From Macrotrachela quadricornifera (Eukaryota; Rotifera; Eurotatoria; Philodinida; Philodinidae), in NCBI GenBank assembly GCA_022393335.1, contig JAJEKB010021049.1, positions 1 through 64,000 of the forward strand: a stretch of 64,000 nucleotides of DNA, given 5' to 3'. How positions within the stretch are numbered: the stretch's first letter is position 1; every line of letters starts with the position of its first letter. Position numbers and translations under genes: made by a program. The notes below the pieces were generated by a model that did not search any database, was not told the DNA's origin, and was given only the letters and a program-made list of their open reading frames with translations. Shown here piece after piece: positions 1 to 64,000 of this stretch.

Positions 1-995
1 ATTCTATCAACCTGTTCCGCAAGTTTCATAGGATTGATTTTAGCCTCATTTTGAAGCTTTTCGGTTGCTCCATCTGCTGCACAAATAAAATTCGTGGGGT
101 GGAGAAATGAAGACCATAAATTTTACAAGATATCGTAAAAAACCCCAAAAAAGTTTTACATTGTTTAGGCAAAAAAGTGGACTATTTGACTTTTTTTTCA
201 CTCAACGAAACAAAAGATAGAGATGTAAATAATGTAGTTTTGTAGAGCGAGTGTTGCTCTACAAAATGGTATATAACACAAATATTAATTAATAAAGTTT
301 AGTAGAAATCTAAGATCAAAACTAAAAATCCAAACCAATCATTGATTTTTTCATGCATGACAGGAATGACCCTCAATGTGGCGCCCATAACTCTTTATGG
401 ACTCAACTTTAAAACGTAAAATTTTGACCTATAGCCTAACTTTTCACAGGCATTCAGATGGAGTTGAAATAATAGGGGGTCAACATTTTCGAGGTGACGT
501 CGATGCTCGATTGGCTCGTGGACCCTCTCTTAAGTGATTCGTTCTCTATCGCAATATTTTATAAAGAAGAGAGTAGGAGTCGTCAAGCTCAAGTTTTCGG
601 AGTTCGTTCAAATCAACTAAAGAACTGTTTGAATAGTTCTTTTTCAACGAATTCAAATTTTGTCGATTTCTAGAACAGATTTCAGTTTTTTAAATAGCTT
701 TTTCCTATTTCAGATAGGAAAAGTTTTGATGATTCCCTTAATTAATATCTTAACAGATGAATAATAGTCCAACAAAAATATTAAAATAAAATAAAGTAAA
801 GGTATTGTTGAAACATGTCCAAAAACAACGCAGCAACATCAAGTTGTTGGAAAAATGTTCTTAAGGTGACAAAAAAAGCGTTATTCAATAATTTCAATAT
901 GTTATGTTTTGTTTTTATGAGCAAATTTAGGAATATTATGTTACAGGAGAAAAGTAAAAGTTTAGAAATTTCATTGTATTTGAAAAGTATCTGAC
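1..995. other. AT-rich intergenic DNA, no gene
   Basis: I see no coding signal here on either strand. The only clear structure is a short perfect hairpin at 238-266. The stretch around 370-540 is less AT-rich than its surroundings and may be an old repeat fragment, but I found no termini for it. Confidence 0.5.
238..266. repeat. perfect 11-bp hairpin
   Basis: Two 11-base arms, TTTTGTAGAGC and its exact reverse complement, are separated by a 7-base loop. No gene adjoins it. It may be the tip of a decayed foldback element, since CTCTACAAA motifs recur in the foldback elements near 5.0-5.9 kb and 54.9-55.7 kb. Confidence 0.6.
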
Positions 996-1118
996 TAGAG
1001 TCCGTCCGGTCCGGTTCGGGTCCGGGTGCATTGCTAGCCTGGTCGGGTCGGGTCCGGGTGTGTAAAAAACGACCGGTTCGGTTTCGTGTGCAAAAAGTTG
1101 TACCCGTGCAGGACTCTA
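996..1118. mobile_element. GC-rich hAT-like MITE
   Basis: A 123-bp island of high GC sits in very AT-rich DNA. Its ends are inverted: TAGAGTCC at the left and GGACTCTA at the right, with many internal copies of CCGGTTCGGG/CGGGTCCGGG-type motifs. Termini of the form YAGRGTCC with internal CGGGT repeats are typical of hAT-derived MITEs. The flanking 8-mers (988-995 and 1119-1126) match at only 5 of 8 positions, so a target duplication is at best decayed. It has no coding capacity. Confidence 0.45.
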
Positions 1119-2186
1119 AATCAGTCAATTATATACAAAAAATGTTTAAGACTACCCGATTTAATCAATTCAAATGAGAGATATCTTCAATTTTATTGTA
1201 GAATTTAAGTAAACATTAAAAACCGAGAATTAACTGTGCATAGTTAATAAAAGATTTATGATTTCAATTGATATATTTAAGTTGACATCTTGCCGAATTA
1301 TGTTTTGAAGGTAATATCAAGAAACATTTCTATATTCATCCCACATAAATTAATTAAAATAATCGATGCAGACTTTTTGATTGTATATTACATTAAATTA
1401 TACGAATAATATGTTTTTTTTTATTAGCAGAATAGATCATGCAAAAGTTGTAAGGTTTCTCTGTTCAATACATTGCAAAGAGTTTCGATCATGCTATGAA
1501 ATTTCTGTGTTATTTCCTTCCGTTTGGTTAACTCTCAATAAGTATTCTAACCTTTATCATTTTATATTCGTCTTTATACTTTAAGCCCTGATTATACACA
1601 GGCTTATTTACTTTTCTTATGAACAATGTCAAACTTGGTGAAAGTCCGTATCATGTTCTTTCTTCTCTTACTTTTTTTGATACCCTACATGCATTCTCTG
1701 TCTTATGAGCAACATATCAATTGTTTTTTAAAGTATAATAAAAAGTGACGTAAAATTTTTTCCTTAATATTTTTTTATTATCTACATTGCTGGTTTATGT
1801 CAACATAGGAAATTAAAATATTTATAACCTACTGCAGAATTTTTATTCATAAATAAATAAAACGATTACTTCCTTCGTTTTTACCAACATATAAAATGTG
1901 TCATGACTCTCACATAAGACAAAGAAGCGTTAACGTCAACAAATGTTACTTTATGACGCTCACTTATGTACAGTATATATACACATACATTTTTTTTTCT
2001 TTTCTGTTGAATACATATAGTGTTTTATTGATCATGATCATCTAATATTCTTTGTTGCGTCATTCTTTTTTTCTTCGTTATTATGTATTTGATTTTTTTC
2101 CTTTCGTTTTTTTTTCTATGATCTTTTTTCTCTCAATATATATATATGTATATTGTTTTGTTTCGTTATTATTATTATTATTATTA
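1119..2186. other. AT-rich DNA, no gene
   Basis: No coding or structural signal was found beyond a short (ATT)n run ending at 2186, into which the next element is inserted at a TA. Confidence 0.5.
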
Positions 2187-3136
2187 CAGTCGAGTTCGCT
2201 TATAAGAGCGCAGTCGGGGTTCCTAAACGAGGCTCTTATATCCGGACCGCTCCTTTATCTGAAGTAAATGTAAAAGAGCGCAAAAATTGATTCTTGTCAA
2301 CATTTATTAAGTAGCACGTAGACATACATAAATTTACTTAAAGAAACCCGTGATTTTACTTTGAGTACGATTAATTAAAGTGTTCTTTTCGACCATGTCT
2401 TCGATATCATAATATGAATTATACTCTATAATATTATCTTACAAATACTTGCGAATCATTGAAAGACGCATCGGCGCATCTTTATAATAGACACCTGGCA
2501 CCGACCTATCAACAATTCCGGCTTCTTCGTCGTATTGCCTTATCTTCTTCACTATAGAATAGCTGATGTTGAAATCTTTAGCCACTTCATCTGTTTTTTT
2601 CGATTTCAGTACTTCCAAGATTTCCAATTTTTGCCCAATCGATATTGTGCAACGTTTTCCACTGGGAGATGCCATTCTCTCAAAGATAAAGATTCAACGA
2701 AAAATGAGGAACAGTGTATAGAATGAAGCAAGAAGAAAAAATCCATGGAATGGAAAATCACATAGATGATCACCATGAAAAAAAATCCAACGTAGAACAA
2801 CATGAAAGAAAGAAGACCGAAGGAAAGGAAAAGTCCATCACATATATATGACAGAGAATGAAAACTCCTTGGCAGACGACTAATCAGAAAAGAAAAGAAG
2901 AAGAACATAAGTGCATATTTATAATCATATAGATAAAAAGGCTCTTTTATACGGACTAAAATCGCAAAAAAACGCCAAAACACAGCTCTTATAAGCGAAC
3001 CGCTCCTTTATCCGAAGCTCTCATAAGCGAACATTGCCAGCACGTAAAACACAGGAGAAAAAAACGGGGAATTGGAAAACGGCTCTTAAAAGCGAATCGC
3101 TCCTTTATCCGGAGCTCTTTTAAGTGGACTCGACTG
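2187..3136. mobile_element. deleted pogo/Tigger-type DNA transposon
   Basis: The element is bounded by inverted ends CAGTCGAGT...ACTCGACTG and flanked on both sides by TA (2185-2186 and 3137-3138), the target duplication of the Tc1/mariner/pogo superfamily. Both ends also carry subterminal copies of a motif close to GCTCTTATAAGCGAACCGCT, probably transposase-binding sites. At about 950 bp it is too short for a full transposase (usually about 500 residues). It holds only an N-terminal DNA-binding ORF on the minus strand (2439-2675). The CAG start, TA duplication and CENP-B-like domain together support a pogo/Tigger assignment. Confidence 0.85.
2439..2675 (-). pseudogene. pogo/Tigger transposase N-terminal HTH remnant
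   Basis: This 78-residue ORF matches the N-terminal CENP-B/pogo helix-turn-helix. A basic start (MASPSGKR) leads into SIGQKLEILEVLKSKKTDEV and AKDFNISYSIVKKIRQYDEE, the spacing typical of this fold. The second HTH (CENP-B_C), the DDE catalytic domain and the C-terminus are missing, so it cannot catalyse transposition. The reading frame of the DNA-binding part is nevertheless clean from ATG to stop. If expressed, it could still bind element ends. It lies wholly within the element at 2187-3136. Confidence 0.75.
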
Positions 3137-3165
3137 TATTATCATTATTGTTGTTATTATACATA

Positions 3166-4082
3166 CAGTAAAACCTCTCTAATGTGAACACTCAAGGGAA
3201 TATTCAAAAGTGTTCACTATACGGAGGTGTTCAGATTAGAGAGGGTTAAGCTTATTATTATAGAAAAGAGTTTCTATTGCCTGGGTGCAGGTCAACGGGA
3301 CCTAACACCAGTTTCTTATCTCTTTATTTTATTCTTTTAACTTCAGATTTAACTTTGCTTTACAAAAAAATCTTCAATTCTGCTTCGCATTCGTTTGATA
3401 GTCAGATATGTATTTCGATCTTTCGTTTGAGGATATTTGAAACAGATCCAATGGAACACTTGTACTTTTCGGCGAGTGTTCGGCAAGAGAGACCGTTTCC
3501 CCCATCATTGTCTTGGATCAGTTGAATCTTTTCTTCCAGACTCAAATCGTGTCGACTGGACATTATCGGATCGTGAATGCCGAGTTAATGTTTTTCCAGC
3601 ACGCTTATATATATATATAAACATGTTGGAAAATACTTAGTATGACATAAACGTTCTATACTGGGAAATGTCCAATATAGAACATGTCATAACACACTAG
3701 GAAAAAACCCAATACGTCAGTTCGGAAAATCCGGTATGTAACACATGGATATTTCCAACACTTGTGAACGTCCTAGAACTGTTTACATGAACGATGTGCT
3801 TGCATGTTTGAGAGAAAAAAATACCCTAAATAAGACTCAGAATTTTCTTCTTTATCTATGTTCGTGACGACATGTTCGAAATCGAGAAGAACGAAGAAAT
3901 GTTCACATTAGAGAGGTAATTTTAGTAGGCGGGACTGAAAAAAACCGTTCACTGTTCACAATAGGGAGGTGTTCACTGTAGAGAGGTCCATTTCAAGCAA
4001 AAATCGCTCGCTGGGAATTCAGGGTGTTCACAATATGGAGGTTTTCACATTAGAGAGGTGTTCACTATTCGAGGTTTTACTG
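3166..4082. mobile_element. second deleted pogo/Tigger-type transposon
   Basis: The inverted ends CAGTAAAACCTC and GAGGTTTTACTG are flanked by TA (3164-3165 and 4083-4084). Several subterminal copies of a motif near GTTCACATTAGAGAGGTGTT lie in both orientations. The element is 917 bp and differs in sequence from its left neighbour, which ends only 29 bp upstream, so this is a second family. It carries a short minus-strand ORF (3402-3563) for a Tigger-type HTH and no catalytic domain. CAGTAAAACCTC-type ends are characteristic of Tigger elements. Confidence 0.85.
3402..3563 (-). pseudogene. Tigger transposase N-terminal HTH remnant
   Basis: This 53-residue ORF reads MSSRHDLSLEEKIQLIQDND, then SCRTLAEKYKCSIGSVSNIL, then a basic KRK. 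It is a clear CENP-B_N-type helix-turn-helix (EEK..LI......S...LAEKY..S.G.VSNILK). The frame stops right after the domain and the rest of the transposase is gone. As in the element to its left, the DNA-binding segment is the only part left intact. Confidence 0.75.
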
Positions 4083-4554
4083 TATATATGTCGTATCGAA
4101 GTTAAAATTTCGACAAAACTCACTATCGAAGTCATCACTTCGATATAAATGTACTTGTCGAAGTTACAACGTCAATAAAATGAATTATCGAAGTTAGTTC
4201 TAGGAGAGTAGTGGTTTTGCTTGTATGGCTGTAAGTCGAAAATAATATATTAAGAATTACAAAGAACACTAGATTATTCATTTAAAATCAAATACACAAT
4301 CTTTAATACTGTAATCGACAAAATAAAATATTCTTTCGCTATTTTATCACATATATGATTATTTGTTATTTTCTTTCTTTTCTTTCGTTCTCCTGTTAAC
4401 TCGTATTTGTTGGGATTTTTTCATTTTCTGTGAATCACATATACTTGGATTTTTCTTTTCTTACACATAATAATTAAGTACAGCAAATGGTATTCTAGTT
4501 AGTCATTGTTCCTATAATCAATTTTTCAAAGCACCAGTTTCCGCAACATTATTT

Positions 4555-4746
4555 ATGGAAGATGTTCCCAATGAAGCACCAAAATCATTGCTAGAAATCG
4601 TTCGACCTCAAAGTATCACTGATGATCAAGGAATGTTGAAATGTGATTGTGAAGGTGGTTGTAAAACAAACAGATGTAAATCTAAACAAGCAAAAGACTT
4701 ATGCAACTCACGATGTTATCATTCAGGAACATGTGATAATGAATAA
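4555..4746 (+). pseudogene. cysteine-rich C-terminal fragment of a transposon protein
   Basis: This 63-residue ORF lies inside the Ginger-like element. Its second half has nine regularly spaced Cys: KCDCEGGCKTNRCKSKQ, then LCNSRCYHSGTC. This C.C...CKT.RC.C....LC...C pattern is the zinc-binding tail I associate with transposon-derived integrase proteins (KRBA2/Ginger-type); the assignment is from memory. The integrase core is absent, and the ORF ends two residues after the last Cys (Asp-Asn-Glu, then TAA at 4744-4746). It is probably the 3-prime end of a deleted transposase gene. Confidence 0.5.
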
Positions 4747-4795
4747 TAAATAATTAGAATATAGTTGAATGTGTCTTTTCAGTGTTTGAGATAAT

Positions 4796-4989
4796 TTCGA
4801 TAATTCATTTTATCGAAGTTGTAACTTCGACAAATACATTTCTAGCGAAGCGGTAACTTCAATGGTGAAATTTATCAAAGTGGCAACTTCCATGTTTTAT
4901 CTTGTCGAAGTTGTAACTTCAATACCCCGTTTTATGGAAGTTATAACTTCAATACTCTTCTTTATCGAGGTTTTAACTTCGATACGACA
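4796..4989. repeat. subterminal array of about 32-bp palindromic units
   Basis: Six imperfect units of about 32-33 bp, each built on a TCGAAGTTNTAACTTCGA-like palindrome, run up to the right terminus. A matching shorter array in the same element lies at 4089-4200. They are most likely transposase-binding sites of the Ginger-like element. Confidence 0.75.
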
Positions 4990-4991
4990 TA

Positions 4992-5949
4992 TAAAGAGTG
5001 CTTCACAAGGTCTGAAGCACTTTTAAAATGTTTCGTTCTCGCGTTTAACAAAACCAAAGTCTTTGAAACTTTAGTATATTATTGGGCACGTTTAGTGCTA
5101 CATAACTACAAAGCTTCAGATCTATAGCTTGCACTATAAATGAAAACCTGTAGCAACACCGACATATATATTTTTTTCAATTTTCTTGTATTTCGGGTCT
5201 GGCAAAGTGTTCATACGTCGACTGAGATACATGTTAAAATCTTGGATTTTTTTTAAAAATATACGCCATAAAAAGCTCTACAAAAACTACGATAACAAAT
5301 CCCTCTTGATTTGTGTTAATACTCTCTACTAGACTCAAAATAAAAAACCTACATGATAATATTGCTTCTCATCATACTGTGCATAATAAAAAAATGTTTG
5401 AAAGACCATTTTGTTTTGCATGCATCTCAGCTTGAGAATACATTAAAATCTTGATGTTTTTCTCAAGAGATGCGCCGTCTAAAGCTCTACAAAAATTATA
5501 TGAACAAATCCCTATTGGAAAGGAAAAGTCTTCTAAGCCTTTTTTTATTACGCACAATACGGCGAGCAGTGATACTACTATATTGAGCGTTTATTTTGGG
5601 TATGACAGAAACCGTTAAGATAAGTTAAGAGGAAATTGTTATTATAATTTTCGTATAGCTTTTCATGTCGCATCTTTTAAAAAAATCAAGATTTTAACAT
5701 GTATCTAAGCCGAGACATAGACAAAAAAAATGTTGCATAATCCGAAGATGATCTGAAAAATTGAAAAAATAGTACAACTCGGTGTTGCTACAGGTTCCCA
5801 TTTACAGTAGAAGCTATAGACCTGAAACTTTGTAGTTACGTATCACAAAGGATGTCCAATAATATGTTCAAGTTTCAAAGACTTTGATTTTGTTAAACGT
5901 GAAAACGAAACATTTTAAAAGCGCTTCAGAATTTGTGAAACACCCTTTA
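4992..5949. mobile_element. foldback element with arms of about 300 bp
   Basis: The left arm (about 4994-5300) is the imperfect reverse complement of the right arm (about 5640-5948). The tips are AAAGAGTGCTTCACAA at the left and, read inward from the right, AAAGGGTGTTTCACAA. It is flanked by TA/TATA; the exact boundary overlaps the TATA duplication of the Ginger-like element by 2 bp. An extra copy of the inner-arm motif (TCTACAAAAA...AACAAATCCCT) lies in the loop at about 5430-5520. No transposase was found. Related internal sequence recurs at 15070-15330 and 54881-55741. Confidence 0.7.
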
Positions 5950-6057
5950 TATATAATCTTTGTTACATCTCCTTCATCTTATTTTCACATATGCATCAAC
6001 AGCTGCATAACAAATTATTTATGTAAGCTTATGATTTCTTATATACTATAGTTCAAA

Positions 6058-6372
6058 AAACCACCATAGTTGAATGGTTACGTTGCTTGACACGCACCCA
6101 TAAGGTACTATGTTCAAACCTCAGTAACATCATCCATGGAATGGCCTTGGACAACTTACTAACGACTAAGTTGTCTCAAATGATTCATTCCGCATGAGTC
6201 ATTCGTGCTGACTACATCTTTAGTCAGTAAGTTGGACGGAAGAGAGTGCAGATACCGCCGTCTGTAGAAAGAAACGACGACAGAACCCGGTTGCATGCGG
6301 AAAATTACTAATAATAACCGCGATCGGCCCCTACGAACGATAAGCCTATCGGACGTTATTATTATTACCATT
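6058..6372 (+). mobile_element. tRNA-derived SINE
   Basis: The 5-prime part has Pol III promoter boxes at tRNA spacing: an A box (TAGTTGAATGGTTA, 6067-6080) and a B box (GTTCAAACC, 6112-6120). A GC-richer tRNA-unrelated body of about 230 bp follows and ends in a (TTA)n tail. Candidate target duplications are ATAGTTCAAA (6048-6057) and ATGGTTCAAA (6373-6382), 9 of 10 identical. No protein is encoded; the open frame across the body is incidental. Confidence 0.65.
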
Positions 6373-6382
6373 ATGGTTCAAA

Positions 6383-6740
6383 GTTCTACTATAGTATCCT
6401 CACACGATTTTAAGAGATAACAAGAAGAGACTTTGCTTTTTCTCAAAAAATAAACTCGACATTAACTTCCTTATAATATGCTTTGTGCTTGAATACAAGT
6501 ATCTTATCAGTATTTGCACAAAAACATTAAGTTATTATTACATGAAGAAGAGAACGCGAAATAACATTTTTCTTTCTTTCTCTATTAACTCGTATATATG
6601 TCAAATGGATAAATCATCGATATATATTATTTAACGAAATTTTTCGTCCTAGAGTGCCATTTCGACTGCCAATAATATATCTATTTGTAATATCTAAAGT
6701 ATTCTATTAGTTTTTACATAAGCTGCTTTTAGACATCATA
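6383..6740. other. AT-rich upstream region
   Basis: This is AT-rich DNA between the SINE and the next ORF. I see no convincing promoter motif. Confidence 0.4.
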
Positions 6741-7217
6741 ATGGCAACTTCAGGTGCTATTTATAATACTGTTATTAAAGGTAAACAAATATTCGATGTA
6801 TCAAAATCATGTATTGATAATGATATACGGATGCATGCTGAAAACAATAATTGGTCAAACAATGAGAAAAAAGTTTTATTCAAAGCTGATGAAAGACCCA
6901 TAAAAAGTTTTTTTTCGCATGGTGTTAAAGACTATCATGCTGACAAAGCTGATATGAATAGATACAAAGAAATTGAAGTTATATTTAATAATAGAAGTTC
7001 GTATCAAAATTTTCTCTCAAGATATTATAATAGAAATTCTATACAACAAAAAGATTTAATTGGTTATTTGGAACATGCTTGTGAAAAATCTGAAATATCG
7101 ATGACTCGAACATGTTTACAAGCAAAGACAATACATTTAACTGAAGATGATGGAGTAACATCTTATCCAACTGAAAAACAAATCATGGAATTCAAATTAA
7201 CACTGACAATTAATTAA
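6741..7217 (+). CDS. small protein of unknown function, single exon
   Basis: This 158-residue ORF does not match a family I recognise. It has no signal peptide and no membrane segment. It is hydrophilic with a mixed charge pattern, including KKVLFKADERPIKSFFSHG near residues 48-66 and a predicted helical region around LIGYLEHACEKSE (about 105-117). The length (477 bp without a stop in DNA of about 30 percent GC) makes chance unlikely. An AATAAA lies about 50 bp past the stop (about 7267), compatible with a polyadenylation signal. Codon use is AT-biased like the intact genes. It could be a lineage-specific gene or one exon of a longer gene, and I see no splice partner. Confidence 0.5.
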   Translation: MATSGAIYNTVIKGKQIFDVSKSCIDNDIRMHAENNNWSNNEKKVLFKADERPIKSFFSHGVKDYHADKADMNRYKEIEVIFNNRSSYQNFLSRYYNRNSIQQKDLIGYLEHACEKSEISMTRTCLQAKTIHLTEDDGVTSYPTEKQIMEFKLTLTIN

Positions 7218-8796
7218 GAAGCATTGATACTTCATAAATATTATTCAAGATTCTTCAATCTGAATTTTAATAAAAATTTTTTATTCACTAGTCTTTTTAT
7301 ATCATTCTGTCTTATTGTAATAATTAAATATGTTTTACTATAGCAAATAATGAATGATGAATTTTTCATACAATCACAATTTTACTTGTGTTTATAAAAC
7401 GTAACAAATATGAAACTAGAATAAAAATTCTGTTTTCATGATACATACGTCTGATAAACAAGAGTTAGCAATTTTATTTTGGATATATTGTTACTATAAA
7501 AGCATATTTTTAAATGAATAATACCGTATTCGGGAAGGGTGCGAAATTCTCTATCCTACCCTGTGCATTTGTATTTTAGTTCTCACTTTTAAATATCACA
7601 GATACGATTTTGTCACTGTGATGAAAATGATTTTTTTAAATTTTGCATCATCGTAGAACAATTGTGCTGAAAGAATAATTATATATTTTGATAGCATTTA
7701 AAATTCTCTATCTTCAAAATAATATGAAAAATAATGAAGTCATTTCCATTGACAAATTCGAACAAATCCACAACTTTTTCGGTACTTTTTTCATGATTGT
7801 CTTTGTCTAATTTAGGATTGATTAATGAGGATATTTACATATTATTGGATTTATTATTGAACAAACAAATATAAAATGATAGAGAAGTTGAAGCTCTACT
7901 AGAATGCATAATCAATTTCATAAAAATTAATTTTCTTTGTATCTCGAATCCGAGATAACAATGACTGACGCAAACGTACTTTAATTGATCCCAAGATATA
8001 TTGACTCTACCGTTTAGCTATAAGTGAGTTTAAGTGGAATTAAGAAAAGCTAAAAGTGTTTATACTCAGCTTTTCTCTTCCAAGATATAATCAAATGTAT
8101 TTTGAAAAAATAGGCTGTTTATAATTCTTCTTACAATAAATGGTGCTGAAGTATTAGTCTTGACATCTTCAAATGTGCACTTTTCCCTTAGAAAAAAAAT
8201 CATTTTGTCTAATTAAAATATCCATTTCACGAATTCCGCGTTGTTCTTTAACGTAATTACGCTAACTTTGATTTTTTTTAAAAGTGAAAGTGTTACTACA
8301 ACTAAAGTATTAATCTGATTTCAGATCAATTCTAAAGAAAATGAACCATATATTTTACTATAATAATCAGGATCAGCGTAAGAATCGTCGTGAAGCTACG
8401 ATAGATTGACAAGATTTTGAAGGAGTCAACAAACAATGAGAAATTCATAAAAATTTCCTAGAATTTTTCTGAAATAATCTCTCTTAACAGATTCCTTCAT
8501 GATTCTCTCACTTTTTTTCCGAACTCTTCAGAAACTTTATCAATCTGTCAAAACTTCAAACAAATTCTTGTAAAAAACATTGTTCTAGGTATTAAAAATG
8601 ATAAATGATAGCTTCCACATCTTTAAGCAAAAACTTAAAGACAAACTAATGAAATTGCTGTACTCTTTTCTTTTAATTAACTATTATTCTCATTCATTTT
8701 TCTTATTTCAATATTTTTATTTTCGAATAAGAATATAGATAATGTATATTACTTATATTGATAAAATACAAAAATTAAAGATAAAATAAAATATTC
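7218..8796. other. AT-rich DNA, no gene
   Basis: No coding signal was recognised on either strand. It lies between the tail-to-tail 3-prime ends of the small gene at 6741 and the Hint gene at 8797. Confidence 0.5.
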
Positions 8797-9629
8797 TTAT
8801 AAAAATAATGTTTGTGGTCGAAAATAACGTGCAAAATAAAACATAATTTTAATAATCCAATTTAAATCTTCTGATTTATAAATATTAAATGGATCATTTA
8901 AATAAAAAAATTGTGTTAATTTATAATAATAACGAAAAGGAAACATATAAAATTGTGCTAAATGATGATTTTTTGCATATGCAAAACAACTTGCTAATAT
9001 ATGATTAACTAATAATGTACCTTTAATTGTTAATGGTGCATAATAACTTTTTTTTATTTGAATTGTTATATTTATAACTGGAGAATATATTAATTTTTCA
9101 TTAAATAAAACATATAATAAATCTCCTTTTTGAACTTGTTTAGCAGCAAGATATTTTTCATTTCCATCAATAGAAATTATTGGAATTAAATGATATTCTG
9201 TTAAACTTATTTCATAACCGCAATCTGTTATTAATCTATAAAATAAAGCTTAAGAAAAAAAATATTTATTATTATTAAAAATTTTCAAATAAAATACCTT
9301 CTTCTGATGTATGTTTATCTAACATCATTATCATTTCAGTAAAAACTACTTTTGATTGATCAATAGTCATGATTTCATCACCTGTTTTAAGATAACCAAT
9401 TGGTTTATTTTCACCATTTGATAATTTAACTAAAGAATCACCTGAAAAACATCTAATAACTATTTCTGTTGAATGAGCCCAAGCATCTTTAATAGATTTA
9501 TTAATTTTTATCAAAGAAATTAAAATAAAATTTACCTCTTCCATTAATATAATATGAATTATTATTTAACGCAATAACTATATCTAATAATATTAAAAAT
9601 ACAATGATAATCATATATCTAACATTCAT
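8797..9629 (-). CDS. secreted hedgehog-type Hint (Hog) protein, three exons
   Basis: Exons on the minus strand are 9536-9629, 9298-9486 and 8797-9248, with two 49-nt GT...AG introns; the spliced product is 244 residues. Residues 1-20 form a signal peptide (MNVRYMIIIVFLILLDIVIA). A Hint domain starts at Cys44 in CFSGDSLVKL. The family residues are present: Asp88 (MMLD), Thr111 and His114 in LTEYHLIPI, and Cys182 in YAPLTIKGTLLVNHILASCF, which is close to the hedgehog Hog domain. Hint domains catalyse N-to-S acyl shift and self-cleavage; in hedgehog the fragment ahead of Cys receives a sterol. Only about 23 residues lie between signal peptide and Cys44, with no hedge domain, and residue 43 is Arg where hedgehog has Gly. 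The last 60 residues are hydrophobic and aromatic, like the sterol-recognition tail. Activity is inferred. Confidence 0.85.
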
Positions 9630-11330
9630 TATACAATTTATTCAAATAAAAATGAATGAATTACTTTTTATATATAAAAAAAAAAGAGTTCATTCATTTC
9701 TTTTTTAATCAATCAAAATTATATTTGTATTCAAAAGCAAACTATCGAAAAAGTCTATTTGCATTTTTTTTTCTTTCAATCTATTCATTTATCTATTTTA
9801 CATAATAATAAAAGATAAATAATATAATCAATGATTTTTGCGAGATTATTGAATATTAATATTTGTTATAAAAGTAACTATCAAATGATAAATTATGTTA
9901 AATTTCACAAAAGATTGAAACAAACAGTATCAGATAAATAAACTTTTTTGTAAATATTTTTCAATAGCATGTTTAAATTCTTAATTAAAAGTATTTTTCA
10001 ATGGATATAAATGAAAAAATTCATTCAAAATTACATATTCAAATGAAGTTTAATGTAGGCTGATTGATAGTTAATGATGACTATGAAAAACAGAAGTAAA
10101 GTTGTACTACTACCATTATTGTGTTAATTGATGAAGATAAAGATTTTGCACTATGTTGCCGAATTACTCCATATTTCAAGGTTACTGAAAGAGTATTATT
10201 ACTGTATTAAATTTAGCATAACGATGCTAAACCTTTACGTTTATCAATGTACATAACAATTGTACCAATACAACTTTACCTCTTTTATTAACAATCACCA
10301 TTGATTATGCATTAGCTTAAATTAAACTTCATTCGAATATTTATTTCAGGATGAATTGGCGTATATTCTGTTGATTAAAATAATTTGACATCGAAAGACA
10401 TTTTTAATTAAGAATTCAAACATGTTTCCAAAAATGAGTTCAGAAAAGGTCTATTTAACTGATACTATTCTTTTTAAGCATGTTTCAGAAAAATTAAAAG
10501 CTGAACACTTTGTACGAAGAATAAAATCTGAATAAATGAGTATTAGGAGAGATATCGTTAACATACTTAGAGATCCATGCATTCGGACGCACACACTATG
10601 TTCATCTAGTCATCAATATATATATATATAAGATCTTTTCTTTTACTTTATATATGTTCATCAGTAAGCCGAAAGGAAAAATAATAATGATGATGAATTG
10701 AACATATTTACAGCGATAAACATTTCACGAATACTCATTGGGCAAACTTTTATTTAGAACAATGTATCAAAAACATACATACGCATCTGTTTCATTATAT
10801 TCTTACTAATTGTATTTATTGAATCTTTCATAGATGATACTTGTGGAGGAGTGCTTCAAACATGTATAGACAGAGCCAATAGAATATGTATATTCAGCCA
10901 CCTGTGCATTGCATATTGTTTGGCTGTCATTAGATTCATTGTAAAGTGCCATATACTAATTGATCATTATGAGAAAAATAAGTATCCTGTTCGTATATCT
11001 CTATGAATATTTGTGACCTCTTTATAGATATATCAACTGTCCTTATAAAAAATAAATACATCCACATAATTTCAACAATTACTAGTTCTTCTCCTTTTTA
11101 CTTTATCAATAGTTGAACGATATATGAAAATGATTCCTCAGTATGCTCATGTCCTAATTGTTTCTTACTTTGTACAAGCTTAGCTTTTTAATGGAAGAGA
11201 TCATTTTTCCATCATCAGGTTTCCGACAGTAGTAGACAAACAAATTATGACAATCTTTATAATAATTCATCCTGACAATACAGATCTTCGTTTGATTTAA
11301 TAGCTGATGTAACATCAAACAAGACATATA
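9630..11330. other. AT-rich DNA with a diverged inverted repeat
   Basis: No gene was found. The main structure is an imperfect inverted repeat at 10029-10355. A (TA)n run lies near 10618-10630. Confidence 0.5.
10029..10355. repeat. diverged inverted repeat
   Basis: The left arm (about 10029-10155) resembles the reverse complement of about 10225-10355. Shared blocks include ATATTCNAATGAAGTTTAAT and GTAAAGTTGTA. The arms differ by many substitutions and small indels, so this is an old palindrome or foldback remnant. No ORF of note is present. Confidence 0.5.
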
Positions 11331-11404
11331 AAATGAATTTATTCTGTTTTTTAAGTATTTCCTTTCGAAATTGTTTTTGTCAAGACATTTAACAGAATTT
11401 GTAT

Positions 11405-11491
11405 GCCCATGTAAATCAGCTGGTAGATTGCCGTGCTTATAAACAGCATTGAGTAACGCGGAAGTCGCGGGATCGAGACCCGTCATGGGCA
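11405..11491 (+). tRNA. tRNA-Ile(UAU), intron-containing
   Basis: A full cloverleaf can be drawn: acceptor GCCCATG/CATGGGC plus discriminator A, D stem AATC/GATT with loop AGCTGGTA, anticodon stem CCGTG/CGCGG, and T stem GCGGG/CCCGT with one G-U pair. The anticodon loop has 21 nt. Removing a 14-nt intron after position 37 leaves CTTATAA, anticodon UAU. Eukaryotic tRNA-Ile(UAU) genes normally carry an intron here, which supports the call. The T loop reads ATCGAGA, with A54 and A60 in place of T54 and pyrimidine 60, a pattern otherwise typical of initiator tRNA. A TTTTT terminator follows near 11500. Confidence 0.8.
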
Positions 11492-12457
11492 TCTATATTG
11501 TTTTTGTTCTTAAGAAAGAACTAATGACGTCATCATGAATTTTCGCAATATGATGAAATTCAAAATTTGTATTGCAATGTATCCATTCTATAAATCTTGT
11601 CGAGCAACACCACTAACCAAATTTTCATGAAAAAACGATATTTTCTTTAACTGAAATGAGGCATTTTCGACTTTCTCACCAGTTTTCAACATTAAAGTTT
11701 CTTTTCTTTCAAACATTTTCTAATTGATCTATTTGAAAAGTAATTCATTGAAATGAGCACACAAATTGTGATGTTTTTCATGTTTTAAGTACGATGTTTT
11801 GAAACTGCCTAAAAAATACGATTTTAGAGGATAGTTGGTTTGAGTATTTCACATAGATCTTTTTACTCAGTAAACTTTTTTACTACAAAGCATTAATCTA
11901 ACAGCGAAAATTTCCAAATGCCATCAATAATGGCTAATAATGTCCTTGAAATCGATTTATTTAACCATGAAATATTAGGTCGTATTCAAGACGAACATCA
12001 AAGACTAGACAAAACAAGATGTTTTGATAATAATAGTTTTCCATTATAAATTGATTCGTAGTACTTTCCGACTTCTTTTATATTTAAGACCGATCTGTAG
12101 TCTTTCTCATGTGAATCCCTGATGAATATGTATTATCGCAAAAGTATACGTTTTCTGATTAAGTTGCTAGACCTGATTTGGAATATGATATGATTTTTGC
12201 TTGACTATGAGTTTTTGATGATTGGGTAGATTGATGTTGGGCACACTACTAGCAATGATTAATAAAATTAGGCCTTTTGGCGAACGAGCTGATACTTTAT
12301 AGAATGAAAATATATTTCATAATAGTTCTTTATTCAATACTCGACACATCTACTATCAAAAATCATGCTTTTTACAATGCAAATTTTGAATTTCATCATA
12401 TTGCGAAAATTCATGATGACGTCATTAGTTCTTTCTTAAGAACAAAAACAATGTAAA

Positions 12458-12544
12458 TGCCCATGACGGGTCTCGATCCCGTGACTTCCGCGTTACTCAA
12501 TGCTGTTTATAAGCACGGCAATCTACCAGCTGATTTACATGGGC
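12458..12544 (-). tRNA. tRNA-Ile(UAU), intron-containing, inverted copy
   Basis: This copy is identical to the tRNA at 11405-11491 except for one base in the T stem, which makes the stem ACGGG/CCCGT fully Watson-Crick. It has the same 14-nt intron, the same UAU anticodon and the same unusual ATCGAGA T loop. It is divergent in orientation from the first copy and lies in the right arm of the inverted duplication. A T-run (GTTTTTGTTC on the minus strand) lies just downstream as a probable Pol III terminator. Because the one difference improves the T stem, I take this copy to be functional. Confidence 0.8.
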
Positions 12545-12620
12545 ATTCAAATTCTGTTAAATGTCTTGACAAAAAAAATTTCGAAATGAAATACTTAAAA
12601 AACAGTATAAATAAAATGTT

Positions 12621-14119
12621 TGCCTCCTTTAAATAATCTTTTGTTTAAAGTTCAAATTCTGTTTTTATAATAAGACATAGGAAAATATTAATGGCGTAGT
12701 GCCTATTTATATATTTTCAATACAAATATAAGAGTGAGATGAATAAAAATGCAAAAGAAAAAGTTTGACTTAAATATAATTAAAGTTTAAGATAACCTGA
12801 TTTTGAGGTGTATTCATATTGTCCCTGTGCTATAGCGTAGACGTAGCCTTCCTCAAAAATAGACTGTACATAAGTTTTTATTCAATACGAATCAATAATG
12901 CTTTTGTTTGAGAAAAGACAGAATAATAAAGAATTAAATTTGCTTCAATTATAGAGAATCACAAATATATTTTCTAAAAAATCTCGTTGCCAAATAATTA
13001 TATTTATATGAATAAAATAAAAGAAGATTTTAAGTCGAGACTTCATCTTTGCTTTATTTATAATCATTTCTTGAACATATTAATTTTTTCTAATAATTCT
13101 GAAATTTACAATTGAAAATGACTGCTGTAATTAACTTTAATTACGGGTGTTTTATATTTGATTTCATAGAGCTTCATTTCTGGCTTTATTATTTTGTTGA
13201 ATAGATCATATATATTTATGATTATTCCATAAATACTGTTGTAATATAGTTTAGATTAAATTTGCATGTGTAAAATTTACAAATAGTATTTATCAACTTG
13301 TTCAATAGATGATTTTTAAATTCAATAGTACGTTTTTGTAGTATATCTAGTCTTCTCAGTTACCTTAATATTACTCTAAATCATTTATTGACTAGAACAC
13401 CTTATATTTGTTTATCTGCCTTGAAAATATATTGAAATAAAAATAAATGTTAAAATATACTATAGAATTCCACCATAATTGCCCATCCATTTATTAAAAT
13501 AATTATTAGCAACAAATCAAGTAGAGAAATCTAATGCTTCCAAGGTAGAATTTAAATTTATGCTTTATGCCAGTTGGTATATATGTTCGGCATAAAGCAA
13601 TAGCCATTTTTTTTACAATCAAGTTGCGTATACTCGATATAATAAAAAAAGACATGAAATCGTTCTATTAAGAAATCAATATTTAATTGTTGTGTAAATC
13701 AAACTTTTAACGTTATCATTTAAATATGATTATACGAAATGAATATCGAATTGTTTCACTTGATCTATTTCTTATTAATACGCTTTTATCACCAGCATCT
13801 ATTATTTCAAAATTTATTCGATTTACAATACCTATGCATAATAATATCAAAGCAAAATATTTGAAAAATATTTTCAATCGTACTTTAACTTTATCAAATT
13901 TCTGCTCGGTAATTATTAATCTGTTTAATTTAATCGAAAATTTCAATAATTTTTGCCGTTAAATATTATACATATATCTGTTTCAAAATATTGTGAAGTG
14001 TCATTTCAAACAAACGATAATCCTGAATTATTTATAATTAAATACAATTCAATTGAAGATTTTGTAATAAAAAAAGTATCGTTCACTTTGATGAACTTGA
14101 CAACTTATTGTCGTATATC
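12621..14119. other. AT-rich DNA, no gene
   Basis: No gene was recognised. Overlapping open frames on both strands at 13716-13962 are short, AT-driven and without motifs. Confidence 0.45.
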
Positions 14120-14515
14120 TCACAGCGAGTGTTCAGCATGATTTTTGTCATTTACAGTCGTCATAATCAGGGCTACTAAAACAGACACATTTTCTGTGCT
14201 CGTATTAACTGCATTAGTTTTCTTGATATATTTTGATAATGTATCCATGTTTCCTGAATCGAAAAAATTATACACAAGTTCCGCAAGCGTTTATTTTCAT
14301 ATAGATTGTCTTTCAAGAATTATGCCAACTTCAACATCGAACATATGGCTGTAACTCATTAGATTAGAATATAACATTCTAATGGCTTTTCGCAAGCCTT
14401 CTAAGAACATCTTAAACAATATTTTACAGTTTAATCTAAGATGCTGTCTATAACTTTCCATACAATCGCTGAAGTTGCTACTGCCTGTAACTTTTGAGGA
14501 ACTACCTGAATCTGT
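14120..14515 (-). pseudogene. degraded gene of unknown family
   Basis: One minus-strand frame stays open for about 130 codons except for two stops four codons apart near the middle. The text looks protein-like: SNFSDCMESYRQHLRLNCK, FLEGLRKAIRMLYSNLMSYS and FDVEVGIILERQSI before the stops, then TLAELVYNFFDSGNMDTLSK and IKKTNAVNTSTENVSVLVAL after them. Stops are expected roughly every 12 codons at this base composition, so the pattern suggests a decayed coding sequence. No intron can remove the two stops. I do not recognise the family. A possible acceptor (GTATGTAACAG) lies just upstream, so earlier exons may have existed. Confidence 0.35.
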
Positions 14516-16617
14516 TACATACCTATTTCTTTTTCTTTAGATAGTTGACAGTACGTTTACTTAAATGTCAAAAAGGAATACAATAATGCTCATAGTACCA
14601 ATATCGTATTTTCGTGTAGAAAAACAATATTCTTGCTGCTGTACTTATATTGTTGTGTGCTTTAATATTCTGCATAATAGATATTTTTTGAGCATGTAGT
14701 TAGAAAGTGGTTTTAACATAAATTCTGAATAGATGCTTTTTATTTTTAAAAAAGCTGTTGTATTCTATGAAAAATTAAACGACACTTTTTTTAAAAACTT
14801 TGCATCACTCGTTATAAATGTTTTTAAAAGCAAAATAATAAAATATCTCAACCAGAAAAAAATGAATATTACATTGATTATGTTGTATTCCCCTAACAAA
14901 GTTATACATTTGTTTTAATACGAAAGTTCTTAAATGTAATCATGGATACATCGTATATGATCTTGATTTGTTTTGATGATGTCTACTATAACTAAAATGA
15001 ACAGATAATATAACTATTCTATATTCCATCGTATTTAGCATGATAAAAATAGTTTGGAAACTCTCGACTTGAGAAGATGACAACATCTAGATCTTGTTTT
15101 CAGAAGCTAGATCATCAAGAGCTCTATTGCAGTCATATGAACAAATTTCTATTACAAAACAAAAAGGTCAGCCAAATATTTCTATTATATTAAATATGAT
15201 GAGATATAGTATTATTACGTGATCTGTTTATTTTGGTTATAGAATATATTATAAAAAAAAACAATAAAGGTTTGTTTTTGTAATGTTTACAGAGCTTTTC
15301 ATGGTGCATCTTCTTAGAAAAAAACAAAATTATATGATATATCTGTGATGAAAATATGCATTCATTTTAGTGTACAATTATAGAAAGAATAGTAAAGCAA
15401 TCAAGACAGTTGTGATTCAACGTCGTACGAATTGTCTGAACGAATGTTATTATCGTGACAATAATTTTTTCATTTTGCTTCAATATTTTTTCTTTCGACC
15501 TGTTTACGATTAGCTGTTTTGAATATTTTGTTTATATGTTTGGATATCTATACAAGAAAATTACACTTATAGGATGAATTTATTCATTATACACGTTCAT
15601 CTCAAAATAATTATATCATTTTATTAAGCTACTTAGAACACTTAATTGATTAAAAAAAAAACAAGTGATTAATATACAAAATTATCGACAATCTTATGGA
15701 ACTTGATACTATATAATATATATTCTTTGAAGAGAATATGAGTAAGATATTTCTCACTATAATCTGAATAGTTATATCAACTTGAGTAAAATTTAATTTG
15801 AAAATTTTAGTAGAATTAATTGATGTAACGGATTATCTATAAATAATTGCACTTTTAGTATTTTCAAAATTTCTTCTTTATTTTTTTACTTAATTGAAGC
15901 GGATTGTTTTTTAAAAAAAAATATTGTTTAAAATTCTGTATTAAACTTGCGAAATTAATCATAAGAATGAACTAATTTTACTAATTGAATATTAGCAGAA
16001 TATTTTTAAGATTTACACGTATAACTTCACTGAAAAATGTGGAGCTCAAGCAATTTTCATATATTCATATTAAAAGAATCATTATTTATTGAATCTATCC
16101 GATTTAGATCCATTAAATTATAATTTATGCAAAGAAATTGACTGAAACTACAAATTAAGATAGAACAACAAAAGAAACACTCATAGACAAAACAACACTT
16201 TTTATTGAAAGAATTCAAAGAAAAACAAAATTTTTTATGATGTTTGATCTTTCGATTAGTCATAGATCATTCATTATTATTATTCACGGAAGAAGAAAAA
16301 GATTTAATTATAATATAAGTACAATACATATATCTTTTCTTGATCAAATGTTCTCAGTTTATATCTACATTTATAATTACATCAGTATGATATTCAATTA
16401 ATTTATTTTTAAAATTAAATTAGATGAGAAATTTTCTTGAAGCTTGTTTTTTTTCTGCATTTATATTCTGTAAAGAAAAAACTTTTATAATAAAAAAAAA
16501 AAGAAATCCGTTTATATTAATATTCTATGAATAGCTTTCAATTATGAGAACATTATATTCATAAAATAAAATGTTTATTATAATAAATCAACTCATATGT
16601 TTCTTTTATTATTAAAG
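14516..16617. other. AT-rich DNA with one repeat fragment
   Basis: No gene was recognised. A fragment of the foldback family lies at 15070-15330. Short frames at 14733 and 16057 have no features. Confidence 0.45.
15070..15330. repeat. old fragment of the 5-kb foldback family
   Basis: The blocks AGCTCTATTGCAGTCATATG, GAACAAATTTCTATT, TGTTTATTTTGGTTATAGAA and GAGCTTTTCATGGTGCATCTT occur in the same order as related blocks at about 5480-5690 inside the element at 4992-5949. The arms and ends are missing or too diverged to see. Confidence 0.45.
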
Positions 16618-17550
16618 ATGAATTCAACATCAGTGATATATCTTAATACGTCAATATCAACAATAGTTAAATCGTGGTTTATACCTCTCGATATTTTATC
16701 TGTTATATGTACTATTTTAGTTATTGGATTTGCCACATTCTTTTTATTTGTTATTATTTTTGATAAAACATGCCATACAATTCCAATGATGTTAGTTGCT
16801 AATTCATGTTTAGCTGAACTTCTATTCGCAAGTAATGCATTTGGAATGTCTATATTTACACTTGAAAATGATCTTAAACAAAATCAATATCAAGATTCAT
16901 TTTGTATTTTTCGAGGATATTTTACTTTTAGTTTATATGCTTTACAAAATTGTTCTTATTTATTACAATCAATTCATCGATATATTGTTGTTGTTTATCC
17001 AAATCGTTTATTTTGGCAAACAGTACGAATACAAATATTGTTTATTAGTATAACATGGATATTTGCTTTTGGATATCCTATTGTATTTTTATTTACTGGT
17101 GAAATGATCTATGATATTAATAATCAAATATGTCATATACCATATCGACTTTCTTTTCCTATAATTTATACATCACAATGTAATTATGCAATTCCTGTTT
17201 CAGGAATTATGTTTATTTATTTTATGTTAATTCGTTATGTTAAAGAAATGAGTAAACGTGTTACATCTTTTAATGCTTTATCTCGAGCACAACGAGAATT
17301 AAAAATGGTTCGACGTATAGTTATACTTGTAATGATTTTAGTTACAGCTGGTTTTCCTTATACAATATTTGTTTTTATTTCATTTTTTACTACACCACCA
17401 AAATATCATCTTCGTATTACATATGCTTTTATTAACTTCTCATTAACATTAGTAATGTTTTCTTTATTTCAATTTAATGATACACTTAAATTATCTGTCA
17501 AGAAAATATGTAAATGTCGACCAAATATGATAATACCAACATTAAAATAA
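16618..17550 (+). CDS. rhodopsin-like GPCR, orphan
   Basis: The protein has 310 residues from the ATG at 16618. An in-frame ATG at 16597 would add seven hydrophobic residues; I prefer the later start because it gives a short N-glycosylated N-terminus (MNSTSVIYLNTS). Seven hydrophobic segments are evident: IPLDILSVICTILVIGF, MMLVANSCLAELLFASNAFG, a third ending in HRYIVVVYP, then LFISITWIFAFGYPIVFLF, a fifth after SQCNYAIP, a sixth with VILVMILVTAGFPYTIFVFI, and a seventh ending SLFQFND. HRY replaces the usual DRY, and extracellular Cys (about 95 and 172) can form the conserved disulfide. It acts as a plasma-membrane receptor with unknown ligand. A related broken receptor lies at 19433-21151. 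It has a single exon and AT-biased codons. Confidence 0.88.
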   Translation: MNSTSVIYLNTSISTIVKSWFIPLDILSVICTILVIGFATFFLFVIIFDKTCHTIPMMLVANSCLAELLFASNAFGMSIFTLENDLKQNQYQDSFCIFRGYFTFSLYALQNCSYLLQSIHRYIVVVYPNRLFWQTVRIQILFISITWIFAFGYPIVFLFTGEMIYDINNQICHIPYRLSFPIIYTSQCNYAIPVSGIMFIYFMLIRYVKEMSKRVTSFNALSRAQRELKMVRRIVILVMILVTAGFPYTIFVFISFFTTPPKYHLRITYAFINFSLTLVMFSLFQFNDTLKLSVKKICKCRPNMIIPTLK

Positions 17551-19432
17551 ATAATCAAAATGAAATAAAAATGTATAAAATATTTATTTTGTGTTATTAT
17601 TGTTTTTTCAAATATTATTTATTGAGATAGTGATACGATGATGAAGATCAATCATCATAAAAGTGCAAGAACTATATGAAAACATACTAAAAAAACTGAG
17701 AAAAGAATTAAAAATATCTGTATATATATAAAGAAAAATGTTTCTATGTCTGTTTGTTTGCTATGCATTCCAACACGGTACAAGGAATTGGATCAAAACC
17801 TCTTCGAAGGTCTTCCTCTCATCCAGAGAAAGGTCGACGAACTACTCTTATCGAAAAAAATATTGTTCCTTCATCCTAAAATAGCCCCCTATTTATCTGA
17901 CCAATCAGATTGCAGCATTTCATAATATCGAATACCTATCAAACAACACGCTGTAGACGACTAAAAGACACGCATTTAGATGTTTTCGAAGATGCTGAGC
18001 TCAAATCTCAGTTTCATTTGCCTCGGAATTTGATCGATTATCTCCTTGCAGTTTCCCAGAAAACAATGGAGTGATGGTTTCTAGAGGTCATGAATCCGAA
18101 TCAGAGATTCAATCGATTTGATAACTCATTGGTAATTTTGCAATCGATAGATGCAGCGATTTTTGGAAAATCGATGTCACTGAATGATCTCAATGATGAC
18201 ATTACTCAGGTTGAATGATGCGATTCCATGCAGTGGATGCAGTAAACACATTAACCTAAATTTTCATACCGTGGAGCGAATGAGACTAAGTGTATCAACT
18301 TATACATGGCGGGAAAGATCCTATTGAAGATGGAAAAGTTCAAGGCACAATTATTGAGAGAAATTTTCTCAATAATAATAATTCAACTGAAAGAAGTTTC
18401 TGAATAGAATATTATCTCTCTGTTTGAATCTAATACAAAAATTAGGATAGATACCTCTTTTTTAATTTTCTTCATTTGTATCTATCGTTATATTGTCTTC
18501 AGCACGACCGTAGTTTATTGGCAAGTATGTCTCCGCATTCATATGTTTCTCTTGTACCTAAAGTTTCTCTCATCACTCTTTATTCAGCAATATCTGCTTC
18601 CATGTCCTATGGACATCGCTATTTTAAATGGATAACTCGCACTACAGACTCGATTATCCTTGGCTTCCAACTTTGAGATGATATTGATTAATGGTATATG
18701 GATGCTATGTCAAGGTTCAATGAAACTATGGAAATGTTAGTCAATAGTGAGTTTAAATCTAGATCCTTGTTACTTGGATGGATAAGATCACTCACACTTG
18801 GTAGCAAAATCACGAGTTTTATATCTCGAGCTTGTGTCTATCGTCTAGATAGTAAGTGTAACGACCAGGACAATATAGATGGGGCAGTCGTTTAATGTAA
18901 CAGCGAAAGAAGGTTATTGTTACTTTCTTCTAATTCCTTGAAATGAACGCTATAACCAAAAAAATACTAATTTGTGTGTTCTTTCAATTGATTTAATTCA
19001 AAATTATAAGAAACTACTAAAAATATACTGCATTTTAACAGGATTTCTATAAATATCTAATTGAAATAATTTATTTTATATTATCACAGATGATTGCTAG
19101 ACAATTCATTTAAAAATTTCTGTGAAAAATTACATAATTGAAGTTTAAAAAAACTTAGTATAAGATAACATTTTCGAGATGTTTTTAAATTTTGAAAAAT
19201 ATGAATCTTGAAAGTTGATACATGTTTAAAAGTCAAATTCAAATGACTCGTTTGTGTAATACGTTATATTCATTTCTATATAAGAAGAACGTTTTGCCAG
19301 AAATTATAACAGTTTCGATCTTCTTTCGAATACTAAATATAATTTTATTTGAGACAAAAGACACAATATATAAAACATTTAATAAGGAATCTTTATTTAC
19401 TAAATAAATAAGTTATTAATTTTTTTTTAGAA
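17551..19432. other. AT-rich DNA, no recognised gene
   Basis: The stretch 17760-18900 is less AT-rich and holds several short open frames (for example 18476-18676 and 18698-18895). None shows a motif, so it may be an old repeat. Confidence 0.4.
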
Positions 19433-21151
19433 TCATTGAATAAATCTTCTTAATTTATTTGTAAATGTGTTCATTATATGTTGTCTTAAAGATTGATTAT
19501 AACGATAAAGTAAAATAATATTTATAATGAGAGAATATGATGGAAATGAACCAAGAATATATAGAAGAGGAGAACCCATTGAAAAAGATGATGGAAAAAT
19601 AACTGGAAGAAAATAAATAGGCACCCATCCTATAAGAAATATTCCAAGCATTAATCCAATATTTAATAAAATTTTCATATCACGTTTTGAAATACGTTCA
19701 GATTTATGAATATGTTTTTGACGATTTTCATGTTGATTTTGATTAATATTAGTAATTTCATACAAGTGAATTTGTGTTTGAGTTTGATATAAAGTTGAAA
19801 TTCGAATATGATCACAACTAGTACTTACTCTTTCTAATGGTATTGGATTTATATTTACTGTTCGAGCTCGTCATCGTACAGCTATTATAAATATACTTAT
19901 ATTTGTTGTACAATGAATTATTAATGGACATAAAACAAGTGTTATTAATGTATAAGTATTTATAAATTTTCCACGATATCCACCACGACAAACCTTAAAA
20001 AGATTTTAATCATTTATTTTTGATGACATTAAATTTAATTAATCTTTCTTATTCAAAAAAAGAATTCTATTTTTCTAAAATAAATTAGATTTCTTAAGTT
20101 CATATGTCATGTCACTGGAAAACGTGGATGACTAAAAAAAAAAGAATAATACAATCAATTAGATATAAAAATTTTTGTAAGATTTATAATCGTACTATTT
20201 GTAAATAACAATTAGAGAATATTCACAATATTCTAACTAAAATATATCACAAACTACATTAGTAAAGTTTGGTGCATTTGAATGAATAGGAATGAAGGTG
20301 ATCAAACAATTTTTAGAAAAGGAACGATTGAACACATATTGTCCAATACTCTTACGATCTTTTAACAAGTTCAAATTCGTAATCTCAAAAGTAGATTTTT
20401 CCAGCTGAAAATAGTCTTTCATGTTAAAAATATGCTGAAATTTATATAAGAAACTACATGGATGAGGTGCGATTTCATATAATAGACAGATCGATCTTAC
20501 GGAGAAAAATCTATTCATATATGACACGTTTAGGTATATATTGTATTAATCAAGTTCAACCATTGTGCGAATTGGTGTTTTAGTTAATTAGCATTTTCTT
20601 ATGTATGACATTCCGTAGAGTTCACGAAAGCATTAATCATATTCAAATCAAACAAAAAAAAAACACTTTCTTTATATAAAATAAAATCTTACAAAAGGAT
20701 TTTGATATATTTGTGGAATTGGTATTAAAAATCCCATAATCCATTATAAAATAAAACAAATAAAAGTCCATGTTAATGATTTAAAAAAATATTTATGAAA
20801 ATAAATTATTGAAATAAATCGATTAATAGCAACAATAACATAAGAATAAATAACTTGACTATTAACAACTGTTTGGAAATATAATAAAATTGTACATGTA
20901 TTACCTTGACTACTCATTTGAGAAAAATTCGGTAAAAATGTTAATATTACAAATAAATTCCAATAAATAGCATATATTATTATTGATGTACAAACATTTA
21001 CTGTTAATAAATTTTAATTTTTTGAACGAAATGAATAATGTATTAATATTATTAATGAATAAATAAATGCAGCAATTATCATTAGAAATAAATTTATTTC
21101 TTGTAAAATTGTAGTTGTAAGAGCGAGAGGTGTTGCATCAAAGATACCCAT
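19433..21151 (-). pseudogene. rhodopsin-like GPCR pseudogene
   Basis: Read on the minus strand from the ATG at 21151, the frame encodes receptor-like TM1 to TM4 (MGIFDATPLALTTTILQEIN start, INRFISIIYF at the DRY position). An interrupting segment of about 700 bp follows (about 19996-20697), with GTAAG at one end and TTTTTAAG at the other, apparently a large intron. TM5 follows, then a basic third loop and TM6-TM7 (LMLGIFLIGWVPIYFLP and IINIILLYRYNQSLRQH). Three in-frame stops disrupt it: TAA at 21014-21016, TAA at 20744-20746 (next to TGG) and TGA at 19871-19873, where CGA codons flank it. It belongs to the same broad class as the intact receptor at 16618, but the sequences are clearly different. 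Confidence 0.8.
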
Positions 21152-22010
21152 TTTTATTTTAAAATAATAATGTTTTTTTTATTCATCATTAACAAACTAA
21201 ATATATTCTGTCAAAAACATATAATATATTTATTCATTCATTTATTTCTATGTCAAATTTCATTTCCCTTTTCTCAAATTAATTTTTTTTATATCTTTAA
21301 ATTAAAATAAATTTTTAAAAATAAATCAAATTCACACTTATTAATTATCATAGAAATTTTTCTGACATGAATAAATTAGTTGATCAACTTTTTAAAAATA
21401 GTAATACAATTATTATATTATAAATTTAAATCAACTGTCTGCCCTCATTTATAATGGAAAATATATTAACAATTCGAGTCAATTAAAATTGAATATTTAT
21501 AGATAAACAATATTAGTCGATATTCTTTTCATATTCATGCACGGCTTGATAAGTCAGAAAAGATTGTTTTTCTTCTAAAAGGATCTTGATAGAACCATTC
21601 TTTGTCTCTGATTTTGATATAAATCATTCACATATTTTTCATTGTACAATAACCGTAAGACTATTAACATTTAAAATTTTATTAATATTTCTTATTACTC
21701 ATTTCAAGAATTTTTATTTATTTTTCATGTTTTCTATTATTGCATTCATATTTTTTTTAAGGTAACAAATTTTCAGATTTTTGATATGCATATTTTACCT
21801 AAAAATTTATCTTGTTCTTTAGTAAGTAAATTGAAGTTAAAATAATATAAATGAATGATCAATATTCATTTAGATTATCAATTAACTAAATTTTTTTTTT
21901 AAATAATTATAAATATTATAAAATATATTTTATTCTTTTATTAATAATTGATTGAATTATATAATATGATATAATATTAAAATAATAATGTTCTTTATTG
22001 AAAATTAGTA
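21152..22010. other. AT-rich intergenic DNA
   Basis: This is extremely AT-rich DNA between the GPCR pseudogene and the permease 3-prime end. No gene or repeat boundary was seen. Confidence 0.5.
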
Positions 22011-24552
22011 TTATGGATTAATAATATCTCTTCGTGCACGTTCATTAACATTGTCAGTTATTAAATCAATTTCTTTAAGTGGTATAAATCGTGTTTTTTT
22101 AACAATTTTATAGGCAAAAAACATAATTGCAAATATTGGCAATATTATATAACCCGATAAAAATGTAGACACATTGAATGAATGTTGAGTACATGTAGAA
22201 TTTGCTACCTCGAAAAGATCTTTGTTAAATGTATAAGTTTCAAACATTGAAGTTCCGTTGTCTATGTTAGTACAATTAACTTTTTTTGTAGTAAATGCTG
22301 AATATCCTTGTCCAAATACACAAAAAATAATAAGAAAACCAGCTAAAAATGGTCCAATTGGAAAGAATAATGCTTTATAAACAAGATCATTCAATGAATA
22401 ACCTTGACGAATATATGCTCGACGAAATCGCCAATGTGATATCGCAATACCAAACCATGCAATAAAACCCATAACACTAGTCATGTTTACAAGCCATATA
22501 TAAATAACTTGATTACCAACAAATGAAAGACCAAAAAGAGAAGTTGCAAAAAAAGTTGTTAATACCAAACACCAAATAGGAATTCCACCTTTATTTAAAT
22601 GACGAAATATACGTGGTGCTTTACCTTCCATGGCCAATGTCCAAAAAATACGTGTACATAAATAAAGACCAGAATTACCAGCGGATAATATTGTTGTTAG
22701 AATAACAGCATTCATAATATGCTTTGCACCAGGAATTCCAGATCTTCCAAATACTAATGTAAAAGGTGATACGGCAATATTTTCAACACCACCAATTTTA
22801 GCGAGATTTTCATCATTATATGGAATAACAAGACCCATAATAAAGACAGCACCAACAAAGAATAAAACAATACGCCATATAGTTCCATTCATTGCACGAG
22901 GTACATCTCGTTTGGGATTAGCACTTTCACCGGCAGCAATACCTACAGCTTCAGTTCCCTATAAAATAATAAATATATTTCAAATTTTTCTAGACATATT
23001 ACCAAAATATTTTTTCTAATTATTATAGACTAATCGTATTAGAATATAAACTAATCTGCTCACATAAAGTTTGATAATTATATATTTATCACATGTCAAA
23101 GAAAAATATAATTTAAAATAATAAATTTTTCTATTTATTATGAATTATATATTATTAAAGAAAAGTATTCTTACTTGAAAAGCAAAACCTGAAATAATGG
23201 ATGTAGTTATTATACCAGCTATTCCACCGACAAATGGTGCTTCTCCTATTTTCCAATTTTCAAAACCAATTGTACGTTTATGGCCTTTTTCACCAATAGC
23301 ACCAGCATCTACTAATATGCCAACTAACAAAAAGATAAATACAGTAACTACTTTGATCATAGCAAACCAATATTCTGCTTCTCCATAACCTTTTACTGTG
23401 AAGGCATTCAATAAAAACATAATTAACATTCCTAATATTGACCATAATATACTAGGAAAATGTGGTAACCAAAATTGTACGATAATACCAGCAGCTACCA
23501 ATTCACCTGCTATAGTTGTCACCCATGAAAAATAATAATTATAAGCTAATGCAAAACCAAATGCCTCATCAACAAAACGACTACCAAATGTATTGAAAGA
23601 ACCACTTATAGGATATTGAGTCGAAAGTTCAGCTAGAATAAATATTAATTTATTAAGATGTTTTAATAATACTAAAACTTTATAAAATGTATTAAATTTT
23701 ATTAAAGAGATATGTATAAATTAATCGTATAGAATATAACTAAATACTTTCATAAACAATAAACAAAAAAAGATTTGTATTATGCATAATGGTTAGATTA
23801 TTATTAAATAAAAACTCTATTTCATATTTGATGATCATGATTCATCTTATCTTATTGTTTTGTTCTTTTCTTCTGATAGTACTGAATATAATGAGATGTT
23901 TAAGAAAAGAAAAATATTTGATATTTTTTTGTTTTGCAAGGGAAAAGAAAATAGGAATAATATTAACAAATTAAAATCTTATCTATTTTGAATAAAAAAG
24001 ATTTTCATTAAATTCGTTTTACCTAAACTTGTCATAACAAAGTAGACCATAACGGAAATAATAAGATAAGAAACAAGAGCACCCGCAGGACCTGCTGATG
24101 CTAATGCTTGACCAGAAGCTAAAAATAATCCTGTTCCAATAGTACCACCTAATGCAATCATAATCATGTGTCGTTCTTTTAAATTTCGATGAAGATCATC
24201 ATTATTTGTTAATATTAACTGTTTATCAGCATTGTTTTCATTATAAATATTATTTAATGGTTCTTTTCTAAATCGTTTTGGTAGAATATTATGAAATACT
24301 CTTTGAATAACATTCGTCTAAAAACAAAACAAAATAAAACAATATAAATAATTTCTTTAAAATTATACATGAGTATTGTTTTGATTGATATGATTATTAT
24401 CTATTTGTGTTGAATCTACATATGATGATGCTGATGAAATAACACTAATCTAAATAAATAAATGTGTTTATTATTGGAAAGAAAAATTTCTAAATTTAAC
24501 GTACCGGTATTCCATTTTCATCTAGACTATTGGTAAAATGATTGGTCTTCAT
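22011..24552 (-). CDS. fungal-type (YAT family) amino acid permease, five exons
   Basis: Minus-strand exons are 24505-24552, 24369-24449, 24023-24317, 23175-23632 and 22011-22958; the spliced protein has 609 residues. A hydrophilic cytosolic N-terminus of about 93 residues precedes TM1 with GGTIGTG (100-106) and ASAGPAGALVSYLIISVMVY. Other family marks are SLAELSTQYPISGSF, FQGTEAVGIAAGESANPKRD (across the exon 4/5 junction), VPYND-like VIPYNDENL, NAVILTTILSAGNSGLYLCT, KGGIPIWCLVLTTFFATSLF and ISHWRFRRAYIRQGYSL. This is the APC-superfamily amino acid/polyamine permease layout, closest in my memory to fungal GAP1/CAN1-type H+-coupled importers, which metazoans normally lack. Introns are 55, 51, 390 and 216 nt, so the gene is established in a eukaryotic genome. 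No disruption is seen; substrate range is unknown. Confidence 0.9.
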
Positions 24553-25212
24553 TATGTTTATCTAAAAAATAGAATGATGCATCATCATTTTGTATTCTTG
24601 TTTTTATATAATACGTTTTTATCTTAGAAAATTTTCTGTTGTTTTTTCAATAAATGAAAAAATCTCAACATCTTTTTCTTCTTATCAGTATCATATATGA
24701 TGTATCATTTTCTTTATTTTTTTGTTATATAGCTACTGAGGACAATTAGTTTGTTACAACGTTTTCTCTTAAACTTTATAAAAATCTTTCAAGAAAAAAT
24801 AAAAAAATACGCATAAATATAACATGAGAGTCCTGTAATCAGTAAAGATTTATTATCATTACAAAGATGAAATGACAAAATAAATGTGTATTCTACCTGT
24901 TCTTTTTATAGTTTAAATCAACAAATATTTAAAACAGGCTAACCGGGGCAATATGCAAAGTTTAAATTTCATTATTTTTTTGTTATAACTTATTATTAAT
25001 CATAGTCTATCGATTATCTTTTGATGATTAATGATTATATTTTGTTATATATTTTTTATAATAAATAATAAAGTTTCATTTTGTTAAATACAAAATAAAC
25101 TTATATATATGTTCAAATATATGATATAAAAATAAAATAAGAATAATTCATTATTATTTTATTATATAAGAAATTTTTATCAATTAATCTTTGAAAATTA
25201 GTTAGTTGAAGT
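24553..25212. other. AT-rich DNA upstream of the permease
   Basis: A possible 5-prime UTR acceptor (TTTTTTAG) lies just upstream of the permease ATG on the minus strand. Nothing else was recognised. Confidence 0.45.
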
Positions 25213-25980
25213 TTATATATAACGAATGGATATATCAGATTGATTCCATTTGATTTGTTGATATATGGTTATTGTATTTATTTCATTTATTGTGCAACAT
25301 GGACCTGGATGATAACCTCGAACATTTGATGCAATATAATATTCTTCAGCTGGAACAATTAATCTAGATTCAAGTTCGAAAAACCAATTTATCATTTGTC
25401 CATGAAGAAGTTGTGAACCAGTTTTTAATGTTTCATTAATTTGAGCAATACTATCAAAACGATAAAAACCAAAATTTGAATTATTTTTAGTTAAATTTAA
25501 TAATGGATCTATTTGTGATGGTACATAAATGTCTTCACCTAAAACAATTGAACCATTTTTTGTTCGAATTTTATAATTAATATAATTATCATTTATGGAT
25601 AGAGATATATTTATACAATTATTTATTTTTGAATCAATTGAAATATTTCCTGATTTCCATCCTAAACGATCATTTCCATATGAAAACCATTTATTTTTTA
25701 AAAAATCATATGTTAAACCAATATCTATCGAAACTCCATTAAATCGGTTAAATATACCAAGACTAATATAAAATCCATCATTAGATAATGTTTTATTTGA
25801 TGGAATAATAATTGTTGGTAAACAATAGATTAATTGTGTAGATATAAATGCATATTGACATGATGTATCAACACGATACCAAGCACCTGTTCCACCACCA
25901 TTCCATGCTTGACTACAATTTAATATACATTCATTTACATTTAATAATAATATTATTATCAATAAAAAAAGAAATTTCAT
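25213..25980 (-). CDS. secreted glycoprotein of unknown function
   Basis: This 255-residue single-exon protein has a clear signal peptide (MKFLFLLIIILLLNVNEC). The mature part begins with NCSQAWNGGGTGAWYRVDTS and CQYAF and ends with GYHPGPCCTINE and a hydrophilic tail. It has many N-glycosylation sequons (NCS, NKT, NIS, NLT, NNS, NET, NQS), about seven Cys, and alternating beta-type hydrophobicity in the middle (FYISLGIFNRFNGVSIDIGL). No transmembrane segment follows the signal peptide, so it is probably secreted. I do not recognise the family; a beta-sandwich or lectin-like fold would fit but is a guess. Codon bias matches neighbouring intact genes. Confidence 0.75.
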   Translation of the reverse strand: MKFLFLLIIILLLNVNECILNCSQAWNGGGTGAWYRVDTSCQYAFISTQLIYCLPTIIIPSNKTLSNDGFYISLGIFNRFNGVSIDIGLTYDFLKNKWFSYGNDRLGWKSGNISIDSKINNCINISLSINDNYINYKIRTKNGSIVLGEDIYVPSQIDPLLNLTKNNSNFGFYRFDSIAQINETLKTGSQLLHGQMINWFFELESRLIVPAEEYYIASNVRGYHPGPCCTINEINTITIYQQIKWNQSDISIRYI

Positions 25981-26406
25981 TTGACAAAATAATCTTTTCT
26001 ATTTATTAAAAATTCTTTATTTTTTTTTGGTCTATGTTAGATTTATTTCTTATCATAACTTATTTTATTTTATTTTTTATCAATAAAAGATAAACAATAT
26101 TGTTTTTAGATTTTTTTTTTGTTTTATAGAAGAAATATATTCATTTGATCTATTTAACAAGATTTTTTAAATAAAGTTTCATTCATGATTATCAATAAAT
26201 GTAAGGATATTTATAATGAAATGTATTGGTTATTCAAAATAATGACGCAGTTAATATAGGTAATTATATACATTAGATAGATAAAATGGGCGTTGTCGCA
26301 CTATTGCACTTCTCTATTCCTGCACTTTTTCATGCACGTTATGCTTCATATATTTTTTTTATATAGACATATAAATAATAACGACAATCATTATTTACTG
26401 TAAATA
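25981..26406. other. divergent intergenic region
   Basis: This is AT-rich DNA between the divergent genes at 25980 and 26407. A TTTATATAGA run at about 26359-26368 could serve as a TATA element for the rightward gene; this is weak. Confidence 0.35.
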
Positions 26407-27051
26407 ATGATTACAATAAACAAATCTATTCCATCATCGTTTGGAAAATTAACTTCTACCATTTTTGGCCCATATACATTATATACATGTAGTATATCAT
26501 GTGAAATTATTGATAAATATCTTCCAAATAAACTTTCTTCTTTTCCTTCATTATCATGGACAGATTCAATGAAACGTGATTTTTTTTATTCAAAACCAAT
26601 TCTATTAGCCTCTCGTTCACAAATAAGTGATCATCAAGAAGAATTATCTCATTCAATAACAACTGAAGATTTTTTTAAAAATTTATTATTAGAAAAAAAT
26701 AATATATTAAGATATAATTTTATAATAACTGGTAATAATCTTGCATTTATTCGAATTCCTCATACTCGTCATATTTCATATCATATACTTGGTAAACATA
26801 TAACATTAGCAAATTATTGTAATGATGTACGATTTGCTGGTGAATTTTGGCATGATGAAAATAATAAATATCTATTTAATAATAATTCTGGTACTTATCG
26901 ACCATCAAATATATTAATTGAAAAAACTGTTCAAATTTTTAATGAATTAATTCCTTATTTAGAATTTCAAGGAATTTCTTATAAAATAAATTGTCGACCT
27001 TCTATTAACTCTCGTTTTATTTATAAATTAAAAAAAAGAAAATATAAATAA
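26407..27051 (+). CDS. unknown protein with NNNSGTYRPS motif
   Basis: This 214-residue single-exon ORF has no signal peptide or membrane segment. The C-terminal half contains SYHILGKHITLANYCNDVRF, AGEFWHDENNKYLFNNNSGT, YRPSN, then a helix EKTVQIFNELIPYLEFQGIS, and it ends with a very basic tail (KLKKRKYK). The pattern HxxLAxxxxVxxAGE....NNxSGTYRP resembles a widespread uncharacterised eukaryotic family that I know only by motif and cannot name with certainty. The ORF is complete with AT-biased codons, and the next gene (27387) is on the same strand about 340 bp downstream, with a poly-A/poly-T stretch between. Confidence 0.7.
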   Translation: MITINKSIPSSFGKLTSTIFGPYTLYTCSISCEIIDKYLPNKLSSFPSLSWTDSMKRDFFYSKPILLASRSQISDHQEELSHSITTEDFFKNLLLEKNNILRYNFIITGNNLAFIRIPHTRHISYHILGKHITLANYCNDVRFAGEFWHDENNKYLFNNNSGTYRPSNILIEKTVQIFNELIPYLEFQGISYKINCRPSINSRFIYKLKKRKYK

Positions 27052-27386
27052 ATATTTTTAAAGAAAATTGTATTCAAGAATAATGAATCAATTATTAATG
27101 AGACATATTCAAAAAAAAAAAGAAGAATTTTTATGTATTGTTCATGTAAACAAAAGAACGAAAATGCTTTTTTTTTTAAAAAAAAAAGAATTGGTTACAG
27201 CGTATGTGTCTTCATATAATAAGTAATGGTTAAACATACTCAAAATGTAAAATGTATTTATGTAACTTGTGTACATCGAGTTTTTCTTGTTTTTATTTTG
27301 CACTTTCGTCTTTCAATACAACTAGGTTTTTTTTAATAATAAAATTATTTTTATTTAATAAAATAGATACTATTTCTATATTAATA

Positions 27387-27510
27387 ATGATTACTCGAAA
27401 ATTATTTCAATCACCAACTTTTCTATTTTCATTTTCTTTAATTTCATTTTTATTACTTATTATACATTATTATTCAAAATATCATTCATTAAATACTATA
27501 TATACAACTA

Positions 27511-27544
<34 letters not shown>

Positions 27545-28438
27545 TACATATGAAAATATTCCAACAAAAATTTTTGAAATAAATGATCGAGAACCAACAT
27601 TTAAATTAGCAACATATGATGGATATAAATTTCCATTAGAACGAAATCGTGCACAAACAACATTAATTACTTCTTTACAACTTCGTCAAAGATGTCAAAA
27701 AAATCCAAATACAACTGTTGTTGATATTGGTGCATCATTAGGTATATTGATTTAAAAAATTAAAAAAAAAAATTCTTTTTTTTTTCTTTTTAAGGAGGAT
27801 TTGGTTTCTATGCAGCAGCATGTGGATGTCAAGTATATATGTTTGAAATTGAACCAAAAAAACTTTCACTTATTAAAAAATCTATAAAACTTAATTCATT
27901 TGAATCACGTATTCATTTAATTGCAAAAGCTGTTAGTGATTTAAAAGCTAATACAACAGTTTATTTTAGTAGAAATACTAGTAGTCAATTATCAGATTCA
28001 AACGATATTAATATTAATAATCCAGATATATATATTGGTGAAACAATTAATTTAAATCAATATTCATTTCCATCTGATATATATATACTTCGTGTTGATG
28101 TTCAAGGACATGAATTACATGTTTTTCGATCAGCTGAAAAATTATTTCGAGAATATATTGTACATCATGCTATTTTTGAATATACATCTTGGGGAACAAC
28201 AAAAACTGTACAAAAAGATATATTTGGTTATATGAAACATATTTTAGGTGCAAAAAAATTTTATGCACTTCATCCAAAAGAACCAAGTATTTATGGACCT
28301 TTAGATGAAGAGGATATTATTGAATTTTATAGTAAACATAATGAACAACGTTTACAAAGAGATGTTTATGTATTATTTAGAGATGAAGGATTAATTATCA
28401 CTTCGACTCCTTATACTTTTGAGTCATCTTATACATAA
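27387..28438 (+). CDS. FkbM-family SAM methyltransferase, membrane-anchored
   Basis: Exons 27387-27741 and 27795-28438 are joined across a 53-nt intron to give 332 residues. I chose the ATG at 27387 (MITRKLFQSP) because it places one signal-anchor segment at residues 11-28, as in type II Golgi enzymes; an upstream in-frame ATG at 27252 lies in unlikely coding DNA. A nine-Asn run (43-51) and linker follow, then the methyltransferase fold: VVDIGASLGGFGFYAA (motif I, spanning the splice junction), YMFEIEPKKLSLIKKSIKLN, IHLIAKAVSD and ILRVDVQGHELHVFRSAEKL, all diagnostic of Methyltransf_21/FkbM. FkbM enzymes O-methylate varied substrates, often sugars; the target here is unknown. The 335-bp gap before it is AT-rich with A and T runs. 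Confidence 0.88.
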
Positions 28439-31400
28439 TTTGATCTATTCAATTGTTTACAACGAATATTTTATTTTCATTTATTATCATTAAAAAATAT
28501 TGTAATTGTTTAGTTTTTTGTAGATGTTTTTTATTCAATTATCTGATTAAATATTCATAATATAGATATGTGAACAACATTATATTGAAAAATTCGTGAG
28601 ATTTTTCTGTCTTTAAAAACAAATTCAATTCATTATTCTAAAATTTGATGCTTTATTGAAATGTGGTATGATGAACAAAAATATATTTAGAATTTCAAAT
28701 TTTTTCAAACTATTCTGTAGTCATTTCGATGAATTGATAATTCAATAATTGAATAATATATATTCATTAAAATAAATATCATTCATTATTATGAAGTCGT
28801 TCTTTTTCGTCAGCTAATAATCAAAAATGTTCTATTATTCTATGACCAGTTGATTCTTCAGATTGTAGTAACAGTGACAATGAATTCATATTGATCGTAT
28901 AACATTTCTTTTTTTTTTAACATCGTTTTATAAAGTGAAATTCATCTTTATTCATCAATGTTAGTAAAAGTAGCCAGTTCCCATCAAGCAATGACCAATG
29001 AAAAATATGTATTTCTTCCTCTAATCTCAATTAAAGATGAATGAAAAATGTTCCAGAAAATTTTTTATAAAACTAAAAAACATGACTATTTTGTTGTCAT
29101 CGATAAATCGTTTTTTCTACAAGATTTGGTGTTTATTTTAACCTTTTATCTATGATCGTGATGTTAGTCAACGCTCTGAGTAAAATAAAGCAGAAAAGGT
29201 TCATTCAGATCGATTCGAATGTTATTTTTATCCCTAGATTTATATCTCATTTGATTCAGTACTTCAAGATGGTAAAAGATCTCTGAGAATTTTTCGTATT
29301 ATTCCGCACTCCGAAAGCTCTCTTAATACAGATTTATAGATAATCGTTATAATTTCAAAATAGCCGTGCTCTGATCGAAAACACCCAACTGATAGAACCA
29401 CACTAGTTCTTATAAAATAAGAGCTTTAGAGATTTTGAAATGATGTTTTGGTCTGGAAGCTACCATTACGAAAAAATAATCGATTTTCTTTTGTAAAATT
29501 TGATCAAGTGTTTTCCAATATAAACCATCTTATTCAACAAACCAGCTGTCAAACTATTTGAGTTCGTTTTTTTCGTATCAATAATTAATATGGCATTGAT
29601 ATATTATGTTTGAATTCCATTATCAATAGAATAGACAACGTTTAAATATTAGAGTTTAGTTTTATATATGTGTATATATATTGTTCTATTGTAGTTTATA
29701 CTATGATATGTAGTTACAAAATTTGTTTTTCCGTGTTTTTACAATTTACTCCTTTCTTTTTGAATGATATTGTATATTCAATACATTTTTGGTTTCTAAA
29801 TATAAGATACTTGATATGTTCTAGACTTTCATTTTCATTAGATCAGCTGAAAATAGTTATCGTTTAAATTTTGAAATATGTCGCTAGTTAAATTGCAAGA
29901 TTCAATATGATTCGAATGATAATATAAATTGAAGAAGAAAAAAAAGAGTTTTATCGTACTAATTAACTAAATAATAAATGAGAAATATTTCGTATAAAGA
30001 ATAAATAGTTTAAGCAAAAGTAAACAGTAAAATTCTGACAATTTGATACGTTGTATTGATTACGTATGACATTTCAAAAATAGTGAGAATAATACTTTAA
30101 AAACACATAGTAAGTTTGAGAAACTTCTTTTTATATATGGAATGATAGAAAAAAAAAGATGCTTTGATCCTTCTTGCTATTTGATCAGTCTTCACCTAAT
30201 ATAATAATATTGAAATTCTCATGAAATTTATTTAGTTTTGATATGTAAGCAGTAAAATTAGTTCATATTCTCATCTATATGCATTCTCCTCATATTATTC
30301 TCTTTGTTCTTGCCTCTTGTGATACCAAACTCTTCACATATATGCGTATATTTATACATCCAAAGACACATGTCCTATTTTTTGTGTATATGTGCAGATT
30401 ATTAATGTATTCTTAAGAAAATTGGAGAAATAAAATCAAATTAAGTTTTATCACTATTCATTTCTGTTTTAGTTGAGCAAAGAAAATGTTTTCATCTACA
30501 TTAAAATACGTACTGCACTCAATATTCAAATAAAAACTATTCATGAAGATCGACAAGAATCTGCAGCCAACGAGCATCCAGAGAGATCTGTTATAGAGGC
30601 AACTTCTGAAAATATTGAACAAACTTATAATATTATTAATGATGCTCCTTATGTTACAATACAAACAATTGTAAACCGAAACTGATTTAAGCCATGACAT
30701 CGTTCACCGAATAAGCTCAAATCATTTGAAACTTTAAAAAGCTACCGATTTCTATATACTTAAATAGCTGGTTGATCTTCAATGAGCTAAACAAATTCAA
30801 ATCAGAGATGCCAGAAATTATTTTATTTGTTGTTTAACTTGATCCGTAATTCGATTGATTGCTCTGTGGATGAGTTCCAATCCAAATCTATACTGTTTTC
30901 AGTCCATGAGTCATAGAATTGTTTTCAAAAGCTAGTACACTGTCCATTAGATAAGCCCAATGGATAACCGCATGTGATGACTTTCAATTTTTTGTTCTTA
31001 TCGATCGCGGTATTTTATTTTAATCGATGATAAGATAGTATTTGAAGTTTTTATTGATTAAGAAGAGAAGATCAGAATTTGGCTCGACAAAAATTGATAA
31101 TCGTTCTGTTGGTTACAAGATAGCATTATTTGCGTAGTGGATATCTATTAATTAAACAATGTTTAATTTCATCAACAAGGAAATAACTTCATGAGAATAT
31201 TCTTCTTTAATCGAAATAAAATGGTCCAATTGGATAGAATACAGTATGTTTATAAGAATTCATTTTTTCAAAATAACTTATACAAACTAAATGTCGATAA
31301 TATCATTTTCTAACTCAAAATAAAATCATAGTAAATTCATGTTGTAATCAATTCTAATACTTCAAAGTGTTATTTCTTTCCCTTTTCTTGTCAGTGAAAA

Positions 31401-32358
31401 CTTTGAATAGTGCTCGATTATTGTTAAAAAATATTCAAGTTGATTCTTAAGACTAAGGTACAAATATTTGAAATTCTTATCGAAAAAGTATTTATGGAAC
31501 ACTCTGTATATCTCAATAAAAAGAGAATCTAAGCTGTAAAATCAAGAAAAACTGTAAATAAAATATTAAGATTAATATTGAGCGCCAAGATAAGAGGCAA
31601 TGACATAGACGAGAGAGAAAAATAAAATTTTGTATCATCTATGCATGCCATACGTGATCATCCAACCAAACAGTAAGTATTGAGGAGTTGATCAGTTATA
31701 TATGCCAAATTGTTATGACATCTTCATTGGAGAAACACCTCTATAATTAGGTTCTTGGAAATGTAGTTAATTTCATGAGTTAACTCATAAGTGGCTCATG
31801 GATCACTCGTCAAATTTTAGTGAACGGACAAGGGTTGACGTAATTCAAATAGACTGTCCAATCTCACTGGATTGAGTTAGGATCAACCTCCTGGAAACTC
31901 CAACACAATCTATTCGCTATCTTCGATAGAGGTATGCTTCCTCCTTTCACTTCAGAATAATATAGCCTGGACGTAGGATCATATTTTGTACAAAAGAACA
32001 AGAATTGGTAAAATATTCATTCTGCTTGTGGTAGACTTCCTAGTAGTCTTCAATATTCCTCGACATTTGAAGATGCACAATTTTATAGAGAATTATTTTC
32101 GGAACCCCCCAGTTTATTCAATAGAATATTGTAGCACGTTTGGAATGAGGTGCTGTTAAGTTTCTTTTGTTCAAACAAAATTTTCGGATCTCTAAGAGAT
32201 TATAATATATCTTATGGCACATGTATTAGTTTTATACTCATTTATTTGTAGAAATATTTATGATAAGGACCACAAGCAAGAATTAGTATAATAAGAAATT
32301 TTTTATAAGAGATATACTATTCGAGAATATAATGAGTTAGAAAAAAATTATTTTACTA
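28439..32358. other. long AT-rich stretch, no recognised gene
   Basis: About 3.9 kb shows no convincing gene. A 70-codon open frame at 30473-30685 follows a TTTTAG acceptor-like site but has no motif, no start and no partner exon. No transposon termini were recognised. Confidence 0.45.
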
Positions 32359-32637
32359 TTACATAAAGACGCTGTAACTGCGAGGATTTGTCTCAGTGGA
32401 ATATTGTCACCCACGTTCATAGCACTGGGTACCACATAGCTTTTGGGTACGATCGCAGATGATACCACCTGGGAAACATATTTGCGTATCGTCATAACAT
32501 TATGTGTCGTATAATTGCTGTTCAGGATTGCAGGCACTGCGTTTCTTCCGCACTGATCTCTCTAGCGGACTTGTTTGGACAACTATCACCAAGAGAAAAA
32601 GATAGACTGCAGTCGTTACGAGGAGATTACGATGCAT
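32359..32637 (-). pseudogene. broken gene for a small secreted cysteine-rich peptide
   Basis: From the ATG at 32637 the minus-strand frame gives a strong signal peptide (residues 1 to about 22, MHRNLLVTTAVYLFLLVIVV), a short propeptide ending in the dibasic/furin-like site RKKR (30-33), then a Cys-rich region with about seven Cys. Two in-frame stops interrupt it: TAA at codon 46 (32500-32502) and TGA at codon 77 (32407-32409). No GT...AG intron of workable size removes the first stop. The layout (signal, propeptide, basic cleavage site, disulfide-rich core) is that of secreted peptides such as neuropeptides, antimicrobial peptides or knottins; which of these it was cannot be told. GC is higher than in the flanks. 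Confidence 0.6.
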
Positions 32638-34571
32638 TTCGTATTGATAGAGAATAATCGGTGTCGACAGTCGAATATCGTTGAGTATACGAAGGTGTCG
32701 TAAGTAATATGCTCTAGATTTTATATATTATCGTTATGCTATCAACGATGCGTATCAATTCGCTTTATATCATGTGCAGTAGCGATAAGTTGTAATGAAT
32801 CATTTTAGTTTTCTCTGTGTATTTGTTTTCAACATTGATATGCAATACGGGATTTTGCCTTTATTTCTCTTCTAGAATGCAACAAATAATATTGCATGTG
32901 TACATACAACGCCCGAAAGAACAACATCTGACGTCAATCACATGATACATACTGGAATAACAACCAAAAAAATATACCAAATGCGTGCCCACGTTTTAAT
33001 TGCTGTATTTTTCATATGTACAACTAGCAAAACTGTGAAGAAGCTCAACGGATTTCTTATTCTCGATCTTCCTAAAATGACTTGACAAGTTTTGCAGTCG
33101 TGAACAAAAGACCCACAACATAGGAAAAACTATCTAAATAAGGATTCTTTGCTTCGAAACTTCTACTATAAGAAGAACTTGTTGAGTTTTCATCACAGGA
33201 AAAAGTTCAAGCCATATGGCCTCGTCAAGGCTGAAATATAAAACACATATGTACGATTTTGTTTGGATTTAATACAAGATTTCGGTGTTAATAGCATTAT
33301 AGTATACGTTTTTTCGAAAAGAATTTCTGTACCTTGACTTACTAGAATTAAAAAATCTTTACTACAGAAAATATCTTGCGCAAATTTTACCCCCATGTTT
33401 GTGGGAAAGTATGAGGGTAAATGACGAGTAAAATTTTGTATAGATTTTAGCATTGAGAATTTTACTCTCATATTTCTGGAAACGTATGAGAGGTATTTAA
33501 ATGTATTTTAATATTCAAAAATTTTATCTACATTGTTTTTTTCTGCTTTGAATTTTTTTAGATGCTATTAGTATTGAAAGCTTTTAACAGTAGGAGACTA
33601 TTACGGCACATTACAGCACGCTGCCTTTTCTAACATAAGTAGTTCATCGTCTGATTTTCGACTAAAGATTTCATAGAATTACCTAGCAAAAATTTCTGAA
33701 TCTTGTTGTTTTTCCTTTATGTAACTTTGATAAATTCGGTATGATTTGATTAATTTGTAAAAAGAATATGCTGTATTTATTTTGCAAGTAACACTCAAAG
33801 TAAAGAATCTTCATTTAGATCGTTTTTACTGTATTACGAGACTTTTATTCACAACTGTTAAGTGATCCTGAATGAATAATCGAAACTTATTGAAAATTTA
33901 AAATATTTATTTTGATATTGACAAAAATTTAATCTGCGATAACGGAGTGTTATGTTTCTTTTTCTCAAAAGTATACCGTTAGAGAATCTAGGAAGAAAGT
34001 CGAAAAAATAAAATGTTCACTACATCGAGAAAATACTTATATCAGTTATGTAAATGGACAGAATATATATGTCGAATGAAAATAGATCTGTTTTGATCGT
34101 CATAATCTTTTCTACATAATCATCAAAAAAATCTTACGATCATTTACAACTAATAACATCATTAACTAAGCAGTTAGAAAAGATGTGTAATATTTCAATT
34201 TAGAAATGTCAAATATGATTTTATTTATGTAACTATTCGCTTGTTTGAGTTAGTCACATCTTTAACTTTATAAACTAATGTTCATAAAAATTACATTTTA
34301 GTTTTCTCAGGATTTTTTTTGTCCGTTAGCTTGAGAAATATCAATGAATCTTTTATAGTTTATTGAGTAAAACTGAAAGTGCAAAAAAACATAATATCAG
34401 ATTACAGAAAGAAAAACTAGCTTAAATAAATGAAGAAATACGCAAATATTTTTGTAACGTAATATATTAAAGAAGGATTATATAAAATATAGAGTGTATC
34501 CAAGTGTTAGAGATAATTTGATCGAAATAAAATTAATATTGAATTAACGTCAAGCATATTCATCTATTTTT
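32638..34571. other. AT-rich DNA, no recognised gene
   Basis: No coding signal or repeat boundary was recognised. A 92-codon minus-strand frame at 33193-33471 lacks motifs and looks like chance. Confidence 0.45.
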
Positions 34572-34580
34572 TATATAAAA
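34572..34580 (+). promoter_or_regulatory. TATA box of the LRR gene
   Basis: TATATAAAA followed by GGTGC lies 62 bp upstream of the LRR gene ATG. A TCAGTGG initiator-like site near 34623 gives plausible TATA-to-start spacing. Confidence 0.45.
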
Positions 34581-34641
34581 GGTGCAAATAAAAAGATAAT
34601 CGTAATTGTAACTCGACGAAAGTCAGTGGAAAAGGACGAAA

Positions 34642-35726
34642 ATGTTTCAAAGCAAGATGATTTTTCTGCTATTTGTTGCATGTTGGTCATGTTCAATGAT
34701 GGCATTTGGTGTATCAATTCCAAAAGGTTCATTACGATCTTATATTACTGGCGGATATAAAAGTAAGTTCATATTGTACGATTTTGTATTGAACGAGATT
34801 TGTATAATGTTTTATCAGATATCCAAACTAGAAATAGCAGATCTGATCTTGATTGCAGCCAATTTACTAATGATCTTGATGTCCTTGATCATTTTCCATT
34901 TTTGATCATGGTCAATCCAATAAACAACAATTGGGAAAAAAGCACTGCTAACATGAATGAAGATAGTACTGCGATTGTTAAGCTTACTCTTCGCAGTGAA
35001 ACTATGGTTCCATTAAGCATTTTTTGCTTGAAAAGTTTGACATTATTAATCATCACAGACACTCCTTTTCCTGATGGTAATTATTCTTTGTCAAGTGATA
35101 ATGACTATTTTAAATATTTTTCAGGTGTTGTACCAGATGACTTGTCAAATTTAAGAGAACTTACAAGTCTCCAGATTACTGACGCACCTATCGTGAAAAT
35201 GACGGAACAATTGGGAACATTAAGCAAACTTAATTTGTTGTTCTTATACAACAGTTCACTTACACATTTACCCAATCTTAGTAGAATTCCTCGACTGTTT
35301 TTCCTTAGTATTGGTAACAATCGATTATCTCACGTGGATGGACCCAAAAGTGTGGAGCGTCTTTACCTTACTGATAATGTTTTCACTGAAATTCCCGCAT
35401 GGATTACGGAAGCGCCGCTTCAAGTTTTAAACATGGACAATAATCCTTTGAAAAATATGATGTCGGCCACTTTCCTCGTCAATTTAAAATCGCTGTACTT
35501 AAGTAATACTAGTCTATCATCTGTTCCAGTGACTATTGACAGATTACAAAAGCTTGAAGCTCTTACTCTGTATAATAACAAACTGTTTTACCTTCCAACT
35601 AATATGCTTAATTTGGTAAATCTTAAATACTTAGACCTGCATGGCAATTTATTTTCTTCTGCTGATAAACAGATATTTCAAACACAATTCGGCAATTTTC
35701 ATCCCAATATGACTCTAATAATATAA
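34642..35726 (+). CDS. secreted leucine-rich repeat protein
   Basis: Exons 34642-34762 and 34819-35726 are joined across a 56-nt intron to give 342 residues. The N-terminus is a signal peptide (MFQSKMIFLLFVACWSCSMM AFG in two parts). After a Cys-containing region come about eight leucine-rich repeats, roughly residues 145-335: LRELTSLQITDAPIVKM, LNLLFLYNSSLTHLPNLSRI, LFFLSIGNNRLSHV, VERLYLTDNVFTEIPAWI, LQVLNMDNNPL, LKSLYLSNTSLSSVP, LEALTLYNNKLFYLPTNM and LKYLDLHGNLFSS. No membrane anchor follows, so it is probably secreted. LRR proteins usually mediate protein recognition; the ligand is unknown. Codon use is less AT-biased than in the neighbouring genes, and the repeats resemble plant-type or typical SDS22-like LRRs, so transfer is possible but unproven. 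Confidence 0.85.
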
Positions 35727-38038
35727 ACGAAATAATATTGTAGTTTTACTTTACTAACATGTACTTGATAATTTTTTCTATCTAAATCTGAGATTTGAAA
35801 ATATTTCAAATATACAATGATTAGTAAAATAATAATTCATATTATTTTATTTGACTGCTTTTTTTTACTGGGAAACGATACAAGACACACAATCGTTGCA
35901 ATGAACTTCCCAAGCACGTCATACTTCTTCATAACGAGTATTAATTATAAGTTGTTGAGTTTAGCTAAAAACGAGATAATCTTAATGTAAATTAGGAATT
36001 AGAGGAGAATCTTCGAATTTAGATATTTATGATATTAATTGTCTTAATCATTGACTCCTCAATTCATGAATTTATGCTTTATTTGAAATTTTGAATAGAT
36101 ATTGTTTGCTAAATAAATAGAGTGCAAGCGTCTATATCTCAAGATATTAAAAAGTAATATAGATAAATCGATTACTTGTTATCAAATCAATGTGTCCATT
36201 TAACAACACTATATAACTTAGTGACTCATGTATTTCAACAAGTGTTTCTAAAGTATTCTTTCATTTTGTATTTATTCTACTTGGATCCATAATATATAGT
36301 AGTCAAAATATTTCAAAATCTATTGGATAATGATTAGAAAATTCGTAGTAGAAAATAGTAAAATAACATTCTACAATTTATGATATCTTATGTGTTAATA
36401 ATTGGCGTGACCAAGAAGTATTTTGTTTTGCTCCAATATTACGACTAGAATTGATGTTCTTCATATGTGTCGGTTGCTCTCCTCTTAGTTTAAGACATCT
36501 ATAATCTCATGTAATTAAAATTACTCGCTGCAAGTTTTGATGATGTTCAGCATACAATTCTTACCTTTTGCAAATTTCGTAGTATGTTAAAAATTTATAT
36601 AGCAACTGAATTGTATTATCAACGACTGTCTCAGGTCAGATCTAAAATATAATATTTCATGATGATATCTGAATGATATAAATATTTACTATCGCAAGTT
36701 AGCACAGTAGGAGTTGCTTCTGGAAGAGAAGGCTATTTCTCTTTGAAGATAGAACAAATCGTAAACTTTGTGGAGCGGACTAGAATTACTAGAGAACGAG
36801 GTACAAAGTTATACATAAGGCTTGATTCAAAACTTTACTGTTTTAGGAGTTGTAAATGTTATATTCGACAATTCTAGTCCAATTTGCCAACAATTTCTGT
36901 AAAAAAAAACTCTGTATTTTGAGTTTTTTTCGTTTATTACTGAGGAAATCAGATCTATTTTTTAAGCATTTCTTTGTTCAACTATTCCAAAAGACTCTAA
37001 AAGACCAACTTAAAAGTCATTATCTTCTATGATTCGATACGTTTTCATCTATTGTTTCCAATGCTGAAAACCACAACTTTCTACCATGTTCTTATCGAGA
37101 GTTATTCAAAAAATACTCACGTGTCTTCTTTTTTGGAAAGTACATTACTATCACGACAACAAGTAGAACATCAACAATCATCGCAACTACGATGTCCACT
37201 ACCATAAACACAGCAATTACGACTACTACAGTATTGATGACTACAACAGTAGTGTAAAATCACATTCTCTTTTTCTACTCTATTGAAAATCGCATTCTGT
37301 TACCAGATCACATATCGATCAATAAGTAAATTGAGATAATCTATGTTATATTGATTAAATTATAACGGAATTATTCAATTGGCATCTAAATTTCTATATT
37401 GTTATATTCAAATCGATGAATCTATCTTTTATTTATAATAATTTTTAATAAGACAAAATTTCGTTTATTTTTTTTTATAAGAGAATTAATTTTTACAGTT
37501 TCAACTGTCTTTAAATCAATGTATCATTCTTTCTTTGTATAGTAATATTAAATTACCCATTTCTAACTCATTGAAAAAACGTAACAAAAAATATGTTAAT
37601 CATCTTTATCCAATTCATCAAACTACAAAACTATTTACTTATATAACATATAAAATAATATTAAACAGTTCTTAGAGAATATACGCAAAAAATAATTTAC
37701 CACGTTTGTAACGATGAAATGTCTATCTTAACAAACAAAGTGTAACCATTGTGATCATTGAACTTTATTAATAAATAAAAAAAAGAATTTTTTTTCATAT
37801 ATCCTATTAACGATATTTTACAATAGAACATTTATCATTTTCATTTCTCGCAATAGTTCTATGAATATATGTGCGTATGAAAAATAGACGCCATTTTAAT
37901 ATAAAAAGAATATTATCTATTATTTGAATAATGTCAGTAAAGAAATAGAATACAAGGATTGAAGAAAAGATAAGAGATATCGATATTAAAAAAGAGTACG
38001 GAGTGCAAATTTAATAAACATTTTCTATTTTATTTCAC
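35727..38038. other. AT-rich DNA; Thr-rich frame near 37.1 kb
   Basis: No clear gene was found. An open frame at about 37033-37257 ends in a threonine-rich segment (ITTTSRTSTIIATTMSTTIN and TTTTVLMTTTVV). It could be a mucin-like exon remnant, but it has no start or splice partner. Confidence 0.4.
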
Positions 38039-39722
38039 ATGGCATATTCTACTGATGATCCTAATCAATCCACAATAAAAGATAAATTCGTAGTAAATGA
38101 TTCAAGAGAAATAACACTTGATAGTGTTCTTAATCAATGTGGAGGTTTAGGTCGATTTCAATTATTTCATTATTTTTTTCTTAATTTATTACAAATGTCT
38201 GCTGGTCTTGTTTCTTTTTATTATGTTTATGGTGCAGCAGAACCCGAACATCGTTGTCGTCTTCCATCATATATTTGGCCTGATGATAATCAATATTATC
38301 CAGTCAATAACACATTGAAAGATCTTGTGAACAGATATATTCCAATAAATAATGAAAAGTGGGATAAATGTTACATGCTGGATTCGAATAATAAATCAAT
38401 TCATTGTCCAAATGGATGGTTATTTGATCGAAGTATTTACGGTTATACATATACAGAAGAAGCAAGTTTAGTTTGTGATTTAAAAGGAAAAAAAAGTTGG
38501 ATTTCAACAATGGCACAAATAACTGGATTTAGTCTTTTGATTCTTGGACCATTAGCTGATAGATTTGGTCGTAAGCCAGTAGTAAGATGTGTTACTTTAA
38601 CACTCTTTTTTGTTTGTCTATTTTTACAAATATTAATGCAATGGGTTCCAATGTCAGTTAATTTAAAGTAAGATAAAAATAAATAAAAATTTATTTGTTT
38701 AAATAATTATTTATAGATTTATTATTTTATTAATAAATCAATTTATGTTAGGTTTATCAGCATCGATTGGTAGCCTTGTTTTTGTTTTAATGCTTGAATT
38801 AACAAGTTGTTCATATAGAAGTATTATTGGTGTTATAGGTTTAATATCTTTTACATTGGGTACAGCATTAACAACATTATTTGCTTATTTAACTCGAAAT
38901 TGGGAATATCATTTATGGTTAATAACATGTTTTATTGGATTATTAACAATTTATCTTTATTTTATTAGTGAATCCCCAATGTTTTATTATTCAAAAAGAA
39001 AATTTGTTCAACTTAAAAATCTTTTATATCATATAAATAAAATGAATGATAAAAAAACTACTCTTTCAGATATTGATTTAAATGAATTATTTAATAAAGA
39101 AATAATTGATGAAACAAAATTAAATTTAAGAATGAAACTTTTAAAAATATTAACAAATAAAATATTAATACAACGATTAATAATAACATGTATAATGGCA
39201 TTTATTGGAATGTTTTTATATATAAAAATTTCATATGGATTAGCTCTAATGAATACATCTCCATATATTTCAATGACAATTGGTGCAATTGTTGAAATAC
39301 TTGGATATATATCTGCAAATATTGTCATGTCTACACGACTTGCTCGAAAATATTCTTATATGATATTTACTAGTTTAACAAGTTTATGTGTTTTACTTAT
39401 TCCATTAATTAATAAACGAACTATTATAGGTACAATTATTGTATCACAATTTGGAAAATTTTTTATATCTGGATCATTATCAGTAACATGGATTTATATA
39501 TCAGAATTATTTCCTACATCAATTCGTAGTAGTGCTAATGGTTTTGCTGTTGGTATTAGTAAAATAGGAGCTATATTAGCACCTGTTATTGATGCAAATA
39601 TTCGAGAAGATTATTTATCAATAACATTTTATGTTTATGCAAGTTCAGGTCTTTTAGTACTTTTATTAAGTTTATTATTACCTGAAACAAAATATTTATC
39701 ATTGACTGATACAATTCATTAA
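38039..39722 (+). CDS. SLC22-type organic ion transporter (MFS)
   Basis: Exons 38039-38667 and 38717-39722 are joined across a 49-nt intron to give 544 residues. The N-terminal cytosolic segment leads into TM1 after LNQCGGLGRFQLFHYF, typical of SLC22 (LxxxGxFGRFQ). A large extracellular loop follows with several Cys (HRCRLPSYIW, WDKCYMLD, IHCPNGWLFD, ASLVCDL). TM2 is followed by the MFS signature GPLADRFGRKPVVR. The C-terminal half has the second bundle, with ISELFPTSIRSSANGFAVGI near TM10-TM11 and LLLPETKYLSL at the end. These transporters move organic cations, anions or zwitterions across the plasma membrane; the substrate cannot be told. The gene is intact with AT-biased codons. Confidence 0.88.
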
Positions 39723-40181
39723 ATAAATCATAAAAATATTTTTTTTAAAATAATATTCATTTATATTTAAATATATTATTTCAATGGAGAAAAGATTTAT
39801 TTATTTATCTTTTGATTAATCTACTAATAAATAAACTTATTTAATGATTAACATAAAATAAGTATTCGTAATTTTTAAAGAAGTTTTTATTGTTTCATTC
39901 AATCAAAATAAATTTTTTAACAAATATTTTAAACATATTTTGCATTATTTTGAAGAAATTAAGATATGATTTTAAATTAATCTTAAAATACATATTAATG
40001 CGTTTGTTTTAATAATTGAATTGAAAAATATTTTTTACAATTTTTTAAATTAATTCTTTATTCTTTCCATACAATTGTGCGCAGTAGAAGAAAAGTTTTT
40101 GATATAAAATAGAATGAAAAATAATGATTATGACAATGGCCTATAAGAAACTCTTCGAAATAGTAGTATTTGTCGTACACA
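39723..40181. other. AT-rich DNA between convergent genes
   Basis: Nothing was recognised in this stretch between the SLC22 gene and the minus-strand pseudogenes. Confidence 0.45.
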
Positions 40182-40461
40182 TTAAATAGATCGTCCAAAA
40201 TCTTTATTCATTTCTTCTAAATATTTTTCTCTTGTTTCAAGATGAGATAGAAATACAACAATGTACATAATATAATGCAAAAACTTCCAAAAATAAGAAA
40301 AGTTTCGTGTCTAATACTTTCAAGAAGTATTGGTACAAAAAACAATGATATTGTACAATTAGCAATTCAATAAGCGACTGTTGTTAATGATATAGCTTTA
40401 TCATGTATTGTTAATGGAAGTATTTCTGTACAATAAAAGCCATTTACAATTATGATAACCT
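40182..40461 (-). pseudogene. sugar porter (MFS) C-terminal pseudogene
   Basis: On the minus strand the frame reads NGFYCTEILPLTIHDKAISL, then TTVAY, a TGA in place of a likely Trp, then IANCTISLFFVPILLESIRH and ETFLIFGSFCIILCTLLYFY. After a frameshift it reads HLETREKYLEEMNKDFG. This matches TM10 to TM12 and the PETKxxxLEEM tail of the sugar porter family. The stop and the frameshift show it is dead. The rest of the gene is absent; a MULE-type transposase remnant lies directly upstream on the same strand and may have replaced it. It is unrelated to the SLC22 gene beyond the shared MFS fold. Confidence 0.7.
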
Positions 40462-41214
40462 TCAATGAGAAAGTATAGTCGCCGCATTCAAAATAGATTC
40501 CATCTTCTCGTCGCATTCATTATTGGTACGGGAATTAGTAGTTGAAACATTCTACAAATTGATGTCAAGCAACCATTGTTTTTCGAAATACTTTAACAAT
40601 GGATCGATTGATACTCCAAGTAATTGTGAAGCATCATTTCGAATCTCATTATAGCCAATAAGAACTGTGTCGTATGGGCATTATTGTGAAAGACATGGTT
40701 TTTCTACAAAGACCATCTACAATTTCATCTTTAATATATTGTTGTTGAAGGCCTAGTTATTGAATTTGTCTAAATATTGTCTGTCAAGAACGAAATAACA
40801 CCCATAGCGTCTAGATGAAGAAAACTAGAAAAAAATGCTTATGTATTAGATCAACACAAGACACTTACTTCTGTCTTTACGACTGGTAGGACACCAAATT
40901 CGAAATCTGTTAATATTAATTGAGATGAAAAGACTTTGCGACCTTCTTTAGTTATTCGCTTGATCTCAAAAAAGATTTGTTAATGAGTTGTACCTTTTTT
41001 ATTAATCATCAGTTCAAATACACAAGATACATCTTGAGTAAATAAGAAATATTTTCAGAAAGTAGCACTTATTTTTCTTACATGTATCAGAATTAGTTGC
41101 ATGAATAATGAAAACTTGCATAAAATATGGTGGTGCTTTCAAGAATATGCCAACCATGTATGTCATTTGTGAATCCGACAATATATTTAGCGAAAGTTCC
41201 CTTCCATATAACAA
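40462..41214 (-). pseudogene. MULE-type transposase pseudogene
   Basis: Scattered minus-strand segments match the MULE transposase domain often found with FLYWCH zinc fingers. In order they are SDSQMTYMVGIFLKAPPYFM with QVFIIHAT, ITKEGRKVFSSQLILTDFEF, LGLQQQYIKDEIVDGLCRKT, then, after a frameshift, VLIGYNEIRNDASQLLGVSI with PLLKYFEKQWL, and NVSTTNSRTNNECDEKM. Frameshifts and stops separate them, and the DGTFK motif has become VGIFLK. No terminal repeats are visible. This is an old relic. Confidence 0.65.
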
Positions 41215-41286
41215 CAGACGCTAGTGTCTTGCCTGTGGTTTGTCTAAAACTAAAAATCTTTCTTCATTGATGGTAAATTTGTATTA

Positions 41287-42450
41287 GGCTGTTAACGAAG
41301 TTATTATGTTTTTTTGCAAAATTTTATTTTTATTTTTGTAACTTCAACAATACAACTAGCTTTCAGTTATATATACACCACTACTATCTATGACTTGTCG
41401 CAACGCTCTGGCAGAGATAGGATCCCGCGTTCGTAGAAATCCTTGAACTTTTGATCAAAGAAGTTGACGATATCAATTTTCACGTCGTTGTCGTCGTCGA
41501 ACTTTTTCTCACGCAAGTAATGAGAAAGAGAGCGAAATAAATGGTAGTCCATTGACGCCAAGTCAGAAGAATAAGGTGGATGAGGAATGGTAATCTATCC
41601 GAGTTTCAATAATTTTTCGCAGATCGACTGGGCAACATGGGATCGGGCATTGTCATGCAAATAGTAAATTCGATCCTGCTTTTCCTTGAGTTTTTCGGCA
41701 ACTCGGTCCAGTTGTTGACAGTAGAGATCAGCAGTGATAGTACAACCATTTGGAAGAATTTCTCAGTAAATAATCCCATTGACGCCCCGCCAAGCGCTCA
41801 GCATCATCTTCTTGGGATGCAGATCAGAATTAGGTGTTGCTACGCCTGTATGACCAGCGCTAAGCCACTGGTAATTGTGGTGAGATGTCATTAAATCCAT
41901 ATAGGCATCAAGCCGGTGTTATAGCTGATGTGGTGATAACTCATGGGGTATCCAAACTCCATATTTCCATGTCTTGCCTGATTCGTTCAAATGTTTTTCC
42001 ACTGCATCATAAGAGCACTCAAGCTACTCTGCGAAACACCGTAAAGTCAATAGAGGATCTTTTCGATAAGCTGCTTTAAAAGACCCACATCCACTTCCAT
42101 TGGTCTACCGGACCGAGGTAAATCGTCGAGTTCTAAGCTATTGTTGTTAAAGCGATTGAACCAATGCTGTGCCGTGCGATTAGAGAGTACATCCTCCTCA
42201 ATCGTGCTGCATATGTTGTTGACTACTTTCGTTGCTTTGTGACCGAGACAAAATTCATGAAGTAGAAGCGCTCGAATCTCTTTACAAAAAAGATTCATTT
42301 TCAGTTCATGATCAGCGTCCATATCGATGACTTTATTATCATTCAAAAGATATTCACACTCTCTTTATATACCGTAAGTACGGAAACTTCTAGGACATTC
42401 TCGAATGTTTTAGAAAATTTTAAAAAAACGCAGAAACTTTGTTAACAACG
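41287..42450. mobile_element. mariner-family transposon, inactivated
   Basis: The inverted ends share TGTTAACNAAGTT followed by a T-run and AAAATTTT, and TA flanks both sides (41285-41286 and 42451-42452). The length is 1164 bp, and the minus strand encodes a mariner transposase with frameshifts, stops and an internal deletion. No other gene is inside. Confidence 0.8.
41367..42346 (-). pseudogene. mariner transposase, broken
   Basis: The N-terminal HTH part is open (42047-42346) with EIRALLLHEFCLGHKATKVV, TAQHWFNRFNNNSLELDDLP and RSGRPMEVD, a classic mariner paired-type domain. A frameshift near 42060 is followed by KHLNESGKTWKYGVWIPHEL and HHNYQWLSAGHTGVATPNSD. Compared with the family, about 60 residues are missing between two QWL stretches, removing the first catalytic Asp. 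The second (LHDNARSHV) and third (YSSDLASMDYHLF) remain. Further in-frame stops (five or so) and a late frameshift occur. The element cannot transpose itself. Confidence 0.85.
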
Positions 42451-42452
42451 TA

Positions 42453-42983
42453 ATTCTTTTGAGGTTTCGCCATACTTTACGGTGAGTCTATCTTATGCAC
42501 AGAGGCCGAACTTAAAAGTGATTTATCATTTGAAACGATTTACTCATAAGATACATTTTAGATGCATTGAAATGGATTATTAGACCAAGTGATGCAGTTG
42601 ATTAATACGAATAATAGTTTGAAATTTTTTTTTAATCAACTGTATTATTGTATTGCAACGAAGCAAATTGATTACTTTATTTATTCAATTTCTGCTACTT
42701 TCTGACAACTTTCCTTTATCGTCCTCAACACATTACGGTACTTTCGATGATTTAAAACTGATTTCTTTTACTATCAATCAGTTTATTCTCTTTGTTACTT
42801 TGCATTTTCCAAGCAGATTCAGTGCACCAAAATTAAGTTATCTTTATAAATGTATATGTTAAAATAGTGGATCTTTTATCATTTTGTATAATTTAATCAT
42901 CAATCTAAAAAAAACAGGTTCAAATTGAAAAATATGACAGATCAGAGATGTGCGGGGCAGCAAATTTTCATGCACTGCGAAAC
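42453..42983. other. short AT-rich spacer between elements
   Basis: No gene was found. It becomes GC-richer just before the CCGCG target site of the next element. Confidence 0.45.
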
Positions 42984-42988
42984 CCGCG

Positions 42989-44460
42989 CACAGTGGGCAA
43001 CCAGGCGGACATGACCGAAAGTTATATTTTCCCAAGTTCAAATATCGGAATGAATACGTCTATGGTTAGTCTATCTTACCCTAAAACTAGATCTCCAGAA
43101 ATCGAGCCATACCCCTGGAAAAGTCCAGCGTCAAAAAATTGCTCATAAATCGATAATTATACGGAGACCATTCCTTTTTTCAACTTATCAAAACATTTTA
43201 AAAAGAAAAACTATCTGAAACGAATGACTGACCCATAAGCTATATTGGATGAAAAAAATGATTTCGATTGAACCAAAAATGAAATAGAAAAAAAGTGATT
43301 ATTGGGCCAAAAATAGGTCAAAAAATAGGTCATACCGTATTTTATGAGCGCTACAAAGAGTTTTCATCCGATTGAGCTGAAATTTTCACCACTCATTCTC
43401 CAATGTGTGATTTATCATTGATCATAGCGCGATGTTGAATCAGTGAACACAGGCCGAGCTAGAGGTCTCCCAAAAAACCAGGTTTCTGCCCAGGAATGGC
43501 TAGTTTTGAGAAGATGAGAACGTTTTGACGCAAAACTAAGATCATATTCGGAATCAGCTCATCGAGCTGCATCGAATCATATATAACAAGAAGTGTTTCT
43601 CAAAAAAAAAAGTTGGTTCTTGTGGTCGATAAGGTTTTGAAAAACAGCCTTTCCATAGTTTTTAAACGCTACAAAGAGTTTAAGTGCGATTGATCTCAAA
43701 CTTTCACTAATTATTCTTCCACGTCTGATTCATCATTGACCATAGCGCGACTTCGCACTGATGCGCTTAACCGGTGCTATGAGTCTCCTAAAAAATGAGG
43801 TTTTTGCCCCCGAATCCCTATTTTTTAAAACAAGGCATCATTTTGATGCAAAACTAAGGTGATATTCGGAATCAGCTCGTCGAGCTGCATCCAACCATAT
43901 ATAATAAAAAGCATTTTTTCGAAAAAAAATTTTTGACCTTCGTGCAAGGAAAGCTAAAAAAGATGAGTCATTCCGTATTTTTCGAGCATTATAAAGAGTT
44001 CTCATTCAACTGAACTCAGTCATTTACTCACTGTGTTCATCTATATTAAATTTTCGTTAACTATATACATCGTATCGCATCAGAGACCGTATACTATGGG
44101 AGGAATTCCTAAGAAAACCCTGATTTTTGACCCTAATTCCTTCTTTTGGCTCCCCAAATCTCTTTTTTTATCCTTAAAATAACATCTTACCGAGAAACCA
44201 AGGTGATTTTCGGAATCAGCGTGCCAAACTACGTCGAATGGTGTGTGACACGATGTATTTTCTAATAAAAACTTTTTTTCGAAAACTTTGGCAAAGGTAC
44301 CCCACAGGTGATTTTCACGAAAAATTTTTTTTTTCAAAAAGTGCTTTATTTGCTTAAAGATGATTTTCTAAGTGATATATAATCACTTCTAAGCAATAAA
44401 AATCCGTTTCAGAGCACGAAACTTACATGTCCGCCTGCTATACGAAAGTTGCCCACTGTG
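42989..44460. mobile_element. non-autonomous Transib-like transposon
   Basis: The termini are CACAGTGGGCAAC and its reverse complement GTTGCCCACTGTG with one base offset in the fifth outer position range, and CCGCG is duplicated on both sides (42984-42988 and 44461-44465). A 5-bp GC-rich target duplication plus CAC(A/T)(A/G)TG ends are hallmarks of Transib, the DNA transposon superfamily related to RAG1; CACAGTG is also the consensus heptamer of V(D)J recombination signals. A GGCGGACATG block is inverted near both ends. There is no transposase: the interior is three imperfect tandem units of about 300 bp. It would depend on a Transib transposase elsewhere. Confidence 0.65.
43325..44290. repeat. 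three tandem units of about 300 bp inside the Transib-like element
   Basis: Units begin near 43330, 43655 and 43970 and share, in order, a CCGTATTTT-type start, GCTACAAAGAGTTT, TGATTYATCATTGA-type and CATAGCGCGA motifs (the last in two units), GATATTCGGAATCAGCTC and a CGAAAAA run. The third unit is the most diverged. No coding capacity is seen. Confidence 0.7.
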
Positions 44461-44465
44461 CCGCG

Positions 44466-45800
44466 ACCCATAACGCTCGTCAACCCACCTCACCCTTTCC
44501 ATTGAAATTTTCTTCTGAGTACTCTCTGTCCTGCCTCAATCCGTTCATTTTCTTCCTCGGCTCGCCTGTCTCGTGTAAACAGATCCATCATTTTGCTTCA
44601 TCTCGCTCCGTCTCCGTAAAACCCAAAAGGAATTTGTATTTTGTCATTTATTCTCAATAATTAATTAATTGTTAGATAAAGCCTATACTTGGCTATTTGC
44701 CTAAGCAACAGCTGATCGAACCAGTATAATACATTGGGGGTAAACGCATTGATACTGTTTCTTTTTTCAAGATATCTTTTAATAATCTCTTGGTATTTGA
44801 TGAACACTGATCGAAAGTGGTACAGATCTTTGAAAATGAACAAGGCACATTTGATAATGTCATGGCATCAACCGATTCATAAGATGATAAATCGTGTAAT
44901 CCAATTAGTTGGTATTGATAAAAGAAAGAATTAGGTAGAAATATCGCTTATAAAAACAAAACGGTGCCTTAGTTGTTTTTCACTTATTAATATATACCAA
45001 CAGCGGATGTCTAACGTAGAAAATAAGTCAGATTTTCTCATGATATTCGTTAGTTTTGACTGAGGTTAAGTTATTACTCAATCCTAATATGGAATTATAG
45101 CAATGAAAAAAAAAGTAATTGGTACAATTAAGAATTCACGACATTCAAGAAAGTGGAGGAAAAGTACAATTGCCAAAAGGAAAAATTGGCGAATTTACAG
45201 AATGCCAAATAATAAATCAATCATTATATACTTTGACATCGTATATAGAAAAGGACATACATGTATATTGTTAATTTTTCACGATCTCTTACAGTGCTCC
45301 GGAAAATTTTGCCATCCTCCCGAAATTCGTGTCTTTTTATTTGCAACCACCCCGATCCGAACCGTTAAATATCTGACGGTACCTATGCCTCGCTCGCTTC
45401 GAGTAATTGTAAAAATTTTTGCTCCCGACCTGTCAGTGCCACGTAGCTCTACGGGATCCGTGCGTCACAATCCGTGGACCGCACACCTTTGTGACAGATA
45501 AGTTAATGATATAAGGTTCTAGTCTAGAGTAAACGAGATATTTTATTTTGATAATTTCTATATACGCAAAAAAATTGTTCAACAAAATGAGAATACTTTC
45601 GATTGAGGAGTGTTAGCCATAACTCGCAGTGAATCGCAAAGGATTATCATCACATAAACTTAATAAATCATTTAGTTTGCCAATTCGTTGGTTCGTTATT
45701 CCATTAGTCTGTCCATTAGTTATGGCCTTATTATATATGGTTCCACCATCACTCTCAGTGCAAGATATAAACTCTATATGATTTTGTCCTCATCCTCATT
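44466..45800. other. mixed-composition DNA, no confirmed gene
   Basis: Several open frames of 60-130 codons occur (44427-44660, 44734-44934, 45103-45501), but none shows motifs. A GC-rich patch at about 45295-45500 contains TGTGCGGTCCACGGAT-like sequence on the minus strand, reminiscent of hAT MITE ends, without a matching second end. Confidence 0.4.
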
Positions 45801-47391
45801 CTTCGGGATGGGGAGAGGAAGAAAAACCGTTTTTTGGGTCGTCAGTTTCTTCACTATTGTGTGGACAAAAAATAGTATTGTTCGTGTCCGTCGAAGGTTT
45901 CGAAGAGCAAAAGAAACCTCAAATCGAGAAAAGGAGAGAGGTTTGGTTTCTGGGTCACGGTTTGCTTCGCTATTGTACGTGTATTGCATGATGTTGCTTG
46001 CGTGGATTTGAGGTTTTGGTGAATGCTCTACAATTCACCCTAAAAAGAATGATATTTCTTCCTAACAATAGTGGAAACCCAGAAAGAACTTGAATCTGGG
46101 AAGGGGAATGCACGAAGTGGGACCCCCAATTTCTCCCATTATTATAAGTGTGAGGCATGGGATGTTATTCGGTGCGAATTCTAAAGTATCCTCCAAAGCC
46201 TAAGATCTGTGCGAACAACTCCATGCATCACACGTATAATTGTTGAGAAAATCAGGCCCCACAAACCGAACCTCACCCTCCCTCCCCTCCACAATGAGCA
46301 GCCAGATGACTAAAACAATTTTCGAGATCAGAACTAGTATCGTAGTTTATATTGAAGCTACCATGGTCCTGCATTTAAATGCATCTTAAATGCCGCTCTA
46401 TGGTGTGTATGTAGTAAATAGCAGGCACCACAGCGTACGCCAAATATGTGAATATCATTAATAGTACATATAAGTAAAATGTGCGTTTTAAATCAAGGAT
46501 CTAGTTATATCCATTAGTTATTACGTAGTTATACAGTGTTATATATCTACTATATATTACAGACCATTTAGACTTCTTGAAGTTCTTTTAACTATAATAG
46601 GATCAAAAACTTACCTTAAATATAGTGAAAAATAGCCACTGGCATAGAATACAATTCGTTCGCAGAATTTCGCGAGAGCTTAAATTCAAGTTTTAATTTA
46701 TAATTTGATAGAACGTGTTATCATCTACCTTCAGCTAATGCGCAAAGATGCATTATCGAACCCTGGTCGAGATATTCGACATTTTGAAAGATCTCAGTGA
46801 GATCAGTTAGTCTTGAAAGTTTCAAATATCTTCGTTCCTCCTTTCGTTAAATATGAATACTTAAAATTTTCTTTAATAAGGTGAAAAAAATTGTTTTTTT
46901 CTTATACTCGTATCTCGGAATCGAAGAAACCCAAAAATCAAAGGCTTTCAGAATAAACTGACTTCTTTATGTCCCTTCTTCAGGCAAAATTTCAAGTCAA
47001 AATTCGCAAATTGTTTTTTCAGGTGAACCTGAGAAGGATTACGACTTTTTCCAAAAAATGCTGTAAAAATTATAAATCTCGACAAAAGGAAGCTGTAAGC
47101 ACGAACTTTTTTTAAGATGCTCATAGCTCCTTAGAGCCTACACAATGTACATAGTCTCGATTCAAAAGCAATATGGCAATGGGAAGTTGCTCCGGACCAC
47201 CTTTTTCTGCCAACTGTGCCCCTCACCCTCACCCTCACCCTCCACTATTGTGAGAAGATAACATTAGTTTATTCAAGGCAAACTGTAGAGGGCCATTCAA
47301 AGCCCTCGATAGACGCGAACACCACTGTTTTTCGTCCATACAATAGTGGAAATTGACGAGCCAAAAACGGTTTCTCTTCTCCATCCCTCGG
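45801..47391. mobile_element. non-coding inverted-repeat element, composite
   Basis: About 70 bp at the left (45805-45875) is the imperfect reverse complement of 47323-47391. Shared blocks include GGGATGG, AAACCGTTTTT and CACTATTGTNTGGAC. Several extra internal CAATAGTGGAAA or CACTATTGTGAG copies occur (about 46063 and 47251), and there is a short CCCTCA microsatellite (47219-47243). No transposase or clear target duplication was found, so the boundaries are approximate. Confidence 0.4.
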
Positions 47392-47728
47392 AGGGTGAGA
47401 ATGGAAACACACATATTAGGTGACTAACAAACTAACGGTCTCTCATGATGATAAAGTAATTAGTGCAAAAATCATTAACGATAGTCTTTGAATTCTTCTA
47501 ATAATGACTCTCTAGAGTTCCAGTGCGATTTGTGGGTACGAGTCACATGCAATGCTTCTTAGGTAGCTATGAAAATAAACTTTCGATTAAGAATACAACT
47601 GATTACACAGAGTCATTTACTTCAATCTCCTTGGCAATGCAGTTCAACTGACAGTCATGCCAGTTTGCACTATATGAACACTTTTGATGGTATGATCATA
47701 TCGTTAAATATATTTATAGATGTTTTGC

Positions 47729-48634
47729 TTACAATACGATTTTTATGAAAAAACAGAGACTAATAAGAAAAATTTTAGCAGAAGAAATGGAAACAGCATT
47801 AGATGTTATTTCTACGGGGCGAGGAGCGACGAATTGAACAAGTGAAATAAGACTGGTGACCCGCTCAGCAATAATCAAAGCGTTTGGATCGACATCATTC
47901 CCTTTTATACGGATGGAGAATTCACATTGAAGTTCTTCACCGTTTTTCAAGAGAAAAATAGTAGCCCCGTGCTTTTTATCTGCAAGTCGAACATCAAATT
48001 CGGCTGTAAATTGCACTTCATTGAGTTTGGGTACAGCAATAATGTCATTACCAGAGTGTGTCAACATTTTGCCAGCATTTGTAAATAGTGATGCCGTATT
48101 GACACGATCAGATGAGGAGAAGGTATTGACTTTGGGCGTGATCTTGTAACTCATTGCACTCTTGCTCATTAGTTTGCCATTGGTAGCATAAAAATCAAGT
48201 TCGAACTTAGGTTCCGTATAGTTAGCATAGGCACTGGTGGCATCCAATGAAACGCAGGCCAAAATTGGATCAGCATCAGAGACTTTCATAACAAAGTCAG
48301 CTGGTTCATTAACTTTTTTCTGCCGAGATTTCATTTGTATTGTTAAACGAAGATCATTTGGAGTGAGTGCTTCGTATTTAACAACAGTTACATTGGTAAT
48401 TTTGAGCGAAGATCGAGAAACTTTGAAATTAATGGCGCCAGCTTTCTCAATAGCGGCAAGCTCATCAATAACGGCCGTGACACCTTGAACAAACGAGTTG
48501 TCACCAGACATCATGTGTGGATTGAGTACAACTTGATATTCGCGAGAATTATGTTCACATTCAAGTCTGATGCCATTAATCAAGATTGCTGATCTCAATA
48601 TCAGATAGAAGAAAATCAAATACATGATGCACAC
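47729..48634 (-). CDS. probable GPI- or membrane-anchored surface protein, unknown family
   Basis: The ORF has 301 residues from the ATG at 48634 in a single exon. The N-terminus is a signal peptide (MCIMYLIFFYLILRSAILIN, then GIRLECEHN). The middle is beta-rich and hydrophilic, with LKITNVTVVKYEALTPNDLR, LTIQMKSRQKKVNEPADFVM, SDADPILACVSLDATSAYAN, DNDII-like NDIIAVPKLNEVQFTAEFDV and GEELQCEFSIRIKGNDVDPN. The C-terminus is hydrophobic (ISSAKIFLISLCFFIKIVL), fitting a GPI-attachment signal or a membrane anchor. Four Cys could form disulfides. I do not recognise the family. Its GC content is well above the surrounding DNA, and it stands alone among transposons. A TATA run lies 55-66 bp upstream. 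The 337-bp gap downstream holds nothing recognised. Confidence 0.75.
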   Translation of the reverse strand: MCIMYLIFFYLILRSAILINGIRLECEHNSREYQVVLNPHMMSGDNSFVQGVTAVIDELAAIEKAGAINFKVSRSSLKITNVTVVKYEALTPNDLRLTIQMKSRQKKVNEPADFVMKVSDADPILACVSLDATSAYANYTEPKFELDFYATNGKLMSKSAMSYKITPKVNTFSSSDRVNTASLFTNAGKMLTHSGNDIIAVPKLNEVQFTAEFDVRLADKKHGATIFLLKNGEELQCEFSIRIKGNDVDPNALIIAERVTSLISLVQFVAPRPVEITSNAVSISSAKIFLISLCFFIKIVL

Positions 48635-48688
48635 GCTTCACATTAATTTTTGATGACGAAAATAAATGTGAATATAATACGTCGGCTG

Positions 48689-48700
48689 ATATATATATAT
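48689..48700 (-). promoter_or_regulatory. TATA run upstream of the surface-protein gene
   Basis: On the minus strand ATATATATATAT is followed by CAGCCGACG and lies 55-66 bp upstream of the ATG at 48634. The distance suits a core promoter. A similar TATATAAATCAGCCGA occurs at 56044. Confidence 0.4.
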
Positions 48701-49755
48701 GTTGATCTTGAAAGGAGATTAAGTTCTCTAATAGTTGTTATCAGCACGCCTCCTCTGTTGTTTTATTAATCATCGATATATCGATTACTTTTCTTTCTTT
48801 GTGTTGTTGTCGCTCTTGTAAGTGGATTCCTGTTTTCTTTGGCTTCCTTCGTCACTGAAAAAAAATGCGTAGAATAACCGACCCTTGTACGAAAAATAAA
48901 ACTAGTGATGGGCCGAAACATCTTCGTAAGTCGTGACACAATATTTTAATTATAGCGAACGAACGAAAGAAAGAAAAAAAAACATTACGTTATACCGTCA
49001 ATTTTTCCTGTTCTCCCGACTGTACGTAAGTTGATATATGTGTTTCTTTCGTTCTGTCGTGAGTTATTTTGTTCTTCCTTCTTGTACGACGTTCAGTGCG
49101 GCATCACGTAATAACCATTCAATACAAAGGATAATCAGACGACTATAACGAAATATAGATTTATTACGTCTGAGACGTAATAACGTAATAACTGCTTTTA
49201 ATGTAATGAAAAAACTTTTGATTAAATATTTCAATCTATAGATTCAGATATTAACGAGAATTAGAGCCACTCAAAATCTAGTAAGTCAAATCAAGTGAGA
49301 ATTTACTTGACTTGAAGTAAGAAAATTTTTTTCTGACCTTCTGGATAGTTTCTAATATCTGTCATATTAATCGTCTAAAGAGTACATTTTATCGAATTTT
49401 TAATCAGGAAGACTGATACGATAGTTTATTGATAAACTAATTATTAAGTAAACTAATTCATCAGTTATTTATCGAGCACCTACAACAATAATGTGAATTT
49501 TTAACCTCAATGAAAAGGTCATTTTCAAAATTGAAACGGGGCATAAGAAATTGCCAGACAAAGTATACAACAATTTCTTCTTCTCTCTTTTTTACTTCTG
49601 CCTATTTTGAATATTTCACTTCGACGACATTTTGATTTCGTCGAAATAGAATATTCAAAACAGACAGAAGCAAAATAGAAAAAGAAAATAAATTGTCATA
49701 TGTATTATCGGTCAATTGCTTATGTATAACTTTAATAAAATCTCACATAACATCA

Positions 49756-50646
49756 ATGAGTACAAATTCATCATCTTTATCAGTAACTAATTCAATGCTA
49801 ACATCACTATTATCAAAAAATGCACCAATATCTACCTCTCCATCGTCTTCATCAACTACACCTAGATGAATTCTTAAGTCAAAAAGAAGCTTGATCTGGA
49901 GATATTTTAATACTATCAATCATGATGAATTGCGTGTTAAGTGCGTCTAATGTTCATTCACTATTATTCGTAAATCAACATCTACTTCGAATTTATTACA
50001 TCACATACAAACGCAACATAATTCTGAATATCAGAATATAAATAAATCGATGAAATTAAAATCACAAATGCGAACAAATGGATCATCACCAAGATTACCA
50101 TTATTAAGCGAACGATCTATGCATTTAACCAAATTAATTGCAAATTTTATCATTTTTAATTATCTTCCTTTATCAATTGTTGAAAGTTCTCAACTACAAG
50201 CAATTTTTCGAGAAGCTGAACCATCATGTGTTATTCCTAAAGAAAATATTTCGTAAATAAAATATTCCAAGATCTGTATTCTGAAATTCGAGAAAACGTT
50301 TATAATGAATTATAATTAGTACCTGGCAGGTGATTCTGTATTCATGTTGATTTACAGACAGTCTTTTTCTGATATTTTAGGTATTTGTTTAACAATAGAT
50401 ATCTGGACATCTCAAGCTAATCAAGCTTATATGACTGTAACGGCTCATTTTGTTGATTTAAAAACTAACAAAATTAAAAATTTTGTGCTGGAAACTAAAG
50501 AATTTTCCGGAAAACATACAGCTGAACGAATCTTTTCTCAGTTACCATTATACTCACTACAAAACAAAACATGCGAGAAATTTTACTTCAGGAAAAACAA
50601 TTTCCAAAATCATTTCTTTCGTTGTTTTCATATTCAATGTATGTGA
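49756..50646 (+). pseudogene. hAT transposase, fragmented
   Basis: Pieces of a hAT transposase lie in order. A Ser/Thr-rich N-terminus (MSTNSSSLSVTNSMLTSLLS) is followed by a BED zinc-finger-like stretch at about 49890-50040 (WRYFNTINHDELRVKC, then STSTSNLLHHIQTQHNSEYQ), MHLTKLIANFIIFNYLPLSI with EPSCVIP, and the start of the catalytic core LTIDIWTSQANQAYMTVTAH FVDL with FSGKHTAERIFSQL. The Asp of DIWTS fits the first hAT catalytic residue. Frameshifts and stops separate the pieces, and the rest, including the C-terminal dimerisation domain, is missing after the nested insertion. Confidence 0.75.
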
Positions 50647-50665
50647 TAACGTAAGAGAAACGTAA

Positions 50666-52029
50666 CCCATGTCGTGAAAATCGTTAAAAAATCGACGATT
50701 AATCGCGATATATCGAAACGATAATCGTCCACTAAATCAGCGATTAATCGGCGATTTTTGATGATATTTTTAGCGATTACTAGGATATATCGCGATTAAT
50801 CACTGATTACTTGAAATATTACCGTAGCAATATCGCCCGTTTAATCGCTTATAATCGCGATTAATCAGTATTTTTATTAGAAGCTGATTGGCCACATTTA
50901 GAATTTTTGATTATCTTTTATTTGAAAATAATTAACTATTTTTAAGATCTGCTACAGTAGAACTATAAATATCATCATCATCTAGTCTGTATGTAGTAGC
51001 ATTCAAATTTGGATGATGAGTACATGAAGAATCATCCAATGTACATCTTGTGTCTTCTTGATCATTAATTGAATGTTCATTTTGAATATCAATTATTGAA
51101 TCGTCATCAGAAGATGTAAGATATGAGTCAAAATTATTTAAAATATCTAATAATGCTTTTTTTTGTTGTCGACGTCGCTCTTGTTTTCGACGAGCACGAG
51201 TAACATATGGTGTCTGAGGAGTAAACATCTGAAAAGATATTAAAAAAAAGTGTAAAAGTTACGGACGATTGATAAAGGATGTTGGTAATAATGAATAATA
51301 AATAAAATACTTTGGAAAAGCAAGATAGAGATTATGTTCATCAAATATACGACACTAATACATAAAAAATTCTTTATTATTATACATAATTTAATTTTGA
51401 AATTAGAATGAAAAATTTATCTATAGATTAGTTGACGTATGAATTCAGACAAATTTAGAACTTACTATAAAAATCCTAAAAAATCTAATTCTTACTCATA
51501 CGTTCAAAATTTTACATTCCAAATTCAGCCGAAAAAATCTAAATTTATTAAAATCATATTTATGACCATAATATGATGTTAAAATAATCATCAAAGGGCA
51601 GTCGAATTGAACGTTCATACAATATATATAATTAATTAATGGTTACAACGAACAAACGAGACGTTGATCTTTATAACGATTATCCAACCAAATGAATGCT
51701 ATACTACCGACATCAAATTTAGCAATAAATTGTTTTATTACGAGTAAACGTACAAAAACACAATTTACTATTTTTAAAATATTATCTATGAGTTTACATG
51801 TCAAATTTTTGGTAATGTAACAAAAAATTTTCACCTGATAAAAAAAAGATTTCGATTAATTGCGATTAATCATTTCGATTTATCGTCAATTTTGAAAAAT
51901 CGTTTCTTCTATCATAATCGCGATTAATTCTGATTTAATCACCGATTTTTTTCCAAAATACGATTAATCACGATTTTACGCCGATTTTTTTGAAAATCGG
52001 CAAAATCGCGACGATTTTCTCGACATGGG
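50666..52029. mobile_element. nested element with CGATTAATCG repeats
   Basis: The termini are inverted: CCCATGTCGTGAAAATCG at the left and, read inward from the right, CCCATGTCGAGAAAATCG. About 200 bp inside each end is dense in AATCG/CGATT and palindromic CGATTAATCG copies, which look like transposase-binding sites. A minus-strand ORF (50932-51228) lies between. The flanking 8-mers (AAACGTAA and AAGACGTT) are only partly alike. It interrupts the hAT transposase region and is therefore younger than the hAT element. Confidence 0.65.
50932..51228 (-). CDS. small basic/acidic protein encoded in the nested element
   Basis: This 98-residue ORF starts MFTPQTPYVTRARRKQERRR and continues with a basic helix (QQKKALLDILNNFDSYL). 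The second half is acidic (SSDDDSIIDIQNEHSINDQE and RLDDDDIYSS). The basic-helix start followed by an acidic tail recalls a DNA-binding or accessory protein, but I do not recognise the family. It lies between the repeat-rich ends of the element. It may be one exon: an acceptor-like TTTTCAG/ATG lies directly upstream. It could equally be a decayed fragment. Confidence 0.35.
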   Translation of the reverse strand: MFTPQTPYVTRARRKQERRRQQKKALLDILNNFDSYLTSSDDDSIIDIQNEHSINDQEDTRCTLDDSSCTHHPNLNATTYRLDDDDIYSSTVADLKNS

Positions 52030-52206
52030 AAGACGTTCATTACGCCGTCTGTAATATACTTGTTCTTTCGTTCTACCGTAGCTTTTACGATTATATTCGT
52101 ATATATCACGACTATTTTTTTTCTGTTCTGTCGCGATTTACGACGGTACGAAAATGAACGTATTACGCTTCTTACGGCTTGCGGCCCATCACTAACGATG
52201 CCCGAG

Positions 52207-52510
52207 AAAGAGTTTATTATTCTGCGTATAAGGATATATTATTCTATCTTATTATCAAGAGGATTTATTATTCTACGTTTGAGGGTATATTATTAAGCTT
52301 TATTATCAGGAGACTTTATTATTCTACGTCTACGGGTAGATTATACTGCGATTATAGATAGAGTTTATTATTCTACGTATAAGGATATATTATTTGACCT
52401 TATTATCAAAAGGATTTATTAATTTACGCTTAAAAAATAGATTATGCAACGATTTTAAGAAAAGATGTATTATTCTACGCATAAAGGTAGATTATTCTAC
52501 GTTATCTTCA
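52207..52510. repeat. minisatellite, unit about 55 bp
   Basis: About six imperfect units share TTTATTATTCTACG followed by T-rich and RGGRTATATTAT stretches. Adjacent units differ at many bases. It starts right after the hAT right end. Confidence 0.7.
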
Positions 52511-52729
52511 CAATGGTTTAGTATTCCACACATAATGATTGATTCTAAGATGATTGTTCGCCATCAAATGGAAGAAATAGAATTGAACAATTTAGTTTTT
52601 TATTATTTTCTGCTCTTTATCTGAATATCTTGATAGTTATTTAGCATATCATAAGAAAAATGCGATAAAATGATTATGTTCATCTAAACAACTTTTCATC
52701 TACTTATCTTGATATATGCTGTGCGTTTA

Positions 52730-53840
52730 ATGAGGAGGAATAAAATCAATCGATTCAGTATAATTTTCTTTTTCTCTGCATTTTCGTCATGGTTTTCCAA
52801 CGTTATATGAGATAAATCGAATTAGTTACTTTCCTTTACTTTTCCTTCTATTCTTAACTTATCCTGACAGATTATGACTACTTTATGATACAAATTGAAT
52901 ATCTTTTTTTCAATTCTTCTTTTTCTTCATTAATTTATCCTAATACTTTTCAGCGTCTAATGAGGCAAATTGAGTAACTTGTGTTTCTTTATATTTCTGT
53001 ATTTTCTTTGCGTTATCTTAATAATTTTTCAGTATCTTTCTAGCAAAATCGATTAAGCTAGGCTTCTTTCCATCTCCTGTCCCCTTTCATGTTGTCGTGA
53101 TATTCTTTCTGGATGTTATGAGATAAATCCATTAAGATAAGTTTCTTCACTTTTCTTGGCGTTGTTCTGATACTGTCTCAGGATCTTATGGAATAAATCG
53201 ATTAAGTTAGGTTTCTTCAACTTACTTTAACTACTTCGTGTTCTGCTGATACTTTTTTATTTTTCGAGCATCTTCTGACACAAATCGAGTAAGACAGGTG
53301 TTTCTTTACTTCTCCTGCCCCTTCATTGTCTTAGCCTAATAGCCTTCAACATCTAATAAGATAGCTCGAATAAGCCAAGTTCTTTTACTTTCCTTTTTCA
53401 TCATTAGTGTCTTTTAATATGTTTGCAATAAATTATGATACGAATCCAGTAAGCCAATTTGATGTATTTATTTATTTATTTTTCTTCTTTATGTTACACT
53501 GATAGATTTTCCGATTCTTATACCACAAATCGAATGAACTAGATTTCTTTACTTTTCGTTTTCTTCATTAATTTTTCCTAAAATTTTGTCAGTAACTAAA
53601 GAAAGAAATCGAATCAATCAGTTTTCTTTACGTTATCCAGATATTTTTTAAGCATCTTATGGGGTAAATGGAATAAGTTAGAATTTTTTCCTTTTCTTTA
53701 TATTGATTAAACTATCCTGTAGGCTTTTCAAATCTTAGGTGACAAATGGAATATATTATGTTTCTTTACTTCTTTTTGCATCCCTTCTTGTAGATAGATT
53801 TTGTGGATGTTATGAGACAAATCGAATAAGTTAAAGAGTA
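52730..53840. repeat. diverged minisatellite, unit about 77 bp, pyrimidine-rich
   Basis: About 14 units are marked by an AAATCGAATAAGTTA-like landmark, for example near 52813, 52892, 52967, 53044, 53123, 53193, 53283, 53361, 53441, 53526, 53606, 53666, 53744 and 53819. Between landmarks each unit has a TTTCTTTACTTTTCTTTT-like tract and a CTTATGA motif. Mean spacing is about 77 bp. No coding capacity is seen. Confidence 0.75.
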
Positions 53841-53945
53841 GTCCAAAAATTTGATCCCTCTCTATAAATTAGGGATATTATATAAGAAACAAATATGGAT
53901 AATTAAGCGAAATATACAGTTTTATATAGAATGATTATAGCTATC

Positions 53946-54681
53946 ATCTGAAAGAGGTATTTCAAGTTGTGTTCAAGTCATGAAAAGTTCTAATCAATTT
54001 ATTAGTCAGAACGAAGTCTTTTGTATCGTGCATTTTTTACAAAAACAAACAAAATATATTTGCAATGATTGAGTTATAAAAGTTGAGTAACCTGTTATTT
54101 TCTGAATGTTTTTTAATGTTATTCGATAGAGTTTAACATGTTCTATAACAATTGCAATATTATTAAAGTTTCAAATCCTCTTCTGATACAAAACTTCGGT
54201 AAGATCAAGAAGACTAATAAAAATCTCGTATATTCTCTATCAATAACAGGATGCTGAACTTTCAATAGACTTAGTAGATTCACTGGTTTGCCTTTTTATC
54301 AAAGCTCGGAAGAGTTATTCATTGGTCTGTGAACAGACAAAATGGTGAATCCACTAAGACTATTGAAAGGTGAGCATCCTGTTACTGGTAGAGGATACAC
54401 AAAACTTTTATTGATCTTCTTGATTTTACCGAAGTTTTGTATCAAAAAAAGGATTTAAAATTTTAAGAATATTGTAATTGTTATAGAGCATACTAAACTC
54501 TATCGAATAACATTAAAAAACATTCAGAAAATAATAGGTTACTCAACTTTCATAACTCAATCGTTACACATATATTTAGTTTGTTTTTGTAAAAAATGCA
54601 CGATACAAAAGACTTCGTTCTTACTAATAAATTGATTTGAACTTTTCATGACTTGAACACAACTTGAAAGACCTTCTTTTA
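53946..54681. repeat. long hairpin, arms about 335 bp
   Basis: The left arm (53946 to about 54280) is a close reverse complement of the right arm (about 54343-54681), with a spacer of about 60 bp. Matching blocks include CAAGTTGTGTTCAAGTCATG with its complement, TTTTGTATCGTGCATTTTTT and ACTCTATCGAATAACATT. No transposase or target duplication is visible. The RNA or single strand would form a near-complete hairpin. Confidence 0.8.
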
Positions 54682-54880
54682 CCGCGTTTGAAACCCTTGT
54701 AAAATAATAATCGCTCCAAACGCTTATTAATACTCTATCAAACATCTTTTCAAATATGCATGCAAGAAATCTTTTTTATCTGCATAAAGATTCGAAATTT
54801 TCGATATACAAACTCTCTAAATCCGACCAAATCTGTGTGTCAATTATAACCAGTTCTATTCATTCTGTCTGATACTAGTA

Positions 54881-55741
54881 ACGGCTGTCCCAGGAATAAT
54901 GAGTCTTTCAGTATTTTGAATATTTCTTCACTATTATTCCTTTGATTAAAATACTTTTTTTATTAAAAGAAAGCACTTGAAATTCTCTACAAAACCATAC
55001 ATGACCAGGCTGAAAAACTGCTTTAAATATATTTGGAAAAAGATGAAAGTCAAAGACATAGAAAAAGCTGTAAAATGTAAAGGATTGAGCACCATTTACG
55101 GCCACGCTTTGGATCCCATTTGTTATCAATCCACTGTATTAAAAAAAAGAAGATATACCAAAAGATGCAGCGTGAAAAGCCCTACAATTTACATAACACC
55201 GCTTATTTTATAGCTGAAATTTTTGTTTTCAAAATAGACAACATTTTTCAGCGATTAGATTTTGACCATACAAAATTAATTTTTTTTTTAATACAAGATG
55301 AATTCATTCTTTTTAGTGTCATCTTGTTATTACCTGATATGTGTTCATTAAAACAAAATGAAACATACCACAAGATGCAGCGTGAAAAGCTCTACAATTT
55401 ACAAAAGAACAATGGTGCGAAGACTCGTCTAAATTGTACGGCTTTTCATGCTGCACCTTTTAACATATTTTGATTTTCTAATAGAGCAAAGTAAGTAATT
55501 GAAGAATTGGATGCAAACCACAACCATTGATGACGCTCAATCCTTTACATTTTACAGCTTTTTCTGTCTTCGATTTTCATCTTTTTTCAAATGTATTTAA
55601 AGCAGTTTTTCGGCCTGGTCATGTGTGGTTTTGTAGAGAATTTCAAGCTCTATCTTTTAATAAAAAAGTATTTTGATCAAAGGAATAATAGCGAAAAAAT
55701 ATTCAAAACACTGAGAGGCTCATTAATCCTGTGACACCCGT
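54881..55741. mobile_element. TA-flanked foldback MITE
   Basis: The tips read ACGGCTGTCCCAGGAATAATG at the left and ACGGGTGTCACAGGATTAATG inward from the right, flanked by TA (54879-54880 and 55742-55743). The arms are about 220 bp and similar throughout, including CTACAAAACCANACATGACC and TGTAAAATGTAAAGGATTGA. The interior has two direct copies of AAGATGCAGCGTGAAAAGC. TA flanks suggest mobilisation by a Tc1/mariner-type transposase. It shares internal motifs with the foldback element at 4992-5949. Confidence 0.7.
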
Positions 55742-55743
55742 TA

Positions 55744-58725
55744 TATTGACACAGACACATATACATGGAAAATAGGAAATAATTTACTGAACAATTACTT
55801 TTTGGAAAATCAATCTTAAATAAGCTGAAGCATTTTTAAAGTTTCATGATTTATTCATTAAATTTTAAATAATTCGAAAATGCTTGATTTTCTAATTTAT
55901 AGAAATTCAGTTTGATTTTCTTAAAAAATAATTTTCAAATGAATTAAGAAATCAATATAAATTCTAGCGAAAGTCGAAAATAATAGTAAGTTTCTGGAAA
56001 AATTTTTGAACTATGACCCCTGTACAGGCATTGTTCATTCATGTATATAAATCAGCCGATAGTGTCTTACAGTCATTATTTTCTTCGGCAGTCGTAGAGA
56101 GTAGATAAATAATTTTTTTTAAAAGTTATTAATCAAGTTTCATATTTGAAAAAAATACTATCATTTGGTTTTATTTATTGTTCTCATGCATTAATGTTCG
56201 ATGATATTTGTTATTTAGATACATTAATGACCAATGATATTTATTGATTATTTTGATACATTAGTTATAAACGATATGTTATTAATATGAAAATAAAGAT
56301 ACCTCAATATCATATAAAAATTCAATTCGATTTTCCATATTTTAGAAAGTAGAATATCTACGATTAAACTCTATAACTCATTTTCTAGTATACAGTGTAG
56401 CTACTCTGTGTCATACCCTCTTGTCAGTAGAGGGAAGATTTGTAATTGATGATAATTTGATCATTAATTTTCGATGATTTCAATGTTTTTTTGATAAAAA
56501 ATACGTACAAAAAAGATAAAATACAACTAAAAATGACTATATTATTCTTGATATCCAATGATTAACTGTTTCATTTCATACTATTCTATTTGTATGTCTA
56601 CCGTTCTGCAAAAAAACGTATCTAGAATGCAGCAAAAATATTAATGAAACTGTTATCGTTTTATTTCTCTTTTCAAAAAAAATATATTATTTTATCAAAT
56701 GTTTATTAAAAGAAAAAGAAAAAGAAGAATCATGTATATATATATAGAATAAAGAAGGATTAGAAGAAAAAGGAAAGATAATATATAATAGCTAAGAAAA
56801 TATGTGATGTACTCGAACAATATCGCGCAAAGAAAAAATCGACTCTTGGTGAAAAAAAAATCCAGTAGGAGAAAGAGAACAGAAATTACTTACATGTATT
56901 CAAAGTATTCACTGATGCTTGGAAGAAACCAACAAAATAAAGAGGAAAATAGTACCCTGTAAATGGGACTAGGTCGTATATATAAGCTACCATATCTATT
57001 GAGATAGTACCAATTGGCGGTTGGTGCAGAACACAACACAATATTATTCAACGCATTTATCATTTATTGGTTTGTTTCTCTTCTAATATAAGGAAGAGCT
57101 GTAAACAAGTTAACCAATAAACTATTAATTTTACGACATTTCATTTCCCAGTAAGTAAAGAAAACATCAACAATCACTAAATTCTATGTAATTTCGAACA
57201 ACTTCAGAAAGCGACAACTATATGTTCTATAAAAGAATAAGAAATTCACTTCTATTTTCTCACTTTATTACACATTAATTTGTATCGAATTAAATAGTCT
57301 GTTCTTTCCTAGATCTGTTTTTAATAATACACTTCTACTCTTTATTATGGTCTTAAACAATTGCTTTTGTTTTTGATATTTTTATTCATATCAACATTGG
57401 ACGCGCTATCGTACGTCCTTGAATTCCCCATTACTACTTTATTTATTGTTTACTCATTAACTTTATGCTTTTTATCTTCTCGCATTTATTGTTTACATTA
57501 TTTATCTTATCTTTTCGTCTTCTTATTTTTTTCTTTATTTCGGTCTTTTTTCTCGTGTCTACAACACTAGCTTCTTCTTTTTTGTTATTATAGATGCTCA
57601 TCAGAGCATCTCAATGACGTTTGCAATGGAGATTTCAGCATATGTCCTCTATTCGATCATACATATTATTCTAAAGGCTTGTTTTTATTAACATATGACC
57701 TTGCAGGTGTCGTCCCGTATATTTATTCTTCCTTATATACTGGATATATATCATCGATTAGTAGATAGATCATTTCTATTCCTTCTTTAGCTAGAGTAAC
57801 TCCGTTTTGTAGATTGTTTTCTTTCTTTTTTTTGTTTCTACTTCTCTCTTCTCTCTTTCATTTTTTCTTTAGTCTATTTTTCTTTTCTGCGATCCTTGTT
57901 TTTTAGGTCAAGATTATCGGGTTATTCATTTCTTGTTTTTGCATATTTATCTCGATTTTTCTTCGAGTTACTTGGGCGATATCACAATTAGACAATAGTT
58001 GATAGGAAAGAAGAACAAATGTGAAAAACAAGAGTGTGACGTTATCATATTGTCTAGTCTGTTCTTCCTTTTCATTCGTATGACGTCGTAACTTAATAGC
58101 TTGTACAGTACATATATTGGTAGTTCTTCTTTCTGTTTTTCTATCACTAAGATGAAGATTCTCCTACGTACTCTATGGATAATCGAAAGACGGATATTTC
58201 TTTCCTATATCATCGCGTCATTATATTTATCGAGATGGCGAATTGTGTTTTCTCTTTCTTTTTCTTCTATCATTGAGATAGATGTTCTAGTACGCATTGG
58301 TAATGGAGGAATTTCATATTTATACCTAAAAGAGTTCAAGCATAAATAATAAATTCACCACCTATCTACGAAATTACAAATTAAATATTTACATCCACAT
58401 GAATATGTCTGAATTAATACGAAACACTCATTAAGGTCACCCCCGCCCCTCTCTAAAAAAAAATCATTTTTTATCAGAAATTCCGGAATTGGGATACATG
58501 TACGAGAAGATAGCCTGTCTTCAGCTCTTTCAGAAACAATACGAACTTTCTTTTGATGCCTCGTTTCTCGCACGATTTTTGATGATTTTCGCCATGTACT
58601 GCACGTGAAACAAAGTTTTTTTTTTAAAAAACGAAAAATCTTTTTCATTTTTTCTCAGAACGTGGTTTCAACGACGTAACACCACCGTCATACTACCACA
58701 GTATAATATTAACTCAAATATGTTT
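55744..58725. other. AT-rich and pyrimidine-rich DNA, no gene
   Basis: No gene was recognised. A promoter-like site lies at 56044-56062. The stretch 57350-58020 is strongly T/C-biased on the plus strand, so its leucine/phenylalanine-rich open frame is composition-driven. Confidence 0.45.
56044..56062 (+). promoter_or_regulatory. orphan TATA-like core promoter
   Basis: TATATAAATCAGCCGATAG is followed 11 bp later by an initiator-like TTACAGTCA. It resembles the TATA context of the gene at 47729-48634. No ORF follows downstream, so it may belong to a lost gene or be chance. Confidence 0.25.
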
Positions 58726-58948
58726 TTTGTTTGAAAGCTTGTGTTTAAGGCTAGTCCCCCTCGTGATCCTTTTTAAAATAAGCCTTTTTATTATCATATA
58801 AGAACACATCTTTATAGAAAAAGCGCAATTTTTTAGGGGTTTTGTAAGTCATAGAACTTGTCACTTCTTTTCTTCGTTTAAAATGTGAGAATTCAAAATC
58901 AAGGACCACGAGAGGGGCTAGCCCTAGAGACAAACTTTCAAACAATAT
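58726..58948. mobile_element. small MITE, 223 bp
   Basis: The inverted ends begin TTGTTTGAAAG on both strands and stay similar for about 45 bp (for example AAGGCTAGTCCCCCTCGTG against AGGGCTAGCCCCTCTCGTG). The interior is not coding. The flanks are T-rich at the left and (TA)n at the right, so the target duplication is unclear. Confidence 0.7.
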
Positions 58949-59165
58949 ATATATAATGAGAGTTCAAAGAGAAATTTTAGCGCTAAAATGAGCTATTTTT
59001 GACCCTGGTTTGGTTGATACCTCTGTCAAACGCTAGTAAATCGAACTGAAAATTTTACCACAACCTCCTCACTTCAGTCCCAACATACGTTCCTAATTCC
59101 AGCCCATTTGAACGTATCTCGGATGAGACCAATTTTTGAAGAGGGGAGTGACTCTGACAAAGATC

Positions 59166-59240
59166 ATAAAATCCGAGCAGGAATCGAATCTGCATCTTTC
59201 AATAGTCGGTTGGATGTTCTACCGTCGAAGTAGCTGATTT
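59166..59240 (-). repeat. tRNA-like sequence, possible SINE head
   Basis: On the minus strand there is a B box (GATTCGATTCC) and a tRNA-like order of stems: D stem CTAC/GTAG, anticodon stem near TCCAA/TTGAA, T stem GCAG/CTGC. The acceptor pairs only partly and position 33 is not T, so it is not a working tRNA. It is probably a pseudogene or the head of a SINE whose body extends toward 59040. The stretch 58949-59353 otherwise holds nothing recognised. Confidence 0.35.
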
Positions 59241-59353
59241 TCTCTCTAGTTATGAAAAAAATACGTTTGTAGAGGCGGCTCGCTTGACCCTCGACTGAAA
59301 TCGACCTAACGATTTATCATTGCTTTATGAATTCGTCCCCAAGAACTATTACT

Positions 59354-61552
59354 GAGCATATATACTTCTGGAATGCAAAAGTGATAGTGAGTATTTGACC
59401 TCTTTTAACACTAGAAAAGGACTTATTGGGAAAAGTCATTATGCTATTCGATAGCCCTTAGAGTTTCCTATCAGACTATGCCATTTGATCGTATCTGACT
59501 TTTATTCGGTGAAAAGCTAATCAAATAGAGAATGAATGAGTCCTCATTGTCTTCACATTTTGTATTTTGGATGAATCGTTGATTATATAATGAGTTTTTT
59601 GAAAAGTAAGCAGATATTCCGATAGTCCTAAAAATTCTGTACAAGATAGATATTTTCTTAGAGTATAGTCGTTTTTCTTTGAAATATAATGCTAGAAAAA
59701 CGATAGTTTCTCCTATTGCTCAATTCGAAAAATGCATATTTTTGTCATTGTTTTTTCGAAATTTTGTTTTTTACCTGCCATAGATATCTGCAAAGTCGCT
59801 CAATTCTTATAACTAAATGCATGAAAAGTAAATCCTTGATTAAGAATTGTTTAGATGATGGACTTGTAGTTTCCTTCCGTTTTTTTATCCGTCAAAATAT
59901 TTCTTGTGATGTAGTGACTTAGTGATCATGTGTCTGACCGTTACCCAATGTTACATGTACATTCTAGAACCTTCTATGTACTCTTGTCTTCCCGATCACA
60001 TCAAGGTGTAATTGCGCAGGTATGTAAAAGCGCAATGTTCTGGAATATTCCATTTCTGATACTATATATACTTCTCAGTTATTGTATTTCTCTCTTTCCA
60101 GTCAGTTGCCCTGTACAGTCAGATTTGTTAGCTATCCACGTGTGAATAAACAATCTCTTCTATATTCTGATTTCTGCTCGATACCGAACTGAGTCTAAAT
60201 ACGTGATATTTCTTTAATCGAACACCTGCATATTAATTTTATACGTTCATTGTTTTCTTTATTTCGACACGATTATTTAATCTAAAATGTGTACCCATCT
60301 AACTATTGGTGATCATTAGCGGGTGATATCATTGAGTTTGGACCAAGGCACTCATCTCAATCGTATAGCACGTATCATTCATTGCTCAGTTAGAACGGTA
60401 TACAGTTTTGGATTTATTTCATGAAACTAATGATGTTGTTGAGCGAGAAGGATTTGGCGGTAGTAGTTCGTTGACTAATGATGAAATGTACGTTCTGCGA
60501 CAATTATTGTACAGATATTCGGTTGAAACATCAAATCAATTGAACAAACGATTTTACCGACGAACTGGACGCTTAGTTACTCCTCAAGCAATTAGAAATT
60601 ATCGAAAGTGGTTCGGTTTCCAGGCCGTTCACGCCAGAATCCAACTATTATTGAACCAAAGACATGCCGATCGCCGATTAGCTTTTTGTCAACAAAATAT
60701 TCATGATGATTGGCGTTGTGTTATTTTTGCCGATGAAAAAATCTTCGAAGTCGATCCTACAAGTATTTTTTATGGGATTCCGTATGGCCGACCACGTCCA
60801 ACTACATTTCGTAGTCAAGGACAGTATCAAGTGGCAGTGTTTGGTACCATTTGGTACAATAATAGATCAAATTGAGTATTCATTGAAGGACGAACCAGTA
60901 CTGCCACATTCGTTGAATATTTAGAAGATGAACTTCATTTACACCGACGATTGATAAGAAATTATGATTTCATACATGATCATCCAACATGGGCACGTAC
61001 GACTGTAACCCATTAGATATCTATAACAGGCAAAAATATACAATATGATGAGCTGCAAGAGCGTCTAGTTCTATTTTGAAAAACTAGTATCTAGAGAGAT
61101 GACAATGTAAGTCAAAGTTTCGGAAAAACAATGACAAAAATATGCATTTTTCAAATTGAGCAATAGGAGAAACTATCGTTTTTCTAGCATTATATTTCAA
61201 AGAAAAACGACTATACTCTAAGAAAATATCTATCTTGTACAGAATTTTTAGGACTATCGGAATATCTGCTTACTTTTCAAAAAACTCATTATATAATCAA
61301 CGATTCATCCAAAATACAAAATGTGAAGACAATGAGAAAATCTATAATTTGAAAATCTGACTATGAGGATGCATTCATTCTCTATTTGATTAACTTTTCA
61401 CCGAATAAAAGTCAGATATGATCAAATGGCATAGCCTGATAGGAAACTCTTAGGGCTATCGGATGGCTTGATTACTTTTCCCAATAAGTCATTTTCTAGT
61501 GTTAAAAGAGGTCAAATATTCACTGTCACTTTTGCTTTCCAGGAGTATATGT
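59354..61552. mobile_element. Tc1-like transposon with very long inverted ends
   Basis: The left arm (59354 to about 59785) and right arm (about 61008-61552) are reverse complements apart from indels. Shared blocks include GTATTTGACCTCTTTTAACA, CAGATATTCCGATAGTCCTA and GAAACTATCGTTTTTCTAGC. Between them lies a broken Tc1-type transposase (60408-61016, plus strand). The left interior (about 59930-60230) has extra sequence with a TATA and AATAAA that may be a solo LTR. Arms above 400 bp are unusually long for Tc1. Confidence 0.75.
60408..61016 (+). pseudogene. Tc1-like transposase, broken
   Basis: The first 155 residues are open. They include an HTH-like region (YSVETSNQLNKRFYRRTGRL with VTPQAIRNYRKWFGF), then HARIQLLLNQRHADRRLAFC and the catalytic start DDWRCVIFADEKIFEVD, where the DEK Asp is the first DDE residue, and GRPRP with QVAVFGTIWYNNRS. 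A stop at 60873-60875 ends the first frame; similarity resumes in another frame (VEYLEDELHLHRRL and FIHDHPTWARTT, which includes the second Asp). The region with the third acidic residue is missing. This is the typical decay of an IS630/Tc1 transposase. Confidence 0.8.
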
Positions 61553-62746
61553 GTCTAGTGGTGCTCACGATGAAACTGTGTTGATAACAACGTTCGAGAA
61601 AAAAGAAAACTGTTATGACCGTAACAAAAGTAAAAATCATAACAGTCGGAAAAAATGCCTTATGAAAAATTTTCGACATTCACTTCGTTCTATATAGGTG
61701 ACAATAATCTATCGGATTACTAATTGTACCTGTTAACTCCATTTTTCTCAAACTTTCATTATGTTTAAAATTCAATATTGATATTATTTGCCATTGGAGC
61801 TATATCTCTTTCCCCCCCCCCCTTCCCCTCCCGGGCAAAACTTTCTCACAATCCAATAGTTCCATGGAATAGTTCCATCCCGCGTGGGCGCCTGTTTCAC
61901 ACTATTGAAAAGCCATTGGATTAAATGGAGCACCAATTTCTAGAACCAACACAGGCACGATAGTGAATCTGGATAGGACAAACTTTTGCAAAATATCCAA
62001 AAACTTCAGCATTTTGAGGTAAATTCCAATTATTTCGCACGATAACTCCCATTGGTCTTGATATCATCAGTTTCCTCCTGAGATTTTGTATGTAACACAA
62101 GTTAATTTAGAGTAAGCACAAGCACAGAGGCGAATCCGAACAGTAAAAAGTAGAACCTGATGCTGACTTTACTTATATGTATTGTACATGCATTCCAATA
62201 GACACAAAATTATAGAATATTCTTAGTTTGAACATGCAATTCTGCTATTATTATATTAGCCTGTTCTTAGTGTATTTTGATAAATCAATACCATAAGATT
62301 GATTACTGATTATTTTAATATCAGGTTATCTTTAAGAAAGTAATTTAGCTGATTAAAAAAATTCCAAAAAACATACCATTTATGAGTTAATAATAAAAAA
62401 TATATTATAAATTTTCGTTGTTTTGAGTTATTTTCACAGACGACTATAATTCTATTCTATTAGATTAAGTTGATTTTTTGAAAAAATTAAAGCTTTTTAA
62501 ATAATTTTTTTTAAAAGGAGAATTATTTAATTAAAGAAAAGAAAACGATATCAGTAATACTACCGCATACACAGCTTATTTTAATTTATCATTGTACAAA
62601 ATAAATATAGCAAAAGCATAAAGTACTCTTTTGGACTTCGAATATTTGTAAAAAATTAATACAAAGTGTTCATCAAACGTGTTAAATTGAACTTAAGTTT
62701 CAAAAGACGAGACTGTTGATTTGTATTGTTTTAATAGGGTTACAAG
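61553..62746. other. intergenic DNA upstream of the glycine-zipper gene
   Basis: No gene was found. There is an 11-base C run at 61812-61822, with GC-rich sequence around it to about 61910. The remainder is AT-rich. Confidence 0.45.
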
Positions 62747-64000
62747 ATGAGTTCGAATAATAAACCAAAAACAAGTCAGCGTGGAAAGGATAAGATCGAA
62801 AAGGCAGAGAATTTGACGAAAGTGCTCCAAATGTCTAAGGCTATGCAGACAAGATTCCAACTCATCCCGTCAACGGCTTTGAATAACGTAACAGTAGCTG
62901 GTATTAGAGACATGTCATTGGGAAGAGTGAAGGATGGCAAGCCAGTTGGTATGTGTGTTTCTTTATTTTAAAAAATGTTAAGCTCCCTATTTTAAAATCG
63001 CATAACTTATTTCTAGGTGCCAACGTAATACGATTCAATAATCCAAGTCCTAATACTAAATCAGACTTTCATCGCATTTGCATCGATCCCAAAGGCGTAT
63101 CCAACAAGAGTAATCCGCACATAAAAGTCTCGCCGGGCACTATTAAGGCAGCTCAAACCATACAATCTGGCCTCAAGGTAACCGGAAAGGTTTTGTTTGT
63201 AATATCTCTGGTGGCTAGTGGTGTTCGTGTGGCCAAATCAATATACGATGAGGTAACAATAGATGAAGAGATCGAATCGTTGCAACAAATAGTTAGCGCC
63301 CTGGAAAAAGATTTGACCGACGAAAACCTTACTGGATCAAGGCGAAAAGAAACCGAAGAGGCGTTAGAGTACTCCAGAGAGCTCTCAAAGGAAGCACTGA
63401 ATAATAAAAACCACCCAGGAAAAAAAACCCTCGGCACATTGGTGTGTATTGGCGGCGAGTTTGGTGGCGGTGCGATTGGTGGTCTAGCGGGTGCCCAAGC
63501 TGGCGCAGCAATCGGAGCTGTGGGAGGACCAATCGGAGCTCTGGCCGGTGCTGTGATTGGCAGTGTCATGGGTGCCACAGTTGGTTCAGAAGCCGGTGGA
63601 TCGATAATGAAGAATTTTAAATGCGATTCCGAAGGCCTTTCAACTGAAATGGATGGCTCCTTAGCGAAATTTGGTGAAGATGTTAAAGGCGAGGTTCTTG
63701 GTTTGAAAGGCAACTTCTCGATCAATGACAATGGTCTATCGACTGGAGTTGGTTCATCATTATTCGAGTTTAAAAAAGAAAACAAAGGAAATTATGCACT
63801 GTTAAAAGTGGAAGCCAAAGTTGATGCGAATAAAAGTGGATTGGACCTCGGCGTAGAGGGAAGATTGGTGCGAGGTGAACTTGAATTTGAGAAAGTAAAA
63901 GTTGGGTTTGGGCTTAACTTGGACACCGGATTGAAAATCGGTGATGATGGCGTTAAAATGGAGGCATTAGGATTCGGATTTTCCTTTGACAATGGCGGAT
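62747..64000 (+). CDS. glycine-zipper protein, partial at window end
   Basis: Exon 62747-62948, a 68-nt intron, then 63017 to beyond the window; 395 residues are visible. The N-terminus is hydrophilic (MSSNNKPKTSQRGKDKIEKA) without a signal peptide. It is followed by DMSLGRVKDGKPVGANVIRF and SNPHIKVSPGTIKAAQTIQS, then a hydrophobic helix KVLFVISLVASGVRVAKSIY. A charged helical stretch follows (about residues 155-200), then a long Gly/Ala zipper (EFGGGAIGGLAGAQAGAAIG with GPIGALAGAVIGSVMGATVG). After that come beta-type repeats (LGLKGNFSINDNG, LDLGVEGRLVRGELEFEKVK). The Gly zipper suggests membrane insertion. The family is one I know only by pattern in invertebrates and bacteria; function is unknown. 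GC is far above the surroundings. Minus-strand frames over the exon are shadows. Confidence 0.75.

Follow-up and report, generated by a model that had tools for sequence, protein, structure and literature searches.

In the 64,000-nucleotide stretch of Macrotrachela quadricornifera DNA analysed here (the window, C4484:1-64000), positions 42989-44460 hold a 1,472-bp element that is very probably a recently active, non-autonomous transposon of the Transib superfamily, moved in trans within its bdelloid rotifer host. Each end is made of two conserved blocks, and the two ends are unequal. The second block, the 12-bp CAGGCGGACATG, is identical at the left and right ends; at the left end it abuts the terminal block, and at the right end 10 further bp, TTTCGTATAG, lie between the two, so that the distance from the heptamer to the second block is 6 bp on the left and 16 bp on the right. 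This 10-bp offset, overlooked in the first-pass annotation of the window, recurs throughout the gene-less family, including its subfamily, and in a 3.9-kb family that carries transposase genes.

Both termini read CACAGTGGGCAAC (13 of 13 letters match, 14 counting the flanking G), and CCGCG directly adjoins each of them, as the first-pass annotation had stated. The first seven letters of CACAGTGGGCAAC are CACAGTG, so that the window copy has the exact consensus RSS heptamer at either end; single-letter variants of it occur at some of the family's 35 sites. The earlier description of perfect V(D)J-heptamer ends is right as far as the heptamer goes and no further: the A-rich nonamer ACAAAAACC is absent from the ends, and what follows the heptamer-bearing block is the G+C-rich CAGGCGGACATG. 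Read from the left, the element opens with the target-site duplication CCGCG (42984-42988, unstranded), for which a homologous empty site has a single CCACG. Left block 1, CACAGTGGGCAAC (42989-43001, plus strand), occurs at all 35 two-ended sites, some of which have point changes in it, and left block 2, CAGGCGGACATG (43002-43013, plus strand), abuts it with no spacer. A unique, non-coding left part comes next (43014-43319, plus strand), whose likeness to the internal units is not above that of shuffles. The units themselves also lie on the plus strand: unit 1 (318 bp, 43320-43637), unit 2 (318-320 bp, 43638-43957, matching unit 1 at 76-78%) and a degenerate unit 3 (43958-44285, end coordinate approximate), of which about 188 bp are absent in subfamily 2. 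After a short right part, the right end runs on the minus strand through block 2, CAGGCGGACATG (44426-44437), the 10-bp spacer TTTCGTATAG that is present at this end only (44438-44447) and block 1, CACAGTGGGCAAC (44448-44460), to the right duplication CCGCG (44461-44465, unstranded). The interior had been described as three tandem units; two 318-bp units and a degenerate third are indeed there, but about 330 bp of non-unit sequence stands in front of them. The element has no coding capacity, all its stop-free frames being of 95 codons or fewer, and since it encodes no transposase itself, its membership of Transib rests on shared ends.

We scanned the whole window for perfect 13-bp inverted repeats at spacings of 100-5000 bp that are flanked on the outside by the same 5-bp word. 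Three pairs were found, and at least one pair also arose in 7 of 100 first-order Markov shuffles, so the repeat geometry by itself is not overwhelming. A second perfect 13-bp inverted repeat, AGTTTCCTATCAG, spans 59462-61448 with CTTAG on both sides and encloses a frame at 60369-60872 with a Tc3-type transposase match below the Pfam cut-off. The window also holds a GPCR-type gene with relatives in Rotaria sordida (71% identity), Rotaria sp. Silwood2 (60%) and Adineta steineri (57%).

What settles the insertion structure of the 1,472-bp element is the existence of other copies with 5-bp duplications, together with an empty site. The latter, which the first-pass annotation had named as something to look for, turned up on contig C948. 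Our query, made for the site of the window copy only, joined 400 bp from either side of that copy through one CCGCG, and C948 matches it at 96% over 798 of 800 bases. The site reads AAACCCACGACCC, with a single 5-bp word, CCACG, and no element. The C948 stretch is about 4-9% diverged from the window flanks and may be an allele or an older duplicate; as a homologous copy without the element, it displays the pre-insertion structure. The observation of a CAC-ended element flanked by a 5-bp duplication is confirmed.

The genome searched for further copies comprises 450 Mb in 5,695 contigs. Scoring the best 40 of 446 candidates gave 53 stretches on 40 contigs, and the copy counts reported here are accordingly lower bounds. 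Thirty-nine places outside the window were taken with about 300 bp on each side, making 40 with the window, and both ends are present in 37 of them. Left out were L033 and L036, which run into N, and L035, which breaks off at the right; the left end of L035 and the right ends of L033 and L036 are normal in appearance. L011 and L048 proved to be second records of sites already counted, which reduces the 37 to 35 separate sites. All 35 two-ended sites carry the same ends, with point changes at some, and wherever a duplication is recognisable it is of 5 bp. The 5-bp duplication is exact at 25 of the 35 sites. Three of the other ten have a one-letter mismatch (L039, L045 and L047), and seven have no matching 5-bp duplication (L014, L023, L029, L032, L038, L042 and L046). 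When other lengths are tried, the flanks match at 2 of 35 sites for each of the lengths 2, 3 and 4 bp, and at 0 of 35 for 6-10 bp. The word CCGCG had been taken for a Transib signature, and this did not survive: no word occurs twice among the 25 exact duplications, which seem GC-biased (G and C account for 73 of their 125 bases, against 29.3% GC in the window, a value for the window only), and 0 of 25 fit CGNCG, the form stated for the moth Transib.

Those duplication lengths also bear on whether another CAC-ended superfamily made the element, be it of the CACTA/Chapaev type or a hAT variant. CACTA/Chapaev-like elements have shorter target duplications, and CACAGTGG is like the ends of several superfamilies; by eye, the window copy could also be bounded by GCACAGTG, with CGC as a 3-bp duplication. 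Counted from the CAC boundary, however, 5-bp duplications occur at 25 of 35 sites and 3-bp agreement at 2 of 35, and Transib genes bounded by similar ends are present in the genome, which together make such an origin very improbable. A hAT-type reading with an 8-bp duplication counted from CAGTGG was also tried and rejected, the flanks differing by eye.

As to age, divergence from the family majority sequence is no more than 0.7% at 23 of the 35 sites, which points to recent movement. One of these 23, L043, has lost exactly 318 bp, one unit, at about unit 2. Subfamily 2 consists of 10 sites that are 14-16% from the majority sequence and 2-4% from their own consensus and that lack about 188 bp of unit 3; L032 and L034 lie 3.6% and 6.8% from the majority sequence, respectively. 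When the subfamily consensuses are compared, the first 40 bp are 97% alike, the last 40 bp 93% and interior 40-bp blocks 70-100%; the ends are thus well kept, but not uniquely so, as some interior blocks reach 100%. Two copies have unusual surroundings. At L050 (C4182:359500-369400), positions 3433-5208 hold a full copy joined at its left end to a right-end fragment from a second copy, which leaves a right-type end on either outer side; by eye these two ends share no 5-bp duplication, and the compound is possibly the product of the element transposing into itself. At L058 (C3718:22500-32400, the same site as L014), in positions 3101-4639 and 4617-6088, a 99% copy stands at the end of a TPR-repeat-rich open frame; the frame enters the element for about 23 bases and then meets a stop, and the flanks have no 5-bp duplication.

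Transib transposase genes are present in the same genome. As a probe we used a composite Transib protein, checked on PDB 6pqn (E 9.3e-115), an entry that we take to be the moth Transib, Hztransib; it gave matches at four places in the genome. The longest open frame found in this way, on C3334, is open over 769 codons, and as a genome query it returned 29 rows, including itself, C2148, C4565, a decayed gene on C4660 and more distant remnants. The genes on C2148 and C4565 are full-length, 94% identical to the C3334 frame and contain stops. The more distant remnants, mostly stop-containing or in pieces, lie on C3817, C4466, C4364, C4569, C4278, C1030, C4383, C3824, C4390, C4736 and C5545, suggesting older Transib lineages in the genome; around C4569 and C4466, the two of these eleven that were inspected, there are no recognisable ends. 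A protein search with the C3334 frame, in which the 7,992 candidates sharing most words were scored, gave at least 15 relatives, all with Pfam PF26100. Seven of the 15 are named, two from Rotaria sp. Silwood1 and five from Didymodactylos carnosus, and over the aligned part these seven Transib-type proteins are 44-58% identical to the C3334 frame. Aligned D, D and E residues, presumably the catalytic ones by comparison with RAG1, occur in all three genome copies and in all 16 relatives aligned, which were chosen from 135 found by two protein searches. The first of these aspartates is followed by a glycine in C2148, in C4565 and in all 16 aligned relatives, but by an unusual serine in C3334.

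The same comparisons weigh on the idea that the enzyme came from a RAG-like (RAG1L-RAG2L) transposon and not from Transib. CAC ends and 5-bp duplications are found in that group too (excerpt of PMC7204232). The C3334 enzyme is nevertheless nearer to 6pqn, annotated as a 'putative DNA-mediated transposase' (E 3.2e-33), than to amphioxus RAG1L, 6b40 (E 4e-07). The Pfam RAG1 model PF12940 has no matches in the genome, but it has none in any of 14 control genomes either and so is uninformative. A RAG-like source is highly unlikely. In a viral collection the end pattern CACAGTGGGCAACN{0,20}CAGGCGG occurs on one contig (L001), where the 401 bases around it look like a repetitive phage gene, and we regard the match as chance. 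A pattern from the internal units has no matches in that collection.

The three full-length genes lie in elements of 3,925-3,932 bp that are 97-98% alike. The left end of these large elements, CACAGTGGGCAAC followed by CATGTGGACAT, is intact in C3334 and C4565 and has changed outer bases in C2148; the right end, CACAGTGGGCAAT followed by TTTGAATAGG and CAAGTGGACAT, is found in 3 of 3, with one letter changed in C4565, and the offset between the ends is again 10 bp. Small and large elements agree at 22 of 24 letters of the left end and 25 of 34 of the right; in the right spacer, 6 of 10 letters differ and the length is equal. None of the large elements has an exact duplication: C4565 is flanked by CATAA and CATAG, and C3334 and C2148 have nothing recognisable. 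A gene-less copy at C3334:51993-53464 lies 1.2 kb from the large element at 54676-58607 that carries the longest open transposase frame. Small and large elements have little in common inside: the best inner score was 31.9, with a 95th centile of 30.1 and a maximum of 33.7 in 100 shuffles. A derivation of the internal units from the 5' region of the large elements was therefore dropped, the score being not clearly better than the shuffles.

A nearer relative is the gene on C4660, which is 58% identical to the C3334 frame over 156 matched residues. Downstream of it stands CATAGTGGGCAACTTTCGCATAGCAGGCGGACAT, which agrees with the right end of the gene-less family at 32 of 34 letters, one of the mismatches falling in the heptamer, and near this right end a 97-bp stretch is 74% like unit 3 (E 1e-10). 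Decayed as it is, C4660 is the closest transposase-bearing relative among those seen; the 2.5 kb examined beyond it contain no left end. A second, more decayed right-end-like sequence lies next to the C4660 remnant, about 250 bp inside the first (L070, 935-968). The first-pass annotation had called for a Transib transposase gene with matching terminal repeats in this genome; such genes were found, but their ends are similar to those of the gene-less family, not identical, and no intact transposase gene bounded by identical ends was found in the genome. The Transib-like assignment itself is upheld: the element shares similar ends with transposase-bearing relatives in the same genome, and it is on the strength of the Transib genes, the similar ends of the 3.9-kb elements and the right end on C4660 that we class it as a non-autonomous Transib.

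Mobilisation of the gene-less family in trans by a bdelloid Transib transposase is most likely. A Transib transposase encoded elsewhere in the genome, a relative of the RAG1 core with the D, D, E residues, would bind the ends of the element and cut at CAC, presumably by hairpin chemistry. The excised element would then be pasted into GC-richer 5-bp targets, the staggered insertion giving rise to the flanking duplication. We further suggest that both blocks serve as recognition sequences for the transposase and that it brings a short end together with a long one, in the way RAG combines a 12-RSS and a 23-RSS; this would give the asymmetry of the ends a role.

The asymmetry is regular. A left end without spacer and a right end with a 10-bp spacer are found at 35 of 35 separate sites, in a search whose expression fixed the left spacing and left the right spacing free to vary. 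We read the arrangement as an end-pairing code that may resemble the 12/23 rule in its working and that is not a member of that rule; it stands outside the 12/23 class because neither the nonamer nor spacers of 12 and 23 bp were found when looked for, the distances here being 6 and 16 bp with a similar offset of about one turn. Tentatively, and as a possibility that we hold at somewhat less than an even bet, we propose a one-turn pairing rule for the bdelloid Transib, under which a joined-block end and a 10-bp-spacer end would both be required and which would have arisen without RAG2 and without an A-rich nonamer. Plain inheritance is a strong rival for the asymmetry, likewise held at somewhat less than even odds: the 10-bp difference would be a neutral relic of an ancestral element with unequal ends, passed on to all copies. 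Copies of one subfamily descend from one or few masters, and the large elements have homologous ends, so that a single origin of the offset would be enough; ends are moreover symmetric in most Transib families (excerpt of PMC8289069). Against this, the offset keeps its length at all 35 sites and between subfamilies about 15% apart, and the large family keeps it in spite of its differing spacer letters, a pattern that looks like length constrained and letters free, seen in few independent lineages.

The element and its ends have partial parallels in known systems. Hztransib has ends of the form CAC..TGG. Like the rotifer elements, the moth transposon combines CAC ends and 5-bp, seemingly GC-biased duplications with a RAG1-like transposase bearing D, D and E; the rotifer element differs from it in being gene-less, in its bipartite and unequal ends and in the lack of CGNCG among its duplications. 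A 12/23-like asymmetry is described for a few Transibs, namely Transib5 of Drosophila and Transib2 and N1-N3 of Anopheles (excerpt of PMC8355894). These likewise have unequal ends, about one helical turn apart; theirs, however, consist of a heptamer and a nonamer-like element with spacers of 12 or 23 bp, give or take 1 bp (same excerpt), whereas the rotifer block 2 is G+C-rich, starts 6 and 16 bp past the heptamer and is identical at both ends. The 12-RSS and 23-RSS of V(D)J recombination (consensus as in an excerpt of PMC8289069) share with the rotifer ends the heptamer CACAGTG and a second block whose two distances differ by about one turn, but the rotifer ends lack the ACAAAAACC nonamer, their offset is 10 bp and not 11, and the distances are shorter. 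In ProtoRAG of amphioxus, spacers are of 27 and 31 bp and the asymmetric pair is reported to work best (excerpt of PMC8289069). Its ends are bipartite and unequal as here; its offset is 4 bp, its enzyme a RAG1L-RAG2L pair and its heptamer CACTATG.

Our literature search, with supplements, subscription journals and Repbase outside its scope, listed no title on Transib in bdelloids, and the main text of Nowell et al. 2021 (PMC7943196) has the word Transib 0 times. Bdelloids have apparently gone millions of years without sex (excerpt of PMC5916493), and in one of them the present family, together with its empty site, is a record of recent cut-and-paste movement. On the origin of the 12/23 rule, both views are held, that it was an invention of the RAG2 era and that it was already present in the ancestral transposon (excerpts of PMC8355894 and PMC8289069). 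A recently amplified Transib with an exact RSS heptamer bears on this question through its strict one-turn difference and its drifting spacer letters. The pairing rule could be tested outside vertebrates with short synthetic ends and a transposase of the bdelloid clade. If true, one-turn pairing would be a present-day counterpart, in an invertebrate, of the 12/23 rule.
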